A DNA stretch of 64,000 nucleotides. It comes from Arcticibacter eurypsychrophilus (GTDB taxonomy: Bacteria > Bacteroidota > Bacteroidia > Sphingobacteriales > Sphingobacteriaceae). The first letter of the stretch is position 1. Each line of letters begins with the position of its first letter. The position numbers and the translations under genes are program-made. The notes beneath the pieces are model-generated. The model saw nothing but the letters and a program-made list of their open reading frames with translations, was not told where the DNA came from and made no database searches. Below, one piece after another: positions 1 through 64,000 of the stretch. Location of the stretch: positions 62,001 to 126,000 of the forward strand of contig NZ_MDFN01000014.1 of assembly GCF_001730525.1 (NCBI RefSeq), in the 5' to 3' direction.

Positions 1-116
1 GGATTCAGAATCCGAATACCTGTTACCGTGCCCGAAACTTTAATAGTTTCGCTGGTTTTAAATCCGATGAGTAGTATGAATGCTAAAAAAGAAGTTAAGG
101 CGATGGTCGTTTTCAT
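1..116 (-). CDS. Exported protein, N-terminal fragment (cut by window edge)
   Basis: An ATG at 116 on the minus strand opens a frame that runs off the left edge, giving 38 complete codons. The protein starts MKTTIALTSFLAFILLIGFK, a clear signal peptide, followed by TSETIKVSGTVTG, which resembles the first strand of a carboxypeptidase-regulatory-like (CarboxypepD_reg) domain. Such domains begin TonB-dependent receptors and some VWA-domain proteins that sit beside ECF sigma factors in Bacteroidota. It diverges from the sigma factor gene with about 85 bp between starts. The function cannot be decided from this fragment. Confidence 0.55.
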   Translation of the reverse strand, partial: MKTTIALTSFLAFILLIGFKTSETIKVSGTVTGIRILN

Positions 117-140
117 AATCAAGTTTTAATCAGGATGAAA

Positions 141-148
141 TAAATTTG
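141..148 (+). promoter_or_regulatory. Candidate -7 promoter element (TAAATTTG) for the sigma factor gene
   Basis: TAAATTTG matches the Bacteroidota -7 consensus TAnnTTTG. It lies about 55 bp before the TTG start and about 105 bp before the first ATG of the ECF sigma gene. I see no good -33 TTTG at the usual spacing, so this rests on the -7 element alone. Confidence 0.35.
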
Positions 149-201
149 ACATTTCCATATATCCGCAAAAAAAAGCTATACTTGGTCAAAGAATTTAAGC
201 T

Positions 202-783
202 TTGAAGTTTATTAAAAATAAAGAAGGTCATACAAACGTTGAGGAAGCTGATATGCTATCCGCTTATCGGCGAACGGGTGATCTTGAAATTTTGGGAAAG
301 CTTTATAATGACTATATGACCCTCGTGTATGGGCTCTGTTTGAAATATCTGAAGGACGAGGAGCTAAGCAAAGATGCGGTGATGCAGATTTTTGAAGAGC
401 TGATCGAAAAGCTTAAAAAGTTTGAAGTCAGCAACTTTAAAAGCTGGTTGTACACACTTGCGCGCAATCATTGTTTAATGATACTCAGAAGCAATTCTAA
501 GCACGTTTTTGTATCTTTAGATAACGAAAATATGGAAAGACCCGAAGTTGTGCATCTTTCTATAGATACAAATAATGAGAGTCAGTTGCTAAGCATGGAA
601 AAGTGTATAGAGACTTTGCCAGAAGAACAACGACTAACGATAGACCTTTTTTATCTTCAGCAGAAGTGTTATAAAGAGGTTGCAGATAGTACAGGTTTTG
701 ATATGAACAAAGTGAAAAGTTATATTCAGAACGGGAAGCGTAACTTAAAAAATTGTATGGAACGCAATGGGAGAAACGAATAA
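202..783 (+). CDS. ECF-type RNA polymerase sigma factor (sigma-70 family)
   Basis: The 193-residue product has the two helical modules of an extracytoplasmic-function sigma factor. Region 2 (about residues 35-95) includes YNDYMTLVYGLCLKYL and FKSWLYTLARNHCL, and region 4 (about 135-185) is a helix-turn-helix beginning LPEEQRLTIDLFYLQQ. It should direct core RNA polymerase to a small regulon. The frame opens with TTG at 202; the first ATG, at 253, would give 176 residues and keeps region 2 intact, so the start is uncertain. It overlaps the next gene by 17 bases, so the two are translationally coupled and that membrane protein is its likely regulator. Confidence 0.85.
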   Translation: MKFIKNKEGHTNVEEADMLSAYRRTGDLEILGKLYNDYMTLVYGLCLKYLKDEELSKDAVMQIFEELIEKLKKFEVSNFKSWLYTLARNHCLMILRSNSKHVFVSLDNENMERPEVVHLSIDTNNESQLLSMEKCIETLPEEQRLTIDLFYLQQKCYKEVADSTGFDMNKVKSYIQNGKRNLKNCMERNGRNE

Positions 784-1867
784 ATTAAAATATAACCTCT
801 TACAGCAGTATCTGAATGGACAGCTTGATCCTAAAGGGATGCATGAGCTTGAAAAGGATGCTTTAGAAGATCCCTTTTTAGCTGAAGCCCTGGATGGCTA
901 TGAGGCGATTAAAGGGTCGTTGCACCCTCATTTAAGTATATTGCAAAGGCAGTTGGAGGATCGTATTGCGCAGAAGTACGTGAAGAAAAATGCGATGTTC
1001 TTTACCTGGCAGCGTCTGAGTGTCGCTGCTGCAGCAAGCTTGTTATTTGTCTCAGCAAGCATTCTGTTTTTTATGAAGGGCACAAATCGTTCAGCTAAAG
1101 TTGCAGTTAACCCTAAACAAACAGAAGTAAGACTTACTGCTGCGGATCGGCTAGGTAAGGAGGAATCTGATATTGATATTAAAGAAGAAGAACAACTTGT
1201 GGCCGCCACAGTGCCTAATAAAGCGGTTCAATCAGGGTCGTTGCCATTAACGAATTCTCAGGTTCAATCTGCAGTTCCTTCTATTTCGTCTCGGGTGCCT
1301 ATATCTGGATCTTCAGCTCGCTCCAAGGTTCAAGCTGCTGATGTAAGCGCTACTTCAATTAATGAAAGTTTTGTCAAGATTCCCCTGAGTAGCAATAAAA
1401 AAGAGGAAGGAGAAATCATTGCCTCTAGTCGAACAGCTTCATCAGCAGCAATTGCAAATCCTGATTTGCTAGTTGCATCTACTCCTAATGCAAGATTATC
1501 TAGAACAGCCAGTACTCAATCCATGGTAATGACTTCAAAAGAGCAATTAAACTCCCTTAATGAGGTGGTTGTATCAGGTTATTCATCCACCAGTAAGCAG
1601 GATTTAGTTAAGCCAGCTGCAGGATGGAAGATCTATCAGGAGTACTTAATCAAGAATCAAAATGCAGACCTTAGAACAATATCCCGGGATTCTGTTATCG
1701 TCCTGTTTAATGTAGATGTTAAAGGTAATCCTATCAATCTGCTTATTGAAAAAGGGATAGATGAATTACACAATCAGGAAGCGATCCGATTGATTAAACA
1801 AGGCCCATTATGGCAATCGAATACTAGTGGAGGTTTGCTTAGAGGCCGGGTGACAGTTCCTTTTTAA
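767..1867 (+). CDS. Anti-sigma-like transmembrane protein with TonB-box-like and TonB C-terminal-like segments
   Basis: The 366-residue product has a cytoplasmic N-terminus (residues 1-85, LQQYLNGQLDPKGMHELEKD) like the anchor of Bacteroidota anti-sigma proteins. One transmembrane helix follows (about 86-105, SVAAAASLLFVSASILFFM), then a long Ser/Ala/Thr-rich periplasmic stretch. Near residue 265 is LNEVVVSGYSS, which resembles the junction between the regulatory domain and plug of SusC-type receptors. The last 90 residues (WKIYQEYLIKN, VDVKGNPINLLIEKG, EAIRLIKQGPLW) resemble the TonB/TolA C-terminal domain. The overlap with the sigma gene suggests it holds that factor at the membrane. No zinc-binding HxxxCxxC motif is visible. 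The membrane topology is clear; anti-sigma activity is inferred. Confidence 0.6.
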   Translation: MGETNKLKYNLLQQYLNGQLDPKGMHELEKDALEDPFLAEALDGYEAIKGSLHPHLSILQRQLEDRIAQKYVKKNAMFFTWQRLSVAAAASLLFVSASILFFMKGTNRSAKVAVNPKQTEVRLTAADRLGKEESDIDIKEEEQLVAATVPNKAVQSGSLPLTNSQVQSAVPSISSRVPISGSSARSKVQAADVSATSINESFVKIPLSSNKKEEGEIIASSRTASSAAIANPDLLVASTPNARLSRTASTQSMVMTSKEQLNSLNEVVVSGYSSTSKQDLVKPAAGWKIYQEYLIKNQNADLRTISRDSVIVLFNVDVKGNPINLLIEKGIDELHNQEAIRLIKQGPLWQSNTSGGLLRGRVTVPF

Positions 1868-1962
1868 TCCTGGTAACAGTGCATTTCAAATTACAAATAC
1901 TGAACCGCTGTAAACGTTTCATACTATTTTAATTTTTCTTATATATTATCCAATCTTTATTA

Positions 1963-3807
1963 ATGAAAAACATCATTTTTCTGCTTTCCTTAGCCCTATT
2001 ATCCTGCAATCAAAATAAAGTTACTGATGAAAATGGGGTTTCTACTGATCCACATTCCTTTTCTAAACCAGATCAAGCTATTGTTAAACATCTGGATCTG
2101 GACTTAAACGTAAACTTTGAAAGTAAGATATTAACTGGTAAGGCGACATGGACCATTGAAAACCATAAAGGTGCTGATTCAATTATTTTTGATACACAAA
2201 ACCTTCATGTTATCCGTGTTACCTTATCCAATGGAGAGAAGACAGGGTTTTCCTTTGGCCCTGAAAAGAAATATCTGGGTAGCGCACTGAAAGTAGGGAT
2301 CAAAGATTCAACTAAACAAGTTACGATTTGGTATACGACTTCACCCGACGCATCTGCGCTTCAATGGTTAAGTCCGCAACAGACTGCCGGCAAGGTGTAT
2401 CCTTTTCTTTTCACTCAGTCTGAAGCTATACTAGCCCGGAGCTGGATTCCTTGCCAGGACAGTCCTGGAATTCGTTTCACTTATAATGCCACTATAACTG
2501 TACCCAGCAACCTTCTGGCTTTGATGAGTGCGGAGAATCCTCAGCAAATAAATGTTAAAGGTGTATACCATTTCAAGCAACCTCATGCAATTCCATCCTA
2601 TCTAATGGCTTTAGCGGTTGGCGATTTGAAATTTAAAGCCATTGACTCGCGAACAGGCATTTATGCCGAACCGATTGCGATCGATAAGGCAGTCTGGGAA
2701 TTTGCTGATATGGGAAAAATGGTTACCTCTGCTGAAAAGTTATATGGTCCTTATCGCTGGGGACGTTATGACGTGATTGTTTTGCCCCCTAGCTTTCCTT
2801 TCGGAGGGATGGAAAACCCGATGCTGACTTTCTTAACGCCTACTGTTACTGCTGGTGATCGTTCCCTGGTTAGCCTCATTGCACATGAACTGGCGCATAG
2901 CTGGAGTGGAAACCTGGTTACTAATGCAACATGGAATGACTTCTGGTTAAATGAAGGTTTCACAGTTTACCTGGAAAGGCGGATTGTAGAAGATATATAT
3001 GGTAAGGATGAAGCTAAAATGCAAGAGGTACTTGGTTATGAAAGCTTAAAAGAAACACTTCAGGATTTGGGTGTTAAAAGTTCGGATACCCGCCTTAAAG
3101 GCGATTACGAAGGGCGTGATCCGGATGAAGGGATGACCGATATTGCCTACGAAAAGGGCTACTTCTTATTGAAGACCATTGAAAATACCGTAGGTAGAGC
3201 CCGTATGGATGGGTTTTTAAAAGATTATTTTAAAAATCACTCTTTTCAGTCGGCCACTACAGAAGATTTCTTATCGTATTTAGATAGTCAATTGCTTAAG
3301 GAAAATGTAGCCTGGGCAGATCAAATTAAAGTTAAACAATGGGTTTATGAGCCTGGGATTCCTTTAAATTTCCCATCTATTGGGTCCGCAAAGTATCAGG
3401 CTATCGATTCTTTAGTATCCGGATGGAAGGGTAAAATACATCCGGCGGGATTAAAGGCAAAGCTTCGTTCGGCCAATGAGCAGCTTTATTTAATAAAGGT
3501 TCTTCCAGCAGATCTGAATGCTAAAGATATGGCAGGGATTGATAAAGAGTTTGGATTCACAAAATCTGGGAATGCTGAGCTGAATTGTGCCTGGTATGTA
3601 CTAGCAATCCGCCATCATTATCAAGCTGCTTATCCTGCAGTAGAAAATTTCCTGAATCATGTGGGAAGGCGTAAGTTTTTGATTCCGCTTTATAAAGAAT
3701 TGGCCACTAGTGCAGCAGGCAAGGAGTGGGCAAAAAAGATTTATAAAAAAGCGAGACCAAATTATCATTCAGTCTCTTATAATACGATCGATAATTTACT
3801 GAAGTAA
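1963..3807 (+). CDS. M1 family zinc metallo-aminopeptidase, predicted lipoprotein
   Basis: The 614-residue product carries the M1 signatures. The exopeptidase motif GGMEN is at residues 281-285, and the zinc site HEXXH-X18-E is at H308-E309-x-x-H312 and E331. The N-terminal beta-domain, the catalytic domain and a C-terminal helical domain give it the layout of leukotriene A4 hydrolase-like aminopeptidases. The N-terminus MKNIIFLLSLALLSC looks like a lipoprotein signal, though the lipobox (LLSC) is not ideal. It should trim N-terminal residues from peptides in the periplasm or at the surface. Its stop codon directly abuts the convergent phosphate transporter gene with no spacer. Confidence 0.9.
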   Translation: MKNIIFLLSLALLSCNQNKVTDENGVSTDPHSFSKPDQAIVKHLDLDLNVNFESKILTGKATWTIENHKGADSIIFDTQNLHVIRVTLSNGEKTGFSFGPEKKYLGSALKVGIKDSTKQVTIWYTTSPDASALQWLSPQQTAGKVYPFLFTQSEAILARSWIPCQDSPGIRFTYNATITVPSNLLALMSAENPQQINVKGVYHFKQPHAIPSYLMALAVGDLKFKAIDSRTGIYAEPIAIDKAVWEFADMGKMVTSAEKLYGPYRWGRYDVIVLPPSFPFGGMENPMLTFLTPTVTAGDRSLVSLIAHELAHSWSGNLVTNATWNDFWLNEGFTVYLERRIVEDIYGKDEAKMQEVLGYESLKETLQDLGVKSSDTRLKGDYEGRDPDEGMTDIAYEKGYFLLKTIENTVGRARMDGFLKDYFKNHSFQSATTEDFLSYLDSQLLKENVAWADQIKVKQWVYEPGIPLNFPSIGSAKYQAIDSLVSGWKGKIHPAGLKAKLRSANEQLYLIKVLPADLNAKDMAGIDKEFGFTKSGNAELNCAWYVLAIRHHYQAAYPAVENFLNHVGRRKFLIPLYKELATSAAGKEWAKKIYKKARPNYHSVSYNTIDNLLK

Positions 3808-4818
3808 TCAGATAAAAATATTGATGATCAGGTAGACTAAACTGGCGAGGATTGCCGATACGGGGATAGTTAAAATCCATGCCCATAAAAGGTTAATGGT
3901 AACACCCCATCTTACTGCCGAAACACGTTTAGTAACACCAACACCAATTATTGCACCGGTAATGGTATGCGTAGTAGATACAGGAATAGCAAAATGTTCT
4001 GTAATCCCCAATGTGATGGCACCAGCAGTTTCTGCTGCTACACCTTCTAAAGGAGTTACTTTTGTGATCTTGGTTCCCATTGTTTTGATAATTCGCCATC
4101 CTCCACTCATTGTACCAAGAGATATGGCACTATAACAGACTATAGGAATCCATTCAGGCATAGGATCAGAGCTGCTCAGTACGTTACTAGCTACCAGGGC
4201 TACATAGATGATACCCATAACTTTTTGTGCATCGTTTCCTCCATGAGTGAAACTTAGGGCAGCAGATGAGAGCAGTTGAAGTCCCCTAAACCACTTATCC
4301 GCGGTCGCTGGTTTAGACCAACGGCTTAAATTTACTATTATTAAGGTAATGATTATTGAAATAACCATACCTATAACGGGTGCAAGGACTATAAAGGAGA
4401 TAATTTTAAACACATAACCCAGGTTCAATGCATCAGCTGCAGTAGCCCCCTGAAGCAAAGCATTCGTGACACCGGCTCCTGCAAAACCACCTATAAGGGT
4501 GTGCGATGAACTGGAAGGAATACCGAAATACCAGGTAAGCAGATTCCAGCATATTGCAGCAATTAAGCCTGATAATATAACATAGATGGTAATGTAATTC
4601 TCTATTACCGTTTTTGCAACGGTATTTGCTACCTTATGATCACTGAAGTAAAAGTACGCTGCAAAATTAAATAGGGCAGCCCATAAAACGGCATGAAAAG
4701 GGGACAGAACTTTTGTGGAAACAACAGTGGCAATTGAATTTGCCGCATCATGAAAGCCATTGATATAATCGAAGGCTATTGCCAGAATGACGACAATTAC
4801 CAGAAGTGGAGTGATCAT
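3808..4818 (-). CDS. pit: PiT-family inorganic phosphate transporter
   Basis: The 336-residue, highly hydrophobic protein has about ten predicted membrane segments and both halves of the PiT signature: GFHDAANSIATVVSTKVLSP near the N-terminus and THGGNDAQKVMGII in the second repeat. PiT proteins import phosphate, often as a metal-phosphate complex, driven by protons or sodium. The DUF47/PhoU-like gene lies 19 bp upstream on the same strand, the usual Pit accessory arrangement. A PhoR-like histidine kinase is next upstream, so the three may form a phosphate uptake and sensing group. The end of the gene touches the stop codon of the M1 peptidase. Confidence 0.92.
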   Translation of the reverse strand: MITPLLVIVVILAIAFDYINGFHDAANSIATVVSTKVLSPFHAVLWAALFNFAAYFYFSDHKVANTVAKTVIENYITIYVILSGLIAAICWNLLTWYFGIPSSSSHTLIGGFAGAGVTNALLQGATAADALNLGYVFKIISFIVLAPVIGMVISIIITLIIVNLSRWSKPATADKWFRGLQLLSSAALSFTHGGNDAQKVMGIIYVALVASNVLSSSDPMPEWIPIVCYSAISLGTMSGGWRIIKTMGTKITKVTPLEGVAAETAGAITLGITEHFAIPVSTTHTITGAIIGVGVTKRVSAVRWGVTINLLWAWILTIPVSAILASLVYLIINIFI

Positions 4819-4837
4819 TTATAAGTTTTTTTAGCAG

Positions 4838-5485
4838 TTAAGCGTTCTTAACCAGGATGGTTTCTAAAACATTGGCTACATCCTCACATTTGTCAGTAGC
4901 TGTTTCCATGGCAGCAAACAGTTCTTTATACTTGATGATAGTTTTAGCGTCATCTTCAAACTCGAATAGATCAGCTACAGCGCGGTCAAAAATCATATCT
5001 GCCTGATTTTCCATACTATTAATCCGAACACATGAATCTGTGATTAAACGGATGTTCTTCAAGTTTTTAAGTTCTTCGATAGCTTTATTTACTTCGATAC
5101 AACCTTGTAGAATCAGTTCAGCCAACTTAATAATGGGAGGAGTAATGTCTGTAATTTTATACAATTCCATTCGGGCAGCAGAACCATGAATGTAATCGGC
5201 AATATCATCCAATGCAGAAGCCAGTGAATGCATGTCTTCTCTGTCAAATGGGGTAATAAAGTTTTTACCCATCTCTAAAAAAATCAGGTGAGTAATGTCA
5301 TCTCCAATATGTTCAAGTTTTTCAATATCCTTGGTCAGTCTTTTCCTTTTCTCTATATCAGGAGTGTTTACGAGTTCGTTAAGTGCTTCAGCTAAGTCGA
5401 TGAGATTTCCACTAGCTTTCTCAAATAAAGGAAAGAATTTTCTGTCTTTAGGAACAAAGTATTGAATAATGCTATTTAATGACAT
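4838..5485 (-). CDS. DUF47 / PhoU-like Pit accessory protein
   Basis: The 215-residue helical protein belongs to the DUF47 (PhoU-like) family. It carries repeated acidic helices such as DIADYIHGSAARMELY and the family-typical sequence LEHIGDDITH. These proteins are encoded beside Pit transporters and are thought to modulate phosphate uptake. I chose the ATG at 5485 (MSLNSIIQYFVPKD). A TTG eight codons upstream (5509) would lie inside the likely -7 promoter element at 5507-5514, so it is improbable. The pit gene follows after 19 bp. Confidence 0.88.
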   Translation of the reverse strand: MSLNSIIQYFVPKDRKFFPLFEKASGNLIDLAEALNELVNTPDIEKRKRLTKDIEKLEHIGDDITHLIFLEMGKNFITPFDREDMHSLASALDDIADYIHGSAARMELYKITDITPPIIKLAELILQGCIEVNKAIEELKNLKNIRLITDSCVRINSMENQADMIFDRAVADLFEFEDDAKTIIKYKELFAAMETATDKCEDVANVLETILVKNA

Positions 5486-5506
5486 GTGTCTGTTTAAAAA
5501 TACATG

Positions 5507-5514
5507 CAAAAATA
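5507..5514 (-). promoter_or_regulatory. Candidate -7 promoter element (TATTTTTG) for DUF47-pit
   Basis: Read on the minus strand this is TATTTTTG, a full match to TAnnTTTG, about 22 bp before the ATG at 5485. It supports that start and predicts a short leader for the DUF47-pit transcript. Confidence 0.45.
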
Positions 5515-5565
5515 CCGTTCCAATGTTAAGCCAATGTTAAGTTTTTGTATTGTGCCTAAATTAAT

Positions 5566-6588
5566 TTAAGCATTTGCAATGGTAAATGCGAATGTAGAAC
5601 CCAATCCTTCCGTACTTCTCACGGTAATGGTTTGTTGATGAGCTTCTAAAATATGCTTTACTATGGCAAGGCCAATTCCAGATCCACCTATCTTTCTGGA
5701 GCGACTTTTATCTGTCCTGAAAAAGCGTTCAAATACCCTGGGAAGATATTGTTCTTCAATCCCGATTCCATCATCCGTTACCTCTACGAGAATCTGATCA
5801 TGTAGCTCAAATATTTTAATACTGGTTTTGCCATGTTTCTTACCGTACTTGATCGAATTACTCACGAGGTTAATCAGTACCTGTTGTATTTTATCCCGAT
5901 CTGCATTAACCCATGTAGGGAAATTATACTTATCCTTAAATACCAGCTGAATGTTTTGTTTACTGGCCTTTAATTCCATTTGTTCAATAACTTCCTTAAT
6001 CAGTAAGGAAAGATCAAATTTCTTATAGTTTATTTGGATTTCTCCACTTTCAAGTCTGGATATCGCATCAATGTCTTTTATCAAAAGACTCAGGCGGTCA
6101 ATGTTTCGCGAAGCCTTATCTAAAAAGCCCCTTGTAGTCTCATTATCTTCCAAACCTTCATCTTGTAAGGCTTCAATATAACCCTGCACGGCAAATAAAG
6201 GTGTTTTAAGTTCATGTGATATATTGCCCAGAAATTCCCTTCTAAATTGCTCCTGCTTTTTTAATAAATCAATTTCGTTTTTTTTCACTCTGGCCCATTC
6301 TTTAACTTCTGTTTCCACATCGTTAATAGGGTCATCCGTTACATATTCTCCTAAGGCATCCTTAAGTTCCTTACCTAGCTTTAAATTATGTATCAACTTG
6401 TAGATCAGCTTAATTTTGCTGTACACATAACGTTCTATCAAGTAATAAAAAACGATATAACTACTTACCAGAGCTATTGCGAATGTTACAATAAGGTGAA
6501 TCCAGCTATGTTGAAAGTAATAGTTGGCAATGCCTAAAGAGATAGCTACAGCTAATGCATTGATCAGTACGAGTACCCGGAGTTTCAT
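5566..6588 (-). CDS. Sensor histidine kinase, PhoR-like
   Basis: The 340-residue kinase has two transmembrane helices at the N-terminus (about residues 5-25 and 28-50) with almost no periplasmic loop. A linker leads to a HisKA domain with H125 in FLGNISHELKTP, then a HATPase domain with the N box LINLVSNSIKYG, the G1 box DDGIGI and the G2 box GSGIGLAIV. This is the layout of PhoR-type kinases, which sense through the membrane or a partner rather than a large external domain. It sits upstream of the Pit/DUF47 genes, which makes phosphate a plausible signal. No response regulator gene lies beside it, so its partner must be elsewhere. Confidence 0.85.
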   Translation of the reverse strand: MKLRVLVLINALAVAISLGIANYYFQHSWIHLIVTFAIALVSSYIVFYYLIERYVYSKIKLIYKLIHNLKLGKELKDALGEYVTDDPINDVETEVKEWARVKKNEIDLLKKQEQFRREFLGNISHELKTPLFAVQGYIEALQDEGLEDNETTRGFLDKASRNIDRLSLLIKDIDAISRLESGEIQINYKKFDLSLLIKEVIEQMELKASKQNIQLVFKDKYNFPTWVNADRDKIQQVLINLVSNSIKYGKKHGKTSIKIFELHDQILVEVTDDGIGIEEQYLPRVFERFFRTDKSRSRKIGGSGIGLAIVKHILEAHQQTITVRSTEGLGSTFAFTIANA

Positions 6589-6600
6589 AATGCAATTATA

Positions 6601-7257
6601 CTATAATTCTCCAACCCACTCGGCATGAAATTGTTTCAAATAGCCCTCCATAAACTCATGCCGCTGATTAGCGATTGTTTTGCCACTCGCTGTATTCATT
6701 TTATCTTTTAGCAGTAACAGTTTTTCGTAAAAATGATTTAATGTAGGAGCTGTACTATTCTTATATTCTTCCTTCGTTTGATTCAGGTTTGGTGCTATTT
6801 CGGGATTATACAACTGCCTGTTTTTATATCCGCCGTAAGTAAAGGCCCTGGCTATCCCTATCGCTCCAATAGCGTCCAGACGGTCTGCATCCTGCACTAT
6901 TTTCATCTCCATAGAGGAATAGGAGACAGGTCCGAAACTGGATTTAAACGAGATATGTCTGATAATCTGTTCCACGTGATAAACTATATTTTCGGATAGA
7001 GCTAGCGACTGAAGGAAGTTTCGTGCCGTAGCAGGACCTATTTCTTCATCACCATTGTGAAATTTAGCATCTGCAATGTCATGCAGAAGAGCAGCAAGTT
7101 CTGCAATCAGATGATCTCCAGTTTCTGTTTTGAGCAAGAGCTGGGTGTTTTTCCATACGCGTTCTATATGCCACCAGTCGTGTCCGCTTTCTGCATTTTG
7201 AAGCGAATTCTTTACAAAATCAACAGTTTTACTAATGATCTCAGCTTGTTTTATCAT
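6601..7257 (-). CDS. HD-domain metal-dependent phosphohydrolase
   Basis: The 218-residue protein has the HD superfamily metal site: H26 and H30 in SGHDWWHIERVW, and H59-D60 in LAALLHDIADAKF. A later Asp (VQDADRLDAIGAIG) completes the set of metal ligands. The length and the HDWWHI motif fit the YedJ/YpgQ-like group of HD hydrolases, which act on nucleotides or other phosphoesters in the cytoplasm. The substrate cannot be read from the sequence. It lies 12 bp from the histidine kinase gene on the same strand. Confidence 0.82.
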   Translation of the reverse strand: MIKQAEIISKTVDFVKNSLQNAESGHDWWHIERVWKNTQLLLKTETGDHLIAELAALLHDIADAKFHNGDEEIGPATARNFLQSLALSENIVYHVEQIIRHISFKSSFGPVSYSSMEMKIVQDADRLDAIGAIGIARAFTYGGYKNRQLYNPEIAPNLNQTKEEYKNSTAPTLNHFYEKLLLLKDKMNTASGKTIANQRHEFMEGYLKQFHAEWVGEL

Positions 7258-7269
7258 ATCACTCTGTGA

Positions 7270-8247
7270 TTAATCTACATTTGCGATCAGTGCTTTCAAA
7301 AAAACATCAGGTATCTGGAGATGTGGAATATGCCCTACGTTCGCAAACTCAATCAATTTTGAACCCTTTATTTGGGTTGCAGTAGTTTTACCAAGGATGT
7401 TGTACTGCCCGTATTTTTGCTGATCTTCCTTCGAGAGTGCTCCTTTTCCAACAATCGTTTTATCAGCGGTTCCAATAAACAGAACGGTTGGAACTTTTAA
7501 TAGCGGAAATTCATATACAACAGGTTGCTCAAAGATCATAGTAAAGGTCATGGCAGCCACTTTTGCGTACCTTGGGAAATCGGCACTTTTCGTTACGCCG
7601 GCAGCAATCTGCACGAGGTAATCGTACTCAGGCTTCCATTCTGGAAAATAAGAGGACTCATAATATTTCTTCACGCTCGCCGCACTTGTTTTCAATTCAG
7701 TTTTATACTGATCTTCTGTGCTCGAATAGGGTATTATCGCTCGGTAATCTTCTAATCCGATCGGGTTTTCCAAGAGGAGCTTGCTGGTTGTGCCAGGATA
7801 CATTAAGGCGAAACGAGTAGCCAGCATTCCTCCCATAGAGTGTCCTAATACAGCGGTCCTGGAAATCCCCAAGCTATCTAATAGTTGTTTATTAAAGCGC
7901 GCGAGCAGATGAAAGCTATAATGGATAAAGGGTTTGGATGATTTTCCAAAGCCAATCTGATCCGGAACAATCACCCGGTAACCTTTATCAGATAAAGCTT
8001 TAATTACATTCGTCCAGTAATAGCCTCCAAAGTTCTTACCATGCAATAGAATTACACTTTTGCCATTCGGATTCGGTGCTTTCACGTCCATATAGGCCAT
8101 GCGCATGTCCTGCCCCTCCGTTTGCAAATTGATAAAGCTTACCGGATAAGGGTATTTGACATTTTCAAGCGTAATAGAAAGGGTATCTGTTTGAGCAAAA
8201 GCAACCGTACTAATGCTTAGCAATAATAGAAGTACTATCTTTTTCAT
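7270..8247 (-). CDS. Exported alpha/beta hydrolase
   Basis: The 325-residue protein starts with a signal peptide (MKKIVLLLLLSISTVAFAQ). It has an alpha/beta-hydrolase fold with an oxyanion-side LLHGKNFGG (about residues 67-75), the nucleophile elbow GHSMGG with S137, an acid region around VLFIGTADKT, and a C-terminal His at 306 (GHIPHLQ). It should be a periplasmic esterase, lipase or related hydrolase; the substrate is unknown. Its start lies 38 bp inside the end of the polysaccharide deacetylase gene, so the two are probably co-translated. An acetyl- or acyl-ester substrate would suit that partner but is only an inference. Confidence 0.82.
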   Translation of the reverse strand: MKKIVLLLLLSISTVAFAQTDTLSITLENVKYPYPVSFINLQTEGQDMRMAYMDVKAPNPNGKSVILLHGKNFGGYYWTNVIKALSDKGYRVIVPDQIGFGKSSKPFIHYSFHLLARFNKQLLDSLGISRTAVLGHSMGGMLATRFALMYPGTTSKLLLENPIGLEDYRAIIPYSSTEDQYKTELKTSAASVKKYYESSYFPEWKPEYDYLVQIAAGVTKSADFPRYAKVAAMTFTMIFEQPVVYEFPLLKVPTVLFIGTADKTIVGKGALSKEDQQKYGQYNILGKTTATQIKGSKLIEFANVGHIPHLQIPDVFLKALIANVD

Positions 8248-9328
8248 GTCGTTCAGGTAGTGTTTTAATCCAGTTAATCTTGTATTTTTTGATTAGCTGG
8301 ACGTTAAGTTCCTCTTTTAACGCTTCGGGAGCAGTTATAGTTTCTGGATTGCCATCACTTACAAAACGTGTCTGATGTTTAATCTGACTATTCATGAAGT
8401 TCTCTGGGTTTTCCTGATGTTCGCCGCCTTGTACCCTTTGAATCGCTAATGCATCAAATCTCTTAGAATAAGGCGATACAGAAGTTGCTGATCCGACAAG
8501 CATCACTGATTCATGTTTGTAATGAGTTCCTTCAAACTCACCTGAAACCTCAAGTGCCCGGTTCTTCGCATGCATGCCGAGTGGTAAGGCTAGACTTTTG
8601 GGTTCATAGTCTGGAAGATATGTCCGCATTTCTTTTACAAACATGCCCAGATGTTTTTGGGCCTCTTCATCACTTAGCTTCGATAGCTGGGCATGAAACC
8701 AGGTATGATTCCCTATTTCATAGCCGTTTTTCTGCAGCCACTCTAATTTTTGTTTTTTGTATTCCGGCTGAGCAAAAAGACGAAGGGTTGGTTTTACAGC
8801 CGGCAACACATAAAAAGTAGCTGTAAGTGGGAAATCAGGATGCGCTTTTTTGAAGTTTTCCACGATACCTACTGCACATTCAGGATCAATTACCAGTTTA
8901 CCATTCATTTCTAAATACCGGAACTGCCCTGCACTTGAATCATCAAATGTTAATGCAAAAGGCGTTTTACCCGCTGGAACGTTTAGCTCTCCTGATGCGA
9001 TGGCATGAACGCTTACCGGATAATAATTGTGATCGTATAATAATTGAAGGTCTTTCTTTAAATTTTCAGGAGTTCTTCTCCATCGTGCTTCGGGAGACCC
9101 AATTAAATGATATTCCAGAACCATCACACGGCCTAATTCATTCGGTATAAAGTCTTTGTTCTTGAAATTTTCAGCAGGGGTATTTTTATCCTCATTTTTC
9201 GTATCTGATATCTCTTTTACGGTATCAATAGATGAAGTAGTTACTAGCTTAGAAGTCTTAAAACAGGAACTTAACAAAATTAATAGGGGTAGCGTAAAGG
9301 CCGAATAGCGTAAAAATGAAATTTTCAT
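8210..9328 (-). CDS. Polysaccharide deacetylase family lipoprotein (CE4/NodB-like)
   Basis: The 372-residue protein starts at the ATG at 9328 with a lipoprotein signal (SAFTLPLLILLSSC). It shows NodB-homology motifs: FALTFDDSS with the paired Asp residues, and the metal-binding NHTWFHAQL. This family removes N- or O-acetyl groups from sugars in peptidoglycan or other polysaccharides. An upstream TTG at 9349 overlaps the likely promoter element, so the ATG is preferred. A lipid-anchored periplasmic or surface location is inferred. The alpha/beta hydrolase gene overlaps its 3' end by 38 bp. Confidence 0.85.
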   Translation of the reverse strand: MKISFLRYSAFTLPLLILLSSCFKTSKLVTTSSIDTVKEISDTKNEDKNTPAENFKNKDFIPNELGRVMVLEYHLIGSPEARWRRTPENLKKDLQLLYDHNYYPVSVHAIASGELNVPAGKTPFALTFDDSSAGQFRYLEMNGKLVIDPECAVGIVENFKKAHPDFPLTATFYVLPAVKPTLRLFAQPEYKKQKLEWLQKNGYEIGNHTWFHAQLSKLSDEEAQKHLGMFVKEMRTYLPDYEPKSLALPLGMHAKNRALEVSGEFEGTHYKHESVMLVGSATSVSPYSKRFDALAIQRVQGGEHQENPENFMNSQIKHQTRFVSDGNPETITAPEALKEELNVQLIKKYKINWIKTLPERHEKDSTSIIAKH

Positions 9329-9346
9329 GTACTTATTATAATCTAA

Positions 9347-9354
9347 CAAAGGTA
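9347..9354 (-). promoter_or_regulatory. Candidate -7 promoter element (TACCTTTG) for the deacetylase gene
   Basis: On the minus strand the sequence is TACCTTTG, matching TAnnTTTG, about 19 bp before the ATG at 9328. It rules against the TTG start at 9349 and predicts a leader of roughly 10-15 nt. Confidence 0.45.
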
Positions 9355-9723
9355 TAGGTATTAAAAATGAAAATCAGCTTAAAGCAGAGAAATGATTCCT
9401 TATGTCTTTAAATAAAATATTTTACTGGAGAGACCAAAAATGGTCTGAATGACACTTAAAGCCGTAATTAAGTCCATAAACAAGAAATTTTAATACACTA
9501 AAAAAGACCTCTTTTTGCTGCACAAAAAAATAATCACCTGTTTTTTAACTTTGTAGTGGTGTTGTAGTATAAAAAATGATCTAAATCACTTTCTATACCT
9601 GGTCTGTATGGGTTTTGTAGGGGTAAAAAATAGTTATTTGATCCAGTACTACTCTATTTTTGATCTGTTGCAACCAAAGCAACTAAATAACAAACCAGTA
9701 TAAACTAAATTAAAATCATTCTT
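9355..9723. other. Intergenic region upstream of the orphan SusC gene
   Basis: About 370 bp of AT-rich DNA between the divergent deacetylase and SusC genes. The one feature I can support is a -7-like element at 9546-9553. It leaves a leader of about 165 nt before the SusC start. No gene or clear hairpin was seen. Confidence 0.5.
9546..9553 (+). promoter_or_regulatory. Candidate -7 promoter element (TAACTTTG) for the first SusC/SusD pair
   Basis: TAACTTTG matches TAnnTTTG in the SusC upstream region. A TTTG at 9514-9517 lies 28 bp upstream, wider than the usual -33 spacing, so only the -7 element is supported. Confidence 0.4.
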
Positions 9724-12700
9724 ATGAAAGGAAGAATTACATTGATTTTCTTCATTTCCTGCTTTCTATGGTGTCCATTATACCTTTGGGCACAACAAGT
9801 AGAAGTAACAGGAAGGGTAACTTTAAAAAGTGATGGCAGTCCATTACCCGGAGTTACCATAACCGTTCGTGGAACCCGTCAGGCTACGAGTTCTAATGAG
9901 TCCGGAAACTTTAGAATCGGCGTTCCTCGCATTGGTTCTATACTCGTTTTTAGTCAGATTGGAATGCTTGAGCAAAATGTGACCGTATCAAGCAGTTCCC
10001 CATTAAATGTTGTCCTCACTGAAAGTACCAGTGCCCTCAACGAGGTAATTGTAGTTGGTTACGGTACACAAAGGAAAAGTCTGGTAACGGGTGCTATTTC
10101 ATCCGTTCGTGCAGAAGAATTAAAAACAGTTTCATCAGGCAGAATTGATCAGGCACTACAAGGAAGAACTGCAGGCGTAAATATTATGCCTAATTCAGGT
10201 TCTCCAGGCGCTGCAATTAGTATCCGTGTAAGGGGAACCGGATCAAACCGGGCATCAGAGCCCTTATACATTGTAGATGGCGTCAGGGCAGGGGGGATTG
10301 AATATATAGATCCATCTGAAATTGCCGCTATTGAAATTTTGAAAGATGCCGCTTCAGCAGCAATCTATGGTGCTGAAGGTGCAAATGGAGTTATCATTAT
10401 CACCACAAAAACAGGAAAGTTAGGAATGGCTCCTGTTGCCAATTATGCTTTCCAGTATGGCGAACAATCACTTGGAAGAAAACTTTCCTTGATGAATGCG
10501 CCTCAATACCAACAATATCTTGCTGAAGGTAAGTTGACAGGACCCAGCGCTCAGGATGCTGCTACCATAGGTGACGGTACAGACTGGATTGATGCAGTCA
10601 CCCAAACCGCTCCTCAACAGCACCATACAATTAATTTTAGTGGTGGCTCAGATAAATCAACTTATCTGATTAGTGGTACTTATTTCACTCAACAGGGTAT
10701 CATAGGTGGAGATAAGTCAAAATTTGACCGCTATACTTTCCGAGTAAATTCAGACAACAAGGTTAAATCCTGGTTGAACGTAGGTGAGCGACTTTCTTAT
10801 TCCAACTTTACAAGCCATGGTCTATCTGAAAATACCGAGTATGGATCTGTAGTAGGAAGTATGTTATCAATGGATCCATTTACACCGGTTACCTATACGG
10901 GCGATTTACCTGCCTTTGTACAAAGTAAACTGGGTAATCCATTAGTTAAAGATGCAAATGGTAATTATTATGGAATTTCACAATATGTGCAGGGGGAATT
11001 TGGAAATCCTCTCGCTATTATTCAACAGACGCAAAGTCGTACTAATCAGAACAAGTTAGTTGGAAATGTATTTGCTGACATTGATTTGTTTAAAGGACTC
11101 AAGTTTACTACCCGGTTTGGAATCGATGCGGCTTTCGTTCGAACTCATGGCTGGAATCCTACCTCCTGGTATTCAAGCGAAAGATTAAATTCTACCGCAA
11201 ATGGATTTGATTCTCAGACTAATTACTTCAATTGGCAATGGGAAAATTTTGCTAATTATACCCGGTCATTTGGTAACCATAATTTGACCTTTTTACTTGG
11301 TACTTCCTCTCTAAAGAACTTATATAATAATGTTGGTGGAAGTTATACCGGTATCTTTAAAGAAGAGGATAAATGGGCTTACCCTGAATTTGTATCTGAT
11401 ACACCCGAAAAGCTTGCAAAACTTTATGGATACTATAGGACGGAAACCCTGCTCTCGTATTATAGTCGTTTAAATTATGACTACAAAAACAAATATTTAT
11501 TTGGTGCAACCATCCGCCGTGATGGATCTTCAAAGTTCTATAAAGATAATAGATGGGGTACTTTTCCTTCAATATCTGCTGGTTGGGTTATTTCAAAAGA
11601 AGACTTCTATACTGCCGGAATTTCCAAAGCGGTCAATTACCTAAAATTGCGTGGTAGCTGGGGGCAGAATGGTAGCTTATCTAATGTTGGTAATGGATCT
11701 TGGGCCGCATCCATTACACAAGCTCAAAAATATGCGGATGGCAATGGTAATTTTGTTCTTGGAGCTGCTCCTTCAAATCTTCCTAATTATGATTTGACTT
11801 GGGAAACCAGTGAGCAGCTTGATTTAGGTTTGGACGCGAATTTTTTTAATAATCAGCTGGTGTTCTCTGCAGATTGGTATAAGAAAACGACAAAGGATTT
11901 GATTACCAACGGCTCTGCACCATATTTTGCTGGAAATGTCTTAAATGATGTCAATAGCGGTAATGTTGTAAACAAAGGATGGGAGTTTGAACTTACCTAT
12001 CATAATGCAAACACAAATGACTTTAAATATGAAATAGCTGGTAACATCAGTCCAATCAGCAATGAGGTTACTTATACAAATCCTTTATATCCGGTGATTT
12101 TTGGCGCAGGAGTAGGAACAGGATGGCAAGCTACCCGCTTTGAAAAAGGACTTCCTATCTGGTATTTCTATGGCTATAAAACAGACGGTATCTTCCAGAA
12201 TCAGGCGGAAATAACCAAATACATTGCAGACAATGGGCTCACCGGCTATAATCCAAAACCTGGAGATCCAATCATTGTGGACGTGGATGGAAACAAAATA
12301 ATCGCTCCAACTGATCAAACCAATATAGGCAATTCAGTGCCTGACTTTACCTACGGAGCACGGATTAACCTGAGCTACAAGGGTTTTGATTTCCTTGCAT
12401 TCTTACAAGGGTCAAAGGGAAATGATGTCATTCTTGGCTTTGTACGTAACGACCGCCGTACATCTAATTTACCCGAGTTCTTTTACACAGATCGCTGGAC
12501 AGGAGATGGAAGTACAAATACCTGGTTTGCACCAAATGCAGATGCTCGAGTATATAATAGCGACATGATGGTTTTTGATGGATCTTATGCGCGCATTCGT
12601 CAAATGCAGTTGGGTTACACCTTGCCAAATACGCTGTTAAGCAAACTGAGTGTAAAGAACGCCCGCTTCTATGTATCCCTAGACGACTTTTTTACTTTCA

Positions 12701-12819
12701 CTAAATACAAAGGACTGGATCCTGAAGGTGGAAATAATGGAGGAAATAGCATAGGAATAGATAGAGGATCTTATCCTGTTTCAAAAAAGATACTGGCTGG
12801 ACTATCCTTTAATTTCTAA
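9724..12819 (+). CDS. SusC/RagA-family TonB-dependent outer membrane transporter
   Basis: The 1031-residue protein has a signal peptide (ending near LYLWAQQ), a carboxypeptidase-regulatory-like domain (about residues 26-105), and the junction LNEVIVVGYGTQRKSLVTGA. A plug domain (about 110-235) and a long beta-barrel ending in LAGLSFNF follow. It imports bulky nutrients, usually oligosaccharides, through the outer membrane with energy from TonB. There is no STN domain, so FecR/sigma transenvelope signalling is not expected. SusD follows after 12 bp. No glycan-degrading enzymes lie beside it, and the nearest regulators are the convergent two-component genes, so the substrate is unknown. Confidence 0.93.
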   Translation: MKGRITLIFFISCFLWCPLYLWAQQVEVTGRVTLKSDGSPLPGVTITVRGTRQATSSNESGNFRIGVPRIGSILVFSQIGMLEQNVTVSSSSPLNVVLTESTSALNEVIVVGYGTQRKSLVTGAISSVRAEELKTVSSGRIDQALQGRTAGVNIMPNSGSPGAAISIRVRGTGSNRASEPLYIVDGVRAGGIEYIDPSEIAAIEILKDAASAAIYGAEGANGVIIITTKTGKLGMAPVANYAFQYGEQSLGRKLSLMNAPQYQQYLAEGKLTGPSAQDAATIGDGTDWIDAVTQTAPQQHHTINFSGGSDKSTYLISGTYFTQQGIIGGDKSKFDRYTFRVNSDNKVKSWLNVGERLSYSNFTSHGLSENTEYGSVVGSMLSMDPFTPVTYTGDLPAFVQSKLGNPLVKDANGNYYGISQYVQGEFGNPLAIIQQTQSRTNQNKLVGNVFADIDLFKGLKFTTRFGIDAAFVRTHGWNPTSWYSSERLNSTANGFDSQTNYFNWQWENFANYTRSFGNHNLTFLLGTSSLKNLYNNVGGSYTGIFKEEDKWAYPEFVSDTPEKLAKLYGYYRTETLLSYYSRLNYDYKNKYLFGATIRRDGSSKFYKDNRWGTFPSISAGWVISKEDFYTAGISKAVNYLKLRGSWGQNGSLSNVGNGSWAASITQAQKYADGNGNFVLGAAPSNLPNYDLTWETSEQLDLGLDANFFNNQLVFSADWYKKTTKDLITNGSAPYFAGNVLNDVNSGNVVNKGWEFELTYHNANTNDFKYEIAGNISPISNEVTYTNPLYPVIFGAGVGTGWQATRFEKGLPIWYFYGYKTDGIFQNQAEITKYIADNGLTGYNPKPGDPIIVDVDGNKIIAPTDQTNIGNSVPDFTYGARINLSYKGFDFLAFLQGSKGNDVILGFVRNDRRTSNLPEFFYTDRWTGDGSTNTWFAPNADARVYNSDMMVFDGSYARIRQMQLGYTLPNTLLSKLSVKNARFYVSLDDFFTFTKYKGLDPEGGNNGGNSIGIDRGSYPVSKKILAGLSFNF

Positions 12820-12831
12820 TCATTCGAAGTC

Positions 12832-14373
12832 ATGAAGAAACAAACTATAAAAACGGTACTATTAAGCATGGTCATAATGCTTACTATAGGAGGATGCAGT
12901 AAAGATTTTTTAGATCAGCCACTGCCTGGCAAGCTGACTGAAGATGAGTTTTATAAAACAGATGCAGATGCAAATCTGGCCATTATTGCGGTCTATGATA
13001 TTATGCAATCGGATTTTTGGAATGGTGGCTGGACCAGCATGCTGATGCTTAAAATCATGCCATCAGACGAAAGTAATGCCGGTGGAGCAAATACCGGAGA
13101 TCAGCCCGGTTATCAGGATCTGGATAAGTACACCGCAACTCCACTGAATGATAAAGTATCAGCAGCCTGGCAGAAATGTTATACTGCTATATATCGTGCA
13201 AACAAGATTATTGTTAAAGTGCCAGCTGATACGGATATCCGTAAAAGAGTCATGGCAGAAGCTAAATTCCTAAGAGCCTATAATTATTTTGATCTGGTTA
13301 GCTTATGGGGAGATGTTCCCTTGGTCACAACTGATATTGATCCAGGAAGTTATCCCACAGTTGGAAGAACACCCAAAGCTGATGTCTATGCCTTAATCGA
13401 AAGCGACTTGAATGACGCAATTGCGGTGCTTCCTTTAAAAAGTGCTTATTCTAAAGCAGATAAGTTCAGAGCTTCCAAAGGTGCAGCACAGGCTTTACTG
13501 GGTAAAGTTTACTTATACGAAAAGAAATGGAAAGAGTCCGCGGATCAATTTGAGCTAGTAATTAATTCCAATGAGTATCAGCTGGCATCATCCGTTGGTG
13601 CTGCTTTTTCAAAAGCTGGAGAATTTGGATCTGAATCTTTATTAGAAATCTCTTATTCCAATACTTTAGGCTATGATTATGGTAATTTCCCATGGGGTAA
13701 CACACCAGAAAGTAACATTCACGTACAACTATGGGGACCACGTTCTGATGCAGGATACGTAAAGGCTCCCGGTGATTCTTTACTTGGAGGTTGGGGAATG
13801 AACCTGGCTAAACAAAAACTTTATAACGCTTTTGTAGCAGCAGGTGATGTAGTAAGAAGGGGACAAACCATCATGTCCAGAGATGAATTAATAGCTGCCG
13901 GTGGAAAATTCCCAGCCTCAGGTGTTTATGATTTTGATGGCTGTTTCCAACGTAAGTACGGATCTTTCGCTACCCAGTCAAGTACTTCAGCAACTGCTGT
14001 ACTGGAATTAAATTACGGTACCAACTGGAGGTTTTTGCGCTATGCAGATATCGTTTTGATGGCTGCTGAAGCAAATTACCGTTTAGGCGGAGCTTCTGAA
14101 GTCAAAGGTCTGGGGTATCTGAATGATTTAAGAACGCATCGTTCATTACTTCCTTCAACCGGTCTCAGTGGCAATGAACTCTTTACGGCTATCGTAAAAG
14201 AACGCCAATTAGAACTGGCCTTCGAAGGGTTCCGTTATCTGGATCTGGTAAGATGGGATCTTGCCGTACAGGAACTCGGTCCGCTGGGTTTTGTAAAAGG
14301 CAAACATGAACTTCTTCCAATTCCCAATAATGACGTAGTAACCGGTAAATTAACGCAAAATCCTGGTTACTAG
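12832..14373 (+). CDS. SusD/RagB-family nutrient-binding lipoprotein
   Basis: The 513-residue lipoprotein has its lipobox at GGC (Cys22). The SusD N-terminal region (SKDFLDQPLPGKLTEDEFYKT) is followed by TPR-like helices (AKFLRAYNYFDLVSLWGDVPLV) and the C-terminal ERQLELAFEGFRYLDLVRW motif typical of the family. SusD caps the paired SusC barrel and delivers the ligand. It is co-transcribed with the SusC gene 12 bp upstream. A good intrinsic terminator follows within 10 bp of the stop, so the operon holds only these two genes. Confidence 0.93.
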   Translation: MKKQTIKTVLLSMVIMLTIGGCSKDFLDQPLPGKLTEDEFYKTDADANLAIIAVYDIMQSDFWNGGWTSMLMLKIMPSDESNAGGANTGDQPGYQDLDKYTATPLNDKVSAAWQKCYTAIYRANKIIVKVPADTDIRKRVMAEAKFLRAYNYFDLVSLWGDVPLVTTDIDPGSYPTVGRTPKADVYALIESDLNDAIAVLPLKSAYSKADKFRASKGAAQALLGKVYLYEKKWKESADQFELVINSNEYQLASSVGAAFSKAGEFGSESLLEISYSNTLGYDYGNFPWGNTPESNIHVQLWGPRSDAGYVKAPGDSLLGGWGMNLAKQKLYNAFVAAGDVVRRGQTIMSRDELIAAGGKFPASGVYDFDGCFQRKYGSFATQSSTSATAVLELNYGTNWRFLRYADIVLMAAEANYRLGGASEVKGLGYLNDLRTHRSLLPSTGLSGNELFTAIVKERQLELAFEGFRYLDLVRWDLAVQELGPLGFVKGKHELLPIPNNDVVTGKLTQNPGY

Positions 14374-14381
14374 GTCTCTCT

Positions 14382-14420
14382 AGCAATGGAATGGCTCAAC
14401 TAGCTATTCTATTGCTTTTA
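14382..14420 (+). terminator. Intrinsic terminator after the first SusC/SusD pair
   Basis: The arms 14382-14396 (AGCAATGGAATGGCT) and 14402-14416 (AGCTATTCTATTGCT) pair over 15 positions, two of them as G-U wobbles in RNA. The loop is 5 nt and TTTAT follows. It lies 9 bp after the SusD stop and separates that operon from the convergent response regulator. Confidence 0.7.
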
Positions 14421-14447
14421 TCTATGTATTTGGAGCCCAATACGATA

Positions 14448-15140
14448 TTAGTTTACAATCAGCTTATATCCCTTACCATGAACATTAAGAATTTCAACAG
14501 CAGGATCATCTTTCAAGTATTTTCTCAGTTTACTTAAAAAAACATCCATGCTGCGACCATTAAAGTAGTTATCATCATGCCAGATGCTTAACAATGCCTC
14601 TTCGCGGGTAAGTACATTATTCTTTTTGAGGCATAGGAGGCGGAGCAATTCGCCTTCTTTAGTTGACAACTTTTGAATTAAATCATCCTTTTTGATCGAC
14701 TGGGAGGTATAATCAAAATAATACTGGCCAATTTCAAATCTATCGGGAGTCTGTGTGGATGAACTATTCTGATTAGCCACCCGTTTCAATAAAGCATTAA
14801 TCCGTAAAAGCAGCTCCTCAATCCGGAAAGGTTTGGTAATGTAATCATCGCCACCCAGTGTAAAAGCTTCCGATTTATCCTCAATCATGGCCTTTGCGGT
14901 AGCAAAGATGATTGGAATAAGTGGGTTCGATTTCCTGATATCTTTTCCTAAAGAAAACCCATCTTTTTTAGGCATCATGATGTCAAGGATACATAAGTCG
15001 AAGCTCTCTTTGTTAAAAAAGATAAGTCCTTCTTCGCCATCTTTTGCGAGTTTTACTTCATATTTGCCCTTTAGTTCCAGGTAATCCTGTAATAGCATTC
15101 CCAGGTTAGGATCATCCTCTACCAATAAAATTTTCTTCAT
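14448..15140 (-). CDS. OmpR/PhoB-family response regulator
   Basis: The 230-residue protein has a receiver domain (residues 1-120) with the acidic pair E8-D9/D10 and phospho-acceptor D53 in CILDIMMPKKDG. K at about 103 is in YITKPFR. A winged-helix DNA-binding domain (about 135-228) carries LSTKEGELLRLLCLKKN and ends VHGKGYKLIV. It is encoded 71 bp downstream of a large histidine kinase on the same strand, which is its clear partner. The pair lies tail to tail with an orphan SusC/SusD operon, which is a possible but unproven target. Confidence 0.92.
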   Translation of the reverse strand: MKKILLVEDDPNLGMLLQDYLELKGKYEVKLAKDGEEGLIFFNKESFDLCILDIMMPKKDGFSLGKDIRKSNPLIPIIFATAKAMIEDKSEAFTLGGDDYITKPFRIEELLLRINALLKRVANQNSSSTQTPDRFEIGQYYFDYTSQSIKKDDLIQKLSTKEGELLRLLCLKKNNVLTREEALLSIWHDDNYFNGRSMDVFLSKLRKYLKDDPAVEILNVHGKGYKLIVN

Positions 15141-15211
15141 TAGATTTAGTAATTAAGCTTCAAAAGCACTGTTTTAAGAGTAATCATAAGCCGGTTCAAG
15201 GCATGGATAAC

Positions 15212-17071
15212 TTAGACGGTATGAAAGATAATCTCAAAGTCAGATCCCTTGTCCTTTTCACTCTTCACTTTTATTTCCCCACGATGTCTGCTCACAATGT
15301 CATGCACATAGCTTAAGCCAAGGCCAAAGCCTTTCACATCGTGCAAATTGCCTGTAGGAATACGGTAAAACTGCTCAAAAATTTTCGACAAGTGATCTTT
15401 ACTCATCCCTACACCATTATCAGATACACGGATTACTAATTTTTTTCCTGTATTAAAAGTCGATATTTCAATCTTAGGAACCTCCTTGCTATATTTCAAG
15501 GCATTATCGATCAGGTTAAAAATAACGTTACTTAAATGGAGCTCATCCCCATTAATCGCCGCATGCTCTGCTTGCAGGTCTAGATGTACTTTCGCGTTCT
15601 TTTTTTGAAACTGAAGCTCCATACTATCGGATATGGCACTGATCAGATCATTCATCTCTACCTTCATAAAGTCGAGCTTCAAATCACCCTTATCCAGCTT
15701 TGCAATATTCAACACGCGTTCAATATGGTTACCTAAACGGATGTTTTCATCGTAAATGATCCCCGCTAAACGGCTAATGCGTGACTTGTCTTCCGTGATT
15801 TCGGGATCTTTCAGTGCTTCACTAGCAATCATAATCGTGGCCACAGGAGTTTTAAACTCATGAGTCATGTTATTTATGAAGTCAGTTTTCATCTCCGAAA
15901 GCTTTTTCTGCCTGAAAATAGTCATGATGGTAAAGGCAAAACACCCTATTAATACCAGCAACAAACTCGCGGAAGAGGCTAGTACTGCATGCATATTTTG
16001 AAACATGTACTGGTTTTTGCCCGGAAACATGACTGTAAGTAATCCGGTGTCAGATATAATCCCCTTTGGGAAAAGTGTGGTATGATAGACGCTTAATTCG
16101 TCATTTTTACCCTCCACGTTGGAGATACTCGAAAATAGTAACGAATCAGAATTTGCTGTCGAGATTTTATAAGAATAATCCAGATTAATTCCCCGGTTGA
16201 TCAACTCAGTCTGCAATAGCGTATCCACTGTCCTGGGATTTACCCGTCTTAGCAGTGGAATGTCAAATTGCTCATAGTCGTTTGCCAGGTCTTCAAAAAT
16301 TGCAGACTTATGATTCACCTTTTTTGCGCTATGAAAGAATTGATTCATGCTTTTCGCTTCTTTATGCCGCTGTTCCCTAAGCTGTTGCTCCCGAAATTGA
16401 GTCTCTTTCTGTTCCTTCGTTAGTGCTAATTCATTAATCAGGCTTTGATTTTTTCGTGGCAGTGATATCACCCGTATTCCAGCTACCGGATCTTCAATCA
16501 GATAATAAACGGTGTCCTTAACCGATGACCGCGCTTTCTTTAGCATTTGCCCTTCCGCATTATCCACATACAGTTCGTGCACTTCATTCTGAAATACTTG
16601 TCCATAGTCATCAACAGACTGATGCATTTTTATTTTAAAATGCACTTTGCTTAATTGATCCGGATCACGGAAATAGGTTTCATAAAAATCATTATCTATA
16701 GTCATGATCCTCGGAAACTTACTCCTTAAGGTGCTGTCGCGCTTTTTGAAATCCCTTTCTATATTCTGTGTAAGCGCATTTATTCGAGTAGTAAAGCGTT
16801 CAACCTGCCTTTGTGCCTGTATCTTGTCCCGTCTCTTTTCCTCTGCATTTTTTTTTAATTCTTCTGCAATAGCTTTTCTTTTAACAAAAAGCATGGCATC
16901 CCGTTTAGCCAGCTTATTAGTTACTTCACTGAGGGAACTGTTTACAGAAAGATCGAATAATTGAGATTTCTGAACGTAAGATTCGCGAATAAAATAATAT
17001 TGCATAGCTATCACACCAAACAGCGCGGCACTCATCAATCCTAGAATAAGAGCTATACTTCTTTTCTTCAT
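15212..17071 (-). CDS. Sensor histidine kinase with long periplasmic coiled-coil sensor region
   Basis: The 619-residue kinase has a transmembrane helix at about residues 7-27, then a periplasmic region of about 330 residues rich in Lys, Arg, Glu and Gln (for example KQRETQFREQQLREQ-like stretches near residues 225-245) with coiled-coil character. A second transmembrane helix lies around 360-385. HisKA has H404 in MTHEFKTP, and HATPase has N box FNLIDNALKYS, G1 DNGVGM and G2 GFGLGLSYV. It should phosphorylate the response regulator encoded just downstream. The sensor region matches no ligand-binding fold that I recognise. Confidence 0.9.
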   Translation of the reverse strand: MKKRSIALILGLMSAALFGVIAMQYYFIRESYVQKSQLFDLSVNSSLSEVTNKLAKRDAMLFVKRKAIAEELKKNAEEKRRDKIQAQRQVERFTTRINALTQNIERDFKKRDSTLRSKFPRIMTIDNDFYETYFRDPDQLSKVHFKIKMHQSVDDYGQVFQNEVHELYVDNAEGQMLKKARSSVKDTVYYLIEDPVAGIRVISLPRKNQSLINELALTKEQKETQFREQQLREQRHKEAKSMNQFFHSAKKVNHKSAIFEDLANDYEQFDIPLLRRVNPRTVDTLLQTELINRGINLDYSYKISTANSDSLLFSSISNVEGKNDELSVYHTTLFPKGIISDTGLLTVMFPGKNQYMFQNMHAVLASSASLLLVLIGCFAFTIMTIFRQKKLSEMKTDFINNMTHEFKTPVATIMIASEALKDPEITEDKSRISRLAGIIYDENIRLGNHIERVLNIAKLDKGDLKLDFMKVEMNDLISAISDSMELQFQKKNAKVHLDLQAEHAAINGDELHLSNVIFNLIDNALKYSKEVPKIEISTFNTGKKLVIRVSDNGVGMSKDHLSKIFEQFYRIPTGNLHDVKGFGLGLSYVHDIVSRHRGEIKVKSEKDKGSDFEIIFHTV

Positions 17072-17077
17072 CCTTTA

Positions 17078-17085
17078 CAAAAATA
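17078..17085 (-). promoter_or_regulatory. Candidate -7 promoter element (TATTTTTG) for the kinase/regulator operon
   Basis: TATTTTTG on the minus strand ends 6 bp before the kinase ATG at 17071. This implies a nearly leaderless transcript for the two-component operon. Confidence 0.4.
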
Positions 17086-17183
17086 CATAAGTGCCTGTCC
17101 TGTAATTATCTTTTAACATTATTTAACACAGCTATTTCCCTTTTAAATCTTTTTCTACAAATCTCAGTAAATTTTTTAAATGT

Positions 17184-17218
17184 AAAAAGGCCCCTTGCAT
17201 CTCGCAAAGGGCCTTTTT
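17184..17218 (-). terminator. Intrinsic terminator after the DUF3127 gene
   Basis: The arms 17184-17198 (AAAAAGGCCCCTTGC) and 17204-17218 (GCAAAGGGCCTTTTT) pair over 15 positions with one mismatch around a 5-nt loop. A run of T/A on each side makes it usable in both directions. It lies about 50 bp past the stop of the minus-strand DUF3127 gene. Confidence 0.8.
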
Positions 17219-17265
17219 AAACGTTTTAGAATATGATGTTCGTATAAGCTTTTCGTGATGAAAGG

Positions 17266-17631
17266 CTAGAATGGTAAGTCATCATCCTGTGGTGCTGCAT
17301 TGAAATTAGCTGGCGGAGCATATTCCGGAGTGTTGCTTTCTGGAGTTTCACCATTAAGTACATTCACTCTCCACACGATCAACGAATTAAAATAGCCTGT
17401 TTTACCAGTTTTATCTTTATAAGCACGACCGCGCAGATTGAAAAATACCTCTACCTGATCTCCTACTTTCATACTATCAAGTAAGTTAACCTTATCCTGC
17501 AATGCTTCGAATTTTATGTATTCGGGGTATGTAGGATTCTCTGCATATTCTACAACTAGCTCTCTTTTCTTAAATGATTCAGTAACATTCATTACCGGAG
17601 AGATCTCATGTACTTTTCCCTTAATATCCAT
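17266..17631 (-). CDS. DUF3127 protein with an SSB-like acidic C-terminal tip
   Basis: The 121-residue protein is DUF3127, a small OB-fold-like family found in Bacteroidota. The fold covers about residues 1-95 (MDIKGKVHEISP, KKRELVVEYAENP, GRAYKDKTGKTGYFNSLIVWRV). A disordered Pro/Asn-rich linker then leads to the last residues DDDLPF. That ending is nearly the same as the SSB tip (DDDIPF) that recruits DNA repair and replication partners. Binding of single-stranded nucleic acid is therefore plausible, but not shown. The gene is monocistronic, with a strong terminator behind it and the methyltransferase gene diverging in front. Confidence 0.8.
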   Translation of the reverse strand: MDIKGKVHEISPVMNVTESFKKRELVVEYAENPTYPEYIKFEALQDKVNLLDSMKVGDQVEVFFNLRGRAYKDKTGKTGYFNSLIVWRVNVLNGETPESNTPEYAPPANFNAAPQDDDLPF

Positions 17632-17680
17632 ACTTTTATTTCTTTTAAAATCAAAACCAAAACTGGCGAAATTAATTGAT

Positions 17681-17688
17681 TAACTTTG
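17681..17688 (+). promoter_or_regulatory. Candidate -7 promoter element (TAACTTTG) for the methyltransferase gene
   Basis: TAACTTTG is a full match to TAnnTTTG ending 10 bp before the ATG at 17699, so the transcript would be leaderless or nearly so. Confidence 0.45.
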
Positions 17689-17698
17689 TACATATTTT

Positions 17699-18895
17699 AT
17701 GCAAGTTTTCAACACTCCCAGCAGAATCATTATTACCTGCAACAACAGGCTCACGCCTTATCTTATAAATGAGGTAGAAGCATTAGGTTTCGATATCAAA
17801 CGCAAATTTAATACAGGACTAGAGCTGGAAGGCACTGTCAATGACTGTATCGTATTAAATCTTAATCTGCGCACCGCCAGTCAGGTCTTATACTCCATTA
17901 AAAGTTTTGATGCACCCAGTCCAAAAGAACTTTACGACGGTTTAATAGAAATTCCATGGGAAGAGATCATTGATTTCGCCGGTTATTTCTCCATTACTTC
18001 CAATGTAGAGAACGAACACATCCGCACGTCACTATTTGCCAATGTAAAAGTGAAAGATGCGATAGTTGACCGGATCAGGGACAAGAAAGAAGTAAGGCCT
18101 AATACCGGCTCTTCTATCGACAAAACCGTCGTCCATCTGTATTGGAAAGAGAATGTGGCCGAAATTTTTCTGGATACCTCCGGAGAAGTTATTTCCAAAC
18201 ATGGCTACCGTAAGTTACCCGGAAAAGCACCCATGCTGGAGGCTTTAGCGGCATCGACTATCCTGGCGACCAAATGGGACCGCAAAAGTACTTTTGTGAA
18301 TCCGATGTGTGGATCGGGTACCCTTGCCATCGAAGCAGCCCTCATTGCTACTGATAGAAGACCTGGTTTATTCCGCATGAACTACGGTTTTATGCATATC
18401 CTGGGTTATGATGAGCAAGTGTTTTTTGAAGAACGCAGAAAGCTGAAAGATGCTGTTATTAAGCATGTCGACATCAAGATTATTGCCAGTGATATTTCGG
18501 AAGAAGCAATTGAAGAAGCCCGCCAGAATGCGAAGACTGCGGGTGTTGATCAGCTGATCGATTTCCAGGTGTGCGACTTTGCCGATACGGTGATGCCCGA
18601 AGAAAAAGGCGTAATCATGTTCAACCCTGAATATGGTGAACGTATGGGAGTTCATTCTCAGCTTGAAATTACTTACAAACGTATCGGTGATTTCTTGAAA
18701 CAGCAATGCAGAGGTTATTTCGGATATGTATTTACCGGAAATCCTGATCTGGCGAAGAAAATCGGACTAAGAGCTTCCCGTCGTATCGAATTTTACAACG
18801 GTAAACTGGATTGTCGCTTGTTTGAATACGAATTATATGATGGCTCACGTCGCGAACCTTTGGTGGAAACGGTAGTTGAACCAGTGGTAGAATAA
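17699..18895 (+). CDS. THUMP-domain class I SAM-dependent RNA methyltransferase (RlmL-like)
   Basis: The 398-residue protein has an N-terminal ferredoxin-like/THUMP region (about 1-165) and a C-terminal Rossmann methyltransferase domain. The SAM-binding motif is NPMCGSGTLAIEAAL near residue 200. Motif IV reads N309-P-E-Y-G, with Glu where N6-adenine or N2-guanine enzymes usually have Pro (NPPYG). Related proteins modify 23S rRNA guanine N2 (RlmL/RlmK type). The exact target is inferred. It diverges from the DUF3127 gene and is followed by a strong terminator. Confidence 0.85.
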   Translation: MQVFNTPSRIIITCNNRLTPYLINEVEALGFDIKRKFNTGLELEGTVNDCIVLNLNLRTASQVLYSIKSFDAPSPKELYDGLIEIPWEEIIDFAGYFSITSNVENEHIRTSLFANVKVKDAIVDRIRDKKEVRPNTGSSIDKTVVHLYWKENVAEIFLDTSGEVISKHGYRKLPGKAPMLEALAASTILATKWDRKSTFVNPMCGSGTLAIEAALIATDRRPGLFRMNYGFMHILGYDEQVFFEERRKLKDAVIKHVDIKIIASDISEEAIEEARQNAKTAGVDQLIDFQVCDFADTVMPEEKGVIMFNPEYGERMGVHSQLEITYKRIGDFLKQQCRGYFGYVFTGNPDLAKKIGLRASRRIEFYNGKLDCRLFEYELYDGSRREPLVETVVEPVVE

Positions 18896-18942
18896 AATAC
18901 AAAAAGGCCCCAAAAGCCTGTTTATAGTTCAAAATATAAATC

Positions 18943-18985
18943 AAAAAACAGGCTGCATCGTAATACGATAGCAGCCTGTTTTTTT
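18943..18985 (+). terminator. Intrinsic terminator after the RNA methyltransferase gene
   Basis: AAAAACAGGCTGC (about 18943-18956) pairs with GCAGCCTGTTTTT (18971-18983). The stem extends inward as ATCG/CGAT with one bulged A, and a T-run closes the structure. It lies about 50 bp past the methyltransferase stop and insulates it from convergent hisS. Confidence 0.8.
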
Positions 18986-19161
18986 ATACCATTGAAAGAC
19001 AAGTTCATTGACTAGGATCAATTTAATCTACTCTTTAAACGCGATTAGATTCATATTGCTTTTATTTTTTTACCCTTTTCTAATAGAGCATTGGATTCAT
19101 TTATAGTATTGAAAAAGGGTTGTTGTTAGTCGTTTTTCATACCTAAGAACATGGTTTTGAT

Positions 19162-20571
19162 CTATAATGCGACCTTTTTTAATTTTGTGATCAATTCCTC
19201 TTTTGTCAGCGACTCTTGTGTTCCCTGCTGCATGTTTTTTAATGTCAGCTTCCCTGATAACATTTCATCACTTCCGATCAGCACAACATAGGGGATATGT
19301 TTGTCATCCGCATAAGACATTTGTTTTTTCAACTTTGCAGCCGAAGGATATAACTCTGCAGCAATATTTTGATCCCGTAATGCCTGGATGATCGGCAACG
19401 CATACTGCTCAGCCTGTTCATCGAAATTGGTAATCAGTACTTCGGTTGTCGAAGAAGTGCCCGCAGGGAAAAGGTTAAGTTCTTCCAGTACATCATAGAT
19501 TCTATCCGCTCCAAAAGAGATTCCAGCACCCGTTAATCCTTTGAGGCCAAACATGCCCGTCAAGTCATCATAGCGGCCACCACCACCAATACTTCCCATT
19601 GCAGCTTCATTTGTTTTCACTTCAAAGATAGCGCCGGTATAATAGTTTAATCCTCTCGCAAGAGTGATATCAAATTCTAAAAATGAGGACAGCTCTTCCG
19701 AAGTCCAAGCCGTTAGTTTTTTTAAGTAATTGATGATTAATTCAATTTCTGCAATCCCTTTTAATCCAATTACAGATGTTAAAAGGACCTTTTTTAATTC
19801 GGACAGCTTATCTTCTGTAGATCCCTGTAATAGAATTACCGGTTTCAACTGCTCGATGTCCTGCTCTGTAAAACCTCTTTCCAGCAGTTCTTTGGTAACG
19901 CCTTCGATACCGATTTTGTCGAGTTTATCAATCGCCACCGTCATGTCTACAATCAGCTCAGGTTTGCCAATAATTTCAGCAATCCCGGATAGTATTTTCC
20001 GGTTGTTGATCTTGATCGTGAAGTCTTTTAGTCCCAATAAGGACAATGCTTCTTTGTAAATCAATACAAATTCAGCCTCATTCAATAAACTTTCGGAACC
20101 CACTACATCAGCATCACATTGATAGAATTCCCGGTAGCGGCCTTTTTGCGGGCGGTCGGCACGCCATACCGGTTGTACCTGGAAACGTTTAAAAGGAAAT
20201 GAAATTTCATTCTGGTGCATCACCACGTACCGGGCAAAAGGAACCGTCAGGTCATAACGTAATGCCTTTTCTGAAATCAGGGGCAACAACGATTTAGAGG
20301 TGTATACAAAATCAGCCGACTTTTGCTTTTTACTCTCAGGGTCTGTCCAAAAATCGCCACTGTTCAGCATTTTGAAGATCAGCTTATCGCCTTCATCGCC
20401 ATATTTGCCGGTCAGGGTGCTCAGGTTCTCCATAGAAGGAGTTTGAATTTCCTGATATCCATATTTACGGAAAACCGATTTTATGGTATCAAAAATATAA
20501 TTACGCTTCACCATTTCTGGTGGCGAGAAGTCTCTTGTGCCTTTAGGAACAGACGGTTTAATGTTCGCCAT
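19162..20571 (-). CDS. hisS: Histidyl-tRNA synthetase
   Basis: The 469-residue class II synthetase begins with [16 protein letters not shown]. It has motif 2 [23 protein letters not shown] (about residues 125-150), a histidine-binding [15 protein letters not shown] segment and motif 3 [10 protein letters not shown], followed by an anticodon-binding domain ending in TKLKKVAL. It charges tRNA-His in the cytoplasm. The gene appears monocistronic. A TAnnTTTG element overlaps its start region, and a large repeat palindrome lies about 230 bp upstream. Confidence 0.97.
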
Positions 20572-20575
20572 GTCG

Positions 20576-20583
20576 CAAAAATA
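20576..20583 (-). promoter_or_regulatory. Candidate -7 promoter element (TATTTTTG) for hisS
   Basis: TATTTTTG on the minus strand ends only 4 bp before the hisS ATG at 20571. If used, hisS mRNA would be leaderless. Confidence 0.35.
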
Positions 20584-21130
20584 CGAATTGCCTGCTTAAT
20601 TCAGGTACGGGTGGAAGGATCGAAATGGATTAATGCAGTCTGGAAGATACAATTGAAATAATATTATCCAGATATAGAGATAAAGCTGTAATGGTATTAG
20701 TTAGTTTGCAAAACAGATTGCAACAGTATAAATGGATATCAAGTTAAGACAAAGCTTAGATCAGATTATTATCTGTTTACCCTTGATGCCAGAGTGAGTG
20801 TACGGTGACGCCACAGTGAGGCCACCTTTTTGCGTTAAAACGTGGCCTCACTGTGGCGTCACGGTGGCCTCACCGTGGCATCACCCTTAATCAGACCACT
20901 AGCTAATCTTAATTTGACTAGTTACTAAATACTTGAATTTAGTTAAAAAGGATAAAGAAAGATCCAGTGGTTTTCCTTCGAAAGTAATTCATGATGTTCA
21001 TTTTAGGATATTTGGACGTGGCTTAGAGTAGCATTTCGTAAAAGTAGCCAATACTGATAATAAATAGGCGCTATCATCGCAAGTTGGGACCTTGAACAAT
21101 TTTATAATGAAACAGGACCAAAGTATTAAA
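20584..21130. other. Intergenic region between hisS and the HxlR regulator
   Basis: About 550 bp with no convincing gene. The 11-bp repeat palindrome at 20782-20885 is its only strong feature. The rest is AT-rich, and no T-tailed hairpin was found just past the HxlR stop. Confidence 0.5.
20782..20885. repeat. Palindromic array of phased 11-bp repeats (GTGGCNTCACN)
   Basis: Four tandem 11-bp units run from 842 to 885 past 20000: GTGGCCTCACT, GTGGCGTCACG, GTGGCCTCACC and GTGGCATCACC. Facing them, in the same 11-bp phase, are inverted units at 20804-20814 and 20815-20825, and two decayed ones at 20793-20803 and 20782-20792. The central arms 20805-20825 and 20842-20862 form a perfect 21-bp inverted repeat around a 16-nt spacer. 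The block is GC-rich inside AT-rich intergenic DNA between hxlR and hisS. It could be a protein-binding array (one unit per helical turn), a large RNA hairpin or a mobile repeat; the sequence does not decide. Confidence 0.85.
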
Positions 21131-21487
21131 CTACCTTTCCGATTTTAGCTTTTCCCGATGCATGGTTCCCCAGTCTCTCAAGGAGTCTAATACGTCATCC
21201 AGCGTATCCGCATAATGAGTAAGCTCATATTCGACTACTACCGGAGTTTGAGTATGTACAATCCTTTTTACAAACCCATTCATTTCGAGTTCCTTTAGTT
21301 CGCTTGACAATACACGTGCAGAAATACCCTCTACCGTACGCTGGATTTCGTTAAAACGCTTATTGTCTTCCCTTAAGGCTACGATTACACGCAGTTTCCA
21401 TTTACCACCAATAACATAAAGCGCGTCGCCAATTGCGGTAAGCGATCCCTTGCATTCTTGTGCTGTGACCGGAGTTTTAAGCTGCAT
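21131..21487 (-). CDS. HxlR-family (DUF24) winged-helix regulator, likely redox/quinone sensor
   Basis: The 118-residue protein is a typical HxlR/DUF24 regulator. Cys12 lies just before the first helix (CKGSLTAIGDALYVIGGKWK), and the winged helix carries RFNEIQRTVEGISARVLSSELKELE. Homologues such as YodB and HypR of Bacillus use an N-terminal Cys to sense quinones or disulfide stress and control azoreductase genes. This gene diverges from an azoreductase gene around a perfect 18-bp inverted repeat that is its probable operator, so it likely represses both itself and the enzyme. Function by homology is strong; the signal is inferred. Confidence 0.9.
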   Translation of the reverse strand: MQLKTPVTAQECKGSLTAIGDALYVIGGKWKLRVIVALREDNKRFNEIQRTVEGISARVLSSELKELEMNGFVKRIVHTQTPVVVEYELTHYADTLDDVLDSLRDWGTMHREKLKSER

Positions 21488-21504
21488 AATTTTTTATATT
21501 TAAG

Positions 21505-21544
21505 GTAGTATACAAAAGGTTACTACTAACCTTTTGTATACTAC
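21505..21544. promoter_or_regulatory. Perfect palindromic operator between hxlR and azoR
   Basis: GTAGTATACAAAAGGTTA at 21505-21522 is the exact reverse complement of 21527-21544, with a 4-nt centre. Each arm contains GTATAC. The palindrome lies in the 5' leader of hxlR and just upstream of the -33 region of azoR, so a dimer or tetramer bound here could control both genes. Confidence 0.75.
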
Positions 21545-21558
21545 TAATATTATATAAC

Positions 21559-21566
21559 CAAATATA
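21559..21566 (-). promoter_or_regulatory. Candidate -7 promoter element (TATATTTG) for hxlR
   Basis: TATATTTG on the minus strand, about 70 bp before the hxlR ATG. The palindromic operator lies directly downstream, where bound regulator would block transcription. Confidence 0.4.
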
Positions 21567-21568
21567 GA

Positions 21569-21576
21569 TAGATTTG
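21569..21576 (+). promoter_or_regulatory. Candidate -7 promoter element (TAGATTTG) for azoR
   Basis: TAGATTTG matches TAnnTTTG and ends 20 bp before the azoR ATG at 21597. Its -33 region abuts the right arm of the palindromic operator. Confidence 0.45.
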
Positions 21577-21596
21577 ATCATATAAAAATTGAAAAA

Positions 21597-22199
21597 ATGA
21601 AAAAGATACTTCATATAATTTCGAGTCCAAGAAATGGCGATTCCTTTAGCATAAAATTGGGAAATGCTGTCATTGAAAAGATCCAAGCTGAATATCCTGG
21701 TAGTACAGTAAAAGAAAGCAACCTGGTTAAGGCCAATTTTCCTCATTTGGAAGAAGCGCATCTCTCTTCATTTTTTACCCCTGCAGAAAGCCGGACACCA
21801 GAAAATTGGGCAGCTGTAAAACATTCCGATGGGGCGATTCAGGATATTATGGATGCCGATATTATCGTAATTGGTGCCCCTGTTTATAACTTCAATATTC
21901 ATTCTACCCTGAAGGCATGGATTGATCATATTGCCCGGGCAGGGATAACCTTCAAATACGGTGAAAATGGCCCTGTAGGATTGGTTCAATCAAAGAAAGT
22001 CTATATTGCACTAGCCTCAGGCGGAGTTTATTCCGAAGGACCCATGCAGTCATTTGACTTTGTTACGCCTTATTTGAAAGCCGTATTGGGTTTTATTGGC
22101 CTGAAAGATATTACTGTTTTCCGTGTTGAAGGTACCTCTATGCCCGACTTAAAGGAAGCTGCACTTGCAAAAGGGATCGGTAGTATTAATTTGAATTAA
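21597..22199 (+). CDS. azoR: FMN-dependent NADH-azoreductase (flavodoxin-like quinone reductase)
   Basis: The 200-residue flavodoxin-fold protein has the FMN phosphate loop SSPRNGDSFSIKLGN (residues 9-23), PVYNFNIHSTLKAWIDHI (about 99-116) and ASGGVYSEGP, all typical of AzoR. These enzymes use NADH to reduce quinones and azo compounds by two electrons, protecting against quinone stress. The gene diverges from the HxlR regulator around a shared palindrome, which fits induction by reactive electrophiles. A hairpin follows the stop. Confidence 0.92.
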   Translation: MKKILHIISSPRNGDSFSIKLGNAVIEKIQAEYPGSTVKESNLVKANFPHLEEAHLSSFFTPAESRTPENWAAVKHSDGAIQDIMDADIIVIGAPVYNFNIHSTLKAWIDHIARAGITFKYGENGPVGLVQSKKVYIALASGGVYSEGPMQSFDFVTPYLKAVLGFIGLKDITVFRVEGTSMPDLKEAALAKGIGSINLN

Positions 22200-22236
22200 T
22201 AGAATAGTACAGCATAAGACAACAACGTGATTAGCA

Positions 22237-22280
22237 CTAAAGTGAAAGGATGCAGATAGTATCCTGCACTTTAGCGTTTG
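22237..22280 (+). terminator. Probable terminator after azoR
   Basis: CTAAAGTG (22237-22244) pairs with CACTTTAG (22267-22274), with a second helix AGGAT/ATCCT inside. It is followed by CGTTTGTATTT. The T tract is weak, so the call is moderate. Confidence 0.5.
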
Positions 22281-22485
22281 TATTTAGGTATATGATTGGA
22301 CATACTAGATTGCCTGTTATTACCCTGGATATCATTATTCTTATATTTGAACGATGATTCCATTCCTTATAATGACAAAAATTATTGTGTTATGATTCAT
22401 ATATCTCTCATAATTCATTTCGGAATATGCCGGATGGCAAGAGTTTAGAAAAACTTTGTAAATTTGTTACTGTTGTTTTGACTAA

Positions 22486-22788
22486 ATGGACAGACTTGAA
22501 GCTTTCAAACCATAAATTATCAATCTTTGTAAAAGATACAAAGTTAAAAGCTTGTATGCTTTTGGGTCAATCTTGACTAATGAATATAATAACAAGAGTT
22601 ACATCGATCTAATTGTAGACTTCTCTAAAGTCCCTTTAGAAGATTATGCAGACAATTACTTCGAGTTTAAATTTTCCCTGGAGGATATTTTGAAAAGACC
22701 TATTGACTTATTAGAGGAAAAAGCTATCAAGAATCCTTATTTCAGACAATCTGTAAATCAGCATAAACAACTTGTTTATAGACAATGA
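22486..22788 (+). pseudogene. Decayed MNT-type minimal nucleotidyltransferase
   Basis: From the ATG at 22486 the frame reads MDRLEAFKP, then a TAA stop at 22513, then continues in the same frame as IINLCKRYKVKSLYAFGSIL to the end at 22788. The family has Gln at that place (FKPQII), so CAA became TAA. In the catalytic GS-(x)n-DxD motif the first Asp is also lost: the sequence reads KSYIDL at 22597-22614 where relatives have SDIDL. The C-terminal half (PLEDYADNYFEFKFSLED, DLLEEKAIKNPYF) is well kept. MNT proteins pair with HEPN toxins as antitoxins. Translation might restart at a TTG (22552), but the active site would still be damaged. Confidence 0.75.
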
Positions 22789-23097
22789 TATCAAAATTTG
22801 ACATGGTCTGGGTATTGTTATCTGATATTTACCGGTTTTGCAAACCGAGATTCAAGCTTTACTGGACGAATAAAAATACATATTTTAATCCTCAGAATCT
22901 TTCAATATGCCTTTTTGAAGCTGATTTTATTCATTAGATTTGAAATGTCAATTTAAATTAAAGAAGCTCTTTAATAGGCGTTTAATAACCCAATACTGAT
23001 ACTTCACTGGGAAATTAGATTTCATTACATCGGGCTGTTTCAAAGATTTTAATACCTAATTTTTATAACCTTTTTATAACCTTATCTTTTCATTGAA
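22789..23097. other. Intergenic region after the MNT pseudogene
   Basis: About 310 bp. One short frame (about 22784-22942, 52 codons) follows the pseudogene directly where a HEPN partner would be expected, but its translation shows no HEPN motif. The rest is the AT-rich leader of the DUF3857 gene, with no clear TAnnTTTG. Confidence 0.4.
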
Positions 23098-25071
23098 ATG
23101 AAAAAACTACTCATTTGTCTGGCCTTATCTCTGTGCTTCATTCATGTATATCCTGCAGACTTTCCTTATGGCGTGGTTTCTCTTGAAGATTTAAACATGA
23201 AGGTTTATTCGAAAGACACATCAGCAAATGCGGTTGTTCTTCAGGAGTTTGGTAATACCCGGATCAGCAGTGGCGATGGTACTCCTCTTATGTTTGAGTA
23301 TCATGTGCGCATCAAGATCTTTAATGCCAGTGGGTTTAATCAGGGAAATATTGTTATACCAATATATAAGAGCGACAACGAGCGTTATGAGGAGGTTTCA
23401 GAAATTAAGGGCTCCACTTTTTTTATCGACCACGATGGGATGATGAGAGAAACAAAACTGGATCCTAAGATGGTTATTCGCGAAAATAAGGATAAGCACC
23501 ACAATCTGGTTAAGTTTGCGATGCCCGATCTAACTAACGGCTGTGTTATCGAATACGTCTATACGCTTAATTCTCCCTATAGATTTAATTTTCGCAACTG
23601 GTATTTTCAGGACGACATTCCGAAGGTTTACAGTGAATATATTGCACATATCCCTGGTGTCTACAACTACAATACCGTGTTAGTTGGTGGAAGAAAATTA
23701 ACCAAAAACAATATGGAGTTAGAAAGAGAGTGTTTTACTCCTGGGGGAGGAGTTAAGGCAGATTGCTCTAAGATTACATATATCATGGCTGATATTCCCG
23801 CATTCGTGGAAGAAGATTATATGACTGCAGCAAGTAATTTCAAATCGGCTATCAGGTATGAGTTATCCGATTACGTGGATTACCGTGGTATTAAACACCA
23901 GATTACAAAAGAGTGGAAAGATGTAGACTATGATCTCAAAAAGGACCCATATTTCGGTAATCAGATGCGAAAAAAAGAGCTCTTTAAAACTCAGCTTCCG
24001 GCATTGATAGCCGGACAACCTGATGCACTTATACAGGCAAAAAATATCTATTCTTTTTGTCAAAAGTGGTTTAAGTGGAATGGCTTTAACCAGATTTATA
24101 GTGTCGACGGACTTAAAAAAGCAGTGGAAACGCATTCGGGTAGTATTGCGGATATCAACCTGGCCTTGATTTCAGTATTAAATGAAGCAGGTTTGAATGC
24201 GGATGCTGTTCTTTTGTCGACAAGAAGTAATGGGGTGGTAAATAACCTGTTTCCTATTCTCACTGATTTCAATTATGTGGTTGCCCGGTTAACTATTGCT
24301 GATAAAACATATATGCTTGATGCGACAGATCCATTTTTGCCTTTTGGGTTATTACCTATAAAATGTATCAATGATAGGGGTCGGGTGATCAGTATGAGCA
24401 AACCCTCTTACTGGATAGATTTGGTTGCCTCGCAGAAAGAAAGTAAGATCTATAACCTGGCACTTGAATTATTGCCTGATGGAAAAATTAAAGGCAATAT
24501 CATTGAAATTTCTCTTGGATATGAAGCCTATAATAAACGGAAGGCGATTAAGAAGTTTAATTCTGTGGAGGAATACGTTGAAAATCTGGATGAAAGCATG
24601 CCTAAGACCAAGATCATTAGTAATAAGATTGTTGGTTTAGATAGCTTGGATGCGCCCTTATCGGAATCTTATGTAGTAGAAATAAACGCTTATGACAATC
24701 TCAATAAAGGTCAGTTTGCATTTAACCCCTTTTTTATGGATCGTAAGATAGAGAATCCATTCAAGCTGATGGAACGGAATTATCCGGTAGATTGGGGTGC
24801 TCCCTCAGATATACGGATTAGCTTGATATGTAATTTCCCGGAGGGTTTTGAAGTGATTAGTAAGCCTGAACCTGTTGCATTGGCGTTGCCTGCAAAGGGT
24901 GGTCGGTTTACAAGTGAAATAACAATTGATGGCAGTCAGTTTATATTTCAGCAAATGACTCTGCTTAATAAATCTATTTATCAGCCAGAGGAATATCCTT
25001 ACCTGAAAGAGCTCTTCAATAAAATGGTTCAGGTTCAAAAGACAGATGTCATATTCAGAAAAAAACAATGA
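23098..25071 (+). CDS. DUF3857 / transglutaminase-like exported protein, catalytic residues missing
   Basis: The 657-residue protein has a signal peptide (MKKLLICLALSLCFIHVYPA), a DUF3857 domain (about 50-210) and a transglutaminase-like domain (about 270-430). In that domain the usual Cys position reads GSIADINL and the His position reads DFNYVVA, so only the Asp (MLDATD) of the Cys-His-Asp triad remains. It is therefore probably not an active protease or transglutaminase. A C-terminal beta-rich domain follows. It overlaps the next gene, an intact paralogue, by 4 bases (ATGA). The pair may form one periplasmic or envelope complex. The function of the family is not established. Confidence 0.8.
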   Translation: MKKLLICLALSLCFIHVYPADFPYGVVSLEDLNMKVYSKDTSANAVVLQEFGNTRISSGDGTPLMFEYHVRIKIFNASGFNQGNIVIPIYKSDNERYEEVSEIKGSTFFIDHDGMMRETKLDPKMVIRENKDKHHNLVKFAMPDLTNGCVIEYVYTLNSPYRFNFRNWYFQDDIPKVYSEYIAHIPGVYNYNTVLVGGRKLTKNNMELERECFTPGGGVKADCSKITYIMADIPAFVEEDYMTAASNFKSAIRYELSDYVDYRGIKHQITKEWKDVDYDLKKDPYFGNQMRKKELFKTQLPALIAGQPDALIQAKNIYSFCQKWFKWNGFNQIYSVDGLKKAVETHSGSIADINLALISVLNEAGLNADAVLLSTRSNGVVNNLFPILTDFNYVVARLTIADKTYMLDATDPFLPFGLLPIKCINDRGRVISMSKPSYWIDLVASQKESKIYNLALELLPDGKIKGNIIEISLGYEAYNKRKAIKKFNSVEEYVENLDESMPKTKIISNKIVGLDSLDAPLSESYVVEINAYDNLNKGQFAFNPFFMDRKIENPFKLMERNYPVDWGAPSDIRISLICNFPEGFEVISKPEPVALALPAKGGRFTSEITIDGSQFIFQQMTLLNKSIYQPEEYPYLKELFNKMVQVQKTDVIFRKKQ

Positions 25072-26984
25072 GACTTTTAAGCTGTGTATTCTTCTTCCTT
25101 TTAACAGGTTTTGATACGATTGCTCAACAAAACTATGCAGTAGGCAACATTCCTCCTGAGCTAATGGTGAGGGCAAGTGCGGTGATTCGAAATGATGAGC
25201 TGAGTATTGAAGTGAAGGATTTGAATGATGTAGTGATCAGGGTTAAGGCGGCTGTTACTGTGTTGAATAAAAATGGTGATAGAGAGGCTCATATTTATGT
25301 GTGGTATAACAAGACCAGGCAGATTAAATTTATTAAAGCTGCTGTGTATGATGAGTTTGGCTTATTAAAGGGCAAAATCGCTGAGAAAGAATTTAAGGAT
25401 GAGAGTGCGGCAAGTAACTATTCTTTGTTCGAGGATTCAAGAGTCAAAAAGTTTTCTCCTGCGGTGACCACCTATCCCTATACGCTGGAATATGAATATG
25501 AAGTACGCTCTAAACAAAGTTTGATCTTACCGGAATGGACGCCTAATACAACTACAGGTGTTTCATTGGAAAATGCAAAATTGACGTTAATTTGTAAGCC
25601 GGATTTTGCAATTCGTTTCAAAGAAGAAAACTATGCCGGTAAAGTAAATGTGACGGATACTGAAGAGCTGAAAACCTATACTTGGGAAGTGCATCATCTA
25701 AAAGCATTGCGGGATGAACCTTATAGCCCTTCGGCTGATACTTATCTGCCTGTCGTACGTATTGCACCTGTAAAGTTTGCTTATCAGGCGGTTAATGGAT
25801 CTTTTACAAACTGGTTGGAATATGGGATGTGGATGAATGAAAAACTCTTGCTGAACCGGGATCTTGTTCCTGCTGAAACGGCAGCATATATCAAGGAGCT
25901 GGTGAAGGATATCGATGATCCCAGGCTTAAAGCTAAAAAGATATATGAATTTGTGCAAAATAAAACACGTTATGTAAGCGTGCAAATAGGCATTGGAGGC
26001 TATCAGCCTATTACAGCAGCAGAGGTAGACCGTTTAGGTTATGGGGATTGTAAAGGACTTGTTAATTATACCAAAGGATTGCTGAAGGTTGTGGGGATCA
26101 ATTCCTATTATACAATTGTGGAAGCGGGATCGGATAAGAAAAGTGCGATTACTGATTTTGCCAGTATGAATCAGTTCAATCATGCCATTCTTTGCATTCC
26201 CTTTCCAAAGGATACGACTTGGGTGGATTGTACGAGTAAAACGTTGCCTTTTGGTTATTTGGGTGACTTTACAGATGATCGGATTGCACTGGCCTGTACA
26301 GAAACAGGTGGAAAACTGATTCGTACGCCAGCGTATCCGTCTGACGCAAGTAGCCAAATTCGCAAAGCAAACTTCAAGCTGGACGAAAAGGGTGATTTAA
26401 ACGGGGAGATGACTACCACTTTTGATGGTTTGCAATATGATAACAGAGCAGAATTGATCAATGAACCCTATACAGAGCAGGTGAAAAAGCTTCAGCAGAT
26501 TTATACTTTAAACAATCTGGAGATCAAATCCTTTAAACTGGAGGAAGATAAGGGAAGGATTCCTGTTACCACAGAGCGGATGAAATTCTATGCACGGGAA
26601 TATGCTTCATTAAGTGGAGATCGGTATTTCATCACATTAAATGCTCTAAATCGGGGAAGGAGTTTAAAAGAGGTACATAACCGGGTGAATAAACTGGATA
26701 TCAGTCGTGGTTATACGGATATAGATGAAATAACCTATACACTTCCAGACAACTATAAGATGGATGGCCTCCCTGAAAACTTTAAAATGGAACAACCCTT
26801 CGGTCAATATTCCATTGATATTCAGGAAAAAGGGAATACGTTGGTATATACGCGTAAGTTACATTTAAAGGAGGGCGTATACCCTCCTGAAAAATATGAA
26901 GACCTCGTTAATTTTTACCAGCGAGTTGCTGAAATGGACGAAAGCAGGATCAGTATGGTAAAAAGGATTGTTAACCAAAAATAA
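25068..26984 (+). CDS. DUF3857 / transglutaminase-like exported protein, catalytic triad intact
   Basis: The 638-residue paralogue has a signal peptide (ending near FDTIAQQ), a DUF3857 domain (about 40-210) and a transglutaminase-like domain with a complete triad. C328 lies in GYGDCKGL, H372 in QFNHAIL and D387 in WVDCTS. A C-terminal domain follows. It should be an exported cysteine hydrolase or transamidase. Start and stop overlap with the upstream gene (ATGA), so the two are co-translated. The 3' end overlaps a small minus-strand membrane protein gene by 14 bp. Confidence 0.82.
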   Translation: MRLLSCVFFFLLTGFDTIAQQNYAVGNIPPELMVRASAVIRNDELSIEVKDLNDVVIRVKAAVTVLNKNGDREAHIYVWYNKTRQIKFIKAAVYDEFGLLKGKIAEKEFKDESAASNYSLFEDSRVKKFSPAVTTYPYTLEYEYEVRSKQSLILPEWTPNTTTGVSLENAKLTLICKPDFAIRFKEENYAGKVNVTDTEELKTYTWEVHHLKALRDEPYSPSADTYLPVVRIAPVKFAYQAVNGSFTNWLEYGMWMNEKLLLNRDLVPAETAAYIKELVKDIDDPRLKAKKIYEFVQNKTRYVSVQIGIGGYQPITAAEVDRLGYGDCKGLVNYTKGLLKVVGINSYYTIVEAGSDKKSAITDFASMNQFNHAILCIPFPKDTTWVDCTSKTLPFGYLGDFTDDRIALACTETGGKLIRTPAYPSDASSQIRKANFKLDEKGDLNGEMTTTFDGLQYDNRAELINEPYTEQVKKLQQIYTLNNLEIKSFKLEEDKGRIPVTTERMKFYAREYASLSGDRYFITLNALNRGRSLKEVHNRVNKLDISRGYTDIDEITYTLPDNYKMDGLPENFKMEQPFGQYSIDIQEKGNTLVYTRKLHLKEGVYPPEKYEDLVNFYQRVAEMDESRISMVKRIVNQK

Positions 26985-27093
26985 CAATTCCTAAAAATAT
27001 TCCTACAATCATAATCAGGTACATCAGGATTTCAGTGGTAGCAAAACGTTTATATTGATTCCAGAAAGAAGGACCTTTTTTTTGATCTGACAT
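26971..27093 (-). CDS. Small single-pass membrane protein (40 aa)
   Basis: An ATG at 27093 on the minus strand opens 40 codons ending at TAA (26971-26973). The N-terminal half is charged and aromatic (MSDQKKGPSFWNQYKRFATT), and the C-terminal half is one transmembrane helix (EILMYLIMIVGIFLGIVIFG). It starts 6 bp after the S1/P1 nuclease stop, so it is probably the last gene of that operon. Its last 14 bp are antisense to the end of the DUF3857 gene. No known function. The clean topology and tight spacing argue that it is real. Confidence 0.65.
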   Translation of the reverse strand: MSDQKKGPSFWNQYKRFATTEILMYLIMIVGIFLGIVIFG

Positions 27094-27099
27094 TGTGTT

Positions 27100-27897
27100 T
27101 TAGTTATGGGCAAATATTTCATTTAATAAGCCTGCAAGCCTTACACCGCCTTTAAGCAGTTGATCGTTCATGGTTTCTACCCATTCATAATTGTATTTAT
27201 AGCCGTAAGAAGTGTTCGCTTCGGCTTCTTTATACAGCTTTTTACTTATTTGATACGAGTCGAAAACCCAAGTGCTTAAATCATCATGTTGCCATTTTGA
27301 GATTTGCTCTGGTGTAGGGTAATTTATAGCATGAGTATATTCCGAATAGCTTAACTGTTGGTATTCGATCAGATTGGAATCCCAAATGCTGTGCAGGTTA
27401 TCCGGACGGTTAAACCATTTGACGTCAACGTCGTTTCCTCCTTTATCGGCTGCTCTGCCGCAATGCATAGGTTGATGCAGATCACCAACCAAGTGTACCA
27501 ATACCCGGATGTAGAATTGCTTTAATTCATTTGAAACGGTTTTCTTTTTTAACTCTCCAGAGGCAAAAAGGATTTTGTTATAGGCGTTTGCACTGGTATC
27601 CTGCGCAAGTGCAGCCTTTGCCTGCTCATAAGTAAGCCCCTCAGGTAGATTGACATAATGCCAGGTTCCCAGATAGTTAAACTTAGGGTTTGATTTGCTG
27701 AAGTCCATCCAATTACTGCTCATGGCTAAACTTTCGTTCCCCATGATCTTTTTTATCTGCTTGCGCGCCTTTGAAGAGAGATGTGATTCTGCAACCTCAG
27801 CTACTACACGATGACCGAGCATTCCCCAGGCCATAGATTGTAGGGGAAAGTAGAGGATGAGTCCTGCTAAGATTGTTATTTTGAAAATGTTGTTCAT
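27100..27897 (-). CDS. S1/P1-type zinc-dependent nuclease, exported
   Basis: The 265-residue protein has a signal peptide cut before W24 (SMA/WGMLGHR). The mature N-terminal Trp and H29 are the first zinc ligands of the S1/P1 family. Further ligand motifs are SNWMDF, GTWHYVN, HLVGDLHQPMHCG and NDVDVKWF..NLHSIWD. These enzymes degrade single-stranded DNA and RNA and also remove 3'-phosphates, here in the periplasm or outside the cell, probably for nucleotide scavenging. It lies 1 bp after a lipoprotein gene and 6 bp before the 40-residue membrane protein. Confidence 0.92.
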   Translation of the reverse strand: MNNIFKITILAGLILYFPLQSMAWGMLGHRVVAEVAESHLSSKARKQIKKIMGNESLAMSSNWMDFSKSNPKFNYLGTWHYVNLPEGLTYEQAKAALAQDTSANAYNKILFASGELKKKTVSNELKQFYIRVLVHLVGDLHQPMHCGRAADKGGNDVDVKWFNRPDNLHSIWDSNLIEYQQLSYSEYTHAINYPTPEQISKWQHDDLSTWVFDSYQISKKLYKEAEANTSYGYKYNYEWVETMNDQLLKGGVRLAGLLNEIFAHN

Positions 27898-27898
27898 T

Positions 27899-28402
27899 TT
27901 ATAGTGGTTGAGGATTACACTTAATTCGTTTTTTTAGTTTAAGTGTTACCGGTAAATGCTGTTGAAGGTTCATCAATTTGACTTGCCCTGGTGCTATTTT
28001 CTGAATTAGAAACATAGGTAGGTATTGACCTGTACGATAACAGCCTGATATTTTTTGTTTGAAATTTTCCTTAGTGTAGGTGCCAATGATGTAAAGGGTG
28101 TCATGGCTTACTACATAATTGCCTTTAGCATATTCTTTCCAATGGCCATTGTGGTAACATTCGTCCTCATAATAATTTACTTTTGAGGAAGTTTCGAGAG
28201 TTACATAAAATGAATCGCAGGTGAATGTAAATGAGTGTCTTGTGTGTGTGAGCAAACTATCCTCATACTTCAATGGTTCTTCCTCCCAAATGCCTTGTAA
28301 GGCAGAAGAACCAGGTTTTTGCACTTCAGGGTTGAACCTGCAGGCAGAGAAGAGGAATAAAATAAATAAGAAAGTAACGAGAACCTGTGATCTGTATGTC
28401 AT
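27899..28402 (-). CDS. Hypothetical lipoprotein upstream of S1/P1 nuclease
   Basis: The 167-residue protein has a lipoprotein signal with lipobox FSAC (Cys21), then a beta-rich body (LQGIWEEEPLKYEDSLL, DSFYVTLETSSKVNYYEDE, HDTLYIIGTYTKENFKQKI) that suggests a small lipocalin-like barrel or sandwich. I do not recognise the family. It is the first gene of the minus-strand operon with the S1/P1 nuclease, spaced by 1 bp, so the two are likely translated together. Confidence 0.65.
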   Translation of the reverse strand: MTYRSQVLVTFLFILFLFSACRFNPEVQKPGSSALQGIWEEEPLKYEDSLLTHTRHSFTFTCDSFYVTLETSSKVNYYEDECYHNGHWKEYAKGNYVVSHDTLYIIGTYTKENFKQKISGCYRTGQYLPMFLIQKIAPGQVKLMNLQQHLPVTLKLKKRIKCNPQPL

Positions 28403-28413
28403 AGAAAGTTTAT

Positions 28414-28443
28414 AAATCCCTCCTTGTTTTCAGGGAGGGATTT
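28414..28443 (-). terminator. Intrinsic terminator after fumC
   Basis: AAATCCCTCC (28414-28423) pairs exactly with GGAGGGATTT (28434-28443) around a 10-nt loop. It sits 8 bp past the fumC stop, in the gap before the lipoprotein-nuclease operon. The T tract after it on the minus strand is short (ATTTATAA). Confidence 0.6.
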
Positions 28444-28451
28444 AATGATTT

Positions 28452-29849
28452 TTATTTAAGGCTTCCAATCATATCTTCAGGACGAACCCATTGATCAAAT
28501 TGTTCGCCGGTTAGTAAACCAAGCTCTAAGGCAACTTCACGAAGTGATTTGTTTTCCTTATGTGCTTTTTTAGCAATTTTTGCCGCATTTTCATAACCGA
28601 TATGCGGATTAAGTGCAGTAACAAGCATCAGCGAATTATCTACATGCTTTTTAATGCCTTCGTAGTTAGGTTCAATTCCAACGGCGCAATGGTCATTAAA
28701 AGATACGCATACATCACCTAAAAGGCGGGCAGACTGAAGAAAGTTGACGGCTATTAAAGGTTTGAAAACATTTAACTCATAATGTCCGTTTGATCCACCG
28801 ATAGTAATGGCTACATCATTTCCCATTACCTGGGCAGCAACCATGGTTACGGCCTCATTCTGTGTGGGGTTTACTTTTCCGGGCATAATGGAAGAGCCGG
28901 GTTCATTTGCAGGAATAATAAGTTCGCCAATGCCTGAACGTGGACCTGAGGCCATCATCCGGATATCGTTTGCAATTTTCATTAAGGCTACAGCTAGCTG
29001 TTTTAATGCGCCATGAGTTTCGACCATTGCATCATGAGACGCAAGGGCTTCATATTTGTTTTCAGCTGTCACAAAAGGAAGGCCTGTGAATTTGGCGATA
29101 TAGGCTGCAACTTTAACGTCGTAACCCTGAGGGGTATTGATACCGGTTCCAACGGCTGTACCACCTAATGCAAGCTCAGAAAGGTGGGATAGCGTGTTTT
29201 TTATCGCTCTAAGACTATGATCTAACTGAGAAACGTATCCGGAGAATTCTTGTCCCAGTGTTAAAGGAGTTGCATCCATTAAATGGGTACGCCCTATTTT
29301 AACCACGTTTTTGAATGCCTCAACTTTTGCTTTAAGTGTATCTCTTAGTTTCTCCACTCCAGGAATAGTGGTATGAAGAACCATTTTATATGCAGCAATG
29401 TGCATGGCAGTAGGGTAGGTGTCGTTTGATGATTGTGATTTGTTTACATCATCATTTGGGTGAATGAAGGTTTTCCCTTCGCCCAATTTATGTCCCTGGA
29501 TAACATGTGCACGATTGGCAATCACTTCATTCAGGTTCATGTTGGATTGTGTTCCTGATCCTGTTTGCCAAATTACCAGCGGAAACTCTTTATAAAGGTC
29601 GCCCTTTAGGATTTCATTACATACCTGGGCAATAAGATCACGCTTTTCAGCGGGAAGTACACCACAATCCGTATTTGTAAAGGCAGCAGCCTTTTTTAGA
29701 TAGGCAAATGCATCGATAATTTCTGATGGCATGGATGCATCAGGACCTATTTTAAAGTTATTTCTTGAACGTTCAGTTTGGGCACCCCAGTATTGTTCTG
29801 CAGGTACCTGCACTTCGCCCATGGTATCAGTTTCTATTCTAAAATTCAT
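28452..29849 (-). CDS. fumC: Class II fumarate hydratase
   Basis: The 465-residue enzyme has the fumarase/aspartase signature [16 protein letters not shown] and the active-site segments [19 protein letters not shown] and [16 protein letters not shown], with the C-terminal domain ([24 protein letters not shown]). It interconverts fumarate and malate in the TCA cycle, without an iron-sulfur cluster. Length and motifs are normal for FumC. It is monocistronic, with a TAnnTTTG element upstream and a hairpin downstream. Confidence 0.96.
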
Positions 29850-29869
29850 GATTGTAAAATATTAGTAGG

Positions 29870-29877
29870 CAAATTTA
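29870..29877 (-). promoter_or_regulatory. Candidate -7 promoter element (TAAATTTG) for fumC
   Basis: TAAATTTG on the minus strand, ending 20 bp before the fumC ATG at 29849, matches TAnnTTTG with normal placement for a short leader. Confidence 0.45.
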
Positions 29878-29989
29878 ATTTTTTTATCCTTCATAATCAG
29901 TTGAAAAGTGTTTTATGGAATACTCTTGTTAGGGTTATTGTAATAAAATTCTGATTTTCGCCGTTGAATTTCAGTTTTCTTATTGATCT

Positions 29990-31189
29990 ATGACACGAAA
30001 ATCCCTATTTGTAACAATCCTGCTCTTCTCTTCCCTTGCATTCTCCTTTTGCTCTTCCGAGAAAAAAAAAGAAGTCCGTACTGTTGAGGATGACAAATCA
30101 GACAGCCTGATGCTGGTTTATGATCCCAAAAAGGGTGATGTTAAAATAGATGAATTTATGCAAACCCTGCATAAGAAAAGAGGCTTTAATGGCAACGTGC
30201 TGGTAGCTAAAAAAGGAAAAATAATATACCAGAATGCAATTGGATGGGCGGATTACCTTCATCGGGATAGCTTGAATATTAATTCGCAGTTTGAACTGGC
30301 ATCTCTAACCAAAACGATGACCGGTACTGCCATTCTGATACTTGCTGAAAAGGGTAAACTTAAACTGGATCAGACGGTAAATGATTTCTTTCCAGAATTT
30401 CCATATCCTGGTATAACCATCAGGATGCTGCTTTCCCATCGTTCAGGAATGATGAACTACGTTTATTTTGTGGATGGGGTTTTTAAAGCGGAAAAGAAGA
30501 GTGAAAGTAAGGGAATTAGTAATCAGGATGTAATGAAATTAATCGCGGAGAAAAAGCCTTCCCCTTATACCCGACCTAATGTAAAGTTCCATTATAATAA
30601 CTCAAATTTCATGGTTCTGGGTGCTATCATCGAGAAAGTAAGTGGAATGCGTTATTCGCAGTTCATGATGGAAAATGTATTTAAACCGGCAGGGATGCAT
30701 CATACAGCGGTATATTCAAAGGCTGAATATGAAACAATTCCGGTAGATGTGGTGGGACATGATCGTACATGGAGGTATTCGGTGGTGCAGAATTTTCTTG
30801 ATGGCCCGGTAGGGGATAAAGGAGTATACAGTACCGTTCAGGATTTATTTTTGTTCGACAGAGCATTAAGAAAAGGGAATATATTGAGTAAAGCATGGCA
30901 GGATTCTGCTTATACCGCACATAATGAATTGAGTCGTGGTCATTTTAGTTATGGATACGGCTGGAGAACGTTTGATGGAAAGGGCGAAAAGGTGGTCTAT
31001 CATACGGGCTGGTGGCATGGATTCAGACACATATATTTGCGCGATTTAAAATCGGATGTGACGATTGTGCTATTGAGTAATTTAACAAATGGGAGTCTTT
31101 TGCAATTGGATGACCTGTATAAATTGGTAGGAATGCCTGTAGTTCGTAAATCTGCTTATCATGGAAATGGTGATAGTACGGATGAGTGA
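29990..31189 (+). CDS. Exported serine hydrolase (class C beta-lactamase / PBP4-like family)
   Basis: The 399-residue protein has an N-terminal export signal, perhaps a lipoprotein signal (SFCSSEKK, Cys21), though the lipobox is poor. The beta-lactamase-like domain has the catalytic SxxK at S105-L-T-K108 (ELASLTKTM), the second motif Y202-N-N (FHYNNSNF), and HTGWWHG in place of the usual KTG. These proteins are usually D-aminopeptidases, esterases or peptidoglycan-related enzymes rather than true beta-lactamases. The substrate is unknown. A 9-bp inverted repeat follows the gene. Confidence 0.85.
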   Translation: MTRKSLFVTILLFSSLAFSFCSSEKKKEVRTVEDDKSDSLMLVYDPKKGDVKIDEFMQTLHKKRGFNGNVLVAKKGKIIYQNAIGWADYLHRDSLNINSQFELASLTKTMTGTAILILAEKGKLKLDQTVNDFFPEFPYPGITIRMLLSHRSGMMNYVYFVDGVFKAEKKSESKGISNQDVMKLIAEKKPSPYTRPNVKFHYNNSNFMVLGAIIEKVSGMRYSQFMMENVFKPAGMHHTAVYSKAEYETIPVDVVGHDRTWRYSVVQNFLDGPVGDKGVYSTVQDLFLFDRALRKGNILSKAWQDSAYTAHNELSRGHFSYGYGWRTFDGKGEKVVYHTGWWHGFRHIYLRDLKSDVTIVLLSNLTNGSLLQLDDLYKLVGMPVVRKSAYHGNGDSTDE

Positions 31190-31199
31190 TTTATTTTAA

Positions 31200-31240
31200 A
31201 TAATGCTAGAACGAATTCCTTTTTGTATGTTTAGCATTAT
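31200..31240. repeat. Inverted repeat after the serine hydrolase gene
   Basis: ATAATGCTA (31200-31208) is repeated inverted as TAGCATTAT (31232-31240) with a 23-nt spacer that includes CCTTTTT. There is no T-run after the second arm, so it is a weak terminator candidate. Confidence 0.35.
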
Positions 31241-31301
31241 AGAAGGCATTTATTGTTGAAAGGAATACTCTAATGAAATATATATTTTTATTTATACAAA
31301 A

Positions 31302-31682
31302 ATGAGCAAGGTCTTTATCATCGATGATGATGTAATTCATCAAAGGATTGCCCAAATAATGATTGAAAAACATCATACTTATAATGTTATAACCAGTTAT
31401 ACCGAAGCTATTAAGGCCTTAGAGTTTATTAGTGAAAATTTGAATAATAAATCAGAGCTTCCTAATGTTATCTTATTAGATTTAAATATGCCGGTTGTTG
31501 ATGGATGGGATTTTTTGAAAAGATTTAAGCAGTTTGATCAGGAGCTAATTAAAGATATCCATATTTATATTGTAAGCTCATCGGTAGATGAAACAGACAA
31601 AATAAGAGCTCTGGCATATCCACCGGTAAAGGGTTTTATCTCCAAACCATTATCCCCTGCAATTCTTAAAGGATTGATTTAA
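31302..31682 (+). CDS. Stand-alone receiver-domain response regulator
   Basis: The 126-residue protein is a single receiver domain with acidic residues D8-D9-D10, phospho-acceptor D60 in VILLDLNMPVVDGW, the Ser in IYIVSSS, and the Lys of FISKPLSP near the C-terminus. It has no output domain, so it acts by protein contact or as a phospho-shuttle, as with CheY- or Rcp1-like proteins. No kinase is adjacent; ybaB follows after 44 bp but need not be related. Confidence 0.9.
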   Translation: MSKVFIIDDDVIHQRIAQIMIEKHHTYNVITSYTEAIKALEFISENLNNKSELPNVILLDLNMPVVDGWDFLKRFKQFDQELIKDIHIYIVSSSVDETDKIRALAYPPVKGFISKPLSPAILKGLI

Positions 31683-31726
31683 ACTATTTAGTACTTCGTA
31701 TTGTTTAATTAAAAAAACTGATTATT

Positions 31727-32032
31727 ATGTTTGATAAATTGATGCAGGTACAGCAGCAAGCTGAAGAAATAAAGAAAAGGTTAGATTCTATTAGCGTTAA
31801 AGGAGAAGCTGAAGGTGGTAAAATAGTAGTTACTTCAAATGGTAACAAACACATCAGCGCAATTCATATTGAGGAGGAGTACTATAAAAATGCCGATAGG
31901 GAAGAATTAGAGGAGCTAATTGCAGTAGCCGTAAATAAAGCGCTTGTGCAGGCCGAAAATGTACATCAGGTGGAAATGCAAGCTTTAAGCACGAATATGC
32001 TTGGTGGTCTTGGAAACCTTTTTAATGGCTAA
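31727..32032 (+). CDS. YbaB/EbfC-family nucleoid-associated protein
   Basis: The 101-residue protein begins MFDKLMQVQQQAEEIKKRL and continues with VKGEAEGGKIVVTSNGNKHISAIHI, the two-part pattern of YbaB/EbfC. These small proteins form a tweezer-like dimer that binds DNA and shapes the nucleoid. The gene is followed by a very strong bidirectional terminator. In many genomes ybaB lies beside recR or dnaX; neither is present here. Confidence 0.9.
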   Translation: MFDKLMQVQQQAEEIKKRLDSISVKGEAEGGKIVVTSNGNKHISAIHIEEEYYKNADREELEELIAVAVNKALVQAENVHQVEMQALSTNMLGGLGNLFNG

Positions 32033-32048
32033 TTTTGTATAAGTTTTT

Positions 32049-32098
32049 ATATATAAGAAGAGCGGCTACCCATTTAGGTAGCCGCTCTTCTTATATAT
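32049..32098. terminator. Bidirectional terminator between ybaB and glgC
   Basis: A perfect 22-bp inverted repeat spans 32049-32070 and 32077-32098, with a GC-rich core AGAGCGGCTACC and a 6-nt loop. AT-rich flanks on both sides let it stop the convergent ybaB and glgC transcripts. Confidence 0.9.
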
Positions 32099-32105
32099 AT
32101 TGTAA

Positions 32106-33365
32106 TTAAATTATGGTTCCATTAGGTAAGATGGCGGCTTTCTTGACGACTACTATTCCATCTCTTACAGTATGGGTTTCGTAGTCACCGTCTTCCAGAT
32201 GAGGGCCACCGTTAATTTGTACGTCATTACCAATGCGGCAATTTTTATCCAGTATGGCGTTATTAATACAACATCTTTCCCCAACCCCCATTATAGGTGA
32301 AGAGCTGGATTTGGCTTCTTCCAGTTGATCCAGTGTTTGATAATAGTCATTTCCCATCACATAGGTTGATTCTATGGTCGTTCCTCTTCCTATTCGTGTT
32401 CTGATGCCGATAACTGATCGCTCAATGCGACTGGCATCAATAATACAACCATCAGCAACAAGAGTTTTCTCTAATGTTGTACCCATTATTTTGGATGGAG
32501 GCAGCATACGTGCTCTGGAAAAAATACTTTTTTTATCAAATAGGTTGAATGAAGGGATGTCGTCAGTTAAGCCGATGTTCGCTTCAAAGAAGGATGCAAT
32601 TGTACCTATATCTGTCCAATATCCATCATATTGATAACTAATTACTTTTTTCTTATTAATGGCTTCAGGGATAATCTCTTTTCCAAAATCAGTATGCGGG
32701 TCATTGGTTAGGATATCAAAAATTACATCTTTATTAAAGATATAGATTCCCATGGAGGCTTGGTATAGACGTCCCTGTGCTTTCATTTCGTCGCCTACTT
32801 CTGATGCCCAGTCTTCTAATCCTGTTTTAGGCTTTTCAATGAAAGAAGTAATGTTTGAATTTTCATCTATCTTCATAATTCCGAATGAAGAAGCGTCTTT
32901 GGCATTAACAGGGATCGTAGCGACCGAAATATCTGCTTTATTGGCGGTATGTTTTTCGAGCATATCATTGAAATCCATCTGATATAACTGATCTCCGGAG
33001 AGAATCAATACATACTCGAACTCAAAAGGAGCGATATGATGCAGACATTGTCTTACGGCGTCTGCTGTTCCCTGATACCAGCCACTATTGCCCGGGGTTT
33101 GCTCCGCTGCCAGTATATCAACAAAACCACTGCTAAAAACATTGAAGTGGTAGGTGTTTTTAATGTGCTTGTTAAGAGATGCTGAATTGAATTGCGTTAG
33201 GACAAAAATCCGGTCGATTCCAGAGTTAAAACAGTTGGATATGGGAATATCAACTAAGCGGTATTTACCGGCTATAGGAACCGCTGGTTTGGAGCGGGTT
33301 GCAGTAAGAGGATGAAGCCGGGACCCTTGTCCGCCTCCCAGAATTACTGAAATAACTTTAGACAT
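32106..33365 (-). CDS. glgC: Glucose-1-phosphate adenylyltransferase
   Basis: The 419-residue enzyme has the nucleotide-binding LGGGQGSRLHPLTATRSKPAVPIAGKYR region (residues 8-37), the catalytic Asp region LILSGDQLYQMDF, and a C-terminal left-handed beta-helix with hexapeptide repeats. It makes ADP-glucose from ATP and glucose-1-phosphate for glycogen synthesis and is normally allosterically regulated. It lies 7 bp after glgA in one operon. No branching enzyme gene (glgB) is in the window. Confidence 0.95.
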   Translation of the reverse strand: MSKVISVILGGGQGSRLHPLTATRSKPAVPIAGKYRLVDIPISNCFNSGIDRIFVLTQFNSASLNKHIKNTYHFNVFSSGFVDILAAEQTPGNSGWYQGTADAVRQCLHHIAPFEFEYVLILSGDQLYQMDFNDMLEKHTANKADISVATIPVNAKDASSFGIMKIDENSNITSFIEKPKTGLEDWASEVGDEMKAQGRLYQASMGIYIFNKDVIFDILTNDPHTDFGKEIIPEAINKKKVISYQYDGYWTDIGTIASFFEANIGLTDDIPSFNLFDKKSIFSRARMLPPSKIMGTTLEKTLVADGCIIDASRIERSVIGIRTRIGRGTTIESTYVMGNDYYQTLDQLEEAKSSSSPIMGVGERCCINNAILDKNCRIGNDVQINGGPHLEDGDYETHTVRDGIVVVKKAAILPNGTII

Positions 33366-33372
33366 ATCTATA

Positions 33373-34788
33373 TTATTTAAGGCTGTTATAAAGATCTATG
33401 TATTGGTTTGCTGAACGAGTCCACGAGAAATCCAGTAACATCATTCTTTTACGTAACAAGCGAAGGCCACCTGTGTTTGCATATAATTCAATTGCGCGGT
33501 TAATTGATTCGGTTATGGTATCAGTGTCCAGATCTTCAAAACAAATCCCATAACCTTCAGGCTCTGAAATGTCAATTACTGAGTCTTTTAGTCCTCCTGT
33601 ACTTCTGACTATAGGCATTGTTCCATATTTCAATGCATACAGCTGATTCAGTCCACAAGGTTCAACACGCGAAGGCATCAGCAGAAAATCTGCACCTGCA
33701 TAAATGCGATGCGATAGTGCTTCATCGTATCCTATAAAAACAGCATAATCCTTGTTGTATTTTTCTTTTAATACCATTAATTGTTCTTCAATGACTGGAT
33801 CTCCTGAACCAAGGATAAGGATGTTTACTTTTCCTTTTGACGTGTCTAGAATTTGTTCTATTGCTGCAGAGAGCAGGTCGGCACCTTTTTCATCTACTAA
33901 TCTTCCAATAAAAGCGACTATTGGTTTCGATAAAGTGAAACCGAACTCTTTGCAGAGGACCTTTTTGTTTTCCTGCTTTCCTTTACTTACATTATCCAGG
34001 TTATAGGTTTTTGGTATCAAAGGGTCAGTGCCCGGATTCCATACATCAGTGTCTATTCCATTAAGGATACCTGTACCTTTTCTCTGTTCGGCAATAAACA
34101 AAGCTTCAAGTCCTTTTGAACTGATTTTAAGTTCTTCGAGATAAGTAGGTGATACCGTTGTGAATTTCCAGCTTGCTTTAACAGCTGCAGCTAATGGATT
34201 GATGGCTCCTCCCCAATCGAGTATTCCTCTTGTCCAGGGATCTGTATCGGGTAGATAATCAAACTTATCCCAACCAAACCAGCCTTGATACTGTCCATTA
34301 TGTATGGTCAGGATAGAAGGGATCGTAGAAAGAAATCGATAACGGTATGCGTGAGATAATAGGTAGGGGACAAGACCTGTATGGTTGTCATGGCAATGAA
34401 TTATATCCGGTTTAGTAGTAAAAGTTAATAACCACTCCAGAAAGGCCAGTTGAAAAGCAATAAATTGTTCTGTTTCATCGGGATAAGAATAGATTTCAGA
34501 ACGGTCAAGAAGTCCTGGAATGCGGATCGTATGAAGGAAGAAACCTAGCTTATTGGTGCTTTCTTTCAAAACTTGAAAGGGGAGAAGCCGGTCACCCATT
34601 CTTACTACCGATTCAAACACTATTTCGAAATTATTCTCCCTGGTAAATTTCCTGTCATAATAAGGAGTTACTACAAGTGCCGTAATACCCAGTTCTTGCT
34701 GGTATTTTGGTAATGATCCAACTACATCACCCAATCCACCCACTTTAGCTAAGGGGTAACATTCTGCGCTCAAATGAATTACAACCAT
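33373..34788 (-). CDS. glgA: Glycogen synthase (GT5)
   Basis: The 471-residue GT5 glycosyltransferase carries the ADP-glucose-binding motif K15-VGGLGDVVGSLP, the acceptor region HCHDNHTGLVPYLL, the LNGIDTDVWNPGTDP segment and the C-terminal motif PSRVEPCGLNQLYALKYGTMPIV. It extends alpha-1,4-glucan with ADP-glucose made by GlgC from the gene 7 bp downstream. Length and motifs are normal for bacterial GlgA. Confidence 0.95.
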   Translation of the reverse strand: MVVIHLSAECYPLAKVGGLGDVVGSLPKYQQELGITALVVTPYYDRKFTRENNFEIVFESVVRMGDRLLPFQVLKESTNKLGFFLHTIRIPGLLDRSEIYSYPDETEQFIAFQLAFLEWLLTFTTKPDIIHCHDNHTGLVPYLLSHAYRYRFLSTIPSILTIHNGQYQGWFGWDKFDYLPDTDPWTRGILDWGGAINPLAAAVKASWKFTTVSPTYLEELKISSKGLEALFIAEQRKGTGILNGIDTDVWNPGTDPLIPKTYNLDNVSKGKQENKKVLCKEFGFTLSKPIVAFIGRLVDEKGADLLSAAIEQILDTSKGKVNILILGSGDPVIEEQLMVLKEKYNKDYAVFIGYDEALSHRIYAGADFLLMPSRVEPCGLNQLYALKYGTMPIVRSTGGLKDSVIDISEPEGYGICFEDLDTDTITESINRAIELYANTGGLRLLRKRMMLLDFSWTRSANQYIDLYNSLK

Positions 34789-34950
34789 CGTAAAATAAGG
34801 ATTTAATTATACTATTTAGCTTGAAAATGTAAACCTAACAAACACGGTCATATTCAACAAAATATGGCTTATTTTTACTTATTGAAAAGTTAACGAGTTA
34901 AATGTATTGATTATTTTACGTGTATTTAAACATTTTAATGAATTAAAATT

Positions 34951-37755
34951 TTAATGTGCTTTGAGCCAATTTGTTCCTGAACCCATTTCTACGAGAATAG
35001 GAACAGTGGTTTTAATAGCATTCTTCATCCGGTCTTCAACAATCACTTTAACTTGTTCTAATTCAGGGATAACGACATCAAAAACCAATTCATCATGAAC
35101 CTGCATAGTCATTTTTGACTTTAGTTTTTGTTCCTTAAAATCTTGATGAATATGAATCATGGCGACTTTAATCAGGTCGGCAGCTGATCCCTGAATGGGA
35201 GCATTAATGGCATTTCGTTCGGCAAAGCCACGTACTGTAGCGTTTGCTGAATTGATATCTCTTAAATACCTTCTTCTTCCCATTATAGTTTCCACATAGC
35301 CATTCTCACGTGCAAAGTTCATGGTATCGTTCATATACCGTTTAATGCCTGAATATTGATTAAAATATTCTTCGATAATAGCAGCGGCTTCCTTTCTTGG
35401 AATATTTAAACTTTGTGAGAGGCCGAAAGCAGACTGTCCATAAATAATTCCAAAGTTTACAGCTTTTGCATTGCGGCGCTTGTTTGAATCAACCTCTTCC
35501 AGCGCAATACCATATACTTTGGCAGCAGTAGCGGTATGAATATCTAATCCCTGAGCAAAAGCATCCATCATATTTTCATCCCTGCTAATTTCCGCGATCA
35601 GACGTAATTCAATTTGGGAATAATCTGCAGAAAGCAGGATATGGTTTTCATCCCTTGGGATAAATGCTTTGCGCACTTCTCTACCTCGCTCAGTGCGTAT
35701 TGGAATGTTCTGCAGGTTGGGGTTATTGGAACTTAAGCGCCCGGTTGCGGCAACTGCCTGGTTATAGGAAGTGTGGACGCGTCCTGTTTTGGGGTTGATC
35801 AATAAAGGTAATGAGTCCACATAGGTAGATTTAAGTTTTTGCAATTGCCTGAAATCAAGTATGTCACGTGCGATATCGCTTTTGTTTGATAGTGCACTTA
35901 ACACATCTTCACCGGTTTGGTATTGCCCTGTTTTTGTCTTTTTTGCTTTAGGGTCGAGCTGCAACTTATCAAACAGTACTTCGCCAAGCTGTTTTGGCGA
36001 TGCTATATTAAACCGAACACCAGCTTTATCGTAAATAGTGGTTTCAAGAAGGCGGATATCAGTTTCCAACTGTATAGAATATTCAGCAAGAGCAACTTTA
36101 TCAATCCTTACACCTTCCCTTTCCATGTCGGCAAGGACATAAATTAAAGGTGTTTCTACGTTTCTGAATAAAGCATCGGCATTTGCAATGTGAAGCTTGG
36201 GCTCAAATACTCCTTTTAGTTGTAAAGTAATATCGGCATCTTCAGCTGCATATTCCTTGATGCGCTCAATCTCTACATCACGCATGTTTCCCTGGTTTTT
36301 TCCTTTACTCCCGATCAGTGAGGTAATTTCTACGGGCTTATAACCCAGATAGTTTTCGGACAGGATATCCATGTTATGCCTTGTATCGGGATCTAACAGA
36401 TAATGCGCCAGCATGGTGTCAAATAATTTACCACGCACATTTACACCATACCAGTTCAGTACAAGGATATCGTATTTTAAATTTTGTCCGGTCTTCTCTA
36501 TATTTTCATTCTCAAACAAGGATTTAAACTGAGAAATCAGCGCTGCTGCCAATACCTGATCTTCGGGTACGGGTACATACCAGGCGTCTGCGGTTTTTAT
36601 AGAGAAGGAGAGTCCTACAATTTGGCAATTATTAGCATCAAGACAAGTGGTTTCACTATCGAAACAAAAAGATTTAGTGGAGGATAAAATAGTTATGAGC
36701 TCTGTTATGGTTTCAGGACTGTCAGCCAGATGATAGGTGTGCGGAGTGCTTTCAATGTTTTTCATGACCAAGGTTTCCTGCTCAGGCTCTTCGATAAGCG
36801 TTTTAGGCTCTGGTATTGCTATCGGTTGTCCAAAAAGATCGGTCTGCTGTCCATACCCCAGGATTGGTGGGATTTCTTCATGAAGCAGTTCAGCAAAAAC
36901 GCGGCGTCCGATAGTCCGGAACTCCAGTTCAGCAAATAAGGGTTCAAGCAATTCTCTACTGGGAGATGAAAGGAGTAGGGCATCTTCATCTAGTTCTACG
37001 GGTGCATTCAGTAAAATGGTAGCCAGTTTTTTTGAGACAAGTCCTTGTTCGGCAAATTTCTCTACATTCTCTTTCATTTTGCCTTTCAGCTGATGACTGT
37101 TGGCAATCACTCCTTCAACGGAGCCAAATTGTTTAATCAGTATTTTGGCTGTTTTTTCCCCTATCCCGGGAATCCCTGGTATGTTATCTACTGCATCACC
37201 CCACATGCCTAAGATGTCGATCACCTGCAATACGTTCTCAATTTCCCATTTTGCCAATACTTCTGGGACACCGATAATCTCCATATCGTTGCCCATTCTG
37301 GAGGGTTTATAGACAAATATATTTTCAGATACGAGTTGTGCAAAATCCTTATCAGGAGTCATACAAAAGACAGTATAACCTGCCTTTTCAGCTTTTTTAG
37401 CGAGTGTTCCAATGATGTCATCTGCTTCATATCCGTCAGAAGTGATTACAGGGATTCTAAATCCTTCAATAACCCGGAATACATAAGGTATAGCTGCGGA
37501 TAAGTCTTCAGGCATGGCCTGCCTGTGCGCTTTATAATCAGTAAACTCAATATGTCTTTCAGTTGGAGCTTCCGTATCAAATACAACTGCAATATGTGTA
37601 GGGTTTTCTTTTTTAAGTATCTCCAATAATGTGTTGGTAAATCCCATCACAGCGGATGTGTTTACACCATCGGAAGTAAATCGGGGATTTTTGCTAAGTG
37701 CAAAATGCGCTCTGTAAATAAGAGCCATGCCATCTAAAAGAAATAATTTTTTCAT
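34951..37755 (-). CDS. polA: DNA polymerase I
   Basis: The 934-residue enzyme has all three domains. A 5'-3' exonuclease spans about residues 1-290 (EADDIIGTLAKKAE, WGDAVDNIPGIPGIGEKTA). A 3'-5' exonuclease spans about 340-520, with its metal ligands present in CFDSETT, TGQNLKYDILV and YAAEDADITL. The polymerase domain has SADYSQIELR, RRNAKAVNFGIIYG and MQVHDELVFD. Proofreading therefore looks intact, unlike in some PolA proteins. It fills repair gaps and removes RNA primers. The gene is monocistronic. Confidence 0.97.
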   Translation of the reverse strand: MKKLFLLDGMALIYRAHFALSKNPRFTSDGVNTSAVMGFTNTLLEILKKENPTHIAVVFDTEAPTERHIEFTDYKAHRQAMPEDLSAAIPYVFRVIEGFRIPVITSDGYEADDIIGTLAKKAEKAGYTVFCMTPDKDFAQLVSENIFVYKPSRMGNDMEIIGVPEVLAKWEIENVLQVIDILGMWGDAVDNIPGIPGIGEKTAKILIKQFGSVEGVIANSHQLKGKMKENVEKFAEQGLVSKKLATILLNAPVELDEDALLLSSPSRELLEPLFAELEFRTIGRRVFAELLHEEIPPILGYGQQTDLFGQPIAIPEPKTLIEEPEQETLVMKNIESTPHTYHLADSPETITELITILSSTKSFCFDSETTCLDANNCQIVGLSFSIKTADAWYVPVPEDQVLAAALISQFKSLFENENIEKTGQNLKYDILVLNWYGVNVRGKLFDTMLAHYLLDPDTRHNMDILSENYLGYKPVEITSLIGSKGKNQGNMRDVEIERIKEYAAEDADITLQLKGVFEPKLHIANADALFRNVETPLIYVLADMEREGVRIDKVALAEYSIQLETDIRLLETTIYDKAGVRFNIASPKQLGEVLFDKLQLDPKAKKTKTGQYQTGEDVLSALSNKSDIARDILDFRQLQKLKSTYVDSLPLLINPKTGRVHTSYNQAVAATGRLSSNNPNLQNIPIRTERGREVRKAFIPRDENHILLSADYSQIELRLIAEISRDENMMDAFAQGLDIHTATAAKVYGIALEEVDSNKRRNAKAVNFGIIYGQSAFGLSQSLNIPRKEAAAIIEEYFNQYSGIKRYMNDTMNFARENGYVETIMGRRRYLRDINSANATVRGFAERNAINAPIQGSAADLIKVAMIHIHQDFKEQKLKSKMTMQVHDELVFDVVIPELEQVKVIVEDRMKNAIKTTVPILVEMGSGTNWLKAH

Positions 37756-37836
37756 TTATACTGTATATGTTTTGGAGTTCCCATAAGTGTCAGCAGCCAA
37801 ATCTTATGTCTGGCAATCCGATATAAGCAACTTTTA

Positions 37837-37844
37837 CAAAGGTA
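37837..37844 (-). promoter_or_regulatory. Candidate -7 promoter element (TACCTTTG) for polA
   Basis: TACCTTTG on the minus strand, about 80 bp before the polA ATG at 37755. It lies between tag and polA and would give a leader of about 75 nt. Confidence 0.4.
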
Positions 37845-37874
37845 AAAACTAGGGTAATAGATTGTTATTAAAAT

Positions 37875-38447
37875 TTAACGGAAAGAGCAAGATTCTATAT
37901 GGTCATTTACTATGCCTGTGGCCTGCATGAAAGCATAACAAATAGTTGTTCCAAAGAATTTGAGTCCTCTTTTCTTTAAGTCTTTTGAAATAGCATCAGA
38001 TATTTCGGTACGTGTGGGCACTTCTGAAAGTGCTTTTCGCTTACTCTGTATGATTTGGTTAGCTGGCATAAAGGAATACAAGTAAGCATAAAATGATCCA
38101 TACTCTTGTTGAATCTGGATAAAGAGTTTTGCATTACTTATTGATGAAGTGATTTTTAGCCGGTTACGGATAATACCTTCGTTTTGCATCAGTTTTTCAA
38201 TGTCTGAAGAATCAAATTGGGCAACCTTCTCCACATCAAACTGTGCGAATGCATTCCTGTAATTTTCACGGCGTTTGAGGATGGTGATCCAGCTTAAGCC
38301 AGCTTGAGCAGATTCAAGAATCAAAAATTCGAAAAATATATGGTCATCTGAAACCGCCTTTCCCCATTCTTTATCATGATATTCGATATATAAGGGGTCT
38401 TTACCACACCAGCTGCATCTGATTAAGTTCTCCGAAGTTTCCATCAT
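37875..38447 (-). CDS. tag: DNA-3-methyladenine glycosylase I
   Basis: The 190-residue protein matches Tag, with the structural zinc ligands in their usual spacing: C11 and H24 (RCSWCGKDPLYIEYHDKEWG), and H183 and C187 (NDHIESC). The motif FEFLILESAQAGLSWITIL forms the base pocket. It removes 3-methyladenine from alkylated DNA to start base-excision repair. It overlaps the AhpD-like gene by 4 bases and is part of a run with an ATL protein gene, which suggests a constitutive alkylation-repair group. Confidence 0.95.
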   Translation of the reverse strand: MMETSENLIRCSWCGKDPLYIEYHDKEWGKAVSDDHIFFEFLILESAQAGLSWITILKRRENYRNAFAQFDVEKVAQFDSSDIEKLMQNEGIIRNRLKITSSISNAKLFIQIQQEYGSFYAYLYSFMPANQIIQSKRKALSEVPTRTEISDAISKDLKKRGLKFFGTTICYAFMQATGIVNDHIESCSFR

Positions 38448-38785
38448 GCATTCAGTTCATCCCAATATTCTACTGCACGCCGGTAATGCGGTATTACAAT
38501 TGAACCTCCAACTAGGTTTGCAATCATAAAAACTTCATTCAGTTCGGCAGTACTTAGACCAGCTTCATGACATTTGCCAAGATGGTACTTGATACAATCA
38601 TCACAGCGGAGGACCATTGATGCTACAAGGCCTAACATCTCCTTCGTTTTTACATCTAAGGCGCCTTCAGCATATGATGTTGTATCAAGGGCAAAAAATC
38701 GTTTAATATTTGTATTTGCAGTTTCCATTACCCGGTCATTCATCCGGCTGCGATAGTCATTAAAATCGGTTACTAATTTTCCCAT
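38444..38785 (-). CDS. Carboxymuconolactone decarboxylase / AhpD-like protein
   Basis: The 113-residue protein has the AhpD-type motif E49-X11-C61-X2-C64-X3-H68 (LRCDDCIKYHLGKC). Proteins of this pattern use the redox-active Cys pair as alkylhydroperoxidases or disulfide reductases rather than as true carboxymuconolactone decarboxylases. It is embedded between tag (4-base overlap) and the ATL gene (3 bp gap). That links it to damage defence by context, although its substrate is unknown. Confidence 0.88.
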   Translation of the reverse strand: MGKLVTDFNDYRSRMNDRVMETANTNIKRFFALDTTSYAEGALDVKTKEMLGLVASMVLRCDDCIKYHLGKCHEAGLSTAELNEVFMIANLVGGSIVIPHYRRAVEYWDELNA

Positions 38786-38788
38786 TTA

Positions 38789-39115
38789 TTATTGATTTAA
38801 GGGGTTCCAGAATAATTCATTAAAGTTAACTACCTGATCATTTTTCACTTCGACACCTTCGCTTTTAAGCATTTCTTCCATAAGGCTATTTGTAGCGAAT
38901 GCTTTCTTGCCGGTTAAAAGTCCTTGTCTGTTTACTACCCGATGGGCAGGTACAGGAGGATTAGCTGTTCCAGAGGCATTCATTGCGTAGCCAACCATAC
39001 GGGAGGAGCCTTTTGTTCCAAGACTTTCAGCTATTGCACCATAAGTGGATACTCTACCATAAGGGATTTGCCTGACTACTTCACATACCTTGTCGAAAAA
39101 GCTAATCTGATCCAT
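38789..39115 (-). CDS. Alkyltransferase-like protein (ATL; MGMT fold without catalytic Cys)
   Basis: The 108-residue protein has the MGMT DNA-binding domain (IPYGRVSTYGAIAESLG, then SRMVGYAMNAS). The active-site motif that reads PCHRV in true O6-alkylguanine transferases is P56-A57-H58-R59-V60 here, so the alkyl-accepting Cys is absent. Such ATL proteins bind O6-alkylguanine without repairing it and hand the lesion to nucleotide-excision repair. The start overlaps the trmB stop (TAATG). Its neighbour two genes on, tag, repairs another alkylation lesion. Confidence 0.9.
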   Translation of the reverse strand: MDQISFFDKVCEVVRQIPYGRVSTYGAIAESLGTKGSSRMVGYAMNASGTANPPVPAHRVVNRQGLLTGKKAFATNSLMEEMLKSEGVEVKNDQVVNFNELFWNPLNQ

Positions 39116-39765
39116 TACTTAAAGCTAAAGCTTAAATAATTGATATTTTTATCATTAGCCAGATATTTTTTTTCATAATAGGTCTTAATGGAAAGGACAT
39201 CTGTTACTAAGTCAGAGTGATAAAGATCTTCCGTGCGCTTCAGTAAATTCATGTCGTGTTCACCGATCATCTTTAGCGTAAACTCATGAAAAGCATCGCT
39301 ATCGGTTTTCAAGTGTAAAATCCCTTCAGGAGTAAAGATAATTTTATATTTATTAAGAAAACGAGTGGAAGTAAGCCTTTTTTTCTCCCTGCTTAGCTGT
39401 GGCTGTGGGTCAGGAAAGGTGATCCAAATTTGAGCTATTTCACCTTCATCAAAATAATCCAATATGTTTTCTATCTGAATACGAAGAAAAGCAACGTTGC
39501 TGATATTTTCTTCTATTGCAGTTTTAGCACCTCTCCAAATGCGATTGCCTTTATAGTCTATCCCAATGAAGTTATGGTCGGGAAAGAGTTTTGCCAGGCT
39601 CACGGTATATTCACCTTTACCACATGCAAGTTCTAAAATAAGTGGTTTATCATTTTGAAAATGATCTTTGCTCCAGTTTCCCTTAAACGGTTTCCCTTCA
39701 TCTAATTGCATTACGTTCGCGAACGTTTCTATCTCAGCGAATCGTCTTAATTTATCTTTGCCCAT
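39115..39765 (-). CDS. trmB: tRNA (guanine-N7-)-methyltransferase
   Basis: The 216-residue protein has the SAM-binding LELACGKGEYTVSLAKLFP (about residues 49-67), FIGIDYKGNRIWRGAKTA, and the TrmB signature IWITFPDPQPQLSREKKRLTSTRFL. It makes 7-methylguanosine at position 46 of tRNA variable loops. It is the first gene of the minus-strand run trmB-atl-ahpD-like-tag, joined to the ATL gene by a stop/start overlap. Confidence 0.95.
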   Translation of the reverse strand: MGKDKLRRFAEIETFANVMQLDEGKPFKGNWSKDHFQNDKPLILELACGKGEYTVSLAKLFPDHNFIGIDYKGNRIWRGAKTAIEENISNVAFLRIQIENILDYFDEGEIAQIWITFPDPQPQLSREKKRLTSTRFLNKYKIIFTPEGILHLKTDSDAFHEFTLKMIGEHDMNLLKRTEDLYHSDLVTDVLSIKTYYEKKYLANDKNINYLSFSFK

Positions 39766-39781
39766 TGATTTGAATTCGGTG

Positions 39782-39789
39782 CAAAAATA
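39782..39789 (-). promoter_or_regulatory. Candidate -7 promoter element (TATTTTTG) for the trmB-tag operon
   Basis: TATTTTTG on the minus strand, ending 16 bp before the trmB ATG at 39765, is a full match to TAnnTTTG at normal distance. It would drive the four-gene run. Confidence 0.45.
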
Positions 39790-40063
39790 GAGTTTTATTT
39801 ATTGGGAAGGAATTGCCCAATTGGGGAAACTAATAGTAAAAAATTCCCATATAAAATTAATATTATTAAATTCTACCTGCCTTAGTGTTCCAGACAAAGA
39901 GATTATAAGAAACATTCTCTTATGGAATAAATTTTGCTTAATAGTTTACGAGCGAGACATAATTTAAAAAATATTTCTCTCCAAAAATAATTTGCATTTT
40001 TATTGGATGCAGATTATTGCAGATTGATTAACCTAATATTAATTTATCAACGACAACTAATTC

Positions 40064-40240
40064 ATGAAAATTCTAATTATTTTATTCTTAAGCTCGGCAC
40101 TTTTTGTATTCATCTGTTCATTAGGCCATTTACCTCAGAATAGAGATATTGAAATTTATTTTGATGTGATTGCTTTAATAGGTTTCGTTGGAGTTGGTGT
40201 TTTTGTATCAAAATACATCAAAAAGATGTTTAGTCTATAA
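40064..40240 (+). CDS. Small two-helix membrane protein (58 aa)
   Basis: An ATG at 40064 opens 58 codons ending at TAA (40238-40240). The first hydrophobic segment is ILIILFLSSALFVFICSL, a polar loop GHLPQNRDIEIY follows, then a second helix VIALIGFVGVGVFVS, and a basic tail KYIKKMF. The layout is that of a small inner-membrane protein. It stands alone in a 540-bp gap, with a hairpin terminator just past its stop. No family is recognised. Confidence 0.55.
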   Translation: MKILIILFLSSALFVFICSLGHLPQNRDIEIYFDVIALIGFVGVGVFVSKYIKKMFSL

Positions 40241-40267
40241 AATCCGAAAAATTAAACGCAATAATAT

Positions 40268-40302
40268 TAAAAAAGCATCAGCTATACGTACATGCTTTTT
40301 AA
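40268..40302. terminator. Probable bidirectional terminator between the 58-aa ORF and the holin cluster
   Basis: AAAAAGCAT (ending 40278) pairs with ATGCTTTTT (40292-40300) around a loop of about 13 nt. Both sides are A/T tracts. It lies 28 bp past the small ORF and 7 bp past the stop of the convergent gene. Confidence 0.65.
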
Positions 40303-40308
40303 TATAGC

Positions 40309-40752
40309 CTAATAACTTTCACTGTCGGGAGGTATTCCATAATCACGGGGAGCTGCTTTTTTCTTAGTAGTAGGAATAAACTTTTTAAGTATTCCCTGAA
40401 ATTTATCCACCAGGCCTGTTACTGTATTTGAAGTCACTTGCTTAGCAGCCTTTTGAGACAAGAATGTAATTAACATCTTGGCTACAAATCCAGATTTTTT
40501 AAAAAGAAATCCATTCATTACTAAAGGAATACCTACACGCGCTAAATTTGTAAACAAGTCTTGATTTAACAGCGTTTTTGTAAATGATTGATTGTTGCTG
40601 CTTCCATTTCTAAATAAGCTGGTTATCGTATGAAATATAGCTGAAGGACTATTTATTCTTTCTTTAATAACCTCCTCTTGTTGAAAATTTTTAACCTTAA
40701 GGAGTTGAATCTCCGCCTGTAACTCTGCCAGACTAATAAAGCTCTTTTCCAT
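40309..40752 (-). CDS. Hypothetical protein, last gene of the YtxH/holin-like cluster
   Basis: The 147-residue protein has an N-terminal coiled-coil helix (SLAELQAEIQLLKVKNFQQEEVIKERI), a mid-region with a hydrophobic stretch (IPLVMNGFLFKKSGFVAKMLITFL) and a basic C-terminal tail (KFIPTTKKKAAPRDYG). I recognise no domain. Its start overlaps the stop of the holin-like gene by one base, so it is translated with it. A membrane-associated partner of that protein is the simplest inference. Confidence 0.7.
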   Translation of the reverse strand: MEKSFISLAELQAEIQLLKVKNFQQEEVIKERINSPSAIFHTITSLFRNGSSNNQSFTKTLLNQDLFTNLARVGIPLVMNGFLFKKSGFVAKMLITFLSQKAAKQVTSNTVTGLVDKFQGILKKFIPTTKKKAAPRDYGIPPDSESY

Positions 40753-41111
40753 TATTTCCCCTTTTTGTTAAATATTTTTTTAATCATAAAATCCTGAAGG
40801 AATTTAGTGATGTATTTTTCTTTAGTAGCGTTGGCAATTAAAGCTAGAGCAAGATAAAGGAGTGCAATAATCCCAAAGCCAGCAGCATACGAATTCAATA
40901 ACTCACCTAAAAAAAGTGCAAGTGTCAGAGATGCAAATAGAAAAGTCAATAACATAGCAATTACGATAAAGGCATCTGTTATTAAGCTCGCTATCAAAAC
41001 GGTAAGTTTGTCAATAGCGGTTAGTCTGGTAAGTTCTACTTTAGTAGAGATATATTCTTTTATTAAAGAAACAAAGTCTTCACTTTGTTTCTGATCATGA
41101 GATTCGGGCAT
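40752..41111 (-). CDS. Phage-holin-superfamily-like membrane protein (DUF1469/Holin-X type)
   Basis: The 119-residue protein starts at the ATG at 41111 (MPESHDQKQ). An amphipathic N-terminal helix (VSLIKEYISTKVELTRLTAIDKL) precedes two transmembrane helices (LIASLITDAFIVIAMLLTFLF and AAGFGIIALLYLALALIA). A basic tail follows. This is the pattern of the chromosomal holin-superfamily III (DUF1469) proteins, which are envelope proteins rather than true phage lysis proteins. A TTG upstream at 41132 is less likely. It lies between a YtxH-domain gene and a hypothetical gene. Confidence 0.78.
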   Translation of the reverse strand: MPESHDQKQSEDFVSLIKEYISTKVELTRLTAIDKLTVLIASLITDAFIVIAMLLTFLFASLTLALFLGELLNSYAAGFGIIALLYLALALIANATKEKYITKFLQDFMIKKIFNKKGK

Positions 41112-41150
41112 AAGCGTATAATAAATGAACAAATTCCAATAAGCAAACTC

Positions 41151-41429
41151 CTAAGCGGGCTCTGATTGAGTATTCTTTACTTCATCAATATCGTCCTCTA
41201 ATGATCCCAGTGTGCTTTTTATGTTATCAACTATTTTATCTTTAAGAGAAGCAAGATTATCGATTTCTTCAGCAGCACGATCTTTAATTGTATCACCAAG
41301 ATTTTTTAAAGCATCATTGAACTTGTCACGTGTTTCTGTTCCTTTTTCTGGAGCAAAAAGAATTCCTAGTGCTGCGCCTGCTGCTATTCCTGCTAATAAT
41401 GCTAATAATACTTTTGAATCGTCGTTCAT
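41151..41429 (-). CDS. YtxH-domain membrane protein
   Basis: The 92-residue protein has one N-terminal transmembrane segment rich in Gly and Ala (LLALLAGIAAGAALGILFAP) followed by the YtxH signature EKGTETRDKFNDALKNLG and a long amphipathic helix. YtxH proteins are small stress-linked envelope proteins of unclear function. It is the first gene of the YtxH/holin-like/hypothetical run, which is often found together in Bacteroidota and probably belongs to a general stress response. No clear promoter element was seen. Confidence 0.85.
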   Translation of the reverse strand: MNDDSKVLLALLAGIAAGAALGILFAPEKGTETRDKFNDALKNLGDTIKDRAAEEIDNLASLKDKIVDNIKSTLGSLEDDIDEVKNTQSEPA

Positions 41430-41595
41430 GGCTTCAAAGTTTAAGTTTTGATGGTAATTTAATTAACTTTTATAAATACAATGAAAGCTAATAACTGTTT
41501 TGATTTAATTTTCTAAAGTAAGGTACTATAATACCATTATACTCGATGGGCAAGTTATCAATTAATAGCGAAGAAAGACGATGATTGAAGTTTTT

Positions 41596-42372
41596 TTAAG
41601 GACTAGCCGTCAGCGAGTTTTCAGTGTTTGAACAAATCTCGTTTAGAAAAACGTAATTAAGCACGAGTTCACCATGTTGAGGAATCACTGAAAATGCGCT
41701 CACTCTGCAAGTTTTTATCTCTCCAAGGAGGGTGATAAAATTAATGATCATATTTGCTGTACCTTGTTCTTCCATTACTTCTATTAACTTCTCATAGGAA
41801 TACTGATTCTGAAAAAAAGTATCAAAATTAATAGCATACAGATTGTTTTCCGCTATACCGAGCAAGTTTACTGCTGAATAGTTGGCTCCATACACACGCC
41901 CCGTATTATCCGTTATAAGTATGGATTCTTTAGAGCGTTCAAATAGTGTTCGAAATGTATATTCACTTTGTTTTAACTTGCCTAAGTTTTGCGATTGTTG
42001 CGTTGCATAAGAAATCGCCCGTTCTAAGGCTACAGTCGTTAATTGTTGTTTGATCAGGTAGTTCGCTGCGCCATTTTTTAAAGCTTGTTCATCGATTTTT
42101 TTATTTTCCTGAGAGGTTAGAATGATGACAGGTTCATTGCAATTTGATTTTAAAGCTTCCTTCAATAGTTCAAGACCAGTGTTATTATCCAGATTGTAAT
42201 CGATTAGGTAAAGGTCGTAGAAAGACTTTAACATGGCATTAATAGCCTCTTTGTAATTATTGCACCAGGTCAGCTCATATAGATTTTGGCTGATTCCAAA
42301 AGTTAAATAATCACGTACAAGATTATAATCATCTTCATTGTTATCAATAAACAATATTTTAATGGTTTGCAT
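41596..42372 (-). CDS. Receiver-PAS response regulator without a kinase domain
   Basis: The 258-residue protein has an N-terminal receiver domain (1-120) with D10 and the phospho-acceptor D58 in LYLIDYNLDNNTG. A linking coiled-coil helix (LERAISYATQQSQNLGKLKQSEYTF) and a PAS domain (about 140-240, FERSKESILITDNTGRVYGANYSAVNLLGI) follow. No histidine kinase, GGDEF or DNA-binding domain follows, so it may relay a signal by protein contact. It lies between the YtxH cluster and the NtrC-like regulator on the same strand, with gaps of 166 and 285 bp. Confidence 0.85.
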   Translation of the reverse strand: MQTIKILFIDNNEDDYNLVRDYLTFGISQNLYELTWCNNYKEAINAMLKSFYDLYLIDYNLDNNTGLELLKEALKSNCNEPVIILTSQENKKIDEQALKNGAANYLIKQQLTTVALERAISYATQQSQNLGKLKQSEYTFRTLFERSKESILITDNTGRVYGANYSAVNLLGIAENNLYAINFDTFFQNQYSYEKLIEVMEEQGTANMIINFITLLGEIKTCRVSAFSVIPQHGELVLNYVFLNEICSNTENSLTASP

Positions 42373-42657
42373 CTTGTGTTATTTAACGTAGGGAAGTATT
42401 CTGGATATAATAAGTCTCCATTTAGATTTTAAGCCATAAAAAATAATTCCTTCCAATAGCTCTTTTGAATATAAATGATGAAACATACTTTTATAGTGAT
42501 AATCAAATTTAATGCCATTAAGCACTGATTATCCCAGCTGTTAAAGAATCAGATAAGTAGCAATCTGCATTAAAATGAAGAAATGATTTAACCGGAGAGA
42601 GAAACTTCCGGGAAGTCAGTTAAGAAGTAGATATAGATCAAGCTTAATAAGCTAAAT

Positions 42658-44064
42658 TTATTCCAAATTAATGGCTTTCATCTTATTGTATAGCGTCTTT
42701 CTATCTATATTCAATAGTTGTGCAGCCTTAGTTTTGTTAAAATTAACTTCTTTAAGAACCCGTAAAATGGTCTCATATTCAGCTTCAAGTGCAGCGTCCT
42801 TCAATCCGCGTTTATGATCACGTAAATGAATGCTGTCTACAGCTGTTTCAATTGCTGATACTTTTGCAAAAGTTGAAATCTCAAGGGGAATAGACTTCAG
42901 TTGAATTTTACTGGACTCAGATAATAGCGTAGCTCTTCTAATCACATTCTTTAATTCACGAACGTTTCCGGGCCAGTTGTATGTCATCAGGCATTCTATA
43001 ACTTCATCCGAGAACCCCTCTACGTTTTTATTCAGCTCTTTATTAGTAAACTTTAAAAAGTTCTGAGCAAAAATGATAATATCAACTTCTCTATTTCTTA
43101 GAGGGGGAAGAAGGATATTGAATTCATTAAAACGATGGTAAAGGTCTTCTCTAAAACGGCCTTTTTGAATGGCCTCCTGAAGATTTTCATTTGTTGCAAC
43201 GATAAGACGTACGTCAAGATCAATTTCTTTTGTGCCACCAATTCGTTTGACTTTTCTTTCCTGCACGGTACGTAAAAGTGCCGCTTGAATCTCGTAAGAT
43301 AGATTTCCTACTTCATCCAGGAAAAGAGTTCCTCCGTTAGCCAGTTCAAAATGGCCTATCTTCGTGTACAGCGCTCCTGTAAAAGAACCTTTCTCATGTC
43401 CGAAGAACTCACTTCCAGCCAATTCTTTAGTAAGAGAGCCACAGTCCATAGCGATAAACGGCTTATCTCTGCGATTACTTTTTAAATGTATTGCATGAGC
43501 AATAGATTCTTTTCCTGTTCCACTTTCACCTGTTAAAATAACACTGTAGTTTGTAGGAGATATTAATTCAATTTGCTTGAGTAATTCTTTAGCTGCAGTA
43601 CTCTCTCCTATAACATATTGTTCGGGATAGTCGCCTGTCTTGTTGCTTCTTTCATTCTGATTAAAATCGGAAATAACACTTGTCCTTGGAGTTGACAAAG
43701 CAACCTGTGTTTCAAAAGCTTTATTGATTGTATTTAAAATTTCGTCGGGATATAGTGGTTTCGTAATGTAATCATAGGCCCCCATTTTTATTAATTCAAC
43801 GGCAAGTTTGATATCTGAGTAGCCCGTTATAATAATTACACCTGTACCTGGATAAAGCGTTTTTATTTTCTTTAAAATTTCCCTTCCATCTGTATCCTCA
43901 AGTCGGAAGTCGCATAATACTAAATGATAGGTTTCTTTGGAAAGTAAATCCATAGCTGAAGCCCCACTTAACGCTGTATTTACCTCATATCCGTTCCTTG
44001 TTAGGAACTTCGATAATAAAAGGCCAATATTTACTTCATCATCAACTATTAAAATCCTTTTCAT
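42658..44064 (-). CDS. NtrC-family sigma-54-dependent response regulator
   Basis: The 468-residue protein has a receiver domain (phospho-acceptor D52 in LCDFRLED) and an AAA+ domain with Walker A GESGTGKE (179-186). The sigma-54 contact loop is GSFTGA (226-231), a common variant of GAFTGA, and Walker B lies in GGTLFLDEVG. A C-terminal Fis-type helix-turn-helix (KEVNFNKTKAAQLLNIDRKTLYNKMK) completes it. It activates sigma-54 promoters when phosphorylated. Its partner kinase is not in the window. Neighbouring YtxH and PAS-receiver genes are candidate targets, but I found no clean -24/-12 sigma-54 promoter in front of them. Confidence 0.95.
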   Translation of the reverse strand: MKRILIVDDEVNIGLLLSKFLTRNGYEVNTALSGASAMDLLSKETYHLVLCDFRLEDTDGREILKKIKTLYPGTGVIIITGYSDIKLAVELIKMGAYDYITKPLYPDEILNTINKAFETQVALSTPRTSVISDFNQNERSNKTGDYPEQYVIGESTAAKELLKQIELISPTNYSVILTGESGTGKESIAHAIHLKSNRRDKPFIAMDCGSLTKELAGSEFFGHEKGSFTGALYTKIGHFELANGGTLFLDEVGNLSYEIQAALLRTVQERKVKRIGGTKEIDLDVRLIVATNENLQEAIQKGRFREDLYHRFNEFNILLPPLRNREVDIIIFAQNFLKFTNKELNKNVEGFSDEVIECLMTYNWPGNVRELKNVIRRATLLSESSKIQLKSIPLEISTFAKVSAIETAVDSIHLRDHKRGLKDAALEAEYETILRVLKEVNFNKTKAAQLLNIDRKTLYNKMKAINLE

Positions 44065-44231
44065 AATAAATTTACAAACGGAAATAAAGATAAATTATAT
44101 ATTCAACATGGGAAATTATTTCTACAACTAATGTAAAGATTAACCAATTTTGCCACAGTTTCGATGTTAGACACCGTTATTTAATTAATATTTACCATAA
44201 TCACACTCCGTTTTATAATTATTTTTAATCT
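44065..44231. other. Upstream region of the NtrC-like gene
   Basis: AT-rich DNA of about 170 bp holding the presumed promoter of the minus-strand NtrC-like gene. No element could be assigned with confidence. Confidence 0.4.
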
Positions 44232-44445
44232 TTGTGACACCAGGTAGAGCTCAACTAGGTCCCGCGTTCATTATTACAAGGCTTTTTTTCCCTGCTATAC
44301 TCCTTCTTTCTTCGCTAGTTCTTCGACTAAACACGGAACAACAGCGAAGCTGCAACGAACAAGCAAGCTCTATGAATCGAACCACCAAGCCAGTTGTCTT
44401 CAAGATGGTTCCTCGCTTTAACGAATTGATATTATCGTAATTTAT
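44232..44445. ncRNA. Candidate structured RNA of unknown type upstream of glnS
   Basis: This block differs from the AT-rich DNA around it by its higher GC content. It contains two good hairpins. CTTCGCT (44310-44316) pairs with AGCGAAG (44343-44349), with a second helix GTTC/GAAC inside. GAACCA (44379-44384) pairs with TGGTTC (44406-44411). A near-match to the -7 promoter element (TAATCTTTG) sits at about 44226-44234 on the plus strand. The only frame through it (68 codons from a GTG) does not look like a protein. I do not recognise an RNA family, and the strand is unsure. Confidence 0.3.
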
Positions 44446-44521
44446 ACTGCCGAAAAGTTTGATGCTATACCTAATTCCATATTAATAGAAGAATTCTAAT
44501 CGCTAAAGCTTAAATGTTTAG

Positions 44522-44529
44522 TACTTTTG
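44522..44529 (+). promoter_or_regulatory. Candidate -7 promoter element (TACTTTTG) for glnS-rarA
   Basis: TACTTTTG matches TAnnTTTG and ends 19 bp before the glnS ATG at 44549, giving a very short leader. Confidence 0.45.
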
Positions 44530-44548
44530 TAGCCTTTTTAAGGCATAT

Positions 44549-46219
44549 ATGAGCGAAGAACGGTCACTGAATTTTATAGAAGAAATAATAGAAGAAGATA
44601 TAAGGAATGGGAAAAATGATGGACGTGTGCATACGCGTTTCCCGCCTGAACCTAATGGCTACCTGCACATCGGTCATGCTAAATCAATCTGTCTGAATTT
44701 TGGACTCGCCCGAAAATATAACGGCAAAACCAATCTTCGTTTTGATGACACTAATCCGGAGAAGGAAGAAACTGAATATGTAGAAAGTATTAAAGAAGAT
44801 GTCAGATGGCTTGGGTTTGAATGGGAAGAGGAGTTATATGCTTCTGATTATTTTGATCAGATCTATTCTTTCGCGGTAAAGCTTATTGAAAAAGGACTTG
44901 CCTACGTAGACGATAGTAGCCCCGATGAAATAGCTTTGCAAAAAGGTACCCCAACGGAAGCCGGTGTTGCAAATCAATACAGAAGCCGTAGTATAGCCGA
45001 AAACCTTCTTTTGTTTTCTGAAATGAAGGAAGGTAAGTATAAAGACGGCGAGCGGGTATTACGTGCGAAAATAGATCTCGCATCACCAAACATGCATCTG
45101 CGTGATCCTATTATGTACCGGATCCGTCATGTAAATCATCACCGTACAGGGGACACCTGGTGCATTTACCCGATGTATGATTTCGCTCATGGTCAGTCAG
45201 ATTCCATTGAAAAGATTACACATTCTATTTGTACACTAGAATTTATACCCCATCGTCCTTTATATGATTGGTTTATAGATGAATTGGAAATATTCCCTAC
45301 CAAACAATATGAGTTTGCACGGTTGAATATGACCTATACCGTGATGAGCAAGCGCCGTTTACTGCAATTAGTAAACGAGGGGTTTGTGAATGGCTGGGAT
45401 GATCCACGGATGCCCACCATAAGTGGTATGCGCCGCAGAGGATATACGCGTGACTCTATTCTGGAGTTTTGCGACCGTATTGGTGTAGCCAAAAGAGAGA
45501 ATGTAATTGATGTAAGTCTGCTTGAATTCTGTGTCAGGGAAGATTTAAATAAATCTGCCTGGAGACGGATGGCTGTGCTTGATCCTCTTAAGCTGGTGAT
45601 CACTAATTATCCGGAAGGACAGGAAGAAATCTTTGAAGGCGAAAACAATCCGGAAGTAGAAGGTGGGGATGGCTCAAGGGCAATTCCTTTCAGTCGCGAG
45701 TTGTGGATTGAGCGGGATGACTTTATGGAAATCCCCTCTAAGAAGTATTTTAGACTCGGTCCAGGTTTAATGGTCAGATTAAAAAGCGCGTATATCATTA
45801 AATGCGACGATTTTGTAAAGGACGAACAAGGTAATGTAACTGAGGTTCATTGTTCTTATATCCCGGAATCTAAATCAGGCCATGATACATCAGCCATTAA
45901 GGTTAAGGGTACGATCCACTGGGTCAGTATTCCTCATGCCTCAAAAGCTGAGGTAAGGTTATATGACCGGCTTTTCAATGATGAAGATCCAATGTCCAAT
46001 GGAAAGGATTTTTTAGAAATTATTAATCAGGCAAGTTTGCAGGTAATGCCTGAAGTATATATGGAGCCGGATATGGCACATGCAGAAATGGGTCGTGGAT
46101 ACCAGTTTATACGTAAAGGATATTATACCTTAGATAAAGATTCCGTAGAAGGAAATCTTGTTTTCAATCGTACGGTAACATTAAAAGACACCTGGGCAAA
46201 GGAAGTTAAGAAAGGATAA
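44549..46219 (+). CDS. glnS: Glutaminyl-tRNA synthetase
   Basis: The 556-residue class I enzyme has the HIGH motif in RFPPEPNGYLHIGHAKSICLNFG (residues 28-50), the substrate motif LRFDDTNPEKE, and the KMSKS-equivalent VMSKRRL near residue 268, followed by the GlnRS anticodon-binding beta-barrels. LRDPIMYRIRHVNHHRTGD is typical of GlnRS rather than GluRS. It charges tRNA-Gln directly, so this organism need not rely on the amidotransferase route for Gln. The stop is followed at once by the rarA start codon. Confidence 0.96.
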   Translation: MSEERSLNFIEEIIEEDIRNGKNDGRVHTRFPPEPNGYLHIGHAKSICLNFGLARKYNGKTNLRFDDTNPEKEETEYVESIKEDVRWLGFEWEEELYASDYFDQIYSFAVKLIEKGLAYVDDSSPDEIALQKGTPTEAGVANQYRSRSIAENLLLFSEMKEGKYKDGERVLRAKIDLASPNMHLRDPIMYRIRHVNHHRTGDTWCIYPMYDFAHGQSDSIEKITHSICTLEFIPHRPLYDWFIDELEIFPTKQYEFARLNMTYTVMSKRRLLQLVNEGFVNGWDDPRMPTISGMRRRGYTRDSILEFCDRIGVAKRENVIDVSLLEFCVREDLNKSAWRRMAVLDPLKLVITNYPEGQEEIFEGENNPEVEGGDGSRAIPFSRELWIERDDFMEIPSKKYFRLGPGLMVRLKSAYIIKCDDFVKDEQGNVTEVHCSYIPESKSGHDTSAIKVKGTIHWVSIPHASKAEVRLYDRLFNDEDPMSNGKDFLEIINQASLQVMPEVYMEPDMAHAEMGRGYQFIRKGYYTLDKDSVEGNLVFNRTVTLKDTWAKEVKKG

Positions 46220-47500
46220 ATGGCTACAATACCTCCATTAGCAGAGCGTATGCGTCCGGCAACGCTGGATGATTACTCTGGACAACAGCATTTGGTTGGC
46301 CCGAATGCTGTGTTGCGCAAGGCTATTGAGAGTGGAAACCTACCCTCTATGATCTTGTGGGGGCCTCCCGGTGTAGGTAAAACTACGCTGGCTTATATTA
46401 TATCACAACGATTGAGCAGGCCTTTTTTTAGTCTGAGTGCAATCAATTCTGGCGTTAAAGATGTCCGTGAGGTAATAGAAAAGGCGGCGAAGCTTAAAGA
46501 AACGGAGGATAACCTTCCTGTGTTGTTTATAGATGAAATCCATAGATTCTCTAAGTCGCAACAAGATTCTTTACTTGGGGCGGTAGAAAGGGGACTGGTT
46601 ACTTTAATTGGTGCGACCACAGAAAATCCATCTTTTGAGGTGATATCTGCCCTTTTATCAAGGAGTCAGGTTTATATTCTTAAGAACCTGACGGAAGAAG
46701 ACCTGCTTGAATTAATCAACAGGGCAATCACACAGGATCAATATCTTTCAAAAAAGAAGATTCTTGTTAAGGAGCACGAAGCCCTGATGCGCCTTTCAGG
46801 GGGAGATGCAAGGCGTTTACTGAATGTGCTGGAGCTAGTAGTCAATGCAAGTGGAAAAGACGAAGTAGAGATTACGAATGAGATTGTATTGGCACATGTG
46901 CAGCAGAATATGGCGATGTATGATAAAGCAGGGGAGAATCATTATGATATCATTTCCGCTTTTATCAAGTCCATACGAGGGAGCGATCCCAATGCAGCCG
47001 TTTATTGGCTGGCACGCATGATTGCCGGGGGAGAAGATCCTTCCTTTATTGCACGTCGTTTATTGATCCTTGCTTCAGAAGATATTGGCAATGCGAATCC
47101 GAATGCATTGCTATTGGCCAATACCTGTTTCCAGGCGGTGAATGTAATAGGGTGGCCTGAATCGCGTATTATTCTATCGCAGACGGTTACCTACCTGGCT
47201 TCCTCTGCGAAAAGCAATGCAAGTTATATGGCCATTGCTATGGCACAAGAGCTGGTGAGCAGCACTGGCGATCTGCCCGTTCCCCTTCATATCCGGAATG
47301 CTCCTACCAAGCTGATGAAAAACATTGGATATGGTAAAGATTACAAATACGCCCATTCTTACGAAAATAATTTTAAGGAGCAGGAGTATTTTCCAGCGCC
47401 ATTAAGTGGTACCAAACTGTACGATCCTGGAGATAACGCCAGTGAGCAAAAGCTCCGTGAAAAGCTCCGTTCCTTGTGGAAAAATAAGTATAAATATTAA
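46220..47500 (+). CDS. rarA: Replication-associated recombination protein A (RarA/MgsA AAA+ ATPase)
   Basis: The 426-residue AAA+ ATPase has PLAERMRPATLDDYSGQQHLVG at the start, Walker A GPPGVGKTT (about residues 48-56), Walker B LFIDEIHRFSKSQQD, sensor GATTENPSFEV, and the C-terminal RarA tetramerisation region (HYDIISAFIKSIRGSDPNAAVYWLARMI). It acts at stalled replication forks and binds SSB. It follows glnS with no spacer, so translation is probably coupled. There is no obvious functional link between the two. Confidence 0.95.
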   Translation: MATIPPLAERMRPATLDDYSGQQHLVGPNAVLRKAIESGNLPSMILWGPPGVGKTTLAYIISQRLSRPFFSLSAINSGVKDVREVIEKAAKLKETEDNLPVLFIDEIHRFSKSQQDSLLGAVERGLVTLIGATTENPSFEVISALLSRSQVYILKNLTEEDLLELINRAITQDQYLSKKKILVKEHEALMRLSGGDARRLLNVLELVVNASGKDEVEITNEIVLAHVQQNMAMYDKAGENHYDIISAFIKSIRGSDPNAAVYWLARMIAGGEDPSFIARRLLILASEDIGNANPNALLLANTCFQAVNVIGWPESRIILSQTVTYLASSAKSNASYMAIAMAQELVSSTGDLPVPLHIRNAPTKLMKNIGYGKDYKYAHSYENNFKEQEYFPAPLSGTKLYDPGDNASEQKLREKLRSLWKNKYKY

Positions 47501-47523
47501 AAAGATATTTTTATCTTGGATGC

Positions 47524-49002
47524 ATGATCTTATCCTTTTTGCAACACCAGTGGAAAGCATTCTGGCGATCTAAAAATACGGGTAAAAGTGTAGCAGTACG
47601 AGTTGTAATGGCTTTTCTACTGCTGTATCTCTTTCTTAATGTAGTAGTTGTCGCCTATTTTTTAGATGAAATCCTAGATGAGCTCTTCCCCTTAGAGCGT
47701 GTACTTGATGCCTTCAATGGTATTTTACTGTATTACTTTATTTTTGATCTGCTGATGCGTTTCCAATTGCAGGAGCTGCCTACCTTAAGTGTCAGGCCTT
47801 ATCTTGCCTTGCGTGTTAGCCGAGATCAGATTGTGAATTATTTAAGCGTGAGTTCACTGTGGACAGGATTCAATCTGGCTCCCGTTATGCTTACCCTACC
47901 CTTCCTTTTGAAACAGGTCTTACCTTACCATGGAGTAGGGATCTTTTGGGGCTATCTTCTGGCAATTATAGGCTTAACATTGTTTAATCATTTCTTCAGT
48001 CTTTGGTTTAAACGAAAAGTAAACCTGAACAGTTGGTTTTTATTAGCCTTTGTAGCAGTAGTGGCAGGTTTAGGCTTGCTGGATTTTCACTGGCATATCA
48101 TTTCGATCTCCTATGTATCCAAATTGCTTTTTACTCATTTATATCAGCTGCCGGTATTGGCTTTCATTCCTTTATTTATGGCCATAGCCATATTTTTTAT
48201 TAACTATAAATTTCTAAAGAATAACCTCTATCTGGATGAACTTCGATCTGATCACTCCGGAGAGAAAACAAGTACGGATATTTCGTTCTTCAATAAATTT
48301 GGCGTTGCCGGACAATTGGCCGCAACAGAACTTAAATTAGTACTGCGAAATAAAAGACCATCATCATCCCTTAAAATCTGTGGTTTGATGATGTTTTATG
48401 GTTTGCTGTTTTACCCAAACCCAGCATATGGTGTTGGTTTCGGATGGAAAATTTTTGCGGGCATGTTCATGACCGGGATCTTCATTATCAACTACGGGCA
48501 GTTCATGTTTAGCTGGCAGGCCAGTCACTTTGATGGTATTATGGCGCATAAAATTAAGGCTTTGGATTTTTTTAAGTCTAAGTTAATCCTGTTTTATTCC
48601 TTTTCTTCCATTACTTACATCCTGACGATACCTTATGTATACTTCGGTTGGAAGGTGTTATTAGTACAATCAGCCATGCTTTTATGGAATCTGGGAATAA
48701 ATACACTGATTGTATTGTACTTTGCTACCCGCAATTATAAGCGGATTGATTTATCAAAAGGCGCTTCATTTAACTGGGAGGGGGTAGGTGCTTCTCAGTG
48801 GATTTTAAGTATTCCTTTGTTTACCCTTCCATTTGTTGTTTATGCCCCATTCAGTCTTTTGGGGCAATCTATGGCCGGAGTATTATGCATCGGATTTGTT
48901 GGTTTAGCAGGCATGATGACCAGGAACTTCTGGCTCGGCTTGCTGGTTAAAGAGTTTAGTGAAAAGCGTTACCAAATTGCAGAAGGGTTTAGAAACGAAT
49001 AA
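47524..49002 (+). CDS. DUF5687 membrane protein, ABC exporter permease subunit
   Basis: The 492-residue protein has about twelve predicted transmembrane segments (for example VAVRVVMAFLLLYLFLNVVVVAYFL and SLWTGFNLAPVMLTLPFLL). It matches the Bacteroidota DUF5687 family, which is encoded next to ABC ATPases and is thought to be the membrane subunit of an exporter. The ATPase gene follows after 2 bp. It lies 23 bp past rarA and may share its transcript. The transported substrate is unknown. Confidence 0.8.
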   Translation: MILSFLQHQWKAFWRSKNTGKSVAVRVVMAFLLLYLFLNVVVVAYFLDEILDELFPLERVLDAFNGILLYYFIFDLLMRFQLQELPTLSVRPYLALRVSRDQIVNYLSVSSLWTGFNLAPVMLTLPFLLKQVLPYHGVGIFWGYLLAIIGLTLFNHFFSLWFKRKVNLNSWFLLAFVAVVAGLGLLDFHWHIISISYVSKLLFTHLYQLPVLAFIPLFMAIAIFFINYKFLKNNLYLDELRSDHSGEKTSTDISFFNKFGVAGQLAATELKLVLRNKRPSSSLKICGLMMFYGLLFYPNPAYGVGFGWKIFAGMFMTGIFIINYGQFMFSWQASHFDGIMAHKIKALDFFKSKLILFYSFSSITYILTIPYVYFGWKVLLVQSAMLLWNLGINTLIVLYFATRNYKRIDLSKGASFNWEGVGASQWILSIPLFTLPFVVYAPFSLLGQSMAGVLCIGFVGLAGMMTRNFWLGLLVKEFSEKRYQIAEGFRNE

Positions 49003-49004
49003 TC

Positions 49005-49709
49005 ATGATGATCGAGATAAAAGATTTAAAAAAGACATATAACGGGATAACTGTAGTAGATATTCCTTCCTTGCAGATTAATAAGGGCGAATCGATTGGC
49101 CTTGTAGGGAATAATGGTGCCGGAAAAACCACTTTATTTAGGATTATCCTAGACTTGATCCGTAAGGATAGTGGTGTGGTGCTTTCTAAGGATAGCAATG
49201 TTTCTGATACGGATACCTGGAAGGATTATACAGGTTCTTATCTGGATGAAGGGTTCCTGATTGAATACCTGACTCCCGAAGAGTATTTTTACTATATAGG
49301 CTCCTTGTATCAGGTCTCTCGTGCAGATATTGATGTTAAATTGGAAGCCTTTACCGATTTCTTCAATGGAGAGATTCTGGGGAAGAAGAAGTATATCAGG
49401 GATCTTTCGAAAGGAAACCAATGTAAGGTGGGTGTAGTTGCCTGCCTGATGCAAAACCCTGAAATCATTATGCTGGATGAGCCTTTTGCAAATATTGACC
49501 CCAGTACACAATTCAGACTGAAAAATATGTTAAAGCAGGTTGCAGCTGAAGGTCAGATTACTTCAATTGTCTCTAGTCATGATTTAAACCATGTAACGGA
49601 TGTTTGCAAGCGGATATTGTTGATGGAAAAAGGACTGATTATTAAGGATATTCAGACAGATGGGAATACGCTGGAAGAATTGGAATCTTATTTTTCGGTA
49701 ATGAAATAA
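49005..49709 (+). CDS. ABC transporter ATP-binding protein
   Basis: The 234-residue ATPase has Walker A GNNGAGKTT (about residues 36-44), an ABC signature LSKGNQCKVG in place of LSGGQ, Walker B IIMLDEPFANIDPS, and the switch His in IVSSHDLNH. It energises the DUF5687 permease encoded 2 bp upstream. The signature variant is usual in DUF5687-linked and lantibiotic/antibiotic exporter-type ATPases. No substrate-binding protein is present, which supports export. Confidence 0.92.
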   Translation: MMIEIKDLKKTYNGITVVDIPSLQINKGESIGLVGNNGAGKTTLFRIILDLIRKDSGVVLSKDSNVSDTDTWKDYTGSYLDEGFLIEYLTPEEYFYYIGSLYQVSRADIDVKLEAFTDFFNGEILGKKKYIRDLSKGNQCKVGVVACLMQNPEIIMLDEPFANIDPSTQFRLKNMLKQVAAEGQITSIVSSHDLNHVTDVCKRILLMEKGLIIKDIQTDGNTLEELESYFSVMK

Positions 49710-50029
49710 GGATCCTTTTTAGGCAGATTAAGATACCAGATATGAATTAGCGCTGATATAATCTATTTAGTTAAATACGTCCTGAAATAACTAAAAATGA
49801 ATGATTGCAAATTCTATAAATGCTAGAATGACTATCTATAGGTTGCAAATCGGAATAATTCACTTGTCTATATAAAACTGCTACTTTATCAATAATTCAT
49901 TTCTAAGTGAAATCTTTTAGTTAATCTACCATAGCTTGATCCTCTAATTAAATATTAGAATAGAATGATTAAAAAGTACTTGACCAAGATAAAAAAATAT
50001 CATTTCGTCCTTTTTGTAAATATCACTTT

Positions 50030-50052
50030 AATACTCTCATAGAGTATTTTTT
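50030..50052 (+). terminator. Weak hairpin with T tail
   Basis: AATACTCT (50030-50037) pairs with AGAGTATT (50041-50048) around a 3-nt loop, and TTTT follows. It is AT-rich and 320 bp past the ABC ATPase gene, so it may end that transcript, but its strength is doubtful. Confidence 0.35.
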
Positions 50053-50109
50053 GATAATAATTAGTTAAGTATAGCTAAAATAATATTATAGGATAATAAG
50101 ATTTGAGCA

Positions 50110-50117
50110 TACTTTTG
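50110..50117 (+). promoter_or_regulatory. Candidate -7 promoter element (TACTTTTG) upstream of the mannan-locus SusC
   Basis: TACTTTTG matches TAnnTTTG and is the only full match I found in the 890-bp region. It would imply a leader of about 475 nt, which is long, so confidence is low. Confidence 0.25.
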
Positions 50118-50257
50118 AAATACTAATTATTCAACCTGCAATGCAAATAACTATATCAATAAAACATCTGTTAGCTATCTTTTCTGTTGGTTATTATTTT
50201 AGTGCATCATCTGGTTAAATGCTATTTAAACGGTGTTAACAGATTTGATTTTATAAC

Positions 50258-50271
50258 CTTAAGCGCTTAAG
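50258..50271. promoter_or_regulatory. Perfect 14-bp palindrome (CTTAAGCGCTTAAG), candidate operator
   Basis: The palindrome has the AAnCGnTT core seen in operators of LacI/GalR-family regulators. It lies 328 bp before the SusC start. No LacI-family gene is in the window; the only local regulator is AraC-type, which normally binds direct repeats, so a distant regulator is implied if the site is real. Confidence 0.4.
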
Positions 50272-50598
50272 CTAAAATCTTCTCTTTAATCATTAAATAG
50301 ACATTACAAACAATAACCTAGTATTTATACAAGTACGAGAAGTATAATCAAATCAATTTACAACCATTCAAAAGGTGATTATGTAAAATTAAACCATGGT
50401 TCTAAGAAATGTTCAAGGAAGAATTCTTAAGCAAGTGTCTCGTGTCAGATATCAGCTCCTTATAGTACTGCTGAAAATCTAAATTAAAAATTATTAACCT
50501 GCTCTTTTTGATGATATTAAAATTAATCTACTCTGAAAAAGAAGATTAATTACATGAAAAAAGGGAGAAAATCTTTTCATTAACTAATTCAAATAAAC

Positions 50599-53500
50599 AT
50601 GCGAAAAGTTTTACTACTAATGGTACTGTTTGCATTAACCGCTGCAAATCCTTGGGTCCAAACAATGGCTCAAACTAGTCAACGTGTTATAAAAGGAACA
50701 GTTTCCGACGACAAAGGGGGCACACTTCCCGGAGCCTCCGTTACAGTCAAAAATACCAAGTCATCCACAATGACCAATGTAAACGGGCAGTTTACATTAA
50801 CGGTTCCTCAGGGAGGTACCAGTATTGTTGTATCATTTGTTGGAATGACTCCTCAGGAAATTTCAATAGGTAACAAAACTACTATTAATGTAGCATTGAA
50901 AGATGCCAATACCAACCTGAATGAAGTGGTCGTTATTGGATATGGGTCGATTAGACGATCTGAGGTGACATCCTCTATCTCTTCTATTGGTGAAAGAGAT
51001 ATAAAAAACTTACCGGTATCAGGTATTGATCAGGCTTTACAGGGAAAGGTATCAGGTGTAACCGTTACCAGTAATGGCGGACAGCCAGGAGGAGGGGTAT
51101 CGTTAAGGATTAGAGGTATTACATCTGTTAATGGAGTTGAACCTTTATATGTAATAGATGGAATCCCAATTTTGACATCTACAAGTACTATTGCCCAGGA
51201 TCAGTTGGGTGGTAAAGCTGGACAGTCTTCCCAAAGTGTGTTGTCAACCTTAAATCCGAATGATATTGCTTCAATAGATATCTTAAAAGATGCATCTGCT
51301 CAAGCCATATATGGTTCATTGGGAGGAAATGGAGTTGTGATTATCACGACTAAAAAAGGGAAGAGCGGCGAAAGTAAAATTAATTACGATGTTTATTATG
51401 GTGCACAAACCGTACCTAAAAAACTGGATGTAATGAACTTGAGTCAGTTTGCTACCTATTACAATTCTCTTATTCCAGAAGTGGCAGCTACTGGAGGTGC
51501 TTTAAATGTAATTGATGAATTTGCTAATCCTTCTCTATTAGGAGCAGGAACAGATTGGCAGGATGCCTTATTTCAACGAGGAAATATGGCTAATCATCAA
51601 CTGTCTTTTTCTGGTGGTCATGAGAAAACAAATTATTATTTTTCCCTTAACTATTTTGATCAAGGTGGTACTATTATCGGATCTAAATTTAATAGATACT
51701 CTTCCAGAATCGGTGTTGATCAACAAGTAAATAAGTGGCTTAGGGCAGGGGTAAGTGGCAATTTGTCTCGCAGTAATCAAAAAATCACATTGACAGATGG
51801 TACTGAGACTCCTACTACAATTGTATTATATAATAGTCCGGCAACTCCAGTTCGGAGTGCAGACGGGCAGTTTATTACCACAACCTCTTTAGGAAGTAAC
51901 GCCTTTGGAACCAGTACAAGCAATCCAATAGCTACAGCCTTATTGCGGGATGTTGGTTCAATTCAGAACAAGGTCTATGGAAATCTTTATGCAGAGATTG
52001 GATTTACAAAATATCTGACGTTAAGAAATGAAGTGAATTATGATTTTCAGTTGGCTCAAAATCATGCTTTTCAACCTTTAATAACAAATACAATTACAAA
52101 GCAATCTATATTATCTCCTAGTAGGTTGAGAGAAGATGATAATTCGAGTTTCTTTTGGGCAGTTAGAAATTACCTGAGCTTTAATAATGCCTTTGGGAAG
52201 CATGCTATTAATGCTGTAGCTGGACATGAAGCACAAGTGTCTCGTTGGGATAATAAATACATAACCGCAACTAACCTGCAGAAAAACCTGATGTCCATAA
52301 ATGCTGGAACAATTGATCCAGCAGGTACAGGTGCTCCTAAAGGAGATGGAAGTATGGAATCGTATTTTGGAAGGGCTAGCTATACCTTTGATAGTAGATA
52401 TTCGATAAGTGGTTCCTATAGAAGAGACGGATCTTCAAGTTTTGGTACAAATAACAAAGTGGCTTATTTTACAGCTGCATCAGGTGCCTGGACAATTACA
52501 AATGAGCAATTCGCAAAGAACTGGAAATTTGTAGATTATTTGAAGTTACGTTTAGGTGTAGGTTCAGTAGGTAATCAAAACTCACGTGTTGCAAACGCAT
52601 ATACTACAAATATTAGAATCTTTAGTATATCTCCATTTGGTGCTGGTGGAGTTCCCGCTAATGTAGGTAACCCTGATTTGAGTTGGGAATCTGTAACCAC
52701 CCAGAATGCTGGTATTGACGCTACCCTATTTAACAAGAAGCTGGAGCTATCAGTTGATATCTATAATAAGAAAACTACTAATATGATCCTGTCTACTACT
52801 TTACCTGTTTTTGCAGGATTAGACCCTAATCCACCAACAAATTCGTATAAAGACATCGAGCCTCCTGTAACAAACGCAGGGGAAATGAGTAATAAAGGGA
52901 TCGATATTGGATTAACCAGTTACAATATTCAAGGTAAAGAGTTCAACTGGAAGACCAATGTGGTATTTAGCAGATATAAGAACTTACTAGTAAAATTAAA
53001 TTCTCAAAATGCGATTCTAAAAGGTATTGAACAAGATTTCACACCTGCATCAGTAGTTAATTTTACGCAGGCAGGTGGTCCGGTTGGTACTTTTTATGGA
53101 TATGTCACCGATGGACTTTTTCGAAGTCAGGAAGAACTGAATGCAATAGGTCAGGGAATACCAGTAGGACAGACAGGTATCTGGCTGGGAGATGTTCGCT
53201 TCAAAGATATCAGTGGTCCCAATGGTGTTCCTGATGGTAAAATAGGAAGTGAAGACGTTACCGTAATTGGTAATCCAAACCCTGATTTTACCTATGGTTT
53301 AACGAATACATTTAATTATAAAGGGTTCGATCTTTCAGTTTTCTTACAAGGAGTACAGGGAGGTGATATATTTAATTGGACCCGTAAGTATTCTGAATCT
53401 TTAATTAGCCCATACTTAAATCAGTTAACCACTGTTTTGAATAGATATACAGAAAGTAATCCTACTTCCGATATGCCAAGGTTTGTTAATGGATGGCACA

Positions 53501-53784
53501 GTAATAATACCAGGATATCAGATCGTTATGTGGAAGATGGTTCTTACTTAAGGATTCAAAACATCTCTTTTGGTTACAATGTTCCATCAAAATGGATCAA
53601 TCCGATAAAGATGACCTCAGCCAGGATATATGTGTCAGCACAAAATGTGTACACCTTTACTAAATATTCAGGTTACGATCCTGAGATTGGTTCCTTTAAC
53701 AAAGATGTGCTATCTGCGAATGTTGATAATGGTCATTATCCTACACCAAGGACTTTTACTATTGGAGCAAACATTCAGTTTTAA
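50599..53784 (+). CDS. SusC/RagA-family TonB-dependent transporter of the mannan locus
   Basis: The 1061-residue protein has a signal peptide (cut near TMAQTSQ) and a carboxypeptidase-regulatory-like domain (about residues 28-110). The junction LNEVVVIGYGSIRRSEVTSS leads to a plug (about 120-250) and an outer-membrane barrel ending FTIGANIQF. It imports oligosaccharides using TonB energy. SusD, an IPT/TIG surface protein and four glycoside hydrolases follow on the same strand. Manno-oligosaccharides are therefore the likely cargo, which is an inference from those enzymes. SusD starts 20 bp downstream. Confidence 0.95.
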   Translation: MRKVLLLMVLFALTAANPWVQTMAQTSQRVIKGTVSDDKGGTLPGASVTVKNTKSSTMTNVNGQFTLTVPQGGTSIVVSFVGMTPQEISIGNKTTINVALKDANTNLNEVVVIGYGSIRRSEVTSSISSIGERDIKNLPVSGIDQALQGKVSGVTVTSNGGQPGGGVSLRIRGITSVNGVEPLYVIDGIPILTSTSTIAQDQLGGKAGQSSQSVLSTLNPNDIASIDILKDASAQAIYGSLGGNGVVIITTKKGKSGESKINYDVYYGAQTVPKKLDVMNLSQFATYYNSLIPEVAATGGALNVIDEFANPSLLGAGTDWQDALFQRGNMANHQLSFSGGHEKTNYYFSLNYFDQGGTIIGSKFNRYSSRIGVDQQVNKWLRAGVSGNLSRSNQKITLTDGTETPTTIVLYNSPATPVRSADGQFITTTSLGSNAFGTSTSNPIATALLRDVGSIQNKVYGNLYAEIGFTKYLTLRNEVNYDFQLAQNHAFQPLITNTITKQSILSPSRLREDDNSSFFWAVRNYLSFNNAFGKHAINAVAGHEAQVSRWDNKYITATNLQKNLMSINAGTIDPAGTGAPKGDGSMESYFGRASYTFDSRYSISGSYRRDGSSSFGTNNKVAYFTAASGAWTITNEQFAKNWKFVDYLKLRLGVGSVGNQNSRVANAYTTNIRIFSISPFGAGGVPANVGNPDLSWESVTTQNAGIDATLFNKKLELSVDIYNKKTTNMILSTTLPVFAGLDPNPPTNSYKDIEPPVTNAGEMSNKGIDIGLTSYNIQGKEFNWKTNVVFSRYKNLLVKLNSQNAILKGIEQDFTPASVVNFTQAGGPVGTFYGYVTDGLFRSQEELNAIGQGIPVGQTGIWLGDVRFKDISGPNGVPDGKIGSEDVTVIGNPNPDFTYGLTNTFNYKGFDLSVFLQGVQGGDIFNWTRKYSESLISPYLNQLTTVLNRYTESNPTSDMPRFVNGWHSNNTRISDRYVEDGSYLRIQNISFGYNVPSKWINPIKMTSARIYVSAQNVYTFTKYSGYDPEIGSFNKDVLSANVDNGHYPTPRTFTIGANIQF

Positions 53785-53804
53785 CCCGATTAATTTGATT
53801 AGAA

Positions 53805-55385
53805 ATGAAAAAATATAAAATAAGCTTTATATTAATAAGCATAATTTGTTTGGCATCCTGTAAAGAAGATTTCCTTGATCGTCCTTCAGTAAATAACCCT
53901 ACATTGGATACTTATTATGTCAACGCGCAAGAAGTGAATGCGGCGACAGGCTATCTTTACAATTCAGTATGGTACGATTATTCCGACAAAGCCTTCCATT
54001 CAATTGGAGAAGCCTTAAGTGGAAATATGTTAACCGAAACAGGTGTTAATTATGATGGAGGTAGCTTTAATAACTTCACTGTATTAAGCACCGATGGCAT
54101 GGTTTCAAGTACCTGGCGTTCGCTTTATAAAGTTGCGGGAACTTCTACCGTATTACTTAAAACATTTGAGCAAAAGAAAGCTAGTGTAGCTGATGGCGCT
54201 TATCTTGATTTAGGAATAGCAGAGAGTAGATTCATGAGAGGAGTCGCTTATTTCTATCTGGCACGCATTTTTAAAGATGTGCCTATTGTAGAAGATCCGG
54301 TCGCTTTGGCTGGCTCTGGTGATTATAATATACCTCGTTATCTTCAGGCTGATGTACTTCGCTTTGTTTTGGAAGATCTGCAATATGCTAAAGATAATTT
54401 GCCTGCTGCTCCATATGCTCCTGGTCGCGCAAGTAGCTATTCTGCAGCTGGAATGATGGCTAAGGTTTATTTGTATATGAAAGATTATGCAAATGCTAAA
54501 AAAGAAGCATCTGAAGTAATGGCATCCGGCAAATACGATCTTTATCCTGATTATGAAAAGATGTTCACAAGCTCTGCTGCGAATAATAATGTGGAGTCTT
54601 TATTTGCTCTTCAATGGATTGCAGGAGGTGGATATGGGTATGCTAATGCAGTAAATGCATATGCCGCACCTTCAACACTTCTTAAACCTGGCTTTGGTAC
54701 CGGATATTCATCCGTTTATCCTACCATAGACGTTTTGAATTCTTATGCCCCACAAGACAAAAGAAGGCAATGGTCTAATATGGAACAAGGTTTTACCAGG
54801 AAAGACTGGACGAATTCGAACTTCCCTGATGGATTTAAATATGATACAACGGGTACTCAGTATGAGACAGTGACCACATTAAGAAATGGATCCAGAGCAA
54901 ACTCTTTAAAATATGTTGTTGGCCCTGGCTCAAATGGTGAACCACTAAGCCCTAATGGATCCTCCAGTATCTGTACTTATATGTTAAGATATGCCGATGT
55001 GTTGCTTATCTATGCCGAATCAGTACTCGCAGAGGGTGCCTCCACAAGTGATGCAAGTGCATTAGCAGCTTTCAATAAGGTGCATAACCGGAATCATAAC
55101 TTTAATGATGTACCAGTAACGGCGCTAACTCCGGATGTTATTTTAAAAGAAAGAAGGGCTGAATTTGCTTATGAAGGCGATTACTGGTTTGATATTCAAA
55201 GGCAAGGTTTCACCAAAGCTAAAGCAATTATTGAAAAACAGGATAGAGGGAGCTATTCAGGAACTGGAGTCAATCATCTCTACGCTCATTTAACCTCCGA
55301 ATCGCAATTGTTTTTGCCGATACCTCAAGCTGAGACTGTATCTGATCCGCAGTTATTACAAGAGGCTGTGCCTTATTATAAATAA
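53805..55385 (+). CDS. SusD/RagB-family glycan-binding lipoprotein of the mannan locus
   Basis: The 526-residue lipoprotein has lipobox LASC (Cys19) followed by KED, a Bacteroidota surface-export signal. The SusD fold shows in KEDFLDRPSVNNPTLDTYY, ESRFMRGVAYFYLARIFKDVPIV and the C-terminal KERRAEFAYEGDYWFDIQRQGF. It should sit on the SusC barrel at the cell surface and capture manno-oligosaccharides. It lies between the SusC gene (20 bp) and the IPT/TIG lipoprotein gene (31 bp). Confidence 0.94.
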   Translation: MKKYKISFILISIICLASCKEDFLDRPSVNNPTLDTYYVNAQEVNAATGYLYNSVWYDYSDKAFHSIGEALSGNMLTETGVNYDGGSFNNFTVLSTDGMVSSTWRSLYKVAGTSTVLLKTFEQKKASVADGAYLDLGIAESRFMRGVAYFYLARIFKDVPIVEDPVALAGSGDYNIPRYLQADVLRFVLEDLQYAKDNLPAAPYAPGRASSYSAAGMMAKVYLYMKDYANAKKEASEVMASGKYDLYPDYEKMFTSSAANNNVESLFALQWIAGGGYGYANAVNAYAAPSTLLKPGFGTGYSSVYPTIDVLNSYAPQDKRRQWSNMEQGFTRKDWTNSNFPDGFKYDTTGTQYETVTTLRNGSRANSLKYVVGPGSNGEPLSPNGSSSICTYMLRYADVLLIYAESVLAEGASTSDASALAAFNKVHNRNHNFNDVPVTALTPDVILKERRAEFAYEGDYWFDIQRQGFTKAKAIIEKQDRGSYSGTGVNHLYAHLTSESQLFLPIPQAETVSDPQLLQEAVPYYK

Positions 55386-55416
55386 TGATAATAATACATT
55401 CTAGTATATAGAGATT

Positions 55417-56487
55417 ATGAAAAAGCATTTTAAATCATGGATGTCTCTGGCGCTTGCGTTGGTATGTATTTCCATTTTATTTTCATGTGAGAAAGAGGAT
55501 AGTACCGGGAGTTCGGCTTCCTCGAATCCTAAAGTAGATTTGATTGATCCGGAAAAGGGTGCAAGTAATCAAGTCCTGACAATTACAGGAAATGGTATTG
55601 GAGGTATGACAAGTGTAATGTTTGAGACTGATAGTGTTTTAGTGGATTTTAATCCCAACTTTAACACCGAGAACGCAATGATTTTCCGTATTCCAACAGA
55701 TGTCATTCCTGGACAACAAAATATAATTTTTAAAAATAGTAAAGGCGTAGAGGTAAAGGTACCTTTTACTGTGCTCGGCCTGCCAACTATTACAAATGTT
55801 TCAAATTATAATTATAATGCAGGTGATAATATTACATTAACAGGTAAAAATTTAGCTGATGTAAGTAAAGTTGTTTTCACAGGGCAGAGTACAGCATTAG
55901 ACATTGTGTCTAAAACAGCAACTACTTTAACTATTAAAATGCCGGTTACAACACTTACCTCCAGTAAGCTGAATATTACTAATGAGGCAGGCGTTATTTC
56001 TACAACACAGGAGTTTGTTAGTATGGCAAATGCTTATCTGATTTTTACTGATGATTACCAAAATGGGTTTGTTAACGCATCCTGGGGTGGTGGAGAAGTA
56101 TCATCTACAGTAGCGAGATCAGGTGCTAGTTCTTTCAAAACGACTTACGGAAAAGGGAATTGGAGTGCTAACGGGGTCGCAAGTTGGAATACAGGCGTTA
56201 CTAATGTTAATTATAAGTATTTGTCTTTTTGGATAAAGGGAGGATTAATAGAACATACAATTTATTTGACTAGTGATCAGCGTCCAGCTGGTTATGGTAA
56301 TGCTGATGTCACAACTCCAATAGTTGTTCCTGCAAATGTATGGACTTACTTTAAGCTTGACTTAGAAAAGGACAAAGTATTGCTGTGGAGCAAGGGGCCT
56401 GTCTTTAAGCAATTAGGATTTTGGACAAAAGGACCTGATAATGCAGATGAAACCATATATTTTGATGATGTGATTCTAATTAAATAA
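55417..56487 (+). CDS. IPT/TIG-domain surface glycan-binding lipoprotein (SusE/F position)
   Basis: The 356-residue lipoprotein has lipobox LFSC (Cys24) followed by EKED, a surface-export signal. Two IPT/TIG immunoglobulin-like domains come next (about 40-120, PKVDLIDPEKGASNQVLTITGNG, and 121-195, PTITNVSNYNYNAGDNITLTGKNL). A C-terminal beta-sandwich (about 205-356, TDDYQNGFVNASWGGGEV, ending DETIYFDDVILIK) resembles carbohydrate-binding domains of glycan-binding proteins. It occupies the SusE/SusF position and probably helps hold mannan at the surface. A strong hairpin terminator follows the gene. Confidence 0.85.
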   Translation: MKKHFKSWMSLALALVCISILFSCEKEDSTGSSASSNPKVDLIDPEKGASNQVLTITGNGIGGMTSVMFETDSVLVDFNPNFNTENAMIFRIPTDVIPGQQNIIFKNSKGVEVKVPFTVLGLPTITNVSNYNYNAGDNITLTGKNLADVSKVVFTGQSTALDIVSKTATTLTIKMPVTTLTSSKLNITNEAGVISTTQEFVSMANAYLIFTDDYQNGFVNASWGGGEVSSTVARSGASSFKTTYGKGNWSANGVASWNTGVTNVNYKYLSFWIKGGLIEHTIYLTSDQRPAGYGNADVTTPIVVPANVWTYFKLDLEKDKVLLWSKGPVFKQLGFWTKGPDNADETIYFDDVILIK

Positions 56488-56554
56488 CATTCTGCAATTC
56501 AGCATTTCAATCAATTAACTTCGATTCAAGTGCTGTTTAACACTAAACTTTATC

Positions 56555-56590
56555 AAACCGTGGATAAACAATTTGTTTATTCACGGTTTT
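56555..56590 (+). terminator. Intra-locus hairpin terminator between the glycan-binding protein and GH5
   Basis: AAACCGTGGATAAACA (56555-56570) pairs with TGTTTATTCACGGTTT (56574-56589) over 16 positions, one a G-U pair, around a 3-nt loop with TTTT at the end. It can partly stop transcription after the SusC-SusD-binding-protein block, so that the enzymes are made at a lower level or from their own promoter. Confidence 0.75.
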
Positions 56591-56625
56591 AATCCATAAG
56601 AGGCAAGTTCGTTTTTGTAAATGAT

Positions 56626-57924
56626 ATGATTAAAAAACTTATAATATTATTGATTTTATTGTTTGGATATGTCACGATACATGCCCAAAATACTTTTGTT
56701 TCTGTAAAAAACACTCATTTTACACGAAATAATAAACCCTACTACTATATTGGTGCCAACTATTGGTATGGCGGCATGCTTGCTCTCGAAAAAGACAACT
56801 CCCGTGGAAAAGAGCGACTAAAAAAAGAACTCGATTTTCTTAAATCAAAAGGAGTGAACAACCTCCGTGTACTGGCAGGTTCAGAAGGCCGGGGATTGGT
56901 CAATGGTGTGGAACGTGTAAAACCCTCCTTCCAACCAGAGCAGGGAAAGTTTAACCCCGATATTCTTGAAGGATTAGACTACTTGCTCTTTGAGATGGGC
57001 AAAAGAAAGATGGTGGCTGTGCTCTTCCTGAGTAATAACTGGGAATGGAGTGGTGGCTTCCTGCAATATCTCAACTGGAACAAAGTGATCTCTGACTCAA
57101 CCATGCAAAGCAAAATGAGCTGGGACGGTTTACGCGATAATACCAGTAAGTTTTACTCCTGTGCACCATGTAAGGATGATTATAACAAACAACTCAACCT
57201 GATTCTGAATCATAAGAATAAATATACAGGTCGTACCTACATCAATGAACCAGCTATCATGGCATGGGAATTGGCAAATGAACCCAGACCAATGCGTACC
57301 TCAGCTGTTGATGCATATAAAGAATGGACATCTTCTGTAGCCGCTTACATCAAATCAATTGATAAAAACCATTTAGTAACCCTTGGTACAGAAGGTATTA
57401 TGGGAACGGATGAATCAGCTGCTTTATTCGCTGAAGTCAATACACCTGCTCAAATTGATTACCTTACCCTGCATATTTGGCCTAAGAACTGGGGTTGGTT
57501 CACTGGAACTGCAATCAACGATCAGCTGCCACAAGTGATCAGCAAATCGGATGCCTATATCAAACAGCATGAAGTAATTGCAAAACAGATCAACAAACCT
57601 CTTGTCATAGAAGAATTTGGATTACCACGAGAAGATCATTCCTTTGATATCGCTGCTTCTACAAAGTCAAGAGACGAATATTTTAATTCAATTTTCAAAC
57701 TCATCAAAGAAAGTAAATTAGCAGCCGGACCAATTGCCGGATGTAATATATGGGCATTCGGTGGAACCGCACGACCAATTCCTGGTCAGCTTTTTTGGAA
57801 AGAAGGGGATGATTTTATGGGCGATCCCCCTCAGGAAGAACAGGGCCTTAATTCAGTTTTCGACAGTGACACCAGTACATGGAACATAATCAGATCCTTT
57901 TCTCAAACATTAAATACCCGATAA
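56626..57924 (+). CDS. GH5 endo-beta-1,4-mannanase (GH5_7-like)
   Basis: The 432-residue enzyme has a signal peptide (MIKKLIILLILLFGYVTIHAQ) and a GH5 barrel. The acid/base E219 lies in AWELANEPRP and the nucleophile E330 in LVIEEFGLPRE. TRNNKPYYYIGANYWYGGML and the WELANEPR form match the GH5 subfamily 7 mannanases. It cuts beta-1,4-mannan backbones with retention of configuration, probably in the periplasm since no lipobox is seen. The GH3 gene follows after 5 bp. Confidence 0.9.
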   Translation: MIKKLIILLILLFGYVTIHAQNTFVSVKNTHFTRNNKPYYYIGANYWYGGMLALEKDNSRGKERLKKELDFLKSKGVNNLRVLAGSEGRGLVNGVERVKPSFQPEQGKFNPDILEGLDYLLFEMGKRKMVAVLFLSNNWEWSGGFLQYLNWNKVISDSTMQSKMSWDGLRDNTSKFYSCAPCKDDYNKQLNLILNHKNKYTGRTYINEPAIMAWELANEPRPMRTSAVDAYKEWTSSVAAYIKSIDKNHLVTLGTEGIMGTDESAALFAEVNTPAQIDYLTLHIWPKNWGWFTGTAINDQLPQVISKSDAYIKQHEVIAKQINKPLVIEEFGLPREDHSFDIAASTKSRDEYFNSIFKLIKESKLAAGPIAGCNIWAFGGTARPIPGQLFWKEGDDFMGDPPQEEQGLNSVFDSDTSTWNIIRSFSQTLNTR

Positions 57925-57929
57925 CGAAT

Positions 57930-60170
57930 ATGAAAAAGTATGCACTCTCAGTTTGCTTATTTGCTGCTGTGTTTAACGTTAAGTCTCAAAGCAATATGAA
58001 TGTCGACCAAAAGGTAAGTACACTGCTTTCCAGAATGACGCTTGAAGAAAAAGTAGGTCAGATGACCCAGATTAGTGTCGAAGCGTTTTTAAAATCGACC
58101 AACGGTAAGCTGAATGAACCGCATGAGTTTGATATGGCCAAACTTACAGAAGCGATCTCCAAATATAAAATTGGATCAATGCTGAATGTTGGCGGAGATG
58201 CACAGACTTTAGACCTATGGCGCAAACGAATTGAAACGATTCAAAAGCTTGCTTTAAAAGAACGCATAAAAATTCCTGTTCTCTACGGTATTGATGCCAT
58301 CAGGGGTAATAATTATACGTTAGAATCTGTTTTATTCCCTCAACAAATAGCACAGGCTGCATCTTTTAACCCTGCAATGGCTCAAAAAGCCGCAGCAGTT
58401 GCTGCGTATGAAACAAGGGCGGCATTTATTCCATGGAACTTTAGTCCGGTTCTTGATTTAGGCAGACAACCCGTGTGGCCTAGAATCTGGGAAACGTATG
58501 GTGAGGATCCGCATCTGGTTACGGAAATGGGAAAGGCTGTTATTCTTGGATATGAAGGATCTGGACAGACTATCGATAAATACCATGTATTTGCCTGTTT
58601 AAAGCACTATATGGGTTACAGTATGCCTTTGAGCGGACATGATCGTACCCCAGCATGGATTCCTGAAAGGGAGTTAAGGGAATATTTTCTTCCTCAATTT
58701 GCTGCTGCTGTAAAAGCCGGTGCCAAAACAGTCATGGTGAATAGCGGTGAAATCAACGGAATTCCTGTTCATTCCAACAAGCATATCCTAACCGATATTC
58801 TCAAGGGTGAACTCCAGTTTAAAGGTTTTATAGTGAGCGATTGGCAGGATATTCAGTATCTCTATCAGCGCCATAAAATTGCAGTGGATAATAAAGATGC
58901 CGTCATGATCGCCATTAATGCAGGCATCGATATGAGTATGGTGCCTACTGATTTTACCTTTTGCGATGATCTGATTGCTTTAGTTAAAGAAGGAAAGGTA
59001 AGTATGAGTCGTGTTGATGATGCAGTAAGCCGAATCCTTAAAGTGAAGTTTGAAGCCGGACTGTTTGATCAGCCTGCAGGTAATGCAAAAGACTACCCTT
59101 TATTTAACAGTCCGCAGCATAATAAGCTTAACTATGATGTTGCTGCAGAGTGTATTACTTTGTTGAAAAATGAAGACCAGATCCTTCCTCTTGCAAAAGG
59201 GAAAAAGATCTTTGTTACTGGTCCTTCCGCTTCCAGCATGCGTCCTCTAAATGGTGGTTGGTCCAGAAACTGGCAGGGACTCAACTCGAATGAAACAGAG
59301 AAAGGTAAAAACACAATCCTTGAAGCCATTACCAATGTATTTGGAACAGAAAATGTAACTTATAGTGAGGGTGCTACCTTCACAGAAGCTAAAGACCTGA
59401 AGGATGCAGTTACGAAAGCTGCAGCTGCTGACGTCATTGTTTTATGTATCGGTGAAGATAGTTACACTGAAACTCCAGGCAATATTGATGATATCACGAT
59501 TTCTGCTCCCCAGATTGAACTAGCCAAAGCACTTGCTGCAACAGGAAAACCCGTTGTATTTGTGCTAACAGAAGGAAGGCCAAGAATTATCTCCGCTATC
59601 GAACCTTTGAGTAAAGCGGTCATTCATGCTTATTTACTTGGTAATGAAGGTGGAAATGTAATTGCTGATGTTCTGGCAGGAAAGATTAATCCAAGTGGAA
59701 AACTTCCATACACCTACCCAAGACACACCAATAGTTTAACTAACTATTACCATAAATTTACAGAATCACTCGAATTTGATCCCACAGCAGGGTATAATCC
59801 ACAATGGGAATTTGGCTACGGGTTAAGCTATACCACATTTACCTACTCTGATTTAAAAGTAAGTGATCCTACACTGGATGCAAACGGTGAATTAACGGTA
59901 ACGGTTAAAATGAGCAACACAGGAAAAGTAGCCGGTAAGGAAACTGCTCTTTTATATGCCAGTGATATGGTGGCCTCCATTACTCCTGAAGTAAAACGAC
60001 TACGTGCTTTTCAAAAAATTGAGTTACAACCAGGAGAATCCAAAGTGCTCACTTTTACTTTGAAATCGGAGGACTTTTCTTTTATTAATAATGATTTAAA
60101 GCGTGTTACCGAACCTGGAAAGTTTACACTTTCTATCGGGGGACTTACCTCTGTCTTTACTTACCAATAA
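57930..60170 (+). CDS. GH3 exo-beta-glycosidase (beta-glucosidase family)
   Basis: The 746-residue protein starts at the ATG at 57930 with a signal peptide (MKKYALSVCLFAAVFNVKSQ); a frame opening 51 bp upstream would bury it. The GH3 N-terminal barrel (WNFSPVLDLGRQPVWPRIWETYGEDP) carries the nucleophile D304 in FIVSDWQD. The alpha/beta C-terminal domain (KPVVFVLTEGRP, NPSGKLPYTYPR) is followed by a fibronectin-III-like domain (ETALLYASDMVASITPEVKRLRAF). It should release terminal glucose, or less likely mannose, from oligosaccharides, which suits glucomannan. It lies 5 bp after GH5. Confidence 0.9.
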   Translation: MKKYALSVCLFAAVFNVKSQSNMNVDQKVSTLLSRMTLEEKVGQMTQISVEAFLKSTNGKLNEPHEFDMAKLTEAISKYKIGSMLNVGGDAQTLDLWRKRIETIQKLALKERIKIPVLYGIDAIRGNNYTLESVLFPQQIAQAASFNPAMAQKAAAVAAYETRAAFIPWNFSPVLDLGRQPVWPRIWETYGEDPHLVTEMGKAVILGYEGSGQTIDKYHVFACLKHYMGYSMPLSGHDRTPAWIPERELREYFLPQFAAAVKAGAKTVMVNSGEINGIPVHSNKHILTDILKGELQFKGFIVSDWQDIQYLYQRHKIAVDNKDAVMIAINAGIDMSMVPTDFTFCDDLIALVKEGKVSMSRVDDAVSRILKVKFEAGLFDQPAGNAKDYPLFNSPQHNKLNYDVAAECITLLKNEDQILPLAKGKKIFVTGPSASSMRPLNGGWSRNWQGLNSNETEKGKNTILEAITNVFGTENVTYSEGATFTEAKDLKDAVTKAAAADVIVLCIGEDSYTETPGNIDDITISAPQIELAKALAATGKPVVFVLTEGRPRIISAIEPLSKAVIHAYLLGNEGGNVIADVLAGKINPSGKLPYTYPRHTNSLTNYYHKFTESLEFDPTAGYNPQWEFGYGLSYTTFTYSDLKVSDPTLDANGELTVTVKMSNTGKVAGKETALLYASDMVASITPEVKRLRAFQKIELQPGESKVLTFTLKSEDFSFINNDLKRVTEPGKFTLSIGGLTSVFTYQ

Positions 60171-60189
60171 AACAATATTGAATCTAATT

Positions 60190-60217
60190 GTATCTGAATT
60201 AAGGCTAATTCAGATAC
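60190..60217. repeat. Perfect inverted repeat between GH3 and GH26
   Basis: GTATCTGAATTA (60190-60201) is the exact inverse of TAATTCAGATAC (60206-60217), with the loop AGGC. It lies 20 bp past the GH3 stop. No T-run follows directly, so it may be a weak terminator, an mRNA stabiliser or an operator. Confidence 0.55.
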
Positions 60218-60291
60218 TTACATAAGCTCAACTATTTTTTTTGAATACTTATATAAAAGAGCACAGAACATTAGTTCTAGAAATAAAATAT

Positions 60292-61509
60292 ATGAAAAGA
60301 ACATCATTATTGTCTCTATGTGTGATCCTGCTATTTACATATTGCAAAAAGGAGTCTGGTGGAAACGAAGAAAACACTAAAGACACTACTGTTGTCGTAA
60401 CGATTCCTGAAATGTCAGAAGTCAAAAGCTGGTTAACCGATAAAAGTGCTACCGATGAAACAGCGTCACTTTTCTATCAGCTTAAGGTCAGCGCCAAAAC
60501 TAAAGCGCTTTTCGGCCATCAGGATGACACCAAACGCGGAGTGGATAATGCAACTACCCAATGGGCTAATGAACAACAATTTATAGGTGTTACCAATACG
60601 AAATCTGATGTTAAAGCAGTTATCGGAGTCTATCCAGCAGTTTATGGCCACGACTTTTTACACATTGCGAATTTCGCAAATGGCGCCTGGTACGACTATG
60701 AAGGTGCTATTGCCAAACAGCTGACCATAGAAGCCTATAACCGCGGTGGCGTAAATACATACGCCTGGCATTATGCTAACCCTGTTTCTAAAGCAAGTTT
60801 CTATTGGGCCGATTCCCCTGTGGAAGCAGTAAGCAAAATCCTTCCCGGAGGCAGTGACAATGCCACATTTAATGCCTCATTAAAAGAAGTAGCAGATTAT
60901 GCAAAAACACTCATTGGTGCTGATGGTAAACTGATCCCGATCATATTCAGACCCTTTCATGAAATGGATGGAAATTGGTTCTGGTGGGGTGCCGGACATT
61001 GTACCCCTGAACAGTATAAAGCGCTTTATCAGTATACCGTAACGTATCTGAGGGACCAACTTAAGGTGCATAACTTTTTATACGCCTGGTCTCCTGATCG
61101 AAACTTTACAACCGAATCCGGTTATCTGACTTATTATCCTGGGGATGCATATGTAGACTTAGTTGGATGTGATAATTATGAAGATATGAAGACGGGTGTA
61201 GCAGTAAGTGTAGCCGCCCAGAAACTTAAAATAGTATCTGATTATGCCATTAGAAAGAATAAACTGGCAGCACTCACCGAAACCGGACAGATAAATCTGA
61301 CCCAATCTGACTGGTATACCGAGAAATTACTCAAAGTGCTCATATCCTCCAAAATTGAGATTGCCTATGCACTGGTTTGGGCAAACACGAAAGATGCTTA
61401 TTGGACTCCCTATGTTGGTCATGCTGCTGCAGCCGATTTTATAAAATTTAAAAACAATTCTTACTTGATATTTGGTGATAAAATCCCAGGTCTGTATAAA
61501 TTAAAATAA
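60292..61509 (+). CDS. GH26 endo-beta-1,4-mannanase, predicted surface lipoprotein
   Basis: The 405-residue protein starts at the ATG at 60292, which opens a lipoprotein-like signal (SLCVILLFTYCKKES); the preceding in-frame TTG would add 17 polar residues. The GH26 barrel has the acid/base E224 in FRPFHEMDGNWFWWG and the nucleophile E330 in ALTETGQ, with YAWHYANP and YAWSPD as substrate-site segments. These are clear mannanase signatures. As a lipoprotein it may be the surface endo-enzyme that starts mannan breakdown. Its stop directly abuts the GH27 start. Confidence 0.92.
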   Translation: MKRTSLLSLCVILLFTYCKKESGGNEENTKDTTVVVTIPEMSEVKSWLTDKSATDETASLFYQLKVSAKTKALFGHQDDTKRGVDNATTQWANEQQFIGVTNTKSDVKAVIGVYPAVYGHDFLHIANFANGAWYDYEGAIAKQLTIEAYNRGGVNTYAWHYANPVSKASFYWADSPVEAVSKILPGGSDNATFNASLKEVADYAKTLIGADGKLIPIIFRPFHEMDGNWFWWGAGHCTPEQYKALYQYTVTYLRDQLKVHNFLYAWSPDRNFTTESGYLTYYPGDAYVDLVGCDNYEDMKTGVAVSVAAQKLKIVSDYAIRKNKLAALTETGQINLTQSDWYTEKLLKVLISSKIEIAYALVWANTKDAYWTPYVGHAAAADFIKFKNNSYLIFGDKIPGLYKLK

Positions 61510-62754
61510 ATGAAAAGCATAACCAAGCACCTTTTATCTATCTGCGCATCTATTCTCTTTGTATCTCAAGCAATGGGACAAGGAAATAACTATAATCAGG
61601 ATTATACTAAATACGACGGCTTAGCGCTTACTCCTCCGATGGGTTGGAACAGCTGGAATAAATTCGCCTGCAACATTGACGAAAAGCTAATTAAAGAAAT
61701 AGCGGATGATTTCGTTAAATCCGGAATGAAGGATGCCGGTTACACCTATATTAATCTGGACGATTGCTGGCATGGAGATCGGGATAGTTTAGGTTTCATC
61801 CATCCTGACCCTAAACGTTTTCCTTCCGGAATGAAAGCCTTAGCTGATTATGTACATTCCAAAGGACTTAAAATAGGAGTATATTCTGATGCTGGTTCAC
61901 AAACATGTGGCGGACGCCCAGGAAGCAGGGGGTATGAATTTCAGGATGCGATGATGTATGCAAAATGGGGTGTTGATTATCTGAAATACGACTGGTGTAA
62001 CACAGATGGCTTAAAGGCAGAAGGTGCTTATAAAACCATTACTGCTGCACTAAAAAAAGCCGGACGGCCTATCGTGTTAAGTATTTGTGAGTGGGGTAAC
62101 GATAAACCATGGATTTGGGGACCTAAGGTAGGTCATTTATGGCGCACTACCGGGGATATCTACAATTGCTTTGATTGCGTTGAAGATCATGGAACATGGA
62201 AATCATTAGGCGTGATGCAGATCCTGGACAAACAAGCAGGACTACGTCAATATGCCGGTCCCGGTCATTGGAATGATCCCGACATGCTCGAAGTTGGAAA
62301 TGGAATGGCTGTTAACGAAGACAGGGCGCATTTTGCCATGTGGGCCATGATCGCCGCACCTCTTATCGCGGGTAATGACCTCCGTTCTATGTCGCAGCAA
62401 ACCATTGATATCCTGACCAATAAAGATGTAATCGCTGTTAATCAGGATTCTCTGGGTATTCAAGGGTATCAGTATAGTGTTAAAGATAAATTGGAAACCT
62501 GGTTTAAACCCTTAATGAATGGAGAATGGGCCGTATGCTTTTTAAATAGGAACAGTAATCCGCAGACAATTAACTTCGACTGGAACCAGCAAGGTTTAAC
62601 CGATACATTATCTAAAAGAACCATTGATGTTAAAGCCGGCGATTATAACATGCGTAACCTTTGGACTAAAAAGAATGCAGGAAATACAAAGAAATCCTTA
62701 AAAGCAATCGTTCCTGCGCATGATGTACTGATGTTTAGATTAACCCGTAAATAA
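61510..62754 (+). CDS. GH27 alpha-galactosidase
   Basis: The 414-residue enzyme has a signal peptide (cut near SQAMGQ) and the GH27 barrel: LTPPMGWNSWNKFACNIDE, TYINLDDCWHG, nucleophile D161 in YLKYDWCN, and the acid/base Asp in GHWNDPDMLEVGN (D256/D258). A C-terminal beta-domain follows. It removes alpha-1,6-linked galactose side groups from galactomannan fragments, which is what points to galactomannan as a substrate of the locus. It starts immediately after the GH26 stop, so translation is coupled. Confidence 0.94.
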   Translation: MKSITKHLLSICASILFVSQAMGQGNNYNQDYTKYDGLALTPPMGWNSWNKFACNIDEKLIKEIADDFVKSGMKDAGYTYINLDDCWHGDRDSLGFIHPDPKRFPSGMKALADYVHSKGLKIGVYSDAGSQTCGGRPGSRGYEFQDAMMYAKWGVDYLKYDWCNTDGLKAEGAYKTITAALKKAGRPIVLSICEWGNDKPWIWGPKVGHLWRTTGDIYNCFDCVEDHGTWKSLGVMQILDKQAGLRQYAGPGHWNDPDMLEVGNGMAVNEDRAHFAMWAMIAAPLIAGNDLRSMSQQTIDILTNKDVIAVNQDSLGIQGYQYSVKDKLETWFKPLMNGEWAVCFLNRNSNPQTINFDWNQQGLTDTLSKRTIDVKAGDYNMRNLWTKKNAGNTKKSLKAIVPAHDVLMFRLTRK

Positions 62755-62767
62755 TAAAATAAGATGC

Positions 62768-62793
62768 AGCCGGGTTTATATAAAAATCCGGCT
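62768..62793. terminator. Possible hairpin between GH27 and the convergent AraC gene
   Basis: AGCCGG (62768-62773) pairs with CCGGCT (62788-62793), with further A/T pairing inside. The right arm lies within the last codons of the AraC gene. There is no strong T tract, so the call is weak. Confidence 0.35.
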
Positions 62794-63648
62794 CCCCGAA
62801 AAGCTTTCCCTAAATTCTTTAGGAGTACAGTTCTTTTTCTTCCTGAATAAACGGTTGAAGTTGGAAATGTTATTAAAGCCGCAGTTGAATGAAACCTCCG
62901 CAACAGAATGAGTCGTGTCGATAAGCATGCGGGATGCATGTCCCAAACGAATCTCATTCAACGTGTTGATATACGTGCTGCCTGTTCGCTTTTTAATAAA
63001 CCGGCTAAATGAAACCTCAGTCATATTCACCAGTTTAGCAATATCTTTTAGGCTAATCTGTTTGTTATAGTTGTTGTTCATATATTCAAATGATTTCTCA
63101 ATGCGGCGACTGTTGCTAGGTTGATGAAAATCATTGAATGTACTGTCTGAGAGTGTCCGCATATTGCGGGAAGTAGAAAGGTCGTGCAGAATACTGATTA
63201 ATTCCATCACAGAATCGAATCCATTCTTTTGGTTAAGAGAAAGTATTCGTGGGGAAATTGTCTTGATCGTTTCCTGAGAGAATAAAATTCCTTTCATGGA
63301 CCTTTCCAACATTTGCCTGATGATGCTGAGTTGATTTCTTCTCAGCAGTTTATCATCAAACAGATCATGGTGCCATTGAATAGTGACTTCAGTAATTTCT
63401 TCACTTTCGCAATGATGGGTAAACCAGGCGTGATTTAAATTGGAGCCTACAAGAACAAGTTCCATTTCGTCAATCGTTTCAATATGATCGCCCACAATTC
63501 GTTTTGCCCCCTTAGCGTTAAGGATCAGATTTAGTTCAAATTCTTCATGAAAATGAAGGGGAAAATTAAACTCCTTTTTTACCCTGGTGAAAATTGTAAA
63601 ACAGTCATTAGGCGTAAGAGGAGTTATTTCTTTAATGATACTATTCAT
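62776..63648 (-). CDS. AraC-family transcriptional regulator of the mannan locus
   Basis: The 290-residue protein starts at the ATG at 63648 (MNSIIKEITPLTPNDC). An N-terminal cupin-like sensor (PLHFHEEFELNLILNAKGAKRIVGDHI, about residues 30-110) is followed by a two-helix-turn-helix AraC domain at the C-terminus (ISLKDIAKLVNMTEVSFSRFIKKRTG and VAEVSFNCGFNNISNFNRLFRKKKNCTP). AraC proteins with cupin domains bind small sugars in the cytoplasm and activate catabolic genes. It lies tail to tail with GH27 and diverges from the symporter gene, so it probably controls both. It replaces the hybrid two-component sensor common in such loci. Confidence 0.92.
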   Translation of the reverse strand: MNSIIKEITPLTPNDCFTIFTRVKKEFNFPLHFHEEFELNLILNAKGAKRIVGDHIETIDEMELVLVGSNLNHAWFTHHCESEEITEVTIQWHHDLFDDKLLRRNQLSIIRQMLERSMKGILFSQETIKTISPRILSLNQKNGFDSVMELISILHDLSTSRNMRTLSDSTFNDFHQPSNSRRIEKSFEYMNNNYNKQISLKDIAKLVNMTEVSFSRFIKKRTGSTYINTLNEIRLGHASRMLIDTTHSVAEVSFNCGFNNISNFNRLFRKKKNCTPKEFRESFSGSRIFI

Positions 63649-63820
63649 AGAAAGGTTATAAAGGTTGATTTGTTGATAAAAGAGTATCAAGTACTAATAT
63701 AGTAAAATTTTCTTTTTATATACATACAGTTAATATATTAATCAGTTTTAATAAATAAAAAAAGGTAATAATTCATTTTCTTATGTTAAAAAAGTATTAA
63801 TTAAAGCGCAATGCACACCT

Positions 63821-63828
63821 TACATTTG
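63821..63828 (+). promoter_or_regulatory. Candidate -7 promoter element (TACATTTG) for the sugar symporter gene
   Basis: TACATTTG is a full match to TAnnTTTG, 44 bp before the symporter ATG at 63873. The roughly 170-bp stretch between it and the divergent AraC start is where an AraC activator would be expected to bind. I saw no clear direct repeat there. Confidence 0.5.
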
Positions 63829-63872
63829 AATCAACCCAATTGAAAGAATAAACCCAATGTCAATTTAAGGAA

Positions 63873-64000
63873 ATGAGTACAGAAAAAATAAAGTTTAAAG
63901 AAAAGGTAGGTTATGGATTAGGTGATGCTGCATCTTCCATGTTCTGGAAATTATTCAGTATGTACCTGCTTATTTTTTATACAGATATCTTCGGCATAAC
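63873..64000 (+). CDS. GPH-family (MFS) sugar:cation symporter, N-terminal fragment
   Basis: From the ATG at 63873 the frame gives 42 codons before the window ends: MSTEKIKFKEKVGYGLGDAA, then SSMFWKLFSMYLLIFYTDIFGI. The KVGYGLGDAAS start followed by an aromatic membrane helix is the hallmark of glycoside-pentoside-hexuronide:cation symporters such as MelB. In this setting it most likely carries mannobiose or similar disaccharides across the inner membrane. It is probably the first gene of a second transcript of the locus. Confidence 0.8.
   Translation, partial: MSTEKIKFKEKVGYGLGDAASSMFWKLFSMYLLIFYTDIFGI

Follow-up and report, generated by a model that had tools for sequence, protein, structure and literature searches.

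In bacteria, RAYT and its REPINs are the textbook case of one gene maintained alongside a population of extragenic palindromes. The repeat types of this system are tied to a vertically kept gene that has a copy of the repeat beside it (compare PMC8049555). An array of 11-bp repeats is also known from parC of plasmid R1, for which two such repeats are cited as the minimum (PMC9426499). Here, we analyze a palindrome made of 11-bp units that lies between hisS and the gene of an HxlR-type regulator in a 64-kb stretch of Arcticibacter DNA (the window), about 210 bp from the hisS start codon and about 240 bp from the stop of the regulator gene. The gene order around the copy in a sister species (G005) is the same. 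We tentatively favor reading this palindrome as a solo member of a Sphingobacteriaceae-specific family of directional protein-binding arrays, cognate to an uncharacterized gene (gene A) or its partner, an interpretation that is plausible but falls short of probable.

The first-pass annotation described eight 11-bp units, four in each direction and sharing one phase on each arm. The register holds, with a within-arm spacing of 11 bp throughout, but two of the eight units are decayed, leaving six intact, four on the right and two on the left (Table 1). An exact search of the 64-kb window for GTGGCNTCAC finds these six positions only; allowing one mismatch adds two sites, at 36647 and 4013, both attributable to chance. 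The decayed outer units of the left arm read GTGAGTGTAC (at 20794) and TTGATGCCAG (at 20783) and are less decayed in the sister-species version (L183), in keeping with the turnover that had been proposed for them. The perfect 21-bp inverted core was correctly described: positions 20805–20825 are the exact reverse complement of 20842–20862, and the wider inverted repeat spans 73 nt per arm at 75% (20758–20830/20837–20909). The RNA fold predicted for the palindrome has an energy of −91.1 kcal/mol, compared to −43.7 ± 4.0 kcal/mol for shuffled sequences (z −11.8), which, together with eight genomic occurrences, places the element far from chance.

Table 1. Features of the palindromic element and its neighbors (positions in the window).
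Feature	Position	Strand	Basis
Entire palindrome (type A, unit GTGGCNTCACN; solo copy)	20780–20890	.	111-bp query matches
Right arm, four intact 11-bp units at 20842, 20853, 20864, 20875	20842–20885	+	exact pattern scan, TRF
Left arm, two intact 11-bp units at 20805, 20816	20805–20826	-	exact pattern scan
Left arm, two decayed outer units	20783–20804	-	in register with the array
Conserved center GCCAC-C-TTTT-TGCGTT-AAAA-C-GTGGC	20821–20846	+	same grammar in 28 Arcticibacter copies
Neighbor hisS, histidyl-tRNA synthetase	19162–20571	-	PF13393, 1.3e-35
Neighbor HxlR-type regulator	21131–21487	-	PF01638, 2.4e-26

The conserved center contains a free loop of 6 nt (20831–20836) and a C..C mismatch at 20826 and 20841 (G..G on the opposite strand). 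The C..C mismatch is kept in Arcticibacter type A and in most Pedobacter copies; it is not universal, as copies lacking it exist in three genomes (G252, G416, and G002). In the orthologue L183, the central mismatch is G..G instead of C..C, as if the loop had been inverted. Elsewhere in the window, a hairpin of 19 pairs that runs into a T-rich stretch (21504–21545) lies between the start of the HxlR-type gene and that of a flavodoxin-fold oxidoreductase gene.

The array is not unique to this strain. A 111-bp query retrieved eight type A copies in its own genome, further copies in two genomes of the same genus (G003 and G005), and weaker relatives in G002. Searching with a covariance model made from 54 copies, own sequences included, whose E-values are rough, yielded around ten additional, more diverged copies at E < 1e-5 in the own genome, as well as seven in Pedobacter G375 and several in G001. 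These diverged copies follow the same grammar, with 11-bp units running outward from TTTT-N-AAAA, and have other unit sequences. About ten copies in the own genome are of type B (unit ATGGACTYAAC), for a total of about 18 related copies; other unit types are GTGCACTCACN (G001), GTGGGCTNACN and TCGGACTCATG (both G375), and GTGGACTNACN (G400). Many Pedobacter copies keep a 3–5 unit array on one arm only. Across 399 genomes of the bacterial family, matches to a strict core pattern were confined to Arcticibacter and Pedobacter, except for two single sites in another genus that resemble terminators. Neighboring genes of the copies are arranged in tandem, convergently, or divergently, with no convergent bias. 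Rfam gave no match in the window at the gathering score, which speaks against a known repeat family, and searches of the open-license literature yielded nothing relevant on such repeats in Pedobacter or Sphingobacteriaceae, nor on DUF6266. The conserved center, the genome-wide family, the several unit types, and the tie to the region upstream of gene A were all missing from the first-pass annotation.

A pattern scan of contigs gave related matches only in Arcticibacter and Pedobacter cryoconitis; most of its matches were perfect palindromes in Prevotella, Alistipes, Komagataeibacter, and Patescibacteria, which have no 11-bp units and were judged unrelated. Prevotella, Marseilla, and Xylanibacter carry many perfect palindromes of the form GCCACCTTTT-N6/7-AAAAGGTGGC (L061, L071, L073, L083, and similar), often adjoined by a second hairpin and again devoid of 11-bp units, which may be a dispersed family or a style of terminator. 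In Patescibacteria and Alistipes genomes, repeats of the form TTTTGGCGCCACCTTTT..AAAAGGTGGCGCCAAAA make up a family with several sites in each (L065, L067, L076, L081, L094, L110).

Comparing flanking proteins between genomes revealed one recurrent uncharacterized family, gene A, which starts 100–330 bp from the palindrome and points away from it. A strong palindrome lies within 400 bp upstream of 20 of 49 unique gene-A copies, compared to 1 of 43 downstream and a mean of 0.1 in shuffles; most copies in this count were found by protein search alone. Most other gene-A copies appear, by eye, to have a weaker AGTCC..GGACT core upstream. In a profile search that scored only six hits per genome, gene A was present in 162 of the 399 genomes, often several times. 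Exact-core palindromes and gene A co-occur in 18 of 19 genomes (p 6e-7) and, inside Pedobacter, in 13/14 against 60/104 (p 0.003), both values being inflated by species relatedness. The unit sequence varies from one gene-A copy to another, and 29 of 42 scattered palindromes best match the gene-linked type of their own genome (label permutation mean 3.6, maximum 19), including two separate types in G375; in this test, kinship inflates the statistic, and the copies of the own genome and G003, which have one common type, are indistinguishable. Of the ten type B copies in the own genome, none found a gene-linked counterpart in the set of gene-A copies analyzed. Gene-linked elements have more intact units on the gene-distal arm (17 v 7, p 0.006), which is also where the long array lies in Pedobacter; thus, the element has a direction. 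In a G001 subfamily (L319–L325), each palindrome has a conserved palindromic flank of ~180 bp and its own gene-A paralogue, resembling a multi-copy cassette. Two gene-A loci (L320 and L331) adjoin genes for proteins that look PIN-domain-like by eye and are 39% identical over 101 residues, and upstream of one gene-A copy (L356, G406) the center of the palindrome reads N.

Gene A has no Pfam or NCBIfam family, none of nine members matched profiles in either PHROGs or PADLOC, a comparison with PDB sequences returned nothing, and a tblastn search with one gene A gave no match pointing to a plasmid origin. AlphaFold models (pLDDT 83) place three strands and two helices before an Ig-like sandwich. 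Among solved structures, the fold matched generic Ig-like domains only (Z < 6), the C-terminal part resembling common Ig/FN3 sandwiches; the N-terminal part modeled alone (pLDDT 82) found nothing above Z 4.3. No recognized DNA-binding, nuclease, or recombinase fold is apparent in the models, which lend no support to a transposase and no direct support to DNA binding. In four Arcticibacter loci, the gene after gene A (gene B) is DUF6266-like (PF19781, 2.4e-20). Gene A itself scores below the Pfam gathering score for DUF6266, and in a profile comparison with the DUF6266 partners, only 33 N-terminal residues align, with a probability of 2%.

The relation between solo and gene-linked copies invites a reading as a REPIN- or MITE-like element, selfish or domesticated, that is non-autonomous and rarely copied by a trans-acting factor from or near gene A, with solo copies as its progeny. 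We consider this somewhat unlikely. Each type with one gene-linked copy and several solo copies would fit it, as would the inverted ends of Pedobacter copies (for example, GTTCGTACTGA/TCAGTACGAAC) and the long flanks that P. cryoconitis copies have in common. However, the REP-associated Y1 transposase (PF01797) was found in none of ten genomes, the own genome included, while 5 of 14 control genomes were positive, and gene A has no nuclease or recombinase fold. Descent between sister species also tells against mobility: all sixteen sites compared between the own genome and G005 (8/8 own type A and 8/8 G005) are shared, some in decayed form, with no clean empty site among them. Six of the own type A sites are intact in G005, and the other two have lost 81 and 59 bp from the center; the few sites inspected closely are central-deletion remnants or diverged palindromes rather than empty sites. 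For the other two G005 copies, the aligned sequence at the same place in the own genome is a type B palindrome with conserved flanks, a change of type and not gain or loss; at one such site (L170/L310), the loop is nearly unchanged (CCCGCT v GCCGCT). Over longer times, the picture differs. Between G003 and the own genome, which have type A in common, only the gene-A copy has matching neighbors, so the solo copies have changed places, and their differing places over longer distances make a REPIN-like origin conceivable.

The central deletions in G005 indicate instability, and palindromes can self-correct via template switching. Both would suit a functionless mutational palindrome kept by arm-to-arm conversion, which, like an ordinary bidirectional terminator, we judge highly improbable. 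As the first-pass annotation had observed, the element resembles no usual terminator: none is called at 20780–20890, there is no T-tail outside the stem, and the mixed gene contexts, some divergent, are not those of a bidirectional terminator. Elements are lost by decay, yet their unit positions are strongly conserved, and neither version accounts for the link to gene A.

In the six intact orthologous pairs of the own genome and G005, the fixed positions, nine per 11-bp unit, are identical at 309/324 (95%) and the center (T4/A4 and C..C positions) at 58/60 (97%), compared to 994/1369 (73%) in the flanks. The free positions and the loop drift at the flank rate (N6, 24/36 or 67%; N11, 28/36 or 78%; loop, 25/36 or 69%). 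Conserved unit positions beside drifting free positions and loop point to direct recognition of each 11-bp unit and not to a hairpin alone, consistent with the earlier suggestion that the phased units are candidate bound sites. Neither N11 nor the outer N6 covaries between arms, so it is the units that are conserved and not the pairs; only N6 of the two inner units covaries. As judged from these comparisons, selection, or an equivalent process, acts on each unit as sequence, and pairing may contribute something near the center at most.

A period of 11 bp per turn fits A-form RNA, and the palindrome could instead act as a transcribed double-stranded stem or an extruded cruciform, serving as a leader of gene A or, elsewhere, as an mRNA-stability or attenuation element. 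Besides the inner N6, the very stable predicted fold, the position about 100–330 bp upstream of gene A starts, and the pairing kept as all units change between genera (covariation score of 0.222 vs 0.129 shuffled) agree with this possibility. Free N11 and outer N6 positions, however, pair no better than chance, and the N11 test in particular weakens any reading by hairpin alone. The unpaired one-sided arrays of Pedobacter, the solo copies in divergent as well as other contexts, and the lack of an Rfam match also count against it. The counts of G-T (72) and A-C (55) mismatches are comparable, so there is no strong strand-specific wobble signature. We regard an RNA or cruciform role as unlikely and weaker than the REPIN-like explanation.

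The explanation that fits these observations best is a protein that would recognize the sequence of the 11-bp units, with gene A as the prime suspect. In the directional binding array that we favor, each unit, about one helical turn long, would serve as a recognition half-site, and the units running outward from the T4-N6-A4 center would place bound subunits on one face of the DNA in a single nucleoprotein complex. Each unit type would have a copy directly upstream of a gene A. The product of this gene is probably the binding protein or a partner of it, and the gene may control itself through that copy, autoregulation being the simplest role. The scattered copies, the one in the window included, would be extra chromosomal binding sites kept by vertical descent that could act on adjacent genes or on chromosome organization. 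Several points count against such an array: the modeled gene A product has no recognized DNA-binding fold, type B has no gene-linked match in the gene-A copies analyzed, a pure binding array would not need the covariation of the inner N6, Pedobacter G306 has a clear palindrome copy and no gene A match, and the neighboring genes of the palindromes show no visible regulon logic.

Carried further, the same data might reflect an undescribed gene-and-repeat system, which we think possible but rather doubtful. Non-transposase paralogues would each recognize their own 11-bp unit, be controlled through the array upstream of them, and maintain matching palindromic arrays genome-wide; as specificity shifts, both arms would change their units together, and at fixed sites, as from type A to type B. 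If true, this would be a second, unrelated gene family with a RAYT/REPIN-like arrangement and no transposase, indicating that pairing can depend on binding instead of transposition, and it would offer the first lead on what gene A and the DUF6266 partner do. Clean material for studying concerted repeat change would come from the presence of two unit types in a single genome and from the type switches at fixed sites.

Several known systems share parts of this organization. Like the R1 parC, a type II plasmid centromere with ParR iterons, the element is an 11-bp direct-repeat array, which in parC lies beside partition genes and is bound by a repeat-specific protein; unlike parC, it is chromosomal, multi-copy, and palindromic around a conserved center. 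Xer/dif sites also have inverted half-sites flanking a free 6-bp spacer, but they occur as one 28-bp site per replicon, whereas here there are 8–18 copies, and the arms carry additional outer units. Chromosomal MITEs and bacterial interspersed mosaic elements are likewise short, dispersed, intergenic inverted repeats; here, no target duplication or parent transposon was found, and positions are common to sister species. DUF6266 (PF19781) touches the system only through gene B, with gene A belonging to no Pfam family. REPIN/RAYT has in common with it extragenic foldable palindromes and a repeat type linked to one gene, which here is gene A and not a RAYT. The present family differs in having no Y1 transposase, a linked gene with no recognizable nuclease fold, about 7–20 copies per genome, and arms of multiple phased 11-bp units.
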